Of a stretch of DNA of 64,000 nt, positions 1 to 64,000 are shown piece by piece. Position 1 is the stretch's first letter; every line of letters begins with the position of its first letter. Where the stretch lies: assembly GCF_963576615.1 (NCBI RefSeq), contig NC_088714.1:1798001-1862000 (forward strand), read 5' to 3'. The position numbers and the translations under genes are program-made. This stretch comes from Watersipora subatra. Lineage: Eukaryota > Bryozoa > Gymnolaemata > Cheilostomatida > Watersiporidae. The notes under the pieces are model-generated. The model saw only the letters and a program-made list of their open reading frames with translations. It was not told where the DNA came from and ran no database searches.

Positions 1-50
1 CAAGGGTAACAGTTATTACCTTGAAAAATAAAATAGACATTGATACATAC

Positions 51-321
51 CTGCGGCAGTATTGTTAAGCTATTACGAAGTCTATGCAGCCCCAACTGAG
101 ATATGTCTACTCCATCCACTTTAATGCACCCATTCTCAGCTTCCAACATGCGAAAGAGTGAGAGTGAAAGGGAGGATTTGCCTGCCCCTGTTCTTCCTAC
201 AACTCCTACTTTCTCCTCTGGCTTTATAGTTATACTGAGATGTTTAATAGCAAGATCGAGCTCAGGGCGATATCTTGTTGAGTAGTTGTCAAACTCCAAC
301 TTGCCTGCGGATGGCCAGTCG
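51..321 (-). CDS. ABCC exon: NBD2 N-terminal part with Walker A
   Basis: The exon opens [20 protein letters not shown], the ABCC A-loop region with the tyrosine that stacks on ATP. It contains GRTGAGKSS, the Walker A motif, and ends [15 protein letters not shown] at the NBD2 Q-loop. Acceptor is TTTCAG|CGACTGG and donor is CAG|GTATGT. Later NBD2 exons lie outside the window. Confidence 0.96.
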
Positions 322-466
322 CTGAAAGTGATAATCACACAAAGTTGACTAGCAGATTGACTACTAACAGATAAAAGAAAGTGCTTTGTTAAGTGCAGTG
401 TCCGAACTCAAATGATACGTCTAGCTTAAAGCAGAAAATTTTATAACATTGAAGATTTTGAGGCAC

Positions 467-600
467 CTATCTGGATTTATCTCTGCCATCCAACCAGCTT
501 CCTTTTCCACTTCGGCGTACTCCTTGATCCTTTCGATAGCCACAACATTTGTTTGCACCGTGCTGGCATTCCATACAATCTGAGAGAGTACATCCGTCAC
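467..600 (-). CDS. ABCC exon: last TMD2 helix and pre-NBD2 linker
   Basis: The exon begins VTDVLSQIVWNASTVQT and continues NVVAIERIKEYAEVEKEAGW, matching the ABCC signature E.N.VA.ER..EY......EA.W that leads into NBD2. Acceptor is GAGCAG|GTGACG and donor is GATAG|GTGCCT, phase 2. Confidence 0.95.
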
Positions 601-1006
601 CTGCTCAAAATTGCCACACAAATAGAGGATAAACTACCTTTGAAATAAGTGATTACAAAACAGACAAGATGATTATCCAACTATAGATAAAGGTGAATAA
701 GAAGCTCAATGTTGAGCATAGACTTACTCATCAGCAGACTTCTATGAAAAATTAAATATCGTGTAAAAAAACTACGTGTAAACCTTCAATATGCCCAAAG
801 GAATGCTTTTGTTAATGCGAAATGCTGACTAATAATATGTGAGACAGGTTAATACTAACAAATCCAATTTTTTCATTTTTAATAAAGCAAACAGTTGATT
901 TATCCGGTATACATACACACCCTTTACTTGTTTAAAAGGTATGCGAGAAATGCATAACGTAACAATAATAATTCTACAAAACTGATGGTTCGAGGAACCA
1001 ACAAAC

Positions 1007-1145
1007 CTGGAAGACGAGAGAAAGCGCTAACCCAGTCATATTAGGCGGCATATGAAAACCTGGAATTTCCGCTGATATGACACAGAAGAGAGCGGTTGAA
1101 GAGATGAGGAGACCATTCAATGCCGACATGTAGACAGCCAGCCAA
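1007..1145 (-). CDS. ABCC exon: TMD2, WLAV helix
   Basis: The exon encodes WLAVYMSALNGLLISSTALF followed by a loop and GLALSLVFQ. It matches the ABCC helix beginning WLAVR and the segment just before NBD2. Acceptor is TTGTAG|TTGGC and donor is CAG|GTTTGT. A 56-bp minisatellite lies in the adjoining upstream intron. Confidence 0.93.
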
Positions 1146-1239
1146 CTACAATAACAAGATTTTCCTATACCAGAAATACCATAAAAATAGTGAACCTTCA
1201 GTCAAATGTGGTCGTTTCTGTAGGCCTACAATATTCTGA

Positions 1240-1520
1240 ATGGAGCAGAGACAGATTGGAGTAGAGACAGATAGAGATAGATGTCCAATGTATATATGGA
1301 GCAAAGACAGATTGGAGTGGAGACAGATAGAGATAGATGTCCAATGTTTATATGGAGCAGAGACAGATTGGAGTAGAGACAGATAGAGATAGATGTCCAA
1401 TGTTTATATGGAGCAGAGAAAGATTGGAGTAGAGACAGATAGAGATAGATGTCCAATGTTTATATGGAGCAGAGACAGATTGGAGTAGAGACAGATAGAG
1501 ATAGATGTCCAATGTTTAAT
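1240..1520. repeat. Minisatellite, 56-bp unit, about 5 copies
   Basis: An intronic tandem repeat with the core agagacagattggag and tagatgtccaatg; successive cores are 56 bp apart. Open frames across it are short and come from the repeat, not from a gene. Confidence 0.9.
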
Positions 1521-1898
1521 GAAAGCACATATAATGTGAGCAAGCCTGTCATTAAATTCCAGAAGACATCGTGCAGCAGACCCGATTAGTTATAGCCATT
1601 TGAATGTTCTCAGCTAATCTAGATGCAGTGTTATTATTTCTTTCTGAAAATCTGAATAGGAATTACCTAATGCCGTACCGTGTTATTGGCCATATAGGTT
1701 TACAAAAACAGTGGAATTACAAGTTCTTACCCGCCTTTTCTTATCAACCAATCAGTGACATACTAGCTGTTTTCACTGGTTGTTTTTAGTTAAACTTTAT
1801 ATGTCAACGAGCTGCAGCAGGATATACATGTATTTTTAAGCTGCCTCGGCATATGATGCCTTACGTAATCATAAATAACCTAGTGAGACTCTACTAAC

Positions 1899-2098
1899 CA
1901 GGAGCTTGTCTGGTCAAAATATCGAAACATGTTCTGTTTCTCAATCTTATTAATATTATCATTCATGAACCTCTCCTGGTGTCCATAGGCTCGTATTGTC
2001 TGGCAGCCATTAAGGGTCTCACTGAAGTGAGCGTATATGGGAGAGGAGGCCTTAGACGAAAGCCTCCTTAACTGTCTTCCACTTGAGATATAGTATCT
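1899..2098 (-). CDS. ABCC exon: TMD2 intracellular loop
   Basis: The translation opens RYYISSGRQLRRL and contains SPIYAHFSETLNGCQTIRAY. This is the strongly conserved ABCC pattern R.YI.SSRQLKRL....SPI..HF.ETL.G...IRA. Acceptor is TTACAG, donor is TCCTG|GTTAGT, phase 2 out. Confidence 0.95.
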
Positions 2099-2326
2099 CT
2101 GTAATTGAATAGAAATTTTTAATAGCCTAATATGCTAGTAACAAACAAACTATAAAAATGCCGCAAGACCAAAACTTGCTGAAAGTAAATCAGAAACAGA
2201 GGAAAAGACATGCAAGAGAAGACAACTAAGCTTGTAAACGATCTGATTTCATCCAATCAAATTTCTTTTTCACTAACAAACACTATATAGTACTATGAGG
2301 TGAAATAGTCCAGTTATTCAACTTAC

Positions 2327-2466
2327 CTGAACGTAAACATAAAGAGCCGTTATAGGAACTATGGCTAGTATGAATAGAGGAGTGGCATATATGATCCCAG
2401 CTATACTCGCTAAAAGGCCGACTAGAACTGAGGCTAGGTGCAGCAAGGACCAACCAACAAGATTAT
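2327..2466 (-). CDS. ABCC exon: TMD2 helices
   Basis: This 140-nt exon encodes two hydrophobic segments (NLVGWSLLHLASVLVGLL and the following LFILAIVPITALYVYVQ), which correspond to adjacent TMD2 helices. Donor is CAG|GTAAGT and acceptor is TTCCAG. The phase joins the split Asp codon after NRFSKDINTV in the preceding exon. Confidence 0.9.
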
Positions 2467-2740
2467 CTGGAATACAATCATAGAGACTTTACTTCAGACC
2501 TTCCGTGAAATACTTGAATCTATAAGATTACATTGTGTAGACAACTCTATACACGCAGCTCTTACAATATGCTGCATAGTCCGTAGATGTTGTGTATAAT
2601 CTATGGATGTCTGTGGTCGAGACTGACACTGTGTCTGATACAAGCATACATATTTCCAATTCTGAGTAGTTTCGGGGAAATATTCAAAGTCAATATTGCA
2701 ACAGCGAGAGTACAACTCTATATCCATGCAATTCAAAATG

Positions 2741-3655
2741 TTAAAAGTTTACTTGCAACAAAATTCACATTACAGTTATTTGGTATCAAAAGATTCACCA
2801 TGTCTTACTCTGCTGTGTCGTAAGTGCAAAATATGTGGAAATGTGATTAAAAGCTATTAAAAGCTCAAAAACGAACAGTTAATCGCAGCCATCACAAAAC
2901 CACCGTAGATTGGAATCTCCTTCCAAAACGGCTCAAATGGGATGTAGATGAACGAGATGGCTTCTGTTTACATTTTCATGCAACCTCATTCGTCAAAATA
3001 TTTTCGCAAATATACTTCACGCATTCAATAAAACCATGTTTATTGTTCTTACGCGTCTATTTCATTGTCATTGTAATGCTGTCACTTTTAGCACTGATAT
3101 CTTATAACCTAACATGAAAATTCGTTTAATTTTTTAATCTTAGCTCAAAGGAGTGCATATCATTGTCTAATAAACATGACGAGTCTGTTGGTCACCTGTG
3201 ATAATCGAAAAATGCTGCAGAAATTATTCACGCTGTTTGGCAGGAAGTATGGGTCACATGATCAGATTACGACTAGACGATTAGATCAAGCCGAAACAAA
3301 ACTGTAAAGTAGCGAACATCTATATCTGGTACGGGGTCTTCGGTAAAACCCTAAGTGTTTGTCATAAACTAGTGCTACGAGAAGCTTTATATTGAGCCTT
3401 TTATAGGCCTTTCAATTTACGTCAAATTTATGTCAAAATAATAACCAAATGGATTAACTCTGTCAGAGAAATAAACTGATTCCGATCTACGGCGGTTTCG
3501 TGATGGCGGCGATTAACTGTTCATTTTTGAGCTTTTAAGAGCTTGTAATCACATTTCCACACATTTTTCACCTACAACACAGCAGAGTGAGACATGGTGA
3601 ACCTTTTGATACCAAATAATTGTAATATGAAGTTTGTTGTGAGTCAACCTTTAAA
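2741..3655. mobile_element. TIR element family A, copy 1 (long inverted ends)
   Basis: This 0.9-kb element lies in a TMD2 intron. Its ends are inverted repeats of about 170-200 bp, from TTAAAAGTTTACTTGCAACA on the left to the complement of a similar sequence on the right. The inverted arms include a segment reading KRTVNRSHH on one strand. No transposase was recognised, so it looks non-autonomous. A second copy in the opposite orientation is at 53108. Confidence 0.75.
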
Positions 3656-3770
3656 GTTTATGTTCTAAAAATGTTTTCCTCAAACTTGGTGAGGCTGCTA
3701 GACAAATCGGTCTGATAGAAGTCAACAGACACAAGATAATGCAATACAAAGTGTGAATAAGGACACATAC

Positions 3771-3941
3771 CTACAGTATTGATGTCTTTGGAGAAGCGAT
3801 TGAGTATCATTCCGAGTGGTTTGATGTCAAAGAAGACAGACTTAGCCTTAAGTATGTTGTTAAGTAGAAACTTGTGTAGATTGCTACTAGCTTGGCAGAA
3901 ACAGTAAGCAGCTAGTAGGGTGTAACTCAACACCGTCAACA
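3771..3941 (-). CDS. ABCC exon: TMD2 with coupling segment
   Basis: This 171-nt exon completes an ATG codon split with the previous exon. It contains a helix and then SVFFDIKPLGMILNRFSKD. This matches the ABCC TMD2 motif FF...P.G.I.NRFSKD, the intracellular loop that contacts the nucleotide-binding domains. Acceptor is CGTAG, donor is GTAG|GTATGT. Confidence 0.93.
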
Positions 3942-4278
3942 CTACGAATATATAAAAGAAGGAAAGTCACTCCCTAAAAGACTTAGCACATTTGATTTTT
4001 CTAACCTTCATGGAACTTGAGAACACAGGCTAATATTATGGAACTTGAGAACACAGGCTAATGTTATGTTTAACAGAGTAGCTGCGATATTGATAATGTA
4101 TTGCTCATAATTAGCTGGTGAACCTGGTTTTCATATCAAAGCATCCATCTCTTACTCAAGAGAAAAAGTGTTATCTGGAGTAAATGAAGGTCATAAGGAA
4201 AAACTTACGAGTTTTACACACATCCAAGTGTAATTTTGACAAACCATATCTAGATAAAAGTGACAATGGCCGACTCAC

Positions 4279-4510
4279 TTTGTCCGAGACCGATGAAGGA
4301 AAGGATAATTAGGTATCTCTCCATGGCAGACTCTCTCTGCTTAGCATTAGCATGGCTGCTGTTCTGAAACACTTCATCTCCTGTCCATTTACTTATCCAG
4401 ATGCTGTAGGTCAGGTCTAGACCAGTTGATCCGAGCATACAGAGTACACAGATAGACATCATCTTTAGTCCCATGGCTTTAAGATAAGCTTTGTAGACAC
4501 TCCATGATAC
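4279..4510 (-). CDS. ABCC exon: start of TMD2
   Basis: The exon begins VSWSVYKAYLKAMG, the conserved entry to TMD2. It then has a hydrophobic helix, SIWISKWTGDE (the W..KW/LW..D pattern of ABCC proteins), an extracellular loop with a possible N-glycosylation site (NSS), and YLIILSFIGLGQ. Acceptor is TGTAG|GTATC and donor is CAAA|GTGAGT, phase 1 out. Confidence 0.92.
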
Positions 4511-5938
4511 CTACATAGAAATGAAAATAAAATTTAGTCTGCGTAGTGTTTGGCTGACTTCCAACGCTTGCAATAGGATTGTCAACTGCAGAAACTGTTA
4601 AAAGAACATGAATTACCGATAATCATTTATGAGACGAGGGAAGATGAACTAGGTAAAATATATGTATCTGAGAGGGTAGATTGTAAGCTGAGAGGGTTGA
4701 CAATGTGATACTAAAATAAGGGTGCTTTACATGAATTGAAGGTAGACGGAGAGTGTATACTACAATAGACGCTCCTATTAAGTAAACCTATTATATCAAT
4801 TCCACGTAACGTAAAGAATTTATGTCAAGTTTTTGCTTCATACCTATTATTTAAAAATTCCATATAAAGTGTCAAGCTCGCTGCAAGTTCTTAAATTTGA
4901 TTTAAATAACAACAATTTCGTAGCTTGTCTTAAAATGTCTTTTCTATCTTGCTGTAGTTCAGAGAAAAACGACATACATGGGTATCCCTATTATATACAC
5001 TAGTACCCTGGTAGTCTGGTGCGCCGTGAGAGATCGTCAGATGTTCCAGAAATAAAACACAGAGAATAAGTAGCTGCCCAATTATTCAGAAATATCCAAA
5101 GGCAGTCGATTGGTCTGAATGTCACAAGTTGGAATTGCGATAAAAGCGATGTTTCATCCTAACTTCTAACCCTGACTTCGGACACACGGACAGATGGACC
5201 GACAGACACCACTCTTATTCTAGTAAATTCATATTTTGTTTTACTTTAGGCATATATATTTCTTTGCAACATAGAGCTTGCTGTATAGAAAAAATTTAAA
5301 AATCAATTTAAATTGACACTGAAGGTTTGCGCCCCCTTAAATTGCCTGAAATGACCGTAATCATGGACCCTAACCTAAGTGAAAACGATAAGAAAAAAGA
5401 ATAAAGTTGTCGATACAAAACCAATAATACCAGTTACTGTACAGTCTTTGAATTAAAAAGTTAAGTTTGGCTTTTTCTATCTGAAGGGCCAAAGAGGTGA
5501 GTTAGGGAAGATCTTGGAACGGATTAGTCAGTTTACACGTATTTCATGATTATTATAACTTAAAATCCTTACAACGTAAATGTCCTCGGAACGGATTATT
5601 TACGGTGAAGGAGTGTCTAATGTACTTCGTTTCATGTATGAGAAAAAAATTTATTTATACTTATTTTATATTGTTTACGCACACTGTGTATATGCGTCTA
5701 CAATGTGTATATAGTTATATGAATACGTATCTACACTGCGAGTGCTTTGGCACTATCAAGTTTACGTAACATACACATATGTAATCTACTTTGAAACGAT
5801 GAATAAGGAAAACAAAGTTAAACTAGAATACAACTACGGAGAATAATCTTTTGACTGTTGGGCTACTTTTTGCTAACCGATACCAAGTTGGCTGTAGCCA
5901 CAACTATCTACCTTATAAATTATAAACGCATAACCTAC
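4511..5938. other. ABCC intron, no feature recognised
   Basis: AT-rich intron sequence. No tandem array, TIR pair or coding similarity was recognised. A stretch near 5150-5210 rich in 'acagacgga'-like words could be an old repeat but has no visible ends. Confidence 0.5.
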
Positions 5939-6029
5939 TGTGCCAGTTTGAACTTTCTCCTGTTCGTCATATAGGTCTGAATCTCGTGATCCCTGTGAAG
6001 GTCTGACACCAGTATTATCAGAGGCAGCT
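5939..6029 (-). CDS. ABCC exon: inter-domain linker, part 2
   Basis: This 91-nt exon has acceptor TTTTCTAG|AGCTGC and donor ACA|GTAGGT. The peptide SRDSDLYDEQEKVQTGT fits the end of the ABCC linker, where an EK..TG pattern precedes the first TMD2 segment encoded by the next exon (VSWSVYKAY). The phases agree on both sides. Confidence 0.8.
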
Positions 6030-6519
6030 CTAGAAAACATACTATATCAGTAGCTAATTTCATCTTCTACATGTATATGCTGTTAACTGTCTGGTAAGTC
6101 CAATCCTTAATATGGCTAGTGAGAAAAAGAAGCACATCAAGTTGGCAGTTAGACTCCTTTAGACGACACACTCACTAGGGTGTAGACCCTGCACAGCAAT
6201 CAGAAATTTAACCATGTTAACATGTCAACATTACTCTCTGGCAGCACAGCACACAAATATTAGGTAAGTTAGGGAAGAGTGGTGGAAATCGCAGCACCAA
6301 CAAGTCAGTGTATTCTCGGGCTACCAAACTACCACAAATACTACAGAAAACTTTGGTTGAAGTTAATTTGCAGAAGTTACTCAAGAGCAAAATATTTCTT
6401 AATATAATTGCACCGCCATTTGTTGTCTAGAACACCAAATCAAAGCTCTAAGGCTATGATCAACGATAATATTGCGCGCTTCACCATTTGGCATACACAC
6501 ATAGACAACAAAGAGACAT

Positions 6520-6680
6520 TATCAACTCTCAACCGATCAGCCGACAGACACTCTCAACCAACGGACAGACATTTTAAACTTTCAACCAATCAGCAGACAG
6601 ACATTTTCAACTTTCAATCAATTGGCAAACAGATATTCTCAACCAATCGGCAGATGGACATTCTCAAGTATCAACATCTC
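6520..6680 (+). repeat. Diverged short tandem repeat, about 40-bp unit
   Basis: Four loosely conserved units share the words caaccaatcagc and agacagacattttcaa. The repeat lies in the intron between the two linker exons. No coding meaning is inferred. Confidence 0.6.
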
Positions 6681-7032
6681 TAAGATGTTGTGTCAAGTGG
6701 CTAAGTCACTTGAGTAAGAGTACTTGAAATGGTCAACTACGGGTGCAACAATAAAGTTGCAGCAGAATCAGCCTGAAACATTTCCCAACATCTTATTTGG
6801 TACCCTTTTACCAACTTTCAACAACCTTTACCCACTTCCAACAACTTTCGCCCATCTCCAAATACCCACTGTTATCCACCAACCTACAACCAGCTATACT
6901 GAAATGTGACACGGCTACCGCAATGAGAAATGATGTATTAAGACTCCACCGAAATACTCAACTCATGATAACTTAAAAGCAGACGATTCCACTAATACAA
7001 CTTGCTTAGTTTAACATATATACACTCTGCCT

Positions 7033-7700
7033 TAGCCTGTCTTGACAAGCTGTTGTTTTTGCGTAGTTGTCCCCCCCGTCGAGCGGCGAGCAACAACAGC
7101 TTGTCACAAGACGTACTGCACCTGATGCATCAGTTGCATTGAAAGGCAGTTGTTCTCTTCCGTCTACGCGGCTTGGCCGCGATGTTATGTCGGTCGCTCC
7201 ATTGGTAATCATAACGGATTTCACGCAAAAATTTATGTAGAAAAAAAATAAGATTACAACGTTTAACCAAAGACCAGTTTTAGTGATAAACTTTAGTAGA
7301 ACTTAAAAATAAAATAAACTTATAATAAAATCCATTAGAACAAATAAAACTGACTGATACAAAAATAGAAATAAAACTGACTGAGTGCACAAATAATGAC
7401 ATGTTTAGTCGCTGTTGTTGCCTAAGTTCTCAAGTTCTACTAAAGTTTACCGCAGAGACTGGTCGCTGGTTAAACTTTATAATCTTATTTTTTCTACATA
7501 AATTTTTGCGCAAAATTCGTTATGATTACCAATGGAGCAACCGACATAACATCGCAACCAAGCCGCATAGACGGAAGAGAATAACTCCTTATAAGTGCAG
7601 CTGATGCATCAGGTGCAGTACGTCTTGTGACAAGCTGTTGTTGCTCGCCGCTCGACGGGGGGACAACTACGCAAAAACAACAGCTTGTCAAGACAGGCTA
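7033..7700. mobile_element. Fold-back element with about 270-bp inverted arms
   Basis: The left arm (about 7033-7304) and right arm (about 7432-7700) are inverted copies of each other, separated by about 130 bp. Shared words include gacaagctgttgtt, the gtcgagcggcgagcaac block, gatgcatca and aaatttatgtag. The arms differ at scattered sites, so the copy is not brand new. It has no coding capacity. It directly adjoins the TAA-flanked element to its right. Confidence 0.75.
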
Positions 7701-7701
7701 A

Positions 7702-9308
7702 AGCCGTGGTCACACGGGCACCGAACCGAACTGAATGACGCAAAACGACGTCGTTTTCAGCTCTAAAAAGTTCGGCTGAGGACATTTCTGACCGAAACGA
7801 ACTATTTCGGTACTGCTCGAAATTTCGTGCCGAACCCTTGCTCTTATTGGCTGGTTAAAATTCTAGAATTCTAGCGAGCACGCGTCACATTTCTTCTTAC
7901 GTGCGTGTGAGTAAAGTTAAAAAAGAAATGGGATGATACTTTTATTTCGCTAAATAAACAACATGAAGCAATTTACGACAAGGTTCACCCGGACTTGTGA
8001 TTGGGTTGCATAACTGTAAGATGTTGCACTTAAGTTTTGCATAAATGTAAAGGTATAAACACACTAGGCGATATTTAGAGCGATATCGCGCTGCGTGGCG
8101 CTAATCTGCGCTAGAATTCACCCAGCGTGCTCATCCAGAGCGATAACGCTAGACTTTCTCTGCACAACTTTATCGCTAGCGAGATGCATTCCGATTGGTT
8201 GGATTTTACCAGAATGCAATTTTATGGCGGGTAATTATTTCTTATCGATGTTCACCAACGTACAGCAGCGATAATTTGCTATTTTGTTAATATTGAAACA
8301 TCTTCAGAACGAGCACTGAATTGTTCATAAATTTAATAATAGCATTCCCAGTCATGTGCACCATACCAAACAAAAATTACAAAAAAAACCAAGTTGAAAA
8401 CCAACATTTGGAGTCAATCGTTGCACAGGTTGACCATCTTGAGAACGGTAAATATTTAATACATTTGGCCTAAATATAAAAAACCACTACAAAACAAATA
8501 TGTATAAAATAGTGAAAAATATTACAGTTAAAAATGCAATAATCGTTTTTCTTATGTCTCCTTGTAGTGTAGGCAGTGTACAATCCGTGAAAGTGAGATA
8601 GGTTTAATAACAAATGCGTAAGTTGTTTACGTTGTCGCCTAGACGGCGCCATATTGACTGACCTAACTTTATTAACAACTCCGAAGAAACTAATGAGACG
8701 GAATTTTATTGGCAGTTTGTGGGCGTGCCCATTATATCGCTTACTAGTGAATCGCTCAAGTGTGTTTATGCACACGCTAGCGATATCTCCGCCCTCCTCA
8801 TGACGCTCGCGATAAAATCGCCTAGTGTGTTTACACCTTTAGGGAATGGTTGTGATTTTCTTTCGTGTGGAATATAAGTAATGTGTCATATTCATCCTGA
8901 TGAAGTATCGTTGACTGATTTATTTATGTAAAACCACAGTACTATGATAAAGACTGATTTTGTTTGTTATGTACTCAGCATAGAAAAACATTCATATGTT
9001 AATAAAAAAATATAATTATGTTGATGGGAAGGGTTAGCAAAATCTTTGTATCGAGTGATTTATTTTGAGCAGCTGAACGATCTTCTGATAAATCTGCTGT
9101 GTAATTATAATTGTTCCTCAAAGTTTTTTGTTTACAATAGAAATATTTAACTCAAATACATAAAAACTATGAATGAAACCGTGTCTTGTCTCTATACGTA
9201 TGGTATCTAAGAAGCGAAGTTACTTCGGTGGCCGTGTGACATGTGCCCCGAACCGAACCAGCCTCCGAACCGATCCTACGTCGGTTCGGTGTTCGTGTGA
9301 CCACGCCT
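7702..9308. mobile_element. TIR element with TAA flanks, PIF/Harbinger-like, non-autonomous
   Basis: The left end AGCCGTGGTCACACG is inverted at the right end as CGTGTGACCACGCCT, followed inward by CACCGAACCGA on both sides. The trinucleotide TAA flanks both ends (7699-7701 and 9309-9311), the target duplication size typical of PIF/Harbinger elements. No transposase frame was seen. It contains a second, nested TIR element. Confidence 0.65.
8050..8839. mobile_element. Nested TIR element, TA-flanked
   Basis: The left end AAGGTATAAACACACTAGGC is matched by the inverted right end GCCTAGTGTGTTTACACCTT, with TA on both sides. Many internal GCGATA/TATCGC words add local palindromes. It sits inside the larger TIR element and so is the younger insertion. 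Superfamily is not assigned. Confidence 0.65.
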
Positions 9309-9399
9309 TAACTCTGCCTGTCTTCATGGAAAACACCAAATAATGAGATGCAATACAGGATGTGCCTGGCTAAAGCAAGACAAAGCCTATGTGACTAAC

Positions 9400-9505
9400 C
9401 GTGCTGAAGCATTTTCTCTCTTCAGTGTTGACTTCCTTGGGGACTCAACTCTTCCAGCATCCTCATAGGAAGTGCCAGTGTCAAGGTCACTCTCTTCAGT
9501 CTCAT
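9400..9505 (-). CDS. ABCC exon: inter-domain linker, part 1
   Basis: This 106-nt exon has acceptor TTAG|ATGAGAC and donor ACG|GTTAGT. It translates in the frame set by both neighbours to an acidic stretch (ETEESDLDTGTSYEDAG) followed by basic SPRKSTLKRENASA. ABCC proteins carry a variable, charged, often phosphorylated linker (L1) at this place. The call rests on frame continuity and splice sites rather than sequence conservation. Confidence 0.78.
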
Positions 9506-9519
9506 CTAACATAAGGAAT

Positions 9520-10635
9520 TACCTTTATATAACCTTGTTTACTATAATACTATCTATATCTAATACTATTGTTTACTATAATACTACCTATTACTAGTAC
9601 TATTGTTCACTATAATACTACATATTACTGATACTATTGTTTACTATAATACTACATATTACTAATACTATTGTTTACTATAATACTACATATTACTAAT
9701 ACTATTGCTTACTATAATTCTACATATTACTAATACTATTGTTTACTATAATACTACCTATTACTAATACTATTGTTTACTATAATACTACCTATTACTA
9801 ATACTATTGTTTACTATAATACTACATATTACTGATACTATTGTTTACTATAATACTACATATTACTAGTACTATTGTTTACTATAATACTACATATTAC
9901 TAATACTATTGTTTACTATAATACTACATATTACTAATACTATTGTTTACTATAATACTACCTATTACTAATACTATTGTTTACTATAATACTACCTATT
10001 ACTAATACTATTGTTTACTATAATACTATCTATTACTAATACTATTGTTTACTATAATACTACCTATTACTAGTACTATTGTTTACTATAATACTACCTA
10101 TTACTAATACTGTTGTTTACTATAATACTGCCTATTACTGATACTATTGTTTACTATAATACTACATATTACTGATACTATTGTTTACTATAATACTATC
10201 TATTACTAATACTATTGTTTACTATAATACTACATATTACTGATACTATTGTTTACTATAATACTACCTATTACTAATACTATTGTTTACTATAATACTA
10301 CATATTATTAATACTATTGTTTACTACAATACTACCTATTACTAGTACTATTGTTTACTATAATACTACCTATTACTAATACTATTGCTTACTATAATTC
10401 TACATATTATTAATACTATTGTTTATTATAATACTACCTATTACTAATACTATTGTTTACTATAATACTACCTATTACTAGTACTATTGTTTACTATAAT
10501 ACTACCTATTACTAATACTGTTGTTTACTATAATACTGCCTATTACTAATACTATTGTTTACTATAATACTATCTATTACTAATACTACTGTTTACGATA
10601 ATACTACCTATTACTGGTACTATTGTTTACTGACA
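9520..10635. repeat. Minisatellite, 34-bp unit, about 33 copies
   Basis: AT-rich tandem array with core tactattgtttactataata and a variable tail (ctacctattac or ctacatattac); units are exactly 34 bp apart. It begins about 15 bp from the acceptor side of the linker exon at 9505. Confidence 0.95.
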
Positions 10636-10807
10636 CCTTCCTTGAACATTAAGAACTTTCAAATAGCCATAAAATGCTGGATTTTTTAAGAATATCATTT
10701 ATACTCTGTTAAAATACAACCAAAATGTATTATTTATAAGTAATCCTACAGGAATGATCATGAGATAATTGCAAAAGGCTAAAACTGTATATTTCCAATA
10801 AATCGTG

Positions 10808-13296
10808 AAAACTTCATATATCGTTTGATGGAATCCAATGTGACACTTAACAGTCATTAAGAAGCCTTCATATATCGTTTGATGGAATCCAATGTGACAC
10901 TTAACAGTCATTAAGAAGCCTTCATATATCGTTTGATGGAATCCAGTGTGACACTTAACAGTCATTAAGAAGCCTTCATATATCGTTTGATGGAATCCAA
11001 TGTGACACTTAACAGTCATTAAGAAGCCTTCATATATCGTTTGAGGGAATCCAGTGTGACACTTAACAGTCATTAAGAAGCCTTCATATATCGTTTGATG
11101 GAATCCAATGTGACACTTAACAGTCATTAAGAAGCCTTCATATATCGTTTGATGGAATCCAGTGTGACACTTAACAGTCATTAAGAAGCCTTCATATATC
11201 GTTTGATGGAATCCAGTGTGACACTTAACAGTCATTAAGAAGCCTTCATATATCGTTTGATGGAATCCAGTGTGACACTTAACAGTCATTAAGAAGCCTT
11301 CATATATCGTTTGATGGAATCCAGTGTGACACTTAACAGTCATTAAGAAGCCTTCATATATCGTTTGATGAAATCCAATGTGACACTTAACAGTCATTAA
11401 GAAGCCTTCATATATCGTTTGATGGAATCCAGTGTGACACTTAACAGTCATTAAGAAGCCTTCATATATCGTTTGATGGAATCCAGTGTGACACTTAACG
11501 GTCATTAAGAAGCCTTCATATATCGTTTGATGGAATCCAGTGTGACACTTAACGGTCATTAAGAAGCCTTCATATATCGTTTGATGGAATCCAATGTGAC
11601 ACTTAACAGTCATTAAGAAGCCTTCATATATCGTTTGATGGAATCCAATGTGACATTTAACAGTCATTAAGAAGCCTTCATATATCGTTTGATGGAATCC
11701 AGTGTGACACTTAACAGTCATTAAGAAGCCTTCATATATCGTTTGATGGAATCTAGTGTGACACTTAACAGTCATTAAGAAGCCTTCATATATCGTTTGA
11801 TGGAATCCAGTGTGACACTTAACAGTCATTAAGAAGCCTTCATATATCGTTTGATGGAATCCAGTGTGACACTTGACAGTCATTAAGAAGCCTTCATATA
11901 TCGTTTGATGGAATCCAATGTGACACTTAACAGTCATTAAGAAGCCTTCATATATCGTTTGATGGAATCCAATGTGACACTTAACAGTCATTAAGAAGCC
12001 TTTATATATCGTTTGATGGAATCCAGTGTGACACTTAACAGTCATTAAGAAGCCATCATATATCGTTTGATGGAATCCAGTGTGACACTTAACAGTCATT
12101 AAGAAGCCTTCATATATCGTTTGATGGAATCCAATGTGACACTTGACAGTCATTAAGAAGCCTTCATATATCGTTTGATGGAATCCAGTGTGACACTTAA
12201 CAGTCATTAAGAAGCCATCATATATCGTTTGATGGAATCCAGTGTGACACTTAACAGTCATTAAGAAGCCTTCATATATCGTTTGATGGAATCCAATGTG
12301 ACACTTGACAGTCATTAAGAAGCCTTCATATATCGTTTGATGGATTCCAATGTGACACTTAACAGTCATTAAGAAGCCTTCATATATCGTTTGATGGAAT
12401 CCAATGTGACACTTAACAGTCATTAAGAAGCCTTTATATATCGTTTGATGGAATCCAGTGTGACACTTAACAGTCATTAAGAAGCCTTCATATATCGTTT
12501 GATGGAATCCAGTGTGACACTTGACAGTCATTAAGAAGCCTTCATATATCGTTTGATGGAATCCAATGTGACACTTAACAGTCATTAAGAAGCCTTCATA
12601 TATCGTTTGATGGAATCCAATGTGACACTTGACAGTCATTAAGAAGCCTTCATATATCGTTTGATGGAATCCAGTGTGACACTTAACAGTCATTAAGAAG
12701 CCATCATATATCGTTTGATGGAATCCAGTGTGACACTTAACAGTCATTAAGAAGCCTTCATATATCGTTTGATGGAATCCAATGTGACACTTGACAGTCA
12801 TTAAGAAGCCTTCATATATCGTTTGATGGATTCCAATGTGACACTTAACAGTCATTAAGAAGCCTTCATATATCGTTTGATGGAATCCAATGTGACACTT
12901 AACAGTCATTAAGAAGCCTTTATATATCGTTTGATGGAATCCAGTGTGACACTTAACAGTCATTAAGAAGCCATCATATATCTTTTGATGGAATCCAGTG
13001 TGACACTTAACAGTCATTAAGAAGCCATCATATATCGTTTGATGGAATCCATTGTGACACTTAACAGTCATTAAGAAGCCATTATATATCGTTTGATGGA
13101 ATCCAGTGTGACACTTAACAGTCATTAAGAAGCCATCATATATCGTTTGATGGAATCCGATGTGACACTTAACAGTCATTAAGAAGCCTTTATATATCGT
13201 TTGATGGAATCCAGTGTGACACTTAACAGTCATTAAGAAGCCATCATATATCGTTTGATGGAAACCAATGTGACACTTAACAGTCATTAAGAAGCC
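10808..13296. repeat. Minisatellite, 54-bp unit, about 46 copies
   Basis: A tandem array with core catatatcgtttgatggaat and acttaacagtcattaagaag. Because 54 is a multiple of three and the unit has no stop in one minus-strand frame, the array creates an open frame of more than 850 codons with an 18-residue period. Variant sites change that peptide freely (Ile/Thr, Glu/Asp/Lys), as expected for noncoding DNA. Unit variants recur in blocks 486 bp apart (nine units), a sign of segmental duplication inside the array. Confidence 0.95.
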
Positions 13297-13857
13297 ATCG
13301 ATGCAACTTCAGGAAATAGTTAGACTTCAGTAGTTTTTTAAAAAGCTGAAAATCATATAATGTAATTTTCATGGAATTACAAACCGATGCTGAGTATTAA
13401 AAACTATGTAAACATTCGAAAAACGTGTTTAATGACTGCTATAAACAGCTAAATTTGAATCTTGAAACAAATAAATTCCCATGTGATAGTACTACCATAT
13501 TGTGCCACCAACCAAGATGTGCTGCTCAGGGCAAGTTTTGCATCGTAAAGGTGGCACAGATATGAGCAAACATATGTGAATGCAAATGGAGAGCTTGAAT
13601 GAACGAGTTACTTTGCCTTGTTATGGAGTAGTCAACTGTGTTTAGTGGGTTAATAACGCAATATTGACTTCCTCCATGTACTCATATAACGAGTTCGCAT
13701 ACTCGAAGAGATTCCAATAAAGTTGAGATTGCTGAGCCTTGGAGAAATCTCACTTTAGTATTAGATACTAAAGTATTGAGTACTTCTATCTAACAGAGTA
13801 TAAAAGATTACAATTGCCATTCGAGCGGAAAAAATTGAAGTATCTTACAATTCGCAC

Positions 13858-14078
13858 CTCAAGAATGACTTGGATGACTCAAGAATGACTTGGATGACTC
13901 AAGAATGACTTGGATGACTCAAGAATGACTTGGATGACTCAAGAAGGACTTGGATGACTCAAGAATGACTTGGATGACTCAAGAATGACTTGGATGACTC
14001 AAGAATGACTTGGATGACTCAAGAATGACTTGGATGACTCAAGAATGAATTGGATGACTCAAGAATGACTTATATGAT
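13858..14078. repeat. Minisatellite, 20-bp unit, 11 copies
   Basis: Near-perfect repeats of aagaatgacttggatgactc with one or two base changes in three units. Intronic. Confidence 0.95.
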
Positions 14079-14549
14079 TGTAAATCTCAATAGAGTAGGA
14101 GTATAGGCAGAGAGTAGGACTTTAGGCTAAATAATAATGACAACAGTTTTTAATAACCAAGATAAACTGTGATTTTTATATTTATTTTCAAATTGAGCTA
14201 AATTTTTTCAGATTTGAGTAACAGTAAAATCTTTTATTTTTGTATAGAGTATATGTAAATCCATGGTTTGTATAGAGTATATGTACATCCAGGGTATATA
14301 TAGAGTATATGTACAACCAGGATATTTTAGTCAAATTCCTTGCATTTTTAACAGCTAACGAATGTGACAACACAAGTGAACATTTACCAAAACCCATTCA
14401 AATATTGTTATACCTATTTTCTGAACCTCATATTCGTTCACAATGGCTGCTATAAAAATATATAATGAAATGCAATAGGAATTTAAATTGTTATTAAAGT
14501 TAAGAAGCAGTCTTTTACTGCAACTGCTTTGTAAATTAACCATAAAGCT

Positions 14550-14686
14550 AACAGCATATTAATATATACATATTAATATACATATATATATATTAATATA
14601 GATATTAATATATATATTAATATAGATATTAATATATATATTAATATAGATATTAATATATATACATTAATATAGATATTAATATA
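14550..14686. repeat. AT-rich simple repeat (ATTAATATAGAT type)
   Basis: A short array of tattaatatagat-like units lies immediately left of the TA-flanked element. Similar tatagatattaatatat sequence resumes right after that element (15810-15843), so the transposon inserted into this repeat. Confidence 0.8.
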
Positions 14687-15800
14687 CAGTCAAACATGGA
14701 TAACTCGAACTTCACGGGACCGGGCAAAAGTGTTCGAATTATCAGAGCGTTCAAGTTATCAGAGCACTGTCACAAGTCCATGTATTTACTTATTTATTAG
14801 TAGATACATGTACATCTGCAAACTATAATACAAATCAAAGGCACAAATGGCTTGTTTCAAATTAAATGCTTCTAATGTAAAGTTTAAAACGTTTTTATCA
14901 AAAAGTATAGAGATTTTTCTATCACTTGAGATTGGTTTGTTGTTTGAGGAGATGTTATTGCCAGGACGTTTTTTAGAGTGACATTGACAAAACTTGATCG
15001 TTGTTGAAATGCTCAAAAGAAAAGACATCTTTTTCTTTTGAGCGTTTTACCCACAATCAATTTTGCTTGAAGTTTATGCAAAGATTACCTTACTTTAACT
15101 GGGATTCGTTAAGAGCAACACTCCGAGGCAGTTCAATTAAAAGTTTTACGAGGTTTTACGGTACATTGTATATCACTCACGCTTTTTGAATGGATACTTA
15201 TTGAATATACATACGTATTCTGTGTTTAGGTCAAACGATGAATAGGTTTTTTAGCTAAGACAACATAAACGTTTAATTACAAATAATTTTAAAACGTTTT
15301 AAACATTCAACATTCCGACGTTGATTCCGTGTTGAATCAACGTCGGAAAACTATTCGTCACGGGCTAGCCGGGTCACGCACTGAAGGATTTTCGCCACGC
15401 ACATACAAAACAACATGCTGTTTTTGTTTTGCATGTGCGTGGCAAAAATCCTTGCACGCGTGACCCGGCAAGCCCATGCTATTCATCGTATAACACAATA
15501 AATCAAATTTAACCAAACCTTTAGAAAAGTCGTTGACAAAAATATTTTGCCGATGGAGGTAATAACAACGCTTATGAATTACGAAAAGATGAGGTTTACC
15601 TCTATGGCTTTGAATAAAGTGAATTTCTAAAGCGATAACAACCGTTTCGGTAGCCGTTGGGCAAAAAAACAGTTCGAATTAACAGTGTTGAGTTCGAGTT
15701 ATCTATAGCAATTTATCATTACGTGGGAACGGACCAAAGAAACCGTTCGATTTAACCATGTGTTCGAACTATCCGTGGACGAGTTATCCATGTTTGACTG
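14687..15800. mobile_element. Tc1/mariner-pogo-type TIR element, 1.1 kb, non-autonomous
   Basis: The left end CAGTCAAACATGGATAACTC is the exact inverse of the right end GAGTTATCCATGTTTGACTG, and TA lies on both sides. TA target duplications with CAG-starting ends are typical of Tc1/mariner/pogo elements. Further in, gttcgaattatc-like words are also inverted. It contains two internal hairpins and only short frames with no transposase similarity. Confidence 0.85.
15313..15480. repeat. Two internal hairpins inside the TA-flanked element
   Basis: The first is ccgacgttgattc / gaatcaacgtcgg with a 6-nt loop. The second, about 55 bp per arm, pairs gccgggtcacgc, ggattttcgccacgcacat and acaaaacaa with their inverted partners up to gcgtgacccggc. 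The second may be a separate fold-back insertion within the host element. Confidence 0.8.
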
Positions 15801-16235
15801 TATATGTTTATACAGATATTAATATATATACATATTAATATAGAAGCGAACAGTAAATTTTCAATAAAGATGTTGGAATTATCTGCCCACACAATATAAA
15901 ACTTTGTGGGCTAAGTAGGTTAGAAGACTAAAACAAGAACTTTAAGTCGCTTGAAGAAGGAAATTGTTGAATATTCAGTTAAACCAAATACTGCTTCCTA
16001 AAACTGTAAAAGCTAAAATAATGTGAGACTGAAGACGCAAAGAATGTCGCGAAAGATGCGACCTATCTGGCAATGAACGAGTGGAAACTTTCACGATTCA
16101 GTGATACCACTGCAGTAACTGTCTTTTAGTCGTACAAAGTTTGACTAAAATATTGACTACCAGGCTGATGACAAAAATCACTTAATGTTTCCGTCTGTTG
16201 TACTAAAGGAAGAGAACAACAGAAAGCGAACGCAC

Positions 16236-16377
16236 CTTTAGAAAACTCTTTGAGAAGCTTGGCGAAGGCGCCTTCACGGCTGATTAAGGATTTATAAGAG
16301 CCATTTTCAGTGAGTCTACCAGTGTCCATAACATAGATCTCATCTACTTGAGGTAGCCAGTGCAGTCCATGTGTCAC
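16236..16377 (-). CDS. ABCC exon: NBD1 H-loop and C-terminal end
   Basis: This exon starts in phase 0 with VTHGLHWLPQVDEIYV, which holds the switch histidine (H-loop). It continues to GSYKSLISREGAFAKLL, the usual end of ABCC NBD1. The donor AAAG|GTGCGT leaves one base for the linker exon. The intron just upstream is filled by the 8.1-kb 50-bp array, which begins about 14 bp from this acceptor. Confidence 0.92.
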
Positions 16378-16390
16378 CTAAAATAGGGTT

Positions 16391-19300
16391 TCACATTATG
16401 ACTCAGTTGGTAATACAAGGATCATGCATGTTGTGTTGTTTCACCTTATGACTCAGTTGGTAATATAAGGATCATGCATGTTGTGTTGTTTCACCTCATG
16501 ACTCAGTTGGTAATATAAGGATCATGCATGTTGTGTTGTTTCACCTTATGACTCAGTTGGTAATATAAGGATCATGCATGTTGTGTTGTGTCACCTCATG
16601 ACTCGGTTGGTAATATAAGGATCATGCATGTTGTGTTGTTTCACCTTATGACTCAGTTGGTAATATAAGGATCATGCATGTTGTGTTGTTTTACCTTATG
16701 ACTCAGTTGGTAATATAAAGATCATGCATGTTGTGTTGTTTCACCTTATGACTCAGTTGGTAATATAAGGATTATGCATGTTGTGTTGTGTCACCTCATG
16801 ACTCAGTTGGTAATATAAGGATCATGCATGTTGTGTTGTTTTACCTTATGACTCAGTTGGTAATATAAGAATCATGCATGTTGTGTTGTTTTACCTTATG
16901 ACTCAGTTGGTAATATAAGGATCATGCATGTTGTGTTGTTTTACCTTATGACTCAGTTGGTAATATAAGGATCATGCATGTTGTGTTGTTTCACCTCATG
17001 ACTCAGTTGGCAATATAAGGATTATGCATGTTGTGTTGTTTCACCTTATGACTCAGTTGGTAATATAAGGATTATGCATGTTGTGTTGTTTCACCTTATG
17101 ACTCAGTTGGTAATATAAGGATCATGCATGTTGTGTTGTTTTACCTTATGACTCAGTTGGTAATATAAGGATCATGCATGTTGTGTTGTTTTACCTTATG
17201 ACTCAGTTGGTAATATAAGGATCATGCATGTTGTGTTGTTTTACCTTATGACTCAGTTGGTAATATAAGGATCATGCATGTTGTGTTGTTTTACCTTATG
17301 ACTCAGTTGGTAATATAAGGATCATGCATGTTGTGTTGTTTCACCTCATGACTCAGTTGGTAATATAACGATCATGCATGTTGTGTTGTTTCACCTTAAG
17401 ACTCAGTTGGTAATATAAGGATTATGCGTGTTGTGTTGTTTCACCTTATGACTCAGTTGGTAATATAAGGATTATGCATGTTGTGTTGTTTCACCTTATG
17501 ACTCAGTTGGTAATATAAGGATCATGCATGTTGTGTTGTTTTACCTTATGACTCAGTTGGTAATATAAAGATCATGCATGTTGTGTTGTTTCACCTTATG
17601 ACTCAGTTGGTAATATAAGGATTATGCATGTTGTGTTGTTTCACCTTATGACTCAGTTGGTAATATCAGAATCATGCATGTTGTGTTGTTTCACCTTATG
17701 ACTAAGTTGGTAATATAAGGATCATGCATGTTGTGTTGTTTTACCTTATGACTCAGTTGGTAATATAAGGATCATGCATGTTGTGTTGTTTCACCTTATG
17801 ACTCAGTTGGTAATATAAGGATCATGCATGTTGTGTTGTTTCACCTTATGACTCGGTTGGTAATATAAGGATCATGCATGTTGTGTTGTTTCACCTTATG
17901 ACTCAGTTGGTAATATAAGGATCATGCATGTTGTGTTGTTTCACCTTATGACTCAGTTGGTAATATAAGGATCATGCATGTTGTGTTGTGTCACCTTATG
18001 ACTCAGTTGGTAATACAAGGATCATGCATGTTGTGATGTGTCACCTCATGACTCAGTTGGTAATATAAGGATCATGCATATTGTGATGTTTCACCTCATG
18101 ACTCGGTTGGTAATATAAGGATCATGCATGTTGTGTTGTGTCACCTTATGACTCAGTTGGTAATACAAAGATCATGGATGTAGTGATGTTTCACCTTATG
18201 ACTCAGTTGGTAAAATAAGGATCATGCATGTTGCGTTGTGTCACCTCATGACTCGGTTGGTAATATAAGGATTATGCATGTTGTGTTGTTTCACCTTATG
18301 ACTCAGTTGGTAATATAAGGATCATGCATGTTGTGTTGTTTCACCTTATGACTCAGTTGGTAATATAAGGATCATGCATGTTGTTTTGTGTCACCTTATG
18401 ACTCAGTTGGTAATACAAGGATCATGCATGTTGTGATGTGTCACCTCATGACTCAGTTGGTAATATAAGGATCATGCATATTGTGATGTTTCACCTCATG
18501 ACTCAGTTGGTAATATAAGGATCATGCATGTTGTGTTGTGTCACCTTATGACTCAGTTGGTAATACAAGGATCATGGATGTAGTGATGTTTCACCTTATG
18601 ACTCAGTTGGTAATATAAGGATCATGCATGTTGTGTTGTTTTACCTTATGACTCAGTTGGTAATATAAGGATCATGCATGTTGTGTTGTTTTACCTTATG
18701 ACTCAGTTGGTAATTTAAGGATCATGCATGTTGTGTTGTTTCACCTTATGACTCAGTTGGTAATACAAGGATCATGCATGTTGTGTTGTCTCACCTCATG
18801 ACTCAGTTGGTAATGTAAGGATCATGCATGTTGTGTTGTTTCACCTCATGACTCAGTTGGTAATATAAGGATCATGCATGTTGTGTTGTTTTACCTTATG
18901 ACTCAGTTGGTAATATAAGGATCATGCATGTTGTGTTGTGTCACCTTATGACTCAGTTGGTAATATAGGGATTATGCATGTTGTGTTGTTTCACCTTATG
19001 ACTCAGTTGGTAATATAACGATCATGCATGTTGTGTTGTTTCACCTTATGACTCAGTTGGTAATATAAGGATCATGCATGTTGTGTTGTTTTACCTTATG
19101 ACTCAGTTGGTAATATAAGGATCATGCATGTTGTGTTGTGTCACCTTATGACTCAGTTGGTAATACAAGGATCATGCATGTTGTGATGTGTCACCTCATG
19201 ACTCAGTTGGTAATATAAGGATCATGCATATTGTGATGTTTCACCTCATGACTCGGTTGGTAATATAAGGATCATGCATGTTGTGTTGTGTCACCTTATG

Positions 19301-22300
19301 ACTCAGTTGGTAATACAAAGATCATGGGTGTAGTGATGTTTCACCTTATGACTCAGTTGGTAAAATAAGGATCATGCATGTTGCGTTGTGTCACCTCATG
19401 ACTCGGTTGGTAATATAAGGATCATGCATGTTGTGTTGTTTCACCTTAAGACTCAGTTGGTAATATAAGGATTATGCGTGTTGTGTTGTTTTACCTTATG
19501 ACTCAGTTGGTAATATAAGGATTATGCATGTTGTGTTGTTTCACCTTATGACTCAGTTGGTAATATAAGGATTATGCATGTTGTGTTGTTTCACCTTATG
19601 ACTCAGTTGGTAATATAAGGATTATGCATGTTGTGTTGTTTCACCTTATGACTCAGTTGGTAATATAAGGATCATGCATGTAGTGATGTTTCACCTTATG
19701 ACTCAGTTGGTAATATAATGATCATGCATGTTGTGTTGTCTCACCTTATGACTCAGTTGGTAATATAAGGATCATGCATGTTGTGTTGTGTCACCTTATG
19801 ACTCAGTTGGTAATATAAGGATCATGCATGTTGTGTTGTTTTACCTTATGACTCAGTTGGTAATACAAGGATCATGCATGTTGTGTTGTTTCACCTTACG
19901 ACTCAGTTGGTAATATAAGGATCATGCATGTTGTGTTGTTTCACCTCACGACTCGGTTGGTAATATAAAGATCATGCATGTTGTGTTGTGTCACCTCACG
20001 ACTCAGTTGGTAATATAAAGATCATGCATGTTGTGTTGTTTCACCTTATGACTCAGTTGGTAATATAAGGATCATGCATGTTGTGTTGTGTCACCTCATG
20101 ACTCAGTTGGTAATATAAAGATCATGCATGTTGTGTTGTTTCACCTTATGACTCAGTTGGTAATATAAGGATTATGCGTGTTGTGTTGTTTCACCTTATG
20201 ACTCAGTTGGTAATATAAGGATTATGCATGTTGTGTTGTTTCACCTTATGACTCAGTTGGTAATATAAGGATCATGCATGTTGTGTTGTTTTACCTTATG
20301 ACTCAGTTGGTAATATAAAGATCATGCATGTTGTGTTGTTTCACCTTATGACTCAGTTGGTAATATAAGGATTATGCATGTTGTGTTGTTTCACCTTATG
20401 ACTCAGTTGGTAATATCAGAATCATGCATGTTGTGTTGTTTCACCTTATGACTAAGTTGGTAATATAAGGATCATGCATGTTGTGTTGTTTTACCTTATG
20501 ACTCAGTTGGTAATATAAGGATCATGCATGTTGTGTTGTTTCACCTTATGACTCAGTTGGTAATATAAGGATCATGCATGTTGTGTTGTTTCACCTTATG
20601 ACTCGGTTGGTAATATAAGGATCATGCATGTTGTGTTGTTTCACCTTATGACTCAGTTGGTAATATAAGGATCATGCATGTTGTGTTGTTTCACCTTATG
20701 ACTCAGTTGGTAATATAAGGATCATGCATGTTGTGTTGTGTCACCTTATGACTCAGTTGGTAATACAAGGATCATGCATGTTGTGATGTGTCACCTCATG
20801 ACTCAGTTGGTAATATAAGGATCATGCATATTGTGATGTTTCACCTCATGACTCGGTTGGTAATATAAGGATCATGCATGTTGTCTTGTGTCACCTTATG
20901 ACTCAGTTGGTAATACAAAGATCATGGATGTAGTGATGTTTCACCTTATGACTCAGTTGGTAAAATAAGGATCATGCATGTTGCGTTGTGTCACCTCATG
21001 ACTCGGTTGGTAATATAAGGATTATGCATGTTGTGTTGTTTCACCTTATGACTCAGTTGGTAATATAAGGATCATGCATGTTGTGTTGTTTCACCTTATG
21101 ACTCAGTTGGTAATATAAGGATCATGCATGTTGTTTTGTGTCACCTTATGACTCAGTTGGTAATACAAGGATCATGCATGTTGTGATGTGTCACCTCATG
21201 ACTCAGTTGGTAATATAAGGATCATGCATATTGTGATGTTTCACCTCATGACTCAGTTGGTAATATAAGGATCATGCATGTTGTGTTGTGTCACCTTATG
21301 ACTCAGTTGGTAATACAAGGATCATGGATGTAGTGATGTTTCACCTTATGACTCAGTTGGTAATATAAGGATCATGCATGTTGTGTTGTTTTACCTTATG
21401 ACTCAGTTGGTAATATAAGGATCATGCATGTTGTGTTGTTTTACCTTATGACTCAGTTGGTAATATAAGGATCATGCATGTTGTGTTGTTTCACCTTATG
21501 ACTCAGTTGGTAATACAAGGATCATGCATGTTGTGTTGTCTCACCTCATGACTCAGTTGGTAATATAAGGATCATGCATGTTGTGTTGTTTCACCTCATG
21601 ACTCAGTTGGTAATATAAGGATCATGCATGTTGTGTTGTTTTACCTTATGACTCAGTTGGTAATATAAGGATCATGCATGTTGTGTTGTGTCACCTTATG
21701 ACTCAGTTGGTAATATAGGGATTATGCATGTTGTGTTGTTTCACCTTATGACTCAGTTGGTAATATAACGATCATGCATGTTGTGTTGTTTCACCTTATG
21801 ACTCAGTTGGTAATATAAGGATCATGCATGTTGTGTTGTTTTACCTTATGACTCAGTTGGTAATATAAGGATCATGCATGTTGTGTTGTGTCACCTTATG
21901 ACTCAGTTGGTAATACAAGGATCATGCATGTTGTGATGTGTCACCTCATGACTCAGTTGGTAATATAAGGATCATGCATATTGTGATGTTTCACCTCATG
22001 ACTCGGTTGGTAATATAAGGATCATGCATGTTGTGTTGTGTCACCTTATGACTCAGTTGGTAATACAAAGATCATGGGTGTAGTGATGTTTCACCTTATG
22101 ACTCAGTTGGTAAAATAAGGATCATGCATGTTGCGTTGTGTCACCTCATGACTCGGTTGGTAATATAAGGATCATGCATGTTGTGTTGTTTCACCTTAAG
22201 ACTCAGTTGGTAATATAAGGATTATGCGTGTTGTGTTGTTTTACCTTATGACTCAGTTGGTAATATAAGGATTATGCATGTTGTGTTGTTTCACCTTATG

Positions 22301-24530
22301 ACTCAGTTGGTAATATAAGGATTATGCATGTTGTGTTGTTTCACCTTATGACTCAGTTGGTAATATAAGGATTATGCATGTTGTGTTGTTTCACCTTATG
22401 ACTCAGTTGGTAATATAAGGATCATGCATGTAGTGATGTTTCACCTTATGACTCAGTTGGTAATATAATGATCATGCATGTTGTGTTGTCTCACCTTATG
22501 ACTCAGTTGGTAATATAAGGATCATGCATGTTGTGTTGTGTCACCTTATGACTCAGTTGGTAATATAAGGATCATGCATGTTGTGTTGTTTTACCTTATG
22601 ACTCAGTTGGTAATACAAGGATCATGCATGTTGTGTTGTTTCACCTTACGACTCAGTTGGTAATATAAGGATCATGCATGTTGTGTTGTTTCACCTCACG
22701 ACTCGGTTGGTAATATAAAGATCATGCATGTTGTGTTGTGTCACCTCACGACTCAGTTGGTAATATAAAGATCATGCATGTTGTGTTGTTTCACCTTATG
22801 ACTCAGTTGGTAATATAAGGATCATGCATGTTGTGTTGTGTCACCTCATGACTCAGTTGGTAATATAAGGATCATGTATGTTGTGATGTTTCACCTTATA
22901 ACTCAGTTGGTAATATAAGGATCATGCATGTTGTGTTGTGTCACCTTATGACTCAGTTGGTAATACAAGGATCATGCATGTTGTGATGTGTCACCTCATG
23001 ACTCAGTTGGTAATATAAGGATCATGCATGTTGTGTTGTTTCACCTTATGACTCAGTTGGTAATATAAGGATCATGCATGTTGTGTTGTTTCACCTTATG
23101 ACTCGGTTGGTAATATAAGGATCATGCATGTTGTGTTGTTTCACCTTATGACTCAGTTGGTAATATAAGGATCATGCATGTTGTGTTGTTTCACCTTATG
23201 ACTCAGTTGGTAATATAAGGATCATGCATGTTGTGTTGTGTCACCTTATGACTCAGTTGGTAATACAAGGATCATGCATGTTGTGATGTGTCACCTCATG
23301 ACTCAGTTGGTAATATAAGGATCATGCATATTGTGATGTTTCACCTCATGACTCGGTTGGTAATATAAGGATCATGCATGTTGTGTTGTGTCACCTTATG
23401 ACTCAGTTGGTAATACAAAGATCATGGGTGTAGTGATGTTTCACCTTATGACTCAGTTGGTAAAATAAGGATCATGCATGTTGCGTTGTGTCACCTCATG
23501 ACTCGGTTGGTAATATAAGGATCATGCATGTTGTGTTGTTTCACCTTAAGACTCAGTTGGTAATATAAGGATTATGCGTGTTGTGTTGTTTTACCTTATG
23601 ACTCAGTTGGTAATATAAGGATTATGCATGTTGTGTTGTTTCACCTTATGACTCAGTTGGTAATATAAGGATTATGCATGTTGTGTTGTTTCACCTTATG
23701 ACTCAGTTGGTAATATAAGGATTATGCATGTTGTGTTGTTTCACCTTATGACTCAGTTGGTAATATAAGGATCATGCATGTAGTGATGTTTCACCTTATG
23801 ACTCAGTTGGTAATATAATGATCATGCATGTTGTGTTGTCTCACCTTATGACTCAGTTGGTAATATAAGGATCATGCATGTTGTGTTGTGTCACCTTATG
23901 ACTCAGTTGGTAATATAAGGATCATGCATGTTGTGTTGTTTTACCTTATGACTCAGTTGGTAATACAAGGATCATGCATGTTGTGTTGTTTCACCTTACG
24001 ACTCAGTTGGTAATATAAGGATCATGCATGTTGTGTTGTTTCACCTCACGACTCGGTTGGTAATATAAAGATCATGCATGTTGTGTTGTGTCACCTCACG
24101 ACTCAGTTGGTAATATAAAGATCATGCATGTTGTGTTGTTTCACCTTATGACTCAGTTGGTAATATAAGGATCATGCATGTTGTGTTGTGTCACCTCATG
24201 ACTCAGTTGGTAATATAAGGATCATGTATGTTGTGATGTTTCACCTTATAACTCAGTTAGTAATATAAGGATGATGCATGTTGTGTTGTGTCACCTCATG
24301 ACTCAGTTGGTAATATAAGGATCATGCATGTTGTGTTGTTTCACCTTATGACTCAGTTGGTAATATAAGGATCATGCATGTTGTGTTGTGTCACCTCATG
24401 ACTCGGTTGGTAATATAAGGATCATGCATGTTGTGATGTTTCACCTTATGACTCAGTTGATAATATAAGGATCATGCATGTTGTGTTGTTTCACTTCATG
24501 ACTCAGGTGGTAATATAAGGATCATGCATG
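16391..24530. repeat. 8.1-kb minisatellite, 50-bp unit, about 163 copies
   Basis: Tandem array with unit parts tcaccttatgactcagttgg, taatataagg, atcatgcatg and ttgtgttgtt, in strict 50-bp register. It fills almost the whole intron between the NBD1 signature exon and the H-loop exon. Rare variants recur at fixed distances. For example taatatcaga is at 17661 and 20411, and atcatgggtg is at 19321, 22071 and 23421. This shows block duplications of 2750 bp (55 units) and 1350 bp (27 units). Confidence 0.97.
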
Positions 24531-24563
24531 TTGCATTACTCTTTGGAGCTCACTAAAACCTCA

Positions 24564-26277
<1,714 letters not shown>

Positions 26278-26357
26278 GTTGACACATCTGTAATACCACA
26301 AAACTGACAAATCATCGGTGAGTATTTTATCAGTTAGCCCAAATTAGCCATGCATAC

Positions 26358-26534
26358 CTTTTCACCAATGATCGAGTTGTCACCATTAGGAAGTACTCCA
26401 AAGTTTTCAACAAGGGCACATGCATCCACTACTTTGCTGTACAATTCTTCATTATACTCATTGCCAATAAGAATGTTGTTTTTGACAGAAGCATTCACTA
26501 TAAATGCTTCTTGCGCAACCAATGCCATAGAACC
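26358..26534 (-). CDS. ABCC exon: NBD1 Q-loop region
   Basis: This is a 59-codon phase 0-0 exon with acceptor CTACAG and donor AAG|GTATGC. It begins GSMALVAQEAF, which matches the ABCC Q-loop segment with the glutamine kept, and ends GDNSIIGEK, which directly precedes the signature loop in ABCC proteins. It is the most upstream exon recognised in this gene. A preceding exon carrying Walker A is required for function and was not seen. Confidence 0.9.
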
Positions 26535-28160
26535 CTGTAGGACATATCAATAGCTTTTTTCAACTCAACTAGGCAAAAATGCCTAAATTAATGCATTTAA
26601 TGCTTTTAATGTTTAAATTAATGCTCATTTAAAAGCAAATACGCCTGATTACCGAAATATGGTGGTGATAGGACTAACGATCAAATCAAGAGTGGAAAGT
26701 ACTTTACTGATTAATAAGCAAACTACAGTAGAAGTTGTTTAATGCTATATTAATCAATGCAGTTCTATGCCTGGAAGATTAGCTCTACATAGCGTATTTG
26801 ATTAATAGAATCTGAGAAAACTATATATGAAATGAATGTTTACATTAGTATAAAGGGCAATACTTTCCAAGTGGATAGGTATTTTTAAGGCAAAAATTGT
26901 ATTTTTATAAGTATTACTCATGTATAAGTCAACCACGTTATTCCAGAATATTTTAGAATCACTATAACTGTATCGATTTTTGCTATCCGAAATAAAAATA
27001 TAGCTTTCAAAAGTTTTTTATTCGATATGATAAATAGAGTTCATCGGCATGTTTTAAACGAGGTTTTGGTTGACTCACTTATGATATTGGTTGTGAATGG
27101 ATCACATGCTAAAACAAAAATTAAGCATTGCCTGTTCTCAATTGGGTGTGGGCTGCTCAGGAGGTAGCAAAAAACAAACAAACAGTGCATATTTATAGTC
27201 TATTTAGAATTGGAATATTTCGCCTAATATTTTCCAAATATATTACTTGTTAAACTTAAAACCGATCAGTAGCAGTTCAGCATAACATTAGCGCCTGCCA
27301 TATTATGATTGAAAGTGCTGTACTAAGCATGTTCAATAGACATATCTATGGTATCGTCGCTGATATTTGATACTGGTATCATGTGACTACTATTGACCTC
27401 TGACCTTTTAATGTGTTTTACTGTTTTACTTGTAATTAATAAATAGAGACAGTTGGGTTCTAGATGTGAAGCAATAAGCACGCTTACATTAATTAGCGAT
27501 ACACATCGATACGCTAAACTAAACTATTATAGTCGTACACTACAGAAGATAATACACACAATAACAATCATACTACACAGGTACTTCTGTGAAATAACTT
27601 TAACATTTATATGCTGAACTATCATTAATATGAGTGTTTGTGAATCCGTAGACAAATGCATGCTTCGTCGTCATTAAATTTACTATTTTGCTTGGAAGGG
27701 TTTTAATAATAACGGTTTTTGCTGGAAAGCCTTCAAAAACCATGAACAATTGTTTTTTATTTACCCAAATTGCTCATGCCATCCAGATTTTGTTAATTAG
27801 TAAATATGAATAGTATGAACACGAACTATATGGGTAAGAATTGATTTTCATATTTTTAAATGGGCTGTTGTGATTGCTTTATTTTGCCTGAACCTGATCT
27901 AGATTTAGGGGCTTGTTGTGGAGTAATTTGAAGACCTTTGCTAGGCATGAAAAATATTATGCTCAAGCCTTAAATGATTTCAGACATCTCTACAGCTTCA
28001 CGACCTTGCACAATAAAACAAGCTTACCCATAAGATCAATTCAAAGTTCATGGTTAATAAAGCACTAGTCAATAGAAATTTAGTCAACAATCACAACTCA
28101 GACTATTTGTGTTTTGAGAGTACTTTTGTCCCATTTTTTACCGAAACTTAAAATAGTTAA
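26535..28160. other. AT-rich region upstream of the left ABCC exons, nothing recognised
   Basis: Both strands were read for a Walker A exon (GxxGxGKS) or TMD1 helices of the left ABCC gene and none was found. No TIR pairs or arrays were seen. Confidence 0.5.
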
Positions 28161-28164
28161 TTTA

Positions 28165-28842
28165 TCAAGGGTGTATATCGCAGGTATAATTAAGGCTACA
28201 TCGCAGGTATAATTAAGGCTATACATCGCAGGTATAATTAAGGCTATACATCGCATGTATAATTAAGGCTATACATCGCATGTACAATTAAGGCTATACA
28301 TTGCATGTATAATTAAGGCTATACATTGCATGTATAATTAAGGCTATATATCGCAGGTATAATTAAGGCTATACATCGCATGTATAATTAAGGCTATACA
28401 TTGCAGGTATAATTAAGGCTATACATTGCATGTATAATTAAGGCTATACATTGCAGGTATAATTAAGGCTATACATCGCAGGTATAATTAAGGCTATACA
28501 TTGCATGTATAATTAAGGCTGTATATCGCAGGTATAATTAAGGCTGTATATCGCAGGTATAATTAAGGCTATACATCGCATGTATAATTAAGGCTATATA
28601 TCGCATGTATAATTAAGGCTATACATTGCATGTATAATTAAGGCTATACATTGCAGGTATAATTAAGGCTATACATCGCAGGTATAATTAAGGCTATACA
28701 TCGCATGTATAATTAAGGCTATACATCGCATGTATAATTAAGGCTATATATCGCATGTATAATTAAGGCTATACATCGCAGGTATAATTAAGGCTGTATA
28801 TCGCAGGTATAATTAAGGCTATACATTGCATGTATAATAACA
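28165..28842. repeat. Minisatellite, 25-bp unit, about 27 copies
   Basis: Units of the type tataattaaggctatacatcgcagg, with variation at atcgc/attgc and aggt/atgt; spacing is 25 bp throughout. Confidence 0.95.
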
Positions 28843-28849
28843 AAGTTTT

Positions 28850-30380
28850 TCATATTCACATTCTATTTGACTAGGCAGCAACATGTTCATTAATATTACT
28901 CATGTATAAATTGACCCCCAAAGTTTTTCTTTAAAATCGTCTCCCAAAAACTCATGGGTATATACGGTAATACTTTGACTGAAACCTTTCATCTGGCATG
29001 TGTTTTTTGAAAAATAATATAACTTATAAGTATAATATAACTTCAGTGTAAATTCAAAGCAACCAGAAAATACGAGCTACCAATTGCCATGAAACAGTTT
29101 TACAAAGTATTTTGTAAGAGAGCAAATGCAGCAAACGTCTGAGTTCGCCACCTATAAATCCAATAAAATATCTGATAGTATGATTTCTACTATGCTTCCT
29201 CAATGACGTCTGAATCCTTAATTGATGTTTTCTTATTTTTTATTGTGGTAGCTTAAAGAGCTCAGTAGTTGTAAGGGAGGAGGCGAAAGATTTTCCAGCC
29301 ATGGAGATAATACTCGCCTATTTCCATGATACTTTTATACGCGGAGTCATTCTAATCAGCATATGGAATGTATATTTTCGAGACATAGCACACGAACTAA
29401 CAACTATGTGGAATGTAAATATTAAAAGCTAACAAAAATTACAAAATCAAAAAAATCAGACATCGTCCTCTACCTCGCAATATCAGTGATGCGTGGCAAT
29501 TTGGCTTCCCCAGTTATTGCATATTGTTTATATTCGTGGAATATGTTGAATCTTATTAACAAAAATATCTGTCAGCAAAACAATTCTCACTAGGAGTATG
29601 CAGACAGATTTTTGTTCTTAAGACTATATTCTATAATGATACATCATGTGCTAATATCCTATGATTCTGATTCATATTATTCTGCTGTTTTAACATATTA
29701 AAAACCCGCAAAGTTTATTAATACTCAATTTATAATTTTGTCTTCCTCAAAGTAATTCAATAAAACAGAGAAGCGTTCAAAAAGCCGCTGCCTTCACTTC
29801 AAGTTTTAAATATTTTACTGCATATAAAATTTTATGTAGACGACAGTGCGAATGTGCAGTCCCCAGTATTTAGGCTAAGATCCTAAAAGGCTAATGAGCT
29901 AACAACAATCTGCTGTAAATCAGAAACAAGCTTTCACAAGGTTAAAATAAAAACTGTATGCGATTTTCATCTAATTTTTGGGTTAAAAAAGATAATTCGT
30001 ATAACTTAATCATATTATAAATTTACTCAGCAAAGTGCTTTTTTTATACCTAGCCTGGAACAGTCATTTCAATGACGCGGTTGGAAGAAAGCACCCTTCA
30101 ATATAGCTTCTCATTTCATGTTTAAATGACGAAGAAATATTGTATAAACAATGAGCCACAGCTGCTGAAAGAGGTTTGTCTTATTACGAAAAAATATGGG
30201 AACGATCGTTGTAATCTACTTTCTTTGGCAGACCTTGTGTGACGTAATGATTAATTTGTATTGCTGAGTGAGTTTTGTTAATATTCAATGACACAATTTA
30301 TGCTCAATGCTTAATTGCTTATAAGAAATTCTATTTGATGTATATACATGTATATATATACTTTGTATATATAAAAAAAC
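28850..30380. other. Intergenic or intronic AT-rich sequence, nothing recognised
   Basis: No supported gene, array or TIR pair. Short frames are not backed by any domain. Confidence 0.5.
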
Positions 30381-30438
30381 TGTTTCCTCACCCCGGATAC
30401 CCCGTATGGGTGGTAATTTCTGCTCTAACTCGGGTCTC

Positions 30439-31470
30439 CTACCAGAGACCTGGGAGTTTGAGCACTCGCCTCAAGATCTTAGCTGTTCCCAATAGCGCAC
30501 CTTTTCTGCAACTCACCGGAGTTGATTGCTGTTGGTATTTGGGCAAGCCACATTTTATGCGCCGGTGTTATTGCGTCCAGTGCCCCAATGACTACTGGGA
30601 TTACAGTTGTTCTTACATTCCAGCATTTTGAAATCTCTTCTCCAAGAGGGAGATATTTCTCTACCTTTTCTTTTTCTTTGCTGGCTATATTGTAGTCATT
30701 GGGTACTGCTATATCTATTATAATAGCTCTCTTGTTCTCCTTGTCTACCACCACTATATCTGGTTGGTTTGCTAGGACATGCTTGTCAGTCCGGATGTAG
30801 AAGTCCCAGAGGATCTTAGCGCGGTCATTTTCATTGACCTTATCAGGAGCTTCTCACCAGTGTTGTGGTTTATTAAGGCCATACTCATCACATAGACTTC
30901 TATACACAACACCTGCAACATGGTTATGCCGCTCAGTGTATGCGTTTCCTGCTAGCTGTTTGCATCCACTGATGATGTGTTGGATGGTCTCAGGTGCATC
31001 TTTACACAGTCTGCATCTAGGATCGTCTCTAGTGTGATAGATTTTTGTTTGGAGTTGCCTTGTTGGGAGCACTTGCTCCTGGGCTGCCATGATAAGCGAC
31101 TCTGTATTGGGCGTTAGGTTTCCTTTGTTCAGCCACATATATGTCTGGTGAAGATCGCCAACCTTAGATATTTGTCGGTGGTAAGCACCATGAAGAGGTT
31201 TCGTGTGCCAGTCATCTTCCTCATCATCAGGGCGTAGGTCCGTTGTAAGAGCAGCCGATTGAAATTCAGCTAGCAGCTTATCTGAAGTGGTCATGGAGGC
31301 TGCATATGCTTTGATGCTTTGCTCCTCCTCTTTCACTGTCTGCTGTACACTTTTGAGTCCCCTACCGCCATCTTTCCTATCGAAATACAATCTAGTAGTA
31401 TCAGATTTTGGGTGGAGTGCTCCATGCATGGTCAGCAGTTTACGAGTTGCTATATCTGTTTCCTTGATGG
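30439..31470 (-). pseudogene. 3' fragment of an R2-superfamily (RLE) non-LTR retrotransposon
   Basis: The minus-strand reading encodes the C-terminal part of a LINE polyprotein. A CCHC zinc knuckle (CRLC, then H-x4-C, about 31000-30960) is followed by YTERHN. Further on come PDIVVVDK and IIIDIAVPND, which fit the PD..D core of a restriction-like endonuclease used to nick target DNA. The frame is broken by an in-frame TGA at 30851-30853, just after KPQHW, and by a frameshift near 30506. After the shift, an alternative frame ends at a stop at 30439. The RT domain is missing because the copy is cut off at the TA microsatellite. It is a dead 3' fragment. Confidence 0.8.
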
Positions 31471-32847
<1,377 letters not shown>

Positions 32848-32903
32848 ACACTCTGCACTTTTTAGAGCGTAGAGTGCTGTTAGCAGTAGGCCTGACAACT
32901 TAT

Positions 32904-32949
32904 CTATTATATATATATATATGTATATATATGTATATATATATGTATA

Positions 32950-32999
<50 letters not shown>

Positions 33000-33085
33000 T
33001 ATATAGGTATATAGATATATAGGTATATAGATATATAGGTATATAGGTATATAGGTATATGTATAGGCATATGTATAGGCATATG
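32904..33085. repeat. TA-rich compound microsatellite
   Basis: Runs of TA, tatatg, tataggtatatag and ggcatatgtata. Repetitive Tyr/Ile frames across it are artefacts. Confidence 0.95.
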
Positions 33086-33111
33086 TATATAAATAGTGGA
33101 AATGATAACAA

Positions 33112-33815
33112 ACCCCGAAACGCTTTTCAAATGCATTTTTATTTATATTCAATCATTTTCATTTCAAGGAAACTGATAGTTCGCAGGCGGACAAAAATGG
33201 CAGAAGTTAGAGGAACGGATTAAAAAGCTCAGGAGATAGCTGGAGCAGGGAAAATGAACAATAAATAGCTACTGGCGAGCAATAAAATATGCTGTGAATG
33301 AAATAATGTAAAATTACCCGCATTTACATGTACTTTATAAAAATTTATTGTATTTATCATTTCAATTGATTGATAGAGAATACTTTTGTATGTAAAATTA
33401 TTTTTTAAGCAATAGTTCATGCCTGTTGGGACTCTCCGATGAAATTGCTAGAACAAGATAAAATTCCAAATATATTGGCTATATACATGTATAATCCGTT
33501 GGTTACTTGGCTGCTTTGTTTGTGGTATATGTTTAGAATACATTTTATTATTATAGTTACATAGTATATTATTATTATACTGATTAGCTCATTTCTTTGA
33601 TTTAAATTGGGCATGTGAAGAGTAGAACATGCAGAGTAGAAATAGGAGATATAGAAACTTTTTTAACAAGCACTTGTTGCATCTTACGGCACTAATGTTA
33701 CATGAGGATATTTTACCAGTTTCAACTAAATAAATTACTAGACAATGTCATCCCTTAGTTGCCAGATGTAACTACATGTACTTGGTTCTGTTGCTGCTCT
33801 TTTGAGATGCCTATT
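33112..33815. other. No feature recognised
   Basis: AT-rich sequence between the microsatellite and the next diverged array. No domain-supported frame and no inverted ends were seen. Confidence 0.5.
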
Positions 33816-33816
33816 A

Positions 33817-34660
33817 AGTAAGGAACATGGGCCCAAGCGAGAATATTGTACAATATCGAGTAAGGAACATGGGCCCAAGCGAGAATATTGTACAATATCG
33901 AGTAAGGAACATGGGCCCAAGCGAGAATATTGTACAATATCGAGTGAGGAATATAGGCCCTTTGACTATATTGCGCAATCTCGAGTGAGGAACATAAGAC
34001 CCAAGCAAGTAAAATATGCTCGTTATGAAGTGAGGAATATAGGCCCTTTGAGTATATTGCGCAATATGAAGTGAGGAACATAGGCCCTTTGATTATATTG
34101 CGCAATCTCGAGTGAGGAACATACACCACAGCTAGTATAATACACCAGTATAATATGTCCGTTATGAAGTGAGGAATATAGGCCCTTTGATTATATTGCA
34201 CAATCTCGAGTGAGGAATATAGACCAAAGCTAGTATAATATGCTCGTTATGAAGTGAGGAATATAGGCCCTAGTGAGTACCTATACTGTAATATCTCGAG
34301 TGAGGAACATAGCGAGTACATTGTACAATATTGAGTGAGGAACATACGTAAGCCCTCATGATTATAATCATATTATAATTGAGTGAGGGACATAGGCCCT
34401 CATTATTATATTTATAATAAAATAGAGTGAGAAACAGAGACCCTCATGATTATATTTGTATTATAATAAAATGAGGAATAGAGTATATATATAATATATG
34501 TAACTATATATAGTTATGTAAATAGTAATAATATAACAAATAAAATATTTTTAATATAACATTGTTATGGTTATAATATAACAGAGTGAGGAACATAGGC
34601 CCAAGCCATTATATTGTACAATATTGAGTGAGGAACATAGGCCCTCATGATTATGTTTAT
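33817..34660. repeat. Diverged tandem repeat, 42-bp unit, palindromic core
   Basis: The first units are clean 42-bp copies of gagtaaggaacatgggcccaa plus gcgagaatattgtacaatatc. Later units decay and vary in length but keep gtgaggaacataggccc. The core atattgtacaatat is a perfect palindrome, so each unit can form a small hairpin. Open frames here are by-products. Confidence 0.85.
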
Positions 34661-35002
34661 TTACTATATCATTTAGTGCAGAACACCGGTTTTCTTGGCA
34701 TACAATATCATGTGGTGAAAACATTACGCCTAGAAGAAAAATTGTATAATATTACAGAGTATGTAACATAGGCTTACATGATTATGTTAATTTTGTTATG
34801 GAGTGAGAAATACAGAGTTTATGACTTTTTATGATTAGAAATGTAGGCTTACATTGTAGGTATAATACTTGTACTTGTAGAACACTTGTATTTAATTAAA
34901 TAGAAGAATGAAGTAGCCTTTGAATTTATCTATATCCCTTTAAGATAAAGAAATGACTGAAAAAAGATGGTTTTTTGCGTATTCCAGTTTAATAATTCGT
35001 GT

Positions 35003-35197
35003 ATTATCACCAGACCTGCCAACCCAAGAGTGGGGCAATGCGTGAGATTTGGTTTTGGGGCAATTGATGTATCAATGATAGTATATATAAAATTGTGGAA
35101 ATTGGGGCAAAAATCTCACGCATTTTCATTTTTTCTTTTGGTGTGATTGCGTGAGTCTCACGCCCAATGCGTGAGAGCTGGCAGGTATGATTATCAC
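35003..35197. mobile_element. hAT-like MITE, about 180 bp, with 8-bp target duplication
   Basis: The direct repeat attatcac occurs at 35003-35010 and 35190-35197. Between them the element starts CAGACCTGCCA and ends TGGCAGGTATG, an imperfect inverted pair. Internally, tctcacgcatt and gcgtgag words are also inverted. An 8-bp duplication with CAG-type ends fits the hAT superfamily. It is too small to encode anything. Confidence 0.8.
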
Positions 35198-35866
35198 TAC
35201 TAATTTTTAGTCAACGTTCATTCGTCAGATCTTTTTATTTTCTTTCAAATTCAGCAGAGCGGTTTGTATTTTTCCAACGGCGTGATTTTGCAACGACAGT
35301 TTTAATTTAAACGGCTACAATTGCATTTGTTTTAGAAGTTGTCTCTCCTTTTTAGAAATTTCATTGGATTTTGCGGAAAAGTGCGGAACATCGGGACTTG
35401 CGGAACATAGAGCGTGCGGAACAAAGACCTGTCCCCACACGTGCGATAGTGCAAAAAGCTGCGCAACAGGGTGCAACACATGTGAATGTTCGCGTAGTTC
35501 GCTTCATTGTACATGTTCAGTCATGCCTAAGGGCCGGTGTTGACAATGGAGCTTAAGGAGTTCTGTGGATCCGTATTTTGGGTCAGTATTTACAATGAAT
35601 TGCGAGCTTTAAATTATTTCAGGCTATCATTAAAGTTGATTCTGCTGCACATTCAGAAATTGCAAGTTCTGCATGTTTACCCCTTGGCGATTTATCGTTA
35701 ACGTTACACCCTAATTATTTTGGGACCATCAGCATGTTCGCTGCAGAGCTAATGGTTTTGCTTAGCTAGGTCTAGGTCTAGGTGTTTTAAGAACCCGTAA
35801 ATCCCGAAATCGGGCAAAAGAAGGCCGTTGAGAACTTTATTTAAAAATAGTCAATAAAACATAAAA
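35198..35866. other. Unassigned, partly GC-richer segment
   Basis: Around 35360-35560 the base composition rises and short words such as tgcggaacat repeat three times. An open frame there has no recognised similarity. It could be a retroelement 5' leader or a regulatory segment; nothing decides this. Confidence 0.35.
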
Positions 35867-36690
35867 TTATGGTAAGCCGCGCAAGTTGCGCGATGTTCTA
35901 GGTAAAAAACTATTCATATAAAACCCGGTGTTTGCACATACAGCTGAAGGAGCACCCCCCGTAACCAGTCTTGTTTCATGACTGTGAAGAACATTTTGTA
36001 TTTGGTTAAAACTTTCGATAAGAGATTCATGGCAGTCGTCAGATAAAATCTTTAGCATGAGAGACATTCTTGCATGTTTGCGTCTTAGTTCTAAAAGTTC
36101 TAGATCTATAAAAATTCTTGCCTCTGTAACACTCTGCCTACCTTTCAAACCAGATATAAACCTAACCGCCTTTCTTTGAACTGCTTCCAATGATGCTACC
36201 TGTCGCATCAAATGAGGGTCCCATACTTCACTCGCATATTCCAATATTGGTCTACACAGAGTGAGATATGCAACCCTTCTAACCCTCATCGGCGCATTAA
36301 ACAAAACATGCTTCATCATTCCCAATCGCTGACTTGCCTTAGATATGATTGAGTCTATATGTAAATCCCAATTGAAATCATTTGATATAAAAACTCCGAG
36401 GTATTTAAAACTGTCTACTACAGATAAAGGTCTGCCACTTAGGTAATACACCACATCTGGGTTTCCGCTACTCTGCCTTGCAAAACGAACGATTTGGCAT
36501 TTATCAGTGTTAAAATTCATTTTCCAGTTATAGGCCCACTGGTCTAATATGTTTAAATCCTCCTGGAAATTCACTGAATCCTGAAGGGTGTTTACCTGAG
36601 AAAAAAGTAAAGCGTCGTCTGCAAAAAGCTTGATAGTAGAAAAATTTAGATTATCGGAGATATCATTTATGTACACCAAAAATAGGGTGT
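35867..36690 (-). pseudogene. 3' fragment of a Jockey/CR1-like LINE reverse transcriptase
   Basis: An intact minus-strand frame encodes the second half of an APE-type LINE reverse transcriptase. LVYINDI leads to the catalytic FADDALLF box (the YADD/FADD motif), then WKMNFNTDKC and FKYLGVFIS, and RPILEYASEVWDP in the thumb region. The frame ends at a TAA at the left edge, followed by AAATAAA-like sequence. The first RT motifs are missing: the copy is 5'-truncated at a patch of short duplications of gggtgtaca (36677-36740), which is common for target-primed insertion. The fragment is dead but not badly decayed. Confidence 0.85.
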
Positions 36691-36763
36691 ACATAAATGG
36701 GTGTACAATAGGGTGTACAAAAATAGGGTGTACACAAAAATAATTAAGCTCACTGTTTTCCAT

Positions 36764-37006
36764 TGATCATCATACATAAATAGTCATTGATGCTTCATTG
36801 GTGCATATACTTGTGTAACGACGTGTACAATCACATCTCGTGTTCTAGTGGTTGACCCTTTCAAGAGCTGATTTTCAAAGATTGTGAAAGGTTGTTTTGG
36901 TGGGCCTTTATACAGGGTTTTATACAGGCACAGATAAACAATTAGCCTGCTATCCTGTTCATATACATGTATTTAGGGTGTGCTCATCTCTGATTCCTCC
37001 AGCATG
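36764..37006. other. Spacer between LINE fragment and Gypsy element, nothing recognised
   Basis: About 240 bp without arrays or domains. Confidence 0.5.
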
Positions 37007-37011
37007 GCATG

Positions 37012-37212
37012 TGTTGTGCCGAACTATTACCGACGCCAATATAGACCATGCTTTGCATATGTGTAAAAAGTCCATGCTCGATAAAATGGCAACTTGACAA
37101 TTAGAGTATTTATTTAGGGATTTAGCCTGGCCAGGTTTTATCATTACGATTTTCATAGTCACACATATACTGCATACACATTCTACATAACTCAAACAGG
37201 TAAGACACAACA
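37012..37212 (+). repeat. 5' LTR of the Gypsy element
   Basis: 201 bp with TG...CA ends. It contains the transcription start and polyadenylation signals by position, though none is clear by sequence. The primer-binding site should begin just after it (tagtgtctgaagtgaac); the matching tRNA was not identified. Confidence 0.93.
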
Positions 37213-37361
37213 TAGTGTCTGAAGTGAACGGGTAATAGCCCACTGATTATACTACCACCATCCTGATGCAAACGAGTACGAGTACGATGCTAATTTAAGC
37301 TAATGAAAATAAATAAATAAAAAATCTAGTCACAGAAGATCTGAAAGACTTATACTAAGCT

Positions 37362-40300
37362 ATGGCTCGCAGGTTTGACCCTCCTAATGCACTGTTGTTA
37401 GAAAAACATCGTGAAGAAGCGTTTCGGGTGTTCAAGAAACAATGAGAAAGATATGCTATAGTAAGTAAATTAAGCAATGAAAACGAGGACTACCGTTCTG
37501 CATTGTTACTATACACAGTTGGTGAACCCGCAGTAAAGCTAGTAGAATCTAGTGGAAAAGAACACACAACTGTTACACAAATACTAGATATTCTTGAGTC
37601 ACATTGTGTTGGAACAAAGAATGAACTGTACCATGACTTTGTGTTTGGTACTGCTGACCAGAAGGAGGGAGAGGATTTCGACACTTTCTTAGCAAGACTG
37701 CGCAGTCTGGAAAAAGTGTGCAACTTTGAAGAGTTGAAGGATAGAATGCTGCGCAACAGACTTGTGTTAGGCATTCAAAACAATGACACAAGAAGAAAAC
37801 TGCTGGCTTCTACTGAGCAAACACTTGAGTCTGTAATTAAGCTATGTAAGAGTGAGGAACGTGCTACTACTACTCTTCAAAAGATACAAGCAGAGGAAGC
37901 AGTTAATGTCAATGAAATCGCAAAGAGAAGTCATCGTTCCTTCAAGGACACAAAATCGGCAACTAGGTCGGTGGATTGCAAATACTGTGGCAGACGGCAT
38001 GCTGCCAGGAAAGAATCTTGCAAAGCTTTTGGCAAGATTTGCAATTTTTGCAAGGCAGAAAATCATTTTGAAGCTGTCTGTCTTAAAAAGAAAGCTGGTG
38101 CGCATGCGTCGACACATGCAATAGCAGGAGAGACTAGCGATCATGAATCAATAGACCAGATCACAACAGAAAGCAGCTCTCAAAAGGTTTTTGCACGCTT
38201 GGTTTTGACAGACTCAGACGCAGAGGCCAAGTTTCAGGTAGACAGTGGCTCGACTGTCAATATCTTGAGACGGGATATGCTACCACAGGGGGTACCAATC
38301 ACAGCAGACAAAACAATACTAACTTCATGGACCAACGATGTGCAGACAGTCTTGGGTACCGCTAGGATAATGGTTCGTAATCCCAAAAACAACAAAAAGT
38401 ACAAAGTGATGTTTCATATTGTAGACAAAGAACGATCACTCATTTTAGGCTTAAGAGCTTCTGTGGCAATGGGCATGATAACCATTAACCAAGGAAATAT
38501 CAATGCTATGAATACGGGCGGTCAGATTGACATCTTGAAAGAATTTCCAGGTGCTTTCGACGACAAGTTAGGTTCTCTACTTGGTGTTCAGCACTTGAAA
38601 GTGGCAGAAGTCAGACCACATGCCTCACCAGTGCGCCGCGTGCCACATGCTATACACACAGAGGTTAAAGCTGAGCTAGATGCTATGGTGAAGAAAAGGG
38701 TAATTGAGGCTGTGGATACACCCACTCCTTGGGAAAGCAACATGGTAGTGGCAAAGAAGCCTAATGGCAAGCTGAGGATATGCATAGACCCACAGAGATT
38801 AAATGAAGCGTTGCAGAGGGAATCTTACCTTATGCCCACATGGAGGATGTACTTCCACAGTTCAAAAATGCTCGACTGTTCTCTGTAGTAGACTTGAAGG
38901 CTGGATACTGGCATGTGAACTTGATGAAGAATCATCTCTACTGACATGCATGAACACACCTTTTGGTCGTTATAAATGGCTACATCCGCCGTTTGGTCTG
39001 AAAGTCTCTTCTGAGATATTTCAGAAACAACTTCATCGTGCACTGCAAGGTGTAGATGGTGTAGTCTGTGTAGCTGATGACATTGTAGTGATAGGCTGTG
39101 GCTCAGACGATGTAGAAGCGCGCATAAATCATGATGCAAGAATGAGATTGCTTCTTGAGCGCTGTGGGGATCTAGGAATTAAGCTAAACCCAGACAAAGT
39201 GCAGTTATGTCAGAAATCGATTAAGTTTCTAGGCCACATAGTAACAGACAAAGGGTTACTGCCTGATCCCATGAAAATCAAGAGTGTGGCGGAAATGAAA
39301 GAACCTCAAAAGGAAAAAGAACTGAAGAGTTTCCTTGGTTTCCTTCAATATCTATCCAAGTTCCTCACCAACCTAGCAGAGATTGCAGTTCGTCTGCGAG
39401 AGGCAAACAATAAGGGAATTTGGAACTGGACCAAAGCTCAAAGTGAGGCCTTTTTGGAAGCCAAAGCACTAGTAGCAGCTGAGCCAGTAATGCTAAAATA
39501 CTATGATCCAAACAAAGAGTTGACTGTACAGTGTGATGCTAGTGACAAGGCTATAGGAGCAACCTTACTACAGGATGATCAACCTCTTGAGTTTAGCAGT
39601 CGAGCTCTTCGAGATGCAGAGATCCGGTACTCTATCATCGAGAAAGAACTTCTAGCCATTGTGTGGGCAATTAAAAGGTATCATCAATACACATATGGCA
39701 GGCACACAACTGTACTTTCAGACCACAGATGTTTACAAAGAATCATGCTCAAACTTCTCAGAGATGTCCCTAAAAGACTGCAAGGTTTACGTATGCGGCT
39801 TCAGCAGTATGATGTTACTGTAACATACCACCCAGGAGCGCAGCAACATATTGCAGACATGCTTAGTAGACACGGATGTCACCTGAATGATCCAGCAGAC
39901 AGTGCAAGGGAGAATGAAACAATAAACTGTCTCACAGAAAATGTTCAAGCCTTAACTGAAACAATAGCTGGTCCATGGAAAGAAGATCTAAAAATGGAAA
40001 CTGCAAACTGTCCGACTCTACAAGCTGTTATGAAAGTTATAGCAAAGGGGTGGCCAGAAGAGAAAGAGAAAATAAACATGCTAGCAAAACCATTTCATAG
40101 CATGAGAGATGAAATGGCTGTGCATGATGGACTTGCCTACAGAGGGGAGAGAATTGTGATTCCCAGCTCACTGAGAGCTGAAGTAAAACAAGAACTACAC
40201 TCATCCCATCAAGGGGTCAAGGCCACGCTGAGAAGGGCTAGAGAGTGCCTCTACTGGCCTGGAATGACGGCTGAAATTGAAGATTTTATAGCCCAATGTG

Positions 40301-41163
40301 ACATTTGTCAAAGATATAGTGCAAGACAACAGAATGAACCAATGATGAGGACAGACCTACCAGATCATCCATGGCAGATTGTGTCTAGTGATCTCTTCAC
40401 ATGTGGTGAAAAAGAGTATATGGTCACTGTCGACCACTATAGCAACTTTATTGAAGTGGATAGAGTTGAGTCAAAAGACGCTAGAACTATAGTAAAGAAA
40501 TTGAAAGGACACATGGCTCGATATGGTCTTACTGAAACTCTTATAACTGACAATGGTCCTCAATTTACATCAGAATTGTTTGAAAAGTTCACTCAAAAGT
40601 ATGACATTAGACATCAAACCTCAAGTCCACATCATCAACAGGGGGATGGCAAGGCGGAATCAGCAGTCAAGACAGCAAAAAGACTAGTAACTAAAGCTAA
40701 CGAAGATGAGACTGATGCCTATTTAGCGCTGCTAGCCCATAGAAACACACCTCAAGAAGGGCTTGAATACAGTCCAGCTCAGCGAATGTTAGGTCGTCGT
40801 TGCAGGACAAGGTTGCCAACTACTGCATCATTACTAAGCCCATCAAATCCAAATACTGATAGTGTAAAATCTGCACTTAAACAAAAACAATTTGTAGACA
40901 AGGCTGTGTATGACCAGCACACAAAGGAACTAAAACCTCTGCAGGATGGGGATGTAGTTCGACTTAGACCAGTGACCTTGGGTCAGAAAGTTTGGCGACG
41001 TGCTCAAGTCACACAACGTCTGGATGAACGATCTTATATGGTACAACCAGAGAGAGGAGCTCCTGTTCGTAGGAACAGAGTGGATATTAGAAAAGTCCCT
41101 CATCCAACAAGTCTGAACCAGAAGTACTCAGCACTCCTGAAACAACAACATCAGAACCAGTGA
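37362..41163 (+). pseudogene. Gypsy gag-pol, interrupted by one stop and two frameshifts
   Basis: The polyprotein starts at ATG 37362 (MARRFDPPNA). A TGA at 37443-37445 interrupts gag. Domains in order: gag core; zinc knuckle CNFCKAENHFEAVC (about 38040); aspartic protease with VDSGS (about 38240); RT with LRICIDPQRLN and a VADD active-site box (about 39070); RNase H with QCDASDKAIGATLL; integrase with an HHCC zinc part (HSSHQGVKA...CDICQRY) and a DDE core (SSDLF..., TDNGPQFTSELF, E in KAESAVK). Two single-base losses near 38840 and 38912 break RT around its first catalytic aspartate. The copy is therefore defective unless these are assembly errors. It ends at TGA 41161-41163. Confidence 0.9.
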
Positions 41164-41480
41164 TAGACAACTCAACATCTACCAACACTAAAGAGAGGGA
41201 GGTATCAGAGGCAACGCCTATCAGAATCACACGCTACGGAAGAACAATCAATCCTCCTCGTCGCTACCTAGAGTAGCGAGCTGTCTTTTGGACAGCGCTG
41301 TACATACTATATTACTCTACTACTTACCTTACATATTATTATATCAAGTCTCATATCTTACTCAACTTGCTAATTACTAGCGTCGATCATATGGACAATC
41401 AAAGGGGAACACAACAATCAATATATAAACAGTTCTCTACATAACAGATAGACTCAACACATTATTAAGAGAAGGGAGGA

Positions 41481-41681
41481 TGTTGTGCCGAACTATTACC
41501 GACGCCAATATAGACCATGCTTTGCACATGCGTAAAAAGTCCATGCTCGATAAAATGGCAACTTGACAATTAGAGTATTTATTTAGGGATTTAGCCTGGC
41601 CAGGTTTTATCATTACGATTTTCATAGTCACACATATACTGCATACACATTCTACATAACTCAAACACGTAAGACACAACA
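41481..41681 (+). repeat. 3' LTR of the Gypsy element
   Basis: 201 bp, preceded by the purine tract and followed by the GCATG duplication. It differs from the 5' LTR at three bases (two T/C and one G/C). Confidence 0.93.
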
Positions 41682-41686
41682 GCATG

Positions 41687-42027
41687 CACGCAACATTTTA
41701 ATAATTTTAAAAAAGTTCTCGTAGTGCAACCGCCGTACTAAAAGTTTTGTGATATTCAATCAACTAAAAAACCATTTAATTTTTGAACTAAAAGCTGTTT
41801 CTTGAGGAAAATCTCCTGATTCTGTTTGCGATATTAACTATTAAAATGTATGTTTTGTTTCTAATTAATGTAAACAGGCATATGCTTAGTAATCCCAGTT
41901 TTTGTTGTCATATTATTAGTAGCCTGCCCATACGATCGTTAAATTACCTTGATCCGCTCCATGAAAAAGATGGCCATACTTCTCTAGGAAGACTGTACAT
42001 GTATATCAGACTCCCAACTGTTGTTTC
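41687..42027. other. Spacer between two Gypsy elements, nothing recognised
   Basis: About 340 bp of AT-rich sequence with no supported gene. Confidence 0.5.
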
Positions 42028-42218
42028 TGTATGAATAATAACACAAGCTATAACAAAATTAATGTGGTTTATTCTCTCTCATAGTATGTAATGAACTATT
42101 GCTTCAAAAGCCTAGTTTATATAACCATCAACTATGGCTATTTAATAAATGGCTAAACAAAGCATTTATTTATTAGATATATACCGCAAAGTTAGCTTGG
42201 TCTAAGCTTTTTTTATCA
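42028..42218 (-). repeat. LTR (3') of the decayed minus-strand Gypsy element
   Basis: About 190 bp, read on the minus strand from TGATAAAA to TTATTCATACA. It is similar over its length to the copy at 46668-46854, sharing atgtggtttatt, tagtatgtaatgaact and ctatggctatttaataaat. No matching target duplication was found outside the pair. Confidence 0.85.
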
Positions 42219-42309
42219 TAATAATATATCTACCACCTCACTAGTCTGGACATAAAATGAATAGACTATGTGATTACGGATAAAATTGTGTTTGCTGTCT
42301 ATTGGATAA

Positions 42310-45300
42310 TCAACGTAGATTATCTGGTCCATAATCACTGTTCAGAGGATGCCTAGGATTTGGTCTCCTTGGTTGACACACTGGTTCTTCAGGAGGTACA
42401 GGAATAGGCAGTCTGTCAGTATCTTTATCTGAAGTTTGAGACATATCCTCAGGGTTTCTGTCTTCTTCTCTGCTAAACCTAGGTTGTAGTTGTTCTACAT
42501 GTCTTCTCCGTGTAGGTCCACTTGGCCATACTTTAACATCAACACTTCGCTGGCCATAGACTTTAGTCACTAATGCTTGCACCCATCGAGGCTGAGTAGA
42601 TCTTCTAGGGCCACAGTATAATGCATAGTATGGATCTCCAACTTTATAGGTGTAAATCTTGTTTACTGTGTCATTCAGAAGCTGTGCACTTCTAGATTGT
42701 CTCCCTTGAGCCGAATGGGCTGGTGATGGAATAACTGTTTCAATTTTGCATCGGATTTGCCTTCCATGTAGCAGTTGGCTTGATGAATATCCTGTCTCTA
42801 AAGGTGTTCTTCTATAATGCATCAGGAATTCTAATAATGCTGCATTAGGTGGTAAGCTAGACTTCCTCAAAGCTTGTTTAAATGATTGCACCATTCTCTC
42901 AGCAGCTCCATTTGTTGCAGGATGATAAGGAGCTTCTGAGAAATGTGTAATTCCTCTTTCTTTGCACCGATGTTAAAACTCTTCTGATTTAAAGCTAGTA
43001 GCATTATTTGTAACTAACACGTGTGGATAGTCAAAGTGTGAATAATCTTGTTTTAAGAGATCAGTAGTTGATGTGGTCAAGGTAGAACTGGTCCTGTCAA
43101 TGCAGGGATATTTAGTGTAAGCATCTGTGAGAACTAGCCAGTTACTTCCCATAAAGTTAGTAGCATGATCTAAGTGTAGATGACTCCATGGTTTTTCCGG
43201 TAGCATCCAGGGATGTACAGGTTACTTTGAAGGTAGTCTCGGATTTTCAGCACATGATGTACACAACTTGCTTGTCTCCGCAATGTCAGCATCCATTCTA
43301 GGCCAGTATACTGCTGTGCGTGCTAGCTGCTTCACCCTTTGTATCCCGAAATGTTCGAGGTGCAATATCTTCAGTACTTCTCTTTGTAGGCTGGTAGGAA
43401 TTACTACTCTGTTTCCATAGAGTAGACAACCATTACACACAGATAGTAAATTTTCTAACTTCTTAAATTCTTTGATTTCAGAGGTAGCTGGGGTTGTTTC
43501 CTCTCGATGTGGCTATCCTTCTGTTGCATATCTCATCACTGTAGAGATAACAATGTCTTTAGAAGATTCTTTGACTATTACTCTTGGATTTGTAGGATTT
43601 AGTTGAGCTGCAATAGTTTTAATGTTGCAAATGATGTCTACGTCAGCATCGTCTTCCTCTGTCATACTCAACATCTGGCCCAACAAGTAGTCAATTGAGA
43701 GCATCTGCATTCCCATGTTCGTTAGTCTTTCTATATTCTATTTCAGATTCGTATTTACTGAGTCAGAGAGCTCATCTTGCTAATCGGTTAGCAGCAAGTG
43801 CAGGAGTTCCTTTGTTAGGTGCAAACATTGATGTAAATGCTCTGTGGTCAGTAACAATGGTGAATTTTCTGCCATAGAGAAATTGGTGAAACTTCTTTAA
43901 CACAAATATGATAGCTAGTGCCTCTTTTTGAATCTGACCATACTTCCTTTGAGTGTCAGTCAATGTTTTAGAAGCATGCATAATAGGTCTTTCGCTGTTA
44001 TCCTCATATCTGTGAAATAAGGCAACTCCAATTCCTTTTTCGGAAGCATCACATGTTATTCCTATAGGCAGCTTTAAGTTGAAATGTGTAAGAACTGTGC
44101 CAGCAGTCAGCAGTTGCTTCAGTTGAAGAAAACTGCTTTCATGTTCTGCACTTCACTTCCACTGCACATTCTTTCTAGTTAGCTTACGTAATGGTTCTAT
44201 GATAGTTGATAGGTTAGGTAAGAATTTGCTGTAGAACTGTACTGATCCAAGGAATGACCATAAACTGTTTATGTTAGTAGGTGTCGGCATCTGTTTAACA
44301 GCATCTGCTTTTAATCCTTTAGAAATTCCTTTTGCTGAAAGGTGATGACCAAGATATTATACTGAGGGTTGAGCAAAATGGCACTTTTCTTTACAACATC
44401 GTAAACCTTTCTCATTCAATCTTGTAAGTAGTTGTCACAAATTCTGTAAATGACTTGTAGCATCAGTACCACTAACCAGTATATCATCCAAATATACAGC
44501 TATGCCTGGTAGATCGGCTGTTAATTGTTTCATTATCTCCTGAAAATATCCAGGTATTGAACTGATTCCAAACGGAAGTCTCATCTGTAGAAGTACTCCT
44601 TTTTGATTGCTTTTGCAGGCTGTTTGGTTTTAGTGGGATTTGGTTGTATGCATCAGCTAGATCCATTTTAGTGTATCTGTACCCTCCTCCTAGCTTGTTC
44701 ATCAGGTCTTCGGATAAAGGTATAGGCTGTCGGTGAGTCTCTAATTGTGGATTGACTGTTTGTGAGTAGTCTCCACATAATCTGATTGATCTTTGATGAC
44801 TGTTAGAAAGTGCTTTCCTAACTGGAACTACAGGGTACCATATTAATTAAACCGTACTGGCTTCCAAATTCCTCTTTGAATTCTGGTTTTGTAGGCTAGA
44901 TTTAATTCATCTTGCTTAGCAAATGGAACAGGTCGAGGTTTGCGAAACACTGGCTTGGCATCTGCTTAAAATCTTATTTCTAGCACGCAATCTTTTAGAC
45001 AGCCCAAATTGCTGTAGACTTTTGTCAGGCTTTCGTTTCCTGGTCTACTACTTTACAAGTCGTAGTAGTTTGTTGGTTGAACAGGTTGTCTATTGATATC
45101 CCTAATAGTTTGATAGCTTCTCTTCCTATCATATTGAGATTTGGAACCCGGCTAACTACAAAGTTCAAAGCCATAATGTTTTCTTTTACTGTTTTAGTAT
45201 TCAGCTGGCACTGTTCAGTTACTTCAATAGGATGTTTTGAAGTAGATTTGTAGTTGTTGTAGAGAATACAGGTTTTCCAAGTTGACACCAGACTTCCTCA

Positions 45301-46070
45301 GTAATAAAGTTGTCACAGGCTGCTGTATCTAACTTCATCTCGACGATCCGTTCTTCTATTTCAATATTCTTCTGAAGTTGTTCCGTATATATATTCTTCG
45401 GATAGTTTTAAACTGTTGTTTTGGTGTAGATTTCTGTGCTATAGGCTTTTTATTAGTAGTTGCTTTCCTTTTTCTGCAGGCAACTCCTAGATGGCCTAAT
45501 TTCTGGTAAAAATTACATGTAGCAGATCTGTACGGACATTCCTTAGCAGTATGTGTAGTTTTATTGCATCTGTAACAATTGAATGTTGTGTCTTGTTTCT
45601 TTGTAGTTTGAAGTTCCTGTCGGTGTCTTATTTCTATGATCTGGTTGTACCTTGTTGACTCTTTGTTGCTCTCCATATACAGTTTATTTAGCTATCTTGT
45701 CTGCATCTTCTGTTTCAGTTGCAATTTCAATAGCTCTTTTGAAAGATAGCTCATTTTCTTTTACTTTGAACAGTGCTTCGAGAACTGCTTCATCATTTAC
45801 TCAGCAGACAAACAGTGTTCTCATAGCTTCATCTAATGGATAATTTATATTAGGAAAGTCACAAGTAGTCGCTTCCTGTCTAATTCTATTCGTTAATTCA
45901 TGAATAGTTTTTCCAGGTTTTGTTTTTATATTGCTCCAGAATTTATAACGTTCACATACTAAAAATCGTGTAGGAGATTATATTGTTCTTTTAAGAAATT
46001 ATCTATTTCTTCCATGGTAACTTCATTTATAAGTTTTGGAGTCTCCAGTTGGCCAGCCATTGCTGATTTG
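42310..46070 (-). pseudogene. Decayed Ty3/Gypsy gag-pol, minus strand
   Basis: Read right to left, fragments follow the order of a Gypsy element: a gag zinc knuckle (CYRCNKTTHTAKEC and a degraded second finger, about 45590-45470); a protease-linker piece (about 45288-45025); RT (YTKMDLADAYNQIPL, about 44680); RNase H (FTIVTDHRAFTSMF, about 43850); integrase zinc domain (HLEHFGIQRVKQLARTAVYW, about 43340); integrase core (DHATNFMGSNWLVLTDAYTK, about 43150); and a C-terminal basic part with HVEQLQPRF. Stops and frameshifts separate every piece, so it is a relic older than the Gypsy copy to its left and of a different family by LTR sequence. Confidence 0.88.
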
Positions 46071-46556
46071 TTTTGTAGAGAGCAGGTCGACTGATTAATT
46101 CAAAACACGTTAGCTTTTCTCTCCTCAGTTATAGAGTTAGCTGCTACAAAAGTGTCATGTCGATTTATGGAATCAGTCAATAGTTCTGTGGCTGGATCAT
46201 ACTCTGAAAACTTGGGTTGCTGATGAAGGCTGCTGATGGTGAAGGCTGGGAAGTGCTGGGAAGGCTGCTGATGGTGCTAGCTTATCTGCTGCCTCAGTTT
46301 GACCTTTCACCAGTAGTTATATGAGTTTCTTATTTTCTTCCAGATAAGCTTGTTGTTGCTCTTGATAAACTTTTTGTTGCTCTTCCATCTTTTGGTTTTG
46401 AGCCGTAGTTGATTCAATTAACTTATCAACTTCCGAAGACGTACTTGTCTATACTGAGAATGTTGTATTGGTTTCTGGCATATATTTTTGTAATAATCTC
46501 AGTTGTACTGCTCAAGAATATCCCATCTTTATCGCCAATAATTTCTGTTATGGTTC

Positions 46557-46667
46557 TGTATGAATACTAAAGCAAGCTAAAACAAATGTGGTTTATTCAC
46601 TCTCATATCATGTAATGAATTAACATGTAGATACAACAAGGAAAGTATAACAGTAATAATAGTTACC
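46557..46667 (-). repeat. Partial LTR copy between the internal region and the outer LTR
   Basis: The sequence from tgtatgaatactaaagcaag through caaatgtggtttattcactc matches the end of the outer LTR and then diverges. It lies immediately inside the outer LTR. It suggests a second insertion or a tandem LTR from recombination. Confidence 0.65.
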
Positions 46668-46854
46668 TGTATGAATAATAACACAAGTTATAACAAATGT
46701 GGTTTATTCACTCTCATAGTATGTAATGAACTGTTGCCTTAAAAACCTAGTTTATATAACCATTAGCTATGGCTATTTAATAAATAGCTAAACAAGGCAT
46801 TTATTTATTAGATATATAGCGCAAAGTTAGCTTGACCTAAATTTTTTTATTACA
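46668..46854 (-). repeat. LTR (5') of the decayed minus-strand Gypsy element
   Basis: 187 bp, read on the minus strand from TGTAATAAAA to TTATTCATACA. Partner of 42028-42218, with clear divergence between the two, consistent with an old insertion. Confidence 0.85.
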
Positions 46855-47290
46855 GCAATATAATGCTGATTACGCTGTAATACTACTTTATGGTTCATAA
46901 TGTACGATTGGTATTTTAAGCATCGTATCACTACGGTATTGTAGTGAAACAGATATGAATGTGAGTCACACAACTATTGACAAAGGTTTACATGAACAAA
47001 TGTTTCGTATTAATATTAATTAATATAGGTATTCAATTTTAGTGTTAAATGGGACCTTTAACAACTCTTTAACGTTAACAATACTGTCACTGCAATGTAA
47101 CTGATATCTGCTTTCTTTCTATGTCTCACAGGGAGATGGAGTAATTTTAAACGTTGAATAGTTTTAAGAGAAACTCTTTCACAATTTATTCATTAAAGAG
47201 TAAGACACCTTCCATCAAGAAACAAGCATGTCAGGGTGGTTAGAGGTTAACTTTACCTAGATAACTGGTATGTGCATAATTAAAACTTTA
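46855..47290. other. Spacer, nothing recognised
   Basis: AT-rich, no domain-supported frame or inverted ends. It may include the promoter or first exon of the right ABCC gene, but nothing in the sequence shows this. Confidence 0.4.
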
Positions 47291-47302
47291 AAATGCATGT
47301 CC

Positions 47303-47658
47303 CAGAGTCCAAAGAGTAGGCAGAGTCCAAAGAGTAGGCAGAGTCCAAAGAGTAGGCAGAGTCCAAAGAGTAGGCAGCGTCCAAAGAGTTGGCAGAGTCC
47401 AAAGAGTAGGCAGAGTCCAAAGAGTAGGCAGAGTCCAAAGAGTAGGCAGAGTCCAAAGAGTAGGCAGAGTCCAAAGAGTAGGCAGAGTCCAAAGAGTAGG
47501 CAGAGTCCAAAGAGTAGGCAGAGTCCAAAGAGTAGGCAGAGTCCAAAGAGTAGGCAGAGTCCAAAGAGTAGGCAGAGTCCAAAGAGTAGGCAGAGTCCAA
47601 AGAGTTGGCAGAGTCCAAAGAGTTGGCAGAGTCCAAAGAGTAGGCAGAGTCCAAACAT
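47303..47658. repeat. Minisatellite, 18-bp unit, about 20 copies
   Basis: Near-perfect repeats of gagtccaaagagtaggca. Because 18 is a multiple of three, several frames on both strands stay open; they encode six-residue repeats and are not genes. Confidence 0.95.
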
Positions 47659-47764
47659 TTGGTGAAAATGGCCAACGGATAGAAGACTTCATTTTAAAGC
47701 AATACAATATTGTGCAGAATCAGAGTTTTCCTGTAGTTTTTCCATTAAACCATAGACTGTGTTT

Positions 47765-48110
47765 CGAAGTCTCTACATATGACTGCGACATATGTTTCTA
47801 CATATGACTGTGCATCTGTTTAGAAGTCTTTACATATGACTATGCAACTGTTTGGGAGTCTCTACATATGACTCTGCAACTGTTGGCAAGTCTCCACATA
47901 TGACTGTGTATCTGTTTAGAAGTCTCTACATATGACTGTGCACCTGTTTAGAAGTCTTTACATATGACTGTGCACCTGTTTAGAAGTCTCCACATATGAC
48001 TGCTCAACTGTTTGGAAGTTTCCACATATGACTGTGCACCTGTTTAGAAGTCTTTACATATGACTGTGCAACTGTTTGGAAGCCTCTACATATGATGGTA
48101 TAGCTGTTTT
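47765..48110. repeat. Minisatellite, 32-bp unit, about 11 copies
   Basis: Units of gaagtctctacatatgactg plus tgcacctgttta, with spacing of about 32 bp and moderate variation. Confidence 0.9.
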
Positions 48111-48319
48111 GAAGCTTATAAGACAAAGATCGTGCACGTACACACGCCTATTTGAACACATACATTACACGGACTTATCATTTTAAATATATTTTATATA
48201 TATGTTGAACAATGTCAAAAGTTGACAGATTTGATTGCAGCTAAATGTGAATTGGTATTTTTACCAATTTAAAAAAAAAAATGAAAATGCCTCGCGCAAA
48301 ATCTCGATATCTATATCAA

Positions 48320-48745
48320 CGTCATATAGCCTACATGTGCTTAGACTTATATATCTGTATTAATGTAGATAAACATGCGTTTAGGATTATATATCTATAT
48401 CAATGTAGATATACATGTACATGTGTTTAGGACTATATATCTATATCAAGGTTAATATACATGTGTTTAGGACTATATATCTATATCAATGTAGATATAT
48501 ACGTGTTTAGAACTATAAATCTATATCAATGTAGATATACATGTGTTTAGGATTGTATATCTATATCAATGTAGATATACATGTGTTTAGGACTATATAT
48601 CTATATCAATGTAGATATACATGTGTTTAGGTTTATATATTTATATCAATGTAGATATACATGTGTTTAGGGTTATATATCTATATCAATGTAGATATAC
48701 ATGTGTTTAAGATTATTTATCTATATCAATGTAGATATACATGTC
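48320..48745. repeat. Minisatellite, 40-bp unit, about 10 copies
   Basis: Units of atgtgtttaggactatatat and ctatatcaatgtagatatac. The array ends about 145 bp before the first recognised exon of the right ABCC gene. Confidence 0.92.
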
Positions 48746-48888
48746 TGTTGCTCATAAATACTCATAGTAGTTTGTTCGTATAATAATGGCTTTTTAATTT
48801 TGCTAAACGCTAACATCTCCAACATGTTCTATTTCCTGCCAATCTTTGCCATTTTCTGCTAATAAAATTTCTGTTTACTGTCTTTTAG

Positions 48889-49080
48889 GATCCAAACCTT
48901 ACCTGGAATCCTCCTAATGACACATGGCCAGATTTCACTCCTTGTATGGAGACCGTTTGTTTGGTCTGTGCTCCGTCTGTGTTTCTTTGGTTGCTGCTGT
49001 TGCCTTATATCTTTACACTAAAGCTAAATTTGAAGGGACGTACTCCGCAGCCCCTCACGGGATTTACACTGTTAAAATCT
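48889..49080 (+). CDS. ABCC exon: TMD0 helix 1
   Basis: The 64-codon exon opens DPNLTWNPPNDTWPDFTPC, the extracellular N-terminal stretch of long ABCC proteins with two possible N-glycosylation sites (NLT, NDT). It continues with a strong hydrophobic helix (VFLWLLLLPYIFTLKL). Acceptor is TTTTAG and donor is TCT|GTGAGT. An upstream exon with the start codon is expected but was not identified. Confidence 0.92.
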
Positions 49081-49615
49081 GTGAGTAGTTTACTTAATGG
49101 AATTTGCTAATCAATTCTATTGCAAGAGTTTTCAGTGATGTAAACAAGTCCTACAAGACTTGTGCCCGAGACCTCCTGTTAGCTGCTTCACTATGAGGAA
49201 ATATTTCTGTTTTCAAATTGTCAGGGAAGATTGCTAGGTTACTCAGAGGTCAATATGTGGAGCATTCATCACTAATGCTTTGACACTTTCTTCATCTATG
49301 CTTGTATTGGCTCTTTGTTTTATAGAAGGCTGATAATCCTAGTTGGGAACACGCAGCCTCCACTTCAACATACCTTGCATAAATTTATTTTTGTTTCCTT
49401 CAAAAACATCCTGCTTAATGATATGATAACCGATTTGCATGTGTACATTTATGTTAATATATGTTTAAAATATACAAGATTGAAATGAGCACTTGAGTCA
49501 GTAATCACATGTTCAAGTGCTTCTTCAAGTTGTCTAATTGTGTATTGCTCGAGTGTATCTCATCGCAAAGGATACCTATGTAATTTCCTATTACACGCAT
49601 TGCCTAATCTTGTAG

Positions 49616-49723
49616 GTGTTTCCTGGCCTGCTTATAGGATTTAGTGTCTATGACCTGATTGGTGACCTACACAAGCCTCTTGACATCCATCTGTTGTCAT
49701 CGGTCCTCTCTATTCTGACACTG
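49616..49723 (+). CDS. ABCC exon: TMD0 helix 2, GC donor
   Basis: This 36-codon exon contains GFSVYDLIGDLHKP followed by a hydrophobic run. Acceptor is TTGTAG. The only donor that keeps the frame to the next exon is CTG|GCAAGT, a GC-type donor with an otherwise perfect consensus. Reading through it gives about 20 more codons before a TGA. Confidence 0.85.
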
Positions 49724-50861
49724 GCAAGTGTACATACTGTCCGTGACTGTCTTCTACTTACTGGTGTCAATTGTTTCATGTTCACGGCCTGAATATTCGT
49801 CAGCTGATGACCACCATTTTACAAAATTATATAGAGTCACTGTCATACAAACTCCAACATTAATATTTTGGAATACCAGTAAAAATCTAGCTGTGAACTT
49901 ACATTATATTAGTGTGTAAGCGATCCCTTGGTGAGACTCTGTAATCATGGCTGGACGAGTTTAAGTCCATGGGCAAGGGAACCTGGACTAGAGACATGCC
50001 TAGTCGGCGAGAGCAGTTTAAGGTTGGATGTCATTCCTGAGACAACCAGTGGCCTTTTTTGGGAATTAAACAGCAACCCGTTGTTTCCAGCTCAGGCATT
50101 TTAGAATATATGGCTACGACTGTGCTCAAGCTAGTTCAAGTTGATAAAAGGGTGTTCTAGAACACTAGGCTACGGCTGCTCTCAGGCTATGGCTGCTCTC
50201 AAGCAAGTGAAGGTCAATAAAAGTTAGATTGGTACAATTGTTGTTGTACAATTTTATAGCTTCATTCTGTCTAAGGAATATTGCTTATAAAAGAAAGTCA
50301 GTCCTAAAGACTGATCTCTGATGATTCTAGTAATTAAATGTTTCAATTAACACAACTAAAAAATAAAGGAACAAAATAAAAGCGCACAATTTTTATAAAG
50401 TCAGCAGTCTAACATTGGCAGCTTCTAACACTGGTAGAGATAGTTATTGCGTTTACATTCATCAATACATGAAATGCGATGCCATGGATTTGCTGAAAAG
50501 GTTGACTTTGCGGAGTATCACGGACTAGCTGACAAGTACTGAAAAGTATTGCAGCTTTACATGTTACCAAGATCTCTTCATCTTTTAGAAGATTGAGCAG
50601 ATTTTGGTTACCATATATACGATGGCTAATCGACTCCAATATTCAGCACAATTGTTACAATAGTTGTTGTTCATATTTGTGAGGCGACTAATAGCTAACA
50701 TCTGCATGCTATCTGGATGGCAACTGGATGCTAAGCACTGTTTAATTGTTTCTCGTTAGTAGTTTTACATCCGGTACGCTGTCCAGCTTGGCATCTAAAA
50801 TATTAGCTAAAATTTTAGAGAACATTTGTAGAAAATATTATAAGGCCCATTGTTTCAACAG

Positions 50862-50996
50862 GTGTGTGCAGGTGCTTTGGTTGACGTCTATAGAAGATAT
50901 GGACAATATTCTAGCGGTCTACTGTGGATTTACTGGCTTCTCTCGATGCTTTGTTCTGGACTTCGAGCATATATCTACTGGAAGAGATGGTTATTT
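50862..50996 (+). CDS. ABCC exon: TMD0 helices 3-4
   Basis: The 45-codon phase 0-0 exon contains YRRYGQYSSGLLWIYWLLSM. This matches the ABCC pattern ER..G..SSG.L..FW in the TMD0 loop and the next helix. Acceptor is CAACAG and donor is TTT|GTAAGT. Confidence 0.93.
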
Positions 50997-51089
50997 GTAA
51001 GTTTTATGCTAAGGAGCAAGCATAGAATTAGTAAATGATATTCAGGAATATCAGTTGAGCACTCTCTATCAAGTTGTCATTTGATGTAG

Positions 51090-51212
51090 GATGAACGGGA
51101 AGAGGCTAGGACATTAGCCATTCTCTACTCTTCAATTTTTCTCCTTGTCATCGGAGCATTCATTCTCTCTTCCATAAGTGATGCATCAGCATGCATTCTG
51201 GAAACTTACAAG
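51090..51212 (+). CDS. ABCC exon: TMD0 helix 5
   Basis: The 41-codon exon has a charged start (DEREEARTLAI), one long hydrophobic helix (LVIGAFILSS) and a polar tail (DASACILETYK). Acceptor is TGTAG and donor is AAG|GTATGC. It matches the last TMD0 helix of the family by position and pattern. Confidence 0.9.
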
Positions 51213-51690
51213 GTATGCAACAACTTGCACTGTATTGTATAGAACTGATTTCGATGTTTACCACGTTCCCGCATTTTGGTGGAAGACCCATGTTAGGTTT
51301 GAAAGCTATGTTGTGCGTCACATGTGACACCTTGCATCTTAGATTAAACTACAATACCTCTCACATCAGTGATAATGTCACAGGAACCATCGTATTCACT
51401 GACACCTGGGCTACCTTATGCCATTTTGGTAGCGTGTAAAAAATAAAAATTCTTGCCAAGGTTAAAAAGTGATTTCTACTGATCACCGGAGGAGATAGCA
51501 TTAAAGTATTGAACTGGAGAGTCTATGAATTTTAGAATGGAAGTATATGAGTTCTCCATAGTTGGATTCATTTTGTTGCATATAAGAAGACTTTTACTCT
51601 GCAGCGACCGGGAATGTCCTCGATAGAAGAACACTGTTTCACTCTAGTTGATCTTTGCAAGGCGTCTGCCTATCACTTCTTTACGTTTAG

Positions 51691-51902
51691 GACATATCTC
51701 CAGAGGTGACAGCATCCTTTCCTTCCTACATGACCTTCTACTGGATGCAGCCATTAATGGCCACTGGTCACAGGAAAAAACGAGAAGGTTCAGGAATAGA
51801 GAGGGAAGATCTCTACCAACTCTCAGCACCTGACAGGGTTAACAGCTACTACCCTCAATTTGAGAAGGACCTCCATGATAAGATACACCGATACCACCTA
51901 AG
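51691..51902 (+). CDS. ABCC exon: L0 linker and lasso start
   Basis: The exon encodes SPEVTASFPSYMTFYWMQPL followed by GHRKK and REDLYQLSAPDRV. It corresponds to the conserved ABCC region P....AS..S..TF.W...L...G...PL...DL..L at the junction of TMD0/L0 with TMD1. Acceptor is GTTTAG and donor is TAAG|GTAGGT, phase 2. Confidence 0.95.
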
Positions 51903-52113
51903 GTAGGTTGATGCTTGAAGATTCACACCTCCTTTGTAAAAGAAAATATTTGGTTGTTGGCTGTGTTTTTCAACTATGTTGGAGATTAGACGTCTAAAGA
52001 TGTCAACTTTTGATGTGGACATCAGAAGCCATGGGTTTCAGCTGTGAACTTCTGAAACCTCGTATTTCGGCTGTCAACTTCAGGAGCCAAATCTTGCTGT
52101 TATTTTTATGCAG

Positions 52114-52273
52114 TCATCGAGAGGTCAGACGTCTCACAGCTGATGATGATTTACGGATGCCTATCAACGATTCCGAACCTCTGGTAACTGTCTCCACTGA
52201 CAGTAACACTACCTTCAAAACTGCTTCTCTGATAGCTGTTCTGGGGAAACACTTTCTACCTTTATTATCTTTG
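52114..52273 (+). CDS. ABCC exon: linker to first TMD1 helix
   Basis: The exon begins in the split Ser codon. It carries a variable polar stretch (TADDDLRMPINDSEPLVTVS) and then TASLIAVLGKHFLPLLSL, the amphipathic entry to TMD1. Acceptor is TTATGCAG and donor is TTG|GTAAGC. Confidence 0.9.
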
Positions 52274-53107
52274 GTAAGCAACAGCTAGCTCCTTCCTACA
52301 TGTACATCTTGTAAACAGAAAGTGTTAGTGGTATAAAAAGGTATTTTGCATAATCTTTTCGCATTCATTTTTCTTAAAGCTCTCTTCCATCTCATCATAT
52401 TATATATTAGATAGTCTTCGTTCAGAGGTATAGATCAGTGACAGTTAATAGAACAAGGAATGTGAGTGATAACTATAAAATGCCTGCTATAAAATTCCAT
52501 GAAATTGTTAATGCTTTCAATTATTCACACTATTGTACAGCATCCGTGCTTATTTTGTTTTGTTAAAACCAATAGCTATTTTGTCACACTATTCACTGTC
52601 GTCAGAGCATTTGATGACAACTGTGGTACACTCTGGTTGTATTATTATCAGCTCTCTCTCATCTCAAAATTAACCTCGGAGTCCTTGTTTCACTATTGAA
52701 ATTGTAACCATAGCTGTAAAATGTTTGACAAGTGAACAAATTATAAACACAATAATGCCAAAAAAATATTGTGAGTTCAATGCACTTGTGGTTGTTATAA
52801 TCTCTTCATCTTTGCCACTAACTCAGTTTTAAATGATAATACCCGTTTTATTTTGTTCATAGCCCTTCTGGGTGGTAACTTTTCAGTTACCTGGCTTTTT
52901 TGCACTTTGATCACAAAAATGCTATCATTAGCGAGTAGATAACTTCTGTAGTTCTGGATTTGTATTCAACTTTAAACATTAGGTATCTATGACTGTATCT
53001 AAGCATGAAGTTACTATACAGGGCACCAAGGCTACTTCTATGGGCACCAAAGCTACTTCCTATCCTTTCTAACACCTGCTTACAATGCTGTGAGTGTTAT
53101 GATATTA
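52274..53107. other. ABCC intron, nothing recognised
   Basis: AT-rich intron sequence. A short exon for the first TMD1 helix (about 50-60 nt, 3n+2) should lie somewhere between 52274 and 58251; no convincing candidate was seen here. Confidence 0.4.
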
Positions 53108-54026
53108 GTTAAAGGTTTACGTGCAACAAAATTCACATTACAGGTATTTGGTATCAAAAGGTTCACCATGTCTTACTCTGCTGTGTTGTAGGTGCGAAAT
53201 ATGTGGAAATGTGATTACAAGCTCTTAAAAGCTAAAAAACGAACAGTTAATCGCAGCCATCACAAAAACGCCGTAGCTTGGAATCTTTTTATTTGGCTGG
53301 CGTACTCCAACAGTTTGGTTATTGTTTTGACACGTGATGTTATCACATGAAATTAAAGGCCAATAAAAGACTCGATATAAAACGTCTCGTATCACTAGTT
53401 TATGACCAATACTTCGGGTTCTACCGGAAAGTCCGTATCAAATATAAATGCTCGCTACTTCACAATATCGTTTCAGCCTGGTCTAATCATCTAGTTGTAA
53501 TCTGATCATGTGACCCATACTTTCTGCCAAATCGCGTGAACAGTTTCTGCAGCATTCTTTGACTAACGCAGGTGACCAACAGGCTCCTCATGTTCATTAG
53601 AGGATGATATGCACTCCTTCGAGCTAAGGTTAAAAAGTAAACGAATTTTTAAGGTAGGTTTTGAGATATCAGTGCTCAAAGTGACAGCATTACAATTATG
53701 ATGAAAAAGACGCGTAAGGACAATAGACATGGTTTTATTGAATGCGTGAAGTATATTTGTACAAATATTTCGACAAATGAGGTTCCATGAAAGTGTAAAC
53801 AGAAGCCATCTTGTTCAATTATGTCCCATTTGAGCCGTTTTGGAAATGGATTCCAATCTACGGCGTTTTCGTGATGGCTGCGATTAACTGTTCGTTTTTG
53901 AGTTTTTAAGAGCTTGTAATCACATTTCCACATATTTTGCACCTTCAACACAGCAGAGTAAGACATGGTGAATCTGTTGATATCAAATAACTGTAATGTG
54001 AATTTTTTTGCAAGTCAACTTTTAAA
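53108..54026. mobile_element. TIR element family A, copy 2 (long inverted ends)
   Basis: The left end TTAAAGGTTTACGTGCAACA and the inverted right end (caagtcaacttttaa) match the ends of the copy at 2741. The interior matches copy 1 as its reverse complement, so the two copies point in opposite directions. Inverted arms of about 170-200 bp include the word catgtcttactctgctgtgt. No transposase was recognised. Confidence 0.78.
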
Positions 54027-54935
54027 GCAAATTAAATCACCTTTATAACGATGGTGTGGCTTATATTGTTTGAAGATTTTATTTCTGTTGGCATTTTTTG
54101 GAGTGATGAGTACCTCTATTTATCTCTTAATATTAAATGGCGATGAAGCTAGGTGACCCGATCTTATCAAGTAAACTGTCATTAGTAATATATTTATACA
54201 TGGAAAGTAAATGGAAACGTTGTATGACCAAGTCAAGGCCTAAAGAGGTTCATCAGTATCTTCATGTCTAGTAATAATACAGGTTTTGTCAAAACATCAG
54301 ATACAAGCAATTGACGCAACAGTCTAGGCCCAGATGTATTGCTAAAGGATTGTCTCACGTATATATTTCTCTGAATTATACCTGATTCTCCTATAAGGAC
54401 TTTTCTAATAGTCTGTACTTTTCGGTTAGTCCAACATTTTTAAGCGGTTTTCTCAGACATAGTTTGTGTTCAGTCAAGTTGCAGGTTGATGATCTTAGTT
54501 CATGATAATTTTAAAAGTTCTTTAATTTACAATTCTACGCAGATTACACATGTATGTAAAGAAGTATTTTATCGCATGTTTATGTGGTATTTATACAGTA
54601 TAGTATTTGTCCAGTATTTATATAATATATCTGCAAAAGAATTGTAAGACTGCTAACAGTTGCGTCTGAAAGCGACTTTGTTTCTAACAGATATATATGT
54701 ACAGGTATATGGATGATCCTGACGCTAAGATGTGGAATTTTATCTTTTTCATGATTTTATTACATATATACACTATATTGTTATATATTATATTTCCGCT
54801 ACCTCTTACTTGCTTACACCACTGTTTTATATCATTGCTTTCTAATCTTCCGTTTGTTTTAGAGCTGGACTCTGAGTCTGGTTACGAGACTACAATTACT
54901 CATTAGCCCACTTCTTCAATTGTAAGTATAGATGA
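54027..54935. other. ABCC intron, nothing recognised
   Basis: AT-rich, no array, TIR or supported exon. Confidence 0.45.
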
Positions 54936-54939
54936 GTGG

Positions 54940-55490
54940 GTCGTGGTTCTACTGACAGACATGTGAATAGACCAGTAGGAGGTAGTTCTACTAGCTGCCA
55001 AATAAATACACCAATAGGTAGTGGTTTTACTATTGGGCACATAAATAGACCAATAGGAAGCGGTTTTATTGATATGCACATAAATTAACCTAAGGGAGGT
55101 GGTTCTACTAGCTGGCAATTGGAGGTGGTTTTATTGGCAGGCACATGAATGCGCCAATTAGGAGGTCATTCTACTAACAGCTACAAGAATCGACCAATAG
55201 GAGGTAGTTCTATTTACAGGCACGCGAATGGACCAATAGAAAGTGATTTTACTGGCATGCATATAAATTAACCACTAGGAGGTAGTTTTACTAGCTAGCC
55301 ATTGTATAGACCAATAGGATGTGGTTTTACTGACATGCACATAAATCGACCAATGCAAGGTGGCACTACTAGCTGGCACATGAATAGACCAATGTGAAGA
55401 AGTTTTACTATCTGACATATGAATAGACCAATAGCAAGTGGTTTTACTGGCATGCACATAAGTGGACCAATAAAAGATAATTCTTCTGAC
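54940..55490. repeat. Diverged minisatellite, about 39-bp unit, about 13 copies
   Basis: Units share accaataggaggtagttcta and actagctggcacatgaatag, with clear divergence and small length changes. Intronic. Confidence 0.88.
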
Positions 55491-55703
55491 AAACACAATA
55501 ATTTAAATTGAAAGCAGTCCAATATGCCAACAAATGACTATACTACCCATATGAAAAGCCTATGGGTGTCTAATTTCTCTGTCTAAAATTCTTCTGATTT
55601 TTAAAACTACGCAACAAACCTTAAAAAATTTACTAAGTTTAATGTATGATTCACTTTTGCATGACAATTACAACAGGGTATCCCACAGGCAACTATTAAT
55701 ATA

Positions 55704-56392
55704 CAGTGGAACCTCAGTTCTCGAACACAATCCGTTCCAGAAGGTTGTTCAAAAACCGAGTTGTTCGAGATCCGAAACAAGTTTTCCCATTAGAATTAAT
55801 GTATATAAAGTTAATTCGCTCCAAGTCGATTTAACAACTTCGGTAAAGTATTTTTTAAAATTTTACACTATAAACTGTACTGTTTACTGCACACTATAAA
55901 TAAAAGCAGGTAGATATAGATCGTGTTTAATTTTAATGAAAAAATTTCTATGATGACAAAAAAAACAAAAAGTAAACATTTCATATACTTTGCTTTTAAA
56001 ACATTGAAAACATTATGGATTAAGATACAATACCAAAAATTGCAGAAATTGATAATGAAACAGCAAAAAAATGCAACAGATCAGTCACATCAAAAATCGT
56101 GTGAAAAAGAAAATATAAACAGCAATGGCACGTTTACTTCACATCTTTGAAGAAGAATCCTCTTCCAAAACAATTTAGGGTAACTCGACTGGAGGAGTTG
56201 TGTCCCTAGAAAATCTCTTCAGTAGAAGCGACATCCTTCCAGTTGGCTCCTTTTTGTAAAGAATTTGACGCGAAACTTCTCAATTCGCATGTTCCGGTTT
56301 GGTCGAGAACCGAATTTATGTCGAGATCTGAGACGAACAATTCTCAAATTTTTTGTCGAAAACCAAGTTGTTCGAGAACCGAGGTTTCACTC
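55704..56392. mobile_element. Tc1/mariner-pogo-type TIR element, 0.69 kb, non-autonomous
   Basis: The left end CAGTGGAACCTCAGTTCTCG and the right end (ttctcg-type words, gaaccgaggtttcactc) are imperfect inverted repeats, with TA on both sides. Words such as gttcgagaac occur several times near both ends. There is no transposase. It is a different family from the element at 14687. Confidence 0.75.
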
Positions 56393-57119
56393 TATGACCG
56401 AAGATATTTTCGCTTGTATTTTAGGGCCACTTGTGTAAATTTGACCTGGTCATGAAAACCTTCAGATGTATAGGCGATCAAATCTCTTTCCTCTGGTTCG
56501 GCTCAGCTCATGAATCCAAATTGGTTTTGTACTTGGCTGATTTCTATTGTTGTAGCATTTGTCCTTTAACAAAAATATACCAATGCAAATAGCTGCACAA
56601 ACCTTATTACTATCACAAATTGTTGATGATCCATAACTGATAATAAATAATCCATAATAAATACGCTGACGATACTTCAATAATAATAATAATAATAGTA
56701 AGTCCAGCAACGTCGTCATGGCTTTCACACAACAGTCCAATTCTCATTGCTCTATTTGTCATTTAGGAGTGCCGTTGTGTGTTGCACCAGCAAATATCTA
56801 CAGGGCCATCAGCTAGCTATGCAGCAGTTATACCTGACATTACATACCAATGAAATTCATAGCTGATCATAGCGTAAATAATATCTGTGGCTACCTATGC
56901 TAGTACTACTGAATGAGAGATCGCACTTACAAATTGATTGACTATTGTGAATTGGCACCAGCCACATGAAGGTCATAGTGTTCTTCTCATTATGATCATT
57001 GGAATACCATCAGCATATTACCATTTCTGTACTATAATATGTTTCATATGGATCATTAATATTTTGTAATCTATATATTATATAAATCTCAAAGTTTGTT
57101 GGTCTGTCGTTTGTCTGTC

Positions 57120-57240
57120 CAGTTATAGCGATTAAAATCTAGCAATTAAAAATCCGTATAGAAGATTTAATCTCAGAACCTCCTGATTCAAAGGCGACAA
57201 GCTAAACCATTAAGCTATAGGAAATGCAATGGATTCATTG
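57120..57240 (-). other. Possible tRNA-derived SINE head
   Basis: Read on the minus strand, tagcttaatggtttagc resembles an RNA polymerase III A box and ggttctgagattaaatc a degraded B box, about 35 nt apart. No cloverleaf fits well, so this is not called as a tRNA gene. Confidence 0.35.
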
Positions 57241-57509
57241 GGCGATATGAGTCATTATCTGAGTTAAAATTTGCGTAGCGATTCTGCGTTACTCGCAACG
57301 TCTCTAAAGCTTGCTCTCACGGTCTCTTACTAGTAAGTTCAGCATTACGAATACTAGCTTACTCAAATTAGCCAATAGCAACTACATCACCTGCCACTGT
57401 TTATAAGCTGTTTTTAATACCCGGGCAACACCAAGCATTCGGTTAGTTTTTACTATAATAAGAGCCCGAGCTGTCTGACTGAAGCCGTGCTTGGAGTGTT
57501 AGGAAAAAT

Positions 57510-57602
57510 ATTTCTCACACAGGAATCGACACTGGTTATTTGGATTTGAAGATGAGAGCCCTACTACTTCACCGCTCTACCATTTTGATCTATCATGGAA
57601 TA
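57510..57602 (-). other. Possible second tRNA-like or SINE sequence
   Basis: The minus strand contains tggtagagcggtgaagtag (A-box-like) and gtgtcgattcctg (B-box-like) about 45 nt later. The anticodon stem is not convincing. A SINE relic is more likely than a working tRNA. Confidence 0.35.
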
Positions 57603-57729
57603 ATTGTACACATAATTATTACATGATAATCTCTCAGGGCGCACGGGACTGCCAGTGTACTAGTTCTAATAGTGTAATGTATGTTCAGCTATTTACATTG
57701 CTATAATGTTGTTCAGGGAAAAATATTAC

Positions 57730-58186
57730 CAGTATCTCCCATTTATCATGTACATTCATATACAAGTATAGGCTAACATTTATATATCCCATGTATCATG
57801 TACATTCATAAAGTACAAGTGTAGGCTAACATTTATATATCTCATGTATCATGTACATTCATAGAGTACAAGTATAGGCTAACATTTATATATCCCATGT
57901 ATCATGTACATTCATAAAGTACAAGTATAGGCTAACATTCATATATCCCATGTATCATGTACATTCATAAAGTACAAGTATAGGCTAACATTTATATCTC
58001 CCATGTATCATGTACATTCATAGATTACAAGTATAGGCTAACATTTATATATCCCATGTATCATGTACATTCATAGAGTACAAGTATAGGCTAACATTTA
58101 TATATCCCATGTATCATGTACATTCATAGAGTACAAGTATAGGCTAACATTTATATATCCCATGTATCATGTACATTCATAGAGAT
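57730..58186. repeat. Minisatellite, 53-bp unit, about 8 copies
   Basis: Units of cccatgtatcatgtacattc and acaagtataggctaacattt, 53 bp apart. The array ends about 65 bp before the acceptor of the next ABCC exon. Confidence 0.93.
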
Positions 58187-58251
58187 CAGACAGTATCACC
58201 AAATTTTGCATGGAATTTAGGCTAGTATAAAATTGTATCCTTTTTTTTTAG

Positions 58252-58441
58252 TTTGCTTATCACTCATGTGGAAAGTCAGCGAACAGACAACCCTGAACCT
58301 CTCTGGAAAGGAATCCTTTACTGTTTCTGTTTCTTCCTATTTTCGTCCTTCGGCACCCTCGTCTTTAATGCCATGTTCACCTTATATATGAAATGCAGAA
58401 CGAGAGTTAGAGCTACACTCATTGCAGCAGTTTATAAAAAG
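58252..58441 (+). CDS. ABCC exon: TMD1 helices 1-2 and coupling loop
   Basis: The exon encodes a loop (ESQRTDNPEPLWKG), a helix rich in Phe, and MKCRTRVRATLIAAVYKK. This matches the family motif G.R.R.AL..A.Y.K at the first intracellular loop. A long T-run precedes the acceptor; donor is AAG|GTTACT. It starts with one base of a codon whose first two bases must come from the missing exon. Confidence 0.93.
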
Positions 58442-58514
58442 GTTACTCTTAAATTATTGCTCTGAAATATTTGACATCGATCAAAATTTACTTCTGCTCC
58501 TCAATTCTGTGATA

Positions 58515-58790
58515 TTGTACTAGTCTGTACAAGGAATAATCTGTACTAGGAATAACCTGTACTAGGAATAACCTGTACTAGGAATAACCTGTGTTAAGAA
58601 TAACCTGTGTTAGGAATAACCTGTACCAGGAATAACTTGCTTTAGGAGTAACCTGTACCAAGAATAACCAGTACTAGGAATAACCTGTACTAGTAACAAC
58701 CTGTACTAAGAATAACCTGTACTGGTAATAACCTGTACCAGGAATAACCTGTACTAGAAATAATCTGTATTAGTAGTACGTATGTTCCTT
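58515..58790. repeat. Minisatellite, 16-bp unit, about 17 copies
   Basis: Units of aacctgtactaggaat with point variants, starting about 75 bp after the donor of the preceding exon. Confidence 0.92.
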
Positions 58791-59047
58791 TGATTTTGAG
58801 TTTTTACAACTTGTTTAGTTTTTTCAATGAAAAGCGGAGTTATTGCACCAGTTTTTGAATTTTGTTAAGTGCATGTTCATGCCAATAATTATCTGTGATG
58901 AAACTGTCCCACTCAATTGTACGGCAGCATGTAAATCAGCTGACAGCTCTGTGAGAGGATATTGGGTAGTTTGTAAAATTATTACTCAGCTGTCAAACAC
59001 CTCACTAAAAGAAACTTTCAACGCTCTGACAGTGTATTTGTACATAC

Positions 59048-59240
59048 AAAGCACTTTACTGCGATACATATCCTACTAATATAGTTGTACTGTGATACAT
59101 ATACTACTAATATAGTTGTACTGCGATACATATCCTACTAATATAGTTTTACTGTGATACATATACTACTAATATAGTTTTACTGTGATACATATCCTAC
59201 TAATATAGTTTTACTGTGATACATATACTATTAATATATT
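59048..59240. repeat. Minisatellite, 30-bp unit, 6-7 copies
   Basis: Units of tactgtgatacatatcctac and taatatagtt, 30 bp apart, ending about 45 bp before the next exon's acceptor. Confidence 0.92.
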
Positions 59241-59284
59241 TGTACCGTTGTGTATACATAGACTAGTTATCTAGTATTGTTCAG

Positions 59285-59382
59285 GCACTTAGACTGAGCG
59301 CAGATGCCCGACAGAAGTCGAGTACAGGAGAGATAGTCAACCTAATGTCTGTTGATGCGCAAAGGATTGCCCACTTTGTATA
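59285..59382 (+). CDS. ABCC exon: TMD1 STGEIVNLMSVDAQR motif
   Basis: The exon opens ALRLSADARQ and contains KSSTGEIVNLMSVDAQRI, one of the most conserved stretches in ABCC TMD1. Acceptor is GTTCAG and donor is TATA|GTGAGT, phase 2. Confidence 0.96.
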
Positions 59383-60296
59383 GTGAGTACATGTAAATAA
59401 TATGATTGTGGGTTTATGATAGAGAAAAGCTTACCTTGAAATGTCCATGTAGCAATATCATAGGTTTACTTGCACAGCTTCAGGTGTTTTACCTCGAGAT
59501 GCTCTAGTTGTGTATATTGCTGTCAGTTTTACTTGCTCTCCTGTATACTAGATCAAACTAATCCCATTGGAGGCTGGAGACTGGAGACTTTTTTGATTAG
59601 TTGACATAACAGCGTATTCATCTGGCAATTGAGCATGTTTAAGTTGAAATATTTTGACATTAAGTTTTCTCTTTGACTATGTGTTTTTCATCTTTTGAGG
59701 AGCCAAAACTCTGCTTTCGTACGAAATTCGTTCCGGTAAACAGGTTGTAAGTAGAAAATATCTTAAATAGAAATCGATTTTACCATATAAATGCCCTAAT
59801 CCATTCCAAGCCTCCGCCAAATTTGGATATAACATTTGTATAAACACATGTAATGGTTAAAACCTGTAACAAATACATGTTAGAATTATATTATTACATG
59901 ATAAATAGAAAAAGTACACATCGAAAAACAAAATCTAGAGAAATAATAAAAAATCTGGGAACGTTCTGCTTGTCTACGTTTGGCGTTGGCTGTCTAAATG
60001 AGGCTGAGAACAGCTCACGAGAAGTTGGAAGATGGCGATCACTAGAGGTGGGTGTTGTGTTGTTGCGTTGTTACCTTGGTTGTGTTTTGCTCAGAATAAA
60101 TGTTTTTAGAAATCTCAGTAGAAAGGTTTATTTGCATTGACACAAACTAAAAAACTAATTGTATGGAAAAGACTGAACCTGAATTGCTAGAAATGAAAGT
60201 TATAATACTCTGTATGCGATGTATAATAACTCCAAATTATAAAGGACCGAAGGCAAAACACTTGTCGTTTATTGACTCACTAGTAAAATAAAATAA

Positions 60297-60532
60297 GTGA
60301 GCCATGTTTTAAGTTGTACCCACTGGAAGCAAGCGGGTCAAGGCATGAAACTAACTGAGCCATGTTTTAAGTTGTACTCATTGGAAGCAAATGGGTCACG
60401 GCATGAAACTAACTGAGCCATGTTTCAAGTTGTACCCACTGGAAGCAAGCGAGTCGAGGCATGAAACTAACTGAGCCATGTTTTAAGTTGTACCGACTGG
60501 AAGCAAGCGGGTCAAGGCATGAAACTAACGCG
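60297..60532. repeat. Tandem repeat, 58-bp unit, 4 copies
   Basis: Units of gagccatgttttaagttgta and ccactggaagcaagcgggtc, exactly 58 bp apart. Confidence 0.92.
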
Positions 60533-60659
60533 CCAAAGTACGAATAGCTTTTTGTATCTAGAAATAACTTTCATGAGTGGAAGCAAAATTTCCACTAAAA
60601 GTCATTTTATAACTTGAAAATTTAAGTAGAGGTTTCAAGTAGTAAGTACATAGAGCATA

Positions 60660-60695
60660 CGGTGAAACCTCTACTCATAAGTAAAGGTTTCACTG
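60660..60695. mobile_element. 36-bp TIR-only element flanked by TA
   Basis: CGGTGAAACCTCTACT and its near-inverse AGTAAAGGTTTCACTG meet with only a few bases between them, and TA flanks both sides. The ends resemble those of the Tc1/mariner-type element at 55704 (CAGTGGAACCTC). It looks like two transposon ends with no interior. Confidence 0.55.
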
Positions 60696-60832
60696 TATCC
60701 AGTTTTCAACATTACATTTAATAGAGAAGTGTAGGAAAGTGTCTAGCGAACTCAACAACAGTTCTGCATAGGTTGTGTGCAGCATAATTTTTTAGAATGA
60801 CATTTATATTTTGTGTTCTCTATCTGTTTCAG

Positions 60833-61055
60833 TGAAGGTTGGGTGTTCATCGTTGTTCCCATTCAGATCTGTATTGTTATATATATGCTTCATCGGCTGA
60901 TGGGCAACAGCATTTTTGCTGGAGTTGCAATACTGCTTGTGGCAGCACCAGTTTCATTTGCTATCGGAATCCTTCAGAGGAAGATCAGGGTAAAAACTAT
61001 GAAAATCAAAGATGAACGAATAAAGTTGCTTAAAGAGGTGCTTTCATCTATCAAG
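60833..61055 (+). CDS. ABCC exon: TMD1 helices 3-4
   Basis: The 223-nt exon completes a Tyr codon and encodes EGWVFIVVPIQICIVIYML, then an FAGVAILLVAAPVS helix, then KIKDERIKLLKEVLSSIK. This matches the ABCC pattern W..P.QI......L, P.N and D.RIKL..E.L..IK. Acceptor is TTTCAG and donor is AAG|GTGTGT. A 17-bp array starts directly downstream of the donor. Confidence 0.96.
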
Positions 61056-61074
61056 GTGTGTGTATGCGGATCAT

Positions 61075-61348
61075 ACTCTATGTCAATATGTCAATGTGCC
61101 CTCTATGTCAATGTGCCCTCTATGTCAATGTGCCCTCTATGTCAATGTGCCCTCTATGTCAATGTGCCCTCTATGTCAATGTGCCCTCTATGTCAATGTG
61201 CCCTCTATGTCAATGTGCCCTCTATGTCAATGTGCCCTCTATGTCAATGTGCCCTCTATGTCAATGTGCCCTCTATGTCAATGTGCCCTCTATGTCAATG
61301 TGCCCTCTATATCAATGTGCCCTCTATATCAATGTGCCCTCTATGTCA
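61075..61348. repeat. Minisatellite, 17-bp unit, about 16 copies
   Basis: Units of tgccctctatgtcaatg, beginning about 20 bp after the donor of the preceding exon. Cys/Pro-rich open frames come only from the repeat. The real exon ends at the GTGTGT donor. Confidence 0.95.
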
Positions 61349-61584
61349 GTGTTCATGCCGCAATGATCTATTAGATTTTCGCAGCTTGTATGGCTTCCCT
61401 TTACATGTCGTTTTTGCCATCTCCTTTGAACCAGACTTCCAGTAAATTTTGCAGTGCTAACTTCAATTCTTTTCACTGTAACAAATAGTGGTCATTTTGA
61501 AATAAACTGGATGTGACGCCTGCTGTATTTTTTTGCGTCAACATCAAAACTTTTAGCACCTTTACTCACAAGCTATTTAGTTGT

Positions 61585-62031
61585 ATACCTGGTAGTTATT
61601 CCTTTAGTGACAGGTTATTAAACTCTATGCCTGGTAGTTATTCCTTTACTGACAGGTTATTAAACTCTATGCCTGGTAGTTATTCCTTTAGTGACAGGTT
61701 ATTAAACTGTATGCCTGGTAGTTATTCCTTTAGTGACAGGTTATTAAACTCTATGCCTGGTAGTTATTCCTTTAGTGACAGGTTATTAAACTCTATACCT
61801 GGTAGTTATTCCTTTACTGACAGATTATTAAACTGTATGCCTGGTAGTTATTCCTTTAGTGACAGGTTATTAAACTCTATACCTGGTAGTTATTCCTTTA
61901 GTGACAGATTATTAAACTATGTCTGGGAGTTATTCCTTCACTGACAGGTTATTAAACTCTATACCTGATAGTTATTCCTTTAGTGACAGGTTATTAAACT
62001 GTATGTCTGGTAATTATTCCTTTACTGACAG
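61585..62031. repeat. Splice-acceptor-bearing minisatellite, 42-bp unit, about 11 copies
   Basis: Each unit reads ttcctttagtgacag and then gttattaaactctatgcctgg. The first part is a pyrimidine-containing acceptor, and the second copies the first 21 nt of the real exon at 62032 with two synonymous changes, still encoding VIKLYAW. A TAG follows at once in each repeat unit. Only the last copy opens into the full exon. The 42-bp spacing is regular apart from one-base shifts near the 3' end. Confidence 0.95.
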
Positions 62032-62169
62032 GTTATTAAGCTGTATGCCTGGGAGCCATCATTCCAGAGGAAAGTTACTTTGTTGAGGAAAAGTGAAGTT
62101 TTGCGACAAAGAACTTTGAATATTATCAGGGCTATCCAGAATTCTCTTTATAATATTGTACCTGTTCTG
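62032..62169 (+). CDS. ABCC exon: TMD1 KLYAWE motif
   Basis: The 46-codon phase 0-0 exon begins VIKLYAWEPSFQRKV, the hallmark ABCC TMD1 motif IK.LKLYAWE, and continues with LRKSEVLRQRT and a further helix start. Acceptor is CTGACAG|GTTATT, which is the last copy of an acceptor repeated about ten times in the array upstream. Donor is CTG|GTACGT. Confidence 0.95.
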
Positions 62170-62484
62170 GTACGTATGAAGTAATAGGTGATTTTGGATG
62201 GTTCTGTCAATGTCATACACCAACATGAGTCAACTTGAGTCCTCGCTTGTACTTCTTCGTAAGATTTGTAAGGAACATCATAAAGTTGACTAGCAAACAA
62301 GAGGTGTACAGCCTAGCTACCCTTTACACTCTTGATAAGATATGCCAAAACTGAGTGTATACAAACCAAGCTTTACGCTTTTATATGGTTGCAACAAAAA
62401 CGAAAGTGTCAGTTGTGTAGAATCAACTTAACAATAAACATTTACAATTTCCAAGTTTTGTGCATTACATGCTTTTGCTACATG
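62170..62484. other. ABCC intron, nothing recognised
   Basis: About 300 bp between the KLYAWE exon and the 16-bp array, with no supported feature. Confidence 0.5.
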
Positions 62485-63755
62485 TAATAGTCATCACACG
62501 TAGTAGTTAGCACATGTAGTAGTTATCACACGTAATAGATATCACATGTAGTAGTTATCACACGTAGTAGTTATCACACGTAGTAGTTATCACACGTAGC
62601 AGTTATCACACGTAGTAGTTATCACACGTAGTAGTTATCACACGTAGTAGTTATCACAGGTAGTAGTTATCACACGTAGCAGTCATCACACGTAGTAGTT
62701 ATCACACGTAGTAGTTATCACACGTAGTAGTTATCACACGTAGTAGTTATCACACGTAGTAGTTATCACACGTAGCAGTCATCACACGTAGTAGTTATCA
62801 CACGTAGTAGTTATCACACGTAGTAGTTATCACACGTAGTAGTTATCACACGTAGTAGTTATCACACGTAGTAGTTATCACACGTAGTAGCCATCACATG
62901 TATGTAGTAGTTATCACATGTAGTAGTTATCACATATAGTAGTTGTCACACGTAGTAGTTATCACACGTAGTAGTTGTCACACGTAGTAGTTATCACACG
63001 TAGTAGTTATCACACGTAGTAGTTATCACACGTAGTAGTTATCACACGTAGTAGTTATCACACGTAGTAGTTGTCACACGTAGGAGTTATCACACGTAGT
63101 AGTTGTCACACGTAGTAGTTATCACACGTAGTAGTTGTCACACGTAGTAGTTATCACACGTAGTAGTTATCACACGTGGTAGTTATCATACGTAGTAGTT
63201 ATCACACGTAGTAGTTGTCACACGTAGTAGTTATCACACGTAGTAGTTATCACACGTAGTAGTTATCACACGTAGTAGTTATCACACGTAGTAGTTATCA
63301 CACGTAGTAGTTGTCACACGTAGTAGTTGTCACACGTAGTAGTTATCACACGTGGTAGTTATCACACGTAGTAGTTATCACACGTAGTAGTTATCACACG
63401 TAGTAGTTATCACACGTAGTAGTTATCACACGTAGTAGCCATCACATGTATGTAGTAGTTATCACATGTAGTAGTTATCACATATAGTAGTTGTCACATG
63501 TAGTAGTTATCACACGTAGTAGTTGTCACACGTAGTAGTTATCACACGTAGTAGTTATCACACGTAGTAGTTATCACACGTAGTAGTTATCACACGTAGT
63601 AGTTATCACACGTAGTAGTTGTCACACGTAGTAGTTGTCACACGTAGTAGTTATCACACGTGTTAGTTATCACACGTAGTAGTTATCACACGTAGTAGTT
63701 ATCACACGTATTAGTTATCACACGTAGTAGTTATCACACGTAGTAGTTATCACAT
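62485..63755. repeat. Minisatellite, 16-bp unit, about 79 copies
   Basis: Units of cacacgtagtagttat, with variants ttgt, cgtagcag and a longer tgtatgtagtag motif. The block around 62890-62960 (gtagccatcacatgtatgtag and following) recurs at about 63436-63500, roughly 545 bp later, so part of the array was duplicated as a block. Confidence 0.95.
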
Positions 63756-64000
63756 GTATCAGTTGTTACCTTTTTCTTAACAAATAGCAAGTTGTTCATA
63801 CAATAGCTAATCACATTTAATTTGCATTTATTCTCCTGTGTTACGAGAGAAATCATTGCGACTTCTTAAATACAAATATCTTCTAAGGGGCTGTTCTCCC
63901 TAATTTTTTTTAAACGTTCGGTTCTCAAACTATTGCTCCCCCTAATGTACAGGTAGTTAATATTAATTGATGTGTAATTTTACTCCAATTTGATCTGGCT
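63756..64000. other. Right-edge sequence, nothing recognised
   Basis: About 245 bp of unique AT-rich sequence, presumably still inside the right ABCC gene's intron. Confidence 0.45.

Follow-up and report, generated by a model that had tools for sequence, protein, structure and literature searches.

Introduction

What becomes of splicing when a 3′ splice site, together with the first codons of the exon that it bounds, is repeated in tandem directly upstream of the working copy? This question is raised by a 64,000-nucleotide stretch of chromosome C7 from the bryozoan Watersipora subatra (NC_088714.1, positions 1,798,001 to 1,862,000; hereafter the window), in which such an array precedes an exon of an ABC transporter gene. 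The kind of array is already known but little studied; the earlier case is that of the mirages of lancelets (amphioxus), and the present one is in Bryozoa. As they have been described, amphioxus mirages are tandem copies of an acceptor or a donor with a short piece of exon, in units of 10–160 bp. A search of the open-access literature for splice-boundary arrays of this type yielded amphioxus reports. Another, on minisatellites in bryozoan introns, gave no report from that phylum; reports elsewhere may exist.

Host Genes

Two genes in the window, one on each strand, can be assigned to the ABCC (MRP-type) transporters by homology of their membrane domains and NBDs. The two joined exons of the plus-strand gene match PF00664 (5.3e-12), with MRP3 as the best PDB match (3.3e-22), and their junction falls in the ABCC match at ...IK/VxKLYAWE. 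Three joined NBD1 exons of the minus-strand gene match PF00005 (2.2e-9), with ABCC2 as the best PDB match (7.4e-80). This second gene has NBD1, TMD2 and NBD2 exons in the window, within which tblastn with an MRP1 query found no TMD1 exon upstream of it. The stretch upstream (window 26.6–48 kb) holds retroelement open frames. Because of these frames and the missing TMD1 match, the minus-strand gene may be truncated.

Structure of the Boundary Array

TRF, run on the 64-kb window, describes the array at the TMD1 exon (Table 1) as 11.2 copies of a 42-bp unit with 90% matches, and 21 nt of the real exon lie inside its span. A typical unit joins 24 nt from the exon start, GTTATTAAACTSTATGCCTGGKAG, to the 18 nt with which the intron ends, TTATTCCTTTASTGACAG. 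When the array is split at the acceptor, it comprises ten decoy copies, of which nine are 42 bp long and one is shorter, at 40 bp; they start at 61614, 61656, 61698, 61740, 61782, 61824, 61866, 61908, 61948 and 61990. The motif TTYA[GC]TGACAG occurs 11 times on the plus strand, always within the array, and not on the other strand of the 64 kb; the real acceptor motif occupies 62021–62031, with the junction at 62031/62032. An earlier note on this DNA had counted eleven 42-bp units, each with a complete acceptor and the first 21 nt of the exon. Its eleven acceptor motifs are confirmed, but they belong to ten decoys and the real site, and the exon-derived part is 24 nt long, including the Glu codon GAG. 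This codon has become TAG in most copies and is retained in the 40-bp unit of the window and in unit 1 of two paralogous arrays (L010 and L011, below).

Table 1. Positions of the exons and minisatellites discussed in the text (window coordinates)
Feature	Position	Strand	Basis or remark
Upstream coding exon (TMD1), ends ...EVLSSIK, donor GTGTGT at 61056	60833..61055	+	Open frame with ABCC homology; boundaries from sequence
17-bp minisatellite, 15.6 copies, no exon content, same intron as 42-bp array	61087..61352	+	TRF
Array 5′ edge, unit that seems decayed, with decoy acceptor 1 (TTTAGTGACAG, 61603–61613) at its end	61560..61613	+	Decay judged by eye
Boundary minisatellite, 10 decoy copies	61584..62052	+	TRF, unit table
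40-bp unit, 2-bp deletion and GGGAG, TTCA-type acceptor	61908..61947	+	Unit table
Last intronic unit, only unit without internal AG (TGGTAA, TTTAC)	61990..62031	+	Unit table
Real exon, 138 nt, 46 codons, phase 0 at both ends (VIKLYAWEPSFQ...NIVPVL), donor GTACGT at 62170	62032..62169	+	
Real NBD1 exon of the minus-strand ABCC gene	24585..24764	-	Boundaries read from sequence
Second boundary minisatellite, 21 decoys of 70 bp	24750..26277	-	TRF

Paralogous Loci and Age of the Array

The same chromosome has three close copies of a 1.2-kb region around the array (L009, L010 and L011), located near 1.62, 1.75 and 1.98 Mb. The window has 10 decoys, L009 has 13, and L010 and L011 have 4 each. When the window is aligned with L009, the first three units are identical, as are two of the last three, the last being 2 bases apart, whereas the interior units differ. 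The 40-bp unit recurs unchanged in L009, where it is third from last. Length instability, homogenisation of the interior and distinct edge units, which characterise mirages, are thus all found here, the comparison of lengths being one between paralogs.

Two more distant members of the cluster, L012 and L013, have the same phase-0 intron without a repeated acceptor, and in two ABCC genes elsewhere in the genome, L038 (on C10) and L041 (on C3), the same intron likewise has no array at its acceptor. The intron is therefore older and the array derived. The third codon of the real exon is AAA in L010 and L011, as in the decoys, and AAG in the window, L009, L012 and L013; the array-free L041 also has AAA.

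Coding Content and Splice Signals of the Decoys

The units had been said to encode VIKLYAW, which is exact for four of the ten window decoys; the remaining six carry A>T, V>I, A>V, a frameshift or W>stop. Translation from any of the ten decoy acceptors meets a premature stop after 6–15 codons, so that the claim that the last copy alone gives the full exon stands, and the stop is the predicted TAG in seven copies but TGA or TAA in the other three. Since the intron ends, in the frame of the exon, with TGA CAG, nearly every copy that is retained should run into a stop. In the four loci together, the AG is intact in all 31 decoys and every one of them ends in a stop; if the second array described below is added, the AG is kept in 139 of 140 decoys, and all reach a stop within 6–17 codons.

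The 31 decoys are variable at 9 of the 24 exon-derived sites, one of them solely by a gap, and at 4 of the 18 intron-derived sites. Six of the eight substituted exon-derived sites alter or terminate the protein, which rules out constraint on the decoys at the protein level. Over their first 24 nt, the real exons of the four loci vary at no more than two sites, both synonymous: the coding exon is conserved while the upstream copies drift. If the decoys were harmful, loss of their AGs would be expected, and if they were functional, their number should be conserved; neither is observed. Homogenisation within the array could also keep the decoy AGs alike.

Over the last 18 intron nucleotides, two decoys are identical to the real acceptor and another has a single base changed, and local acceptor sequence alone therefore cannot explain correct choice. 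The stretch free of AG upstream of the acceptor was also compared. Among the 11 acceptors of the window it is 42 nt long before the real one and 6 or 18 nt before the decoys. L009 has the 42-nt stretch as well, whereas that of L010 and L011 is 18 nt, so that AG exclusion fails as a general rule and is kept as a hint. The AG-free last unit of the two longest arrays may be a hint that a clean acceptor is selected for, but is most simply explained as one event common to two close paralogs.

A Second Boundary Array and a Donor-Side Version

In the second array (Table 1) the repeated piece is the acceptor with ~15 nt from the start of the exon that encodes the NBD1 signature. It is present in nine loci of the C7 cluster including the window, with 4 to 21 contiguous decoys per locus and 109 in total, a count that tolerates mismatches (8 in L030, 9 in L026, 6 in L027, 5 in L028 and 4 in L029); a stricter pattern applied over the whole locus gives 32 in L030, 4 in each of L026–L028 and 3 in L029. 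The AG is kept in 108 of the 109, and a stop follows after 6 or 17 codons in all. Across the eight loci compared with the window, the protein encoded by the NBD1 exon is 98–100% identical to that of the window. This array is absent from the three ABCC genes of C3 and C10 in which the NBD1 exon was examined.

A donor-side version was seen in L013 (C7, ~2,120,640–2,125,580), where an exon end, ...TCAAG/GTATGAC, is repeated in units of ~60 bp with three intact decoy donors and one decayed. The same locus has a 31-bp array in which an acceptor is repeated twice with at most one base of exon sequence, and a 21-bp array that begins 3 nt past another exon match.

Minisatellite Variation and Placement of the Arrays

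Minisatellites are abundant in this cluster. Arrays with a period of at least 10 make up 32% of the window and 38–52% of the other C7 loci, as against 4.5–5.7% of the other ABC loci examined. The minisatellites common to the four loci vary in copy number, and the 42-bp array does likewise. In the order window, L009, L010 and L011, the copies number 15.6, 15.6, 2.8 and 2.8 for the 17-bp array, 79, 37, 257 and 53 for a 16-bp array, 6, 7, 20 and 23 for a 31-bp array, 4.1, 4.1, 2.2 and 2.2 for a 58-bp array, and 11.2, 14.2, 5.3 and 5.8 for the 42-bp array.

The placement of the boundary arrays was examined by permutation within the window. Arrays intruding 8–60 nt into one of 16 exons were observed twice against 0.58 expected (P(≥2) = 0.11), with an input of 27 arrays merged by hand from 60 TRF rows, simple repeats and some short arrays being omitted and exon ends being approximate. 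There is thus no signal of boundary arrays above chance in the window, and they are explicable as minisatellites that by chance arose over a splice junction. Across the C7 loci analysed, the window among them, an array overlaps 14 of the 59 distinct exon matches (match edges are not always exon edges, and L013 and L031 have one match in common), whereas none of 24 exon matches in the control loci L038–L041 lies within 15 nt of an array. This contrast, which might be taken for enrichment, is biased, because the C7 copies share ancestry and L026–L033 were chosen for matching the second array, and it is further qualified by array densities about sixfold or more apart. Among the 20 ABC_tran matches listed, 12 were surveyed in short regions, 11 of them outside the C7 cluster; an array was present in 2 of the 12, each more than 100 nt from the match, whose edges are not exon edges.

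A 50-bp unit repeated 163 times (8.1 kb, 16388–24533) fills an intron of the minus-strand ABCC gene and ends 11 nt before the next exon; L026–L029 have the same gap with 50–89 copies. A 54-bp array of 46 copies (10812–13296) lies inside an 869-codon minus-strand open frame, which is kept open because the unit is a multiple of three and which is probably not a gene.

Discussion

The 42-bp array fits the definition of a mirage in every feature compared. First, the repeat spans an exon boundary and includes exon sequence, with 18 nt of intron and 24 nt of exon at the TMD1 exon, ~15 nt of exon in the second array, and exon sequence on the donor side in L013. Second, the splice signals are repeated across units, as counted above (AG in 31/31 and 108/109 decoys). 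Third, copy number varies, between haplotypes in amphioxus, as described there, and between paralogs here. In addition, either exon end can be affected, as has been reported for amphioxus. The differences are the host, a bryozoan with the arrays in its ABCC gene family, a description that comes here from genome sequence alone, and the size of the arrays: the amphioxus globin gene BflGb6 is described with 6 and 3 units, whereas up to 21 contiguous decoys are found per array here.

From what is directly observed (the anatomy of the array, its paralogy, the copy-number series, the stops and the conservation of the real exon), we consider it likely that this is a boundary minisatellite of the amphioxus-mirage kind, tolerated by its gene, with the exon-proximal acceptor in use. 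A 42-bp segment across the 3′ end of the intron (18 nt) and the exon start (24 nt) would have been duplicated in tandem, in the simplest case in an ancestor of the four paralogs, and perhaps seeded by the short repeat ATTCC on both sides. Slippage or unequal exchange would then have amplified it, and its length would have drifted, presumably neutrally, through ordinary minisatellite turnover. In exon definition, an acceptor that bounds a normal exon beside its donor keeps working. The spliceosome most likely picks the exon-proximal acceptor, because this site and the donor at 62170 together delimit a normal 138-nt exon. If a decoy were used now and then, translation would stop within 6–15 codons, and nonsense-mediated decay would be expected to clear the transcript.

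The earlier note had proposed instead that the array could tune splicing or trigger the decay of mis-spliced transcripts. In such a scheme the copies would compete for the spliceosome, and array length would set the share of transcripts sent to nonsense-mediated decay. All decoys do look usable and all lead to a premature stop, the clean 42-nt zone before the real acceptor occurs in the two long arrays and not in the two short ones, and the units of a human minisatellite, that of IFI6, are reported to act as splice donors that give three mRNA species (PMC4526556). We nevertheless regard such a regulator as unlikely and the proposal as unsupported. The number of copies is not conserved (10, 13, 4 and 4) and varies like that of other minisatellites nearby, the four ABCC paralogs L012, L013, L038 and L041 manage without the array, chance could account for where it lies in the window, and the clean zone is most simply a single event. 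Moreover, the amphioxus equivalents are reported to leave mRNAs unchanged: from Adh3 data and RT-PCR of globin, the authors suggest no interference with regular splicing (PMC3087553), and the mirages of Adh and troponin C, to which PGBD5 was added, are stated to yield no aberrant mRNAs (PMC3902484). The array is thus probably tolerated rather than regulatory. A bolder form of the proposal, which we think quite improbable, is that each added copy raises the share that is spliced to decoys and decayed, giving a fast-evolving dosage control set by copy number across the ABCC paralogs and compensated by the AG-free stretch at the real acceptor in the longest arrays.

Two human systems help to place the tolerated array. 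IFI6 (6-16) was reportedly described by Turri et al. in 1995 as carrying a minisatellite with repeated splice donors. It resembles the present case, as far as its description goes, in that a splice site is repeated by a minisatellite, and differs in that donors are involved and the copies are used in mRNAs; here acceptors are repeated, as read from the genome. Genes in human segmental duplications are reported to have variable internal tandem repeats, which, like the 42-bp array, differ in length between recent paralogs and alter gene structure (PMC2812944). In that account exons or introns are lengthened or cryptic sites activated, whereas here an existing acceptor lies within the unit.

A further reading, which seems highly doubtful, takes the array as material from which introns or exons may be remodelled, with the gain of an intron or the sliding of a boundary just begun. 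A model of this kind has been proposed for the amphioxus globin genes with their mirages (PMC3087553), and the AAA third codon of L010 and L011 may reflect exchange between array and exon. This codon is, however, a matter of one synonymous base, and AAA is found in the array-free L041 too. Intron gain by tandem duplication predicts that array-free relatives are without the intron; L012, L013, L038 and L041 all have it at the same position, and therefore no intron was gained here. Tandem arrays as a class are prone to mis-assembly, but an assembly artefact is hardly credible, since the arrays of four separate paralogous loci differ in length and have diagnostic units in common, and the assembly is stated to derive from HiFi reads with a consensus QV of 63 (PMC12902671).

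If these arrays are mirages, their occurrence in a bryozoan suggests that they can originate wherever minisatellites abound. The cluster forms a natural series, with 4, 4, 10 and 13 decoys in the first array and 4 to 21 in the second, near-identical acceptors and nearly the same exon, and this series bears on how a 3′ splice site is chosen among identical copies and on the effect of copy number. The locus is of moderate interest, because the paralogs offer a natural experiment on acceptor choice. Public poly(A) RNA-seq data and an alternate haplotype exist for W. subatra, according to its genome note (PMC12902671). The RNA-seq run is ERR11641139, the alternate haplotype is GCA_963576605.1, and the HiFi reads are ERR11458812 and ERR11458813.

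Other Observations

Comparison of open reading frames between the strands recovered mainly a repeated element unrelated to ABCC, of which two related copies with matching short open frames lie at ~2.8–3.65 kb and 53.1–54.0 kb of the window. No relatives were confirmed among other genome contigs and viral contigs. In the window, neither Rfam models at their gathering threshold nor a tRNA scan gave a match. Long translations with stops masked had no match in PDB or Pfam, a search that is uninformative because the known exons were missed as well. No COX1 was found in the genome.

TTAGGG, the end repeat of most animals, is not the repeat at the end of C7 or at the start of C1. No repeat of TTTGGGG type occurs in the first 3 kb of C7. 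For a TTTGGGG telomere in Metazoa, the open-access literature search gave just a dinoflagellate paper, and no word in the main text of the Watersipora genome note starts with "telomer" (PMC12902671). The first 3 kb of C1 begin with CCCCAAA, and the last 3 kb of C7 are an array of TTTGGGG, counted by TRF at 422.6 copies.
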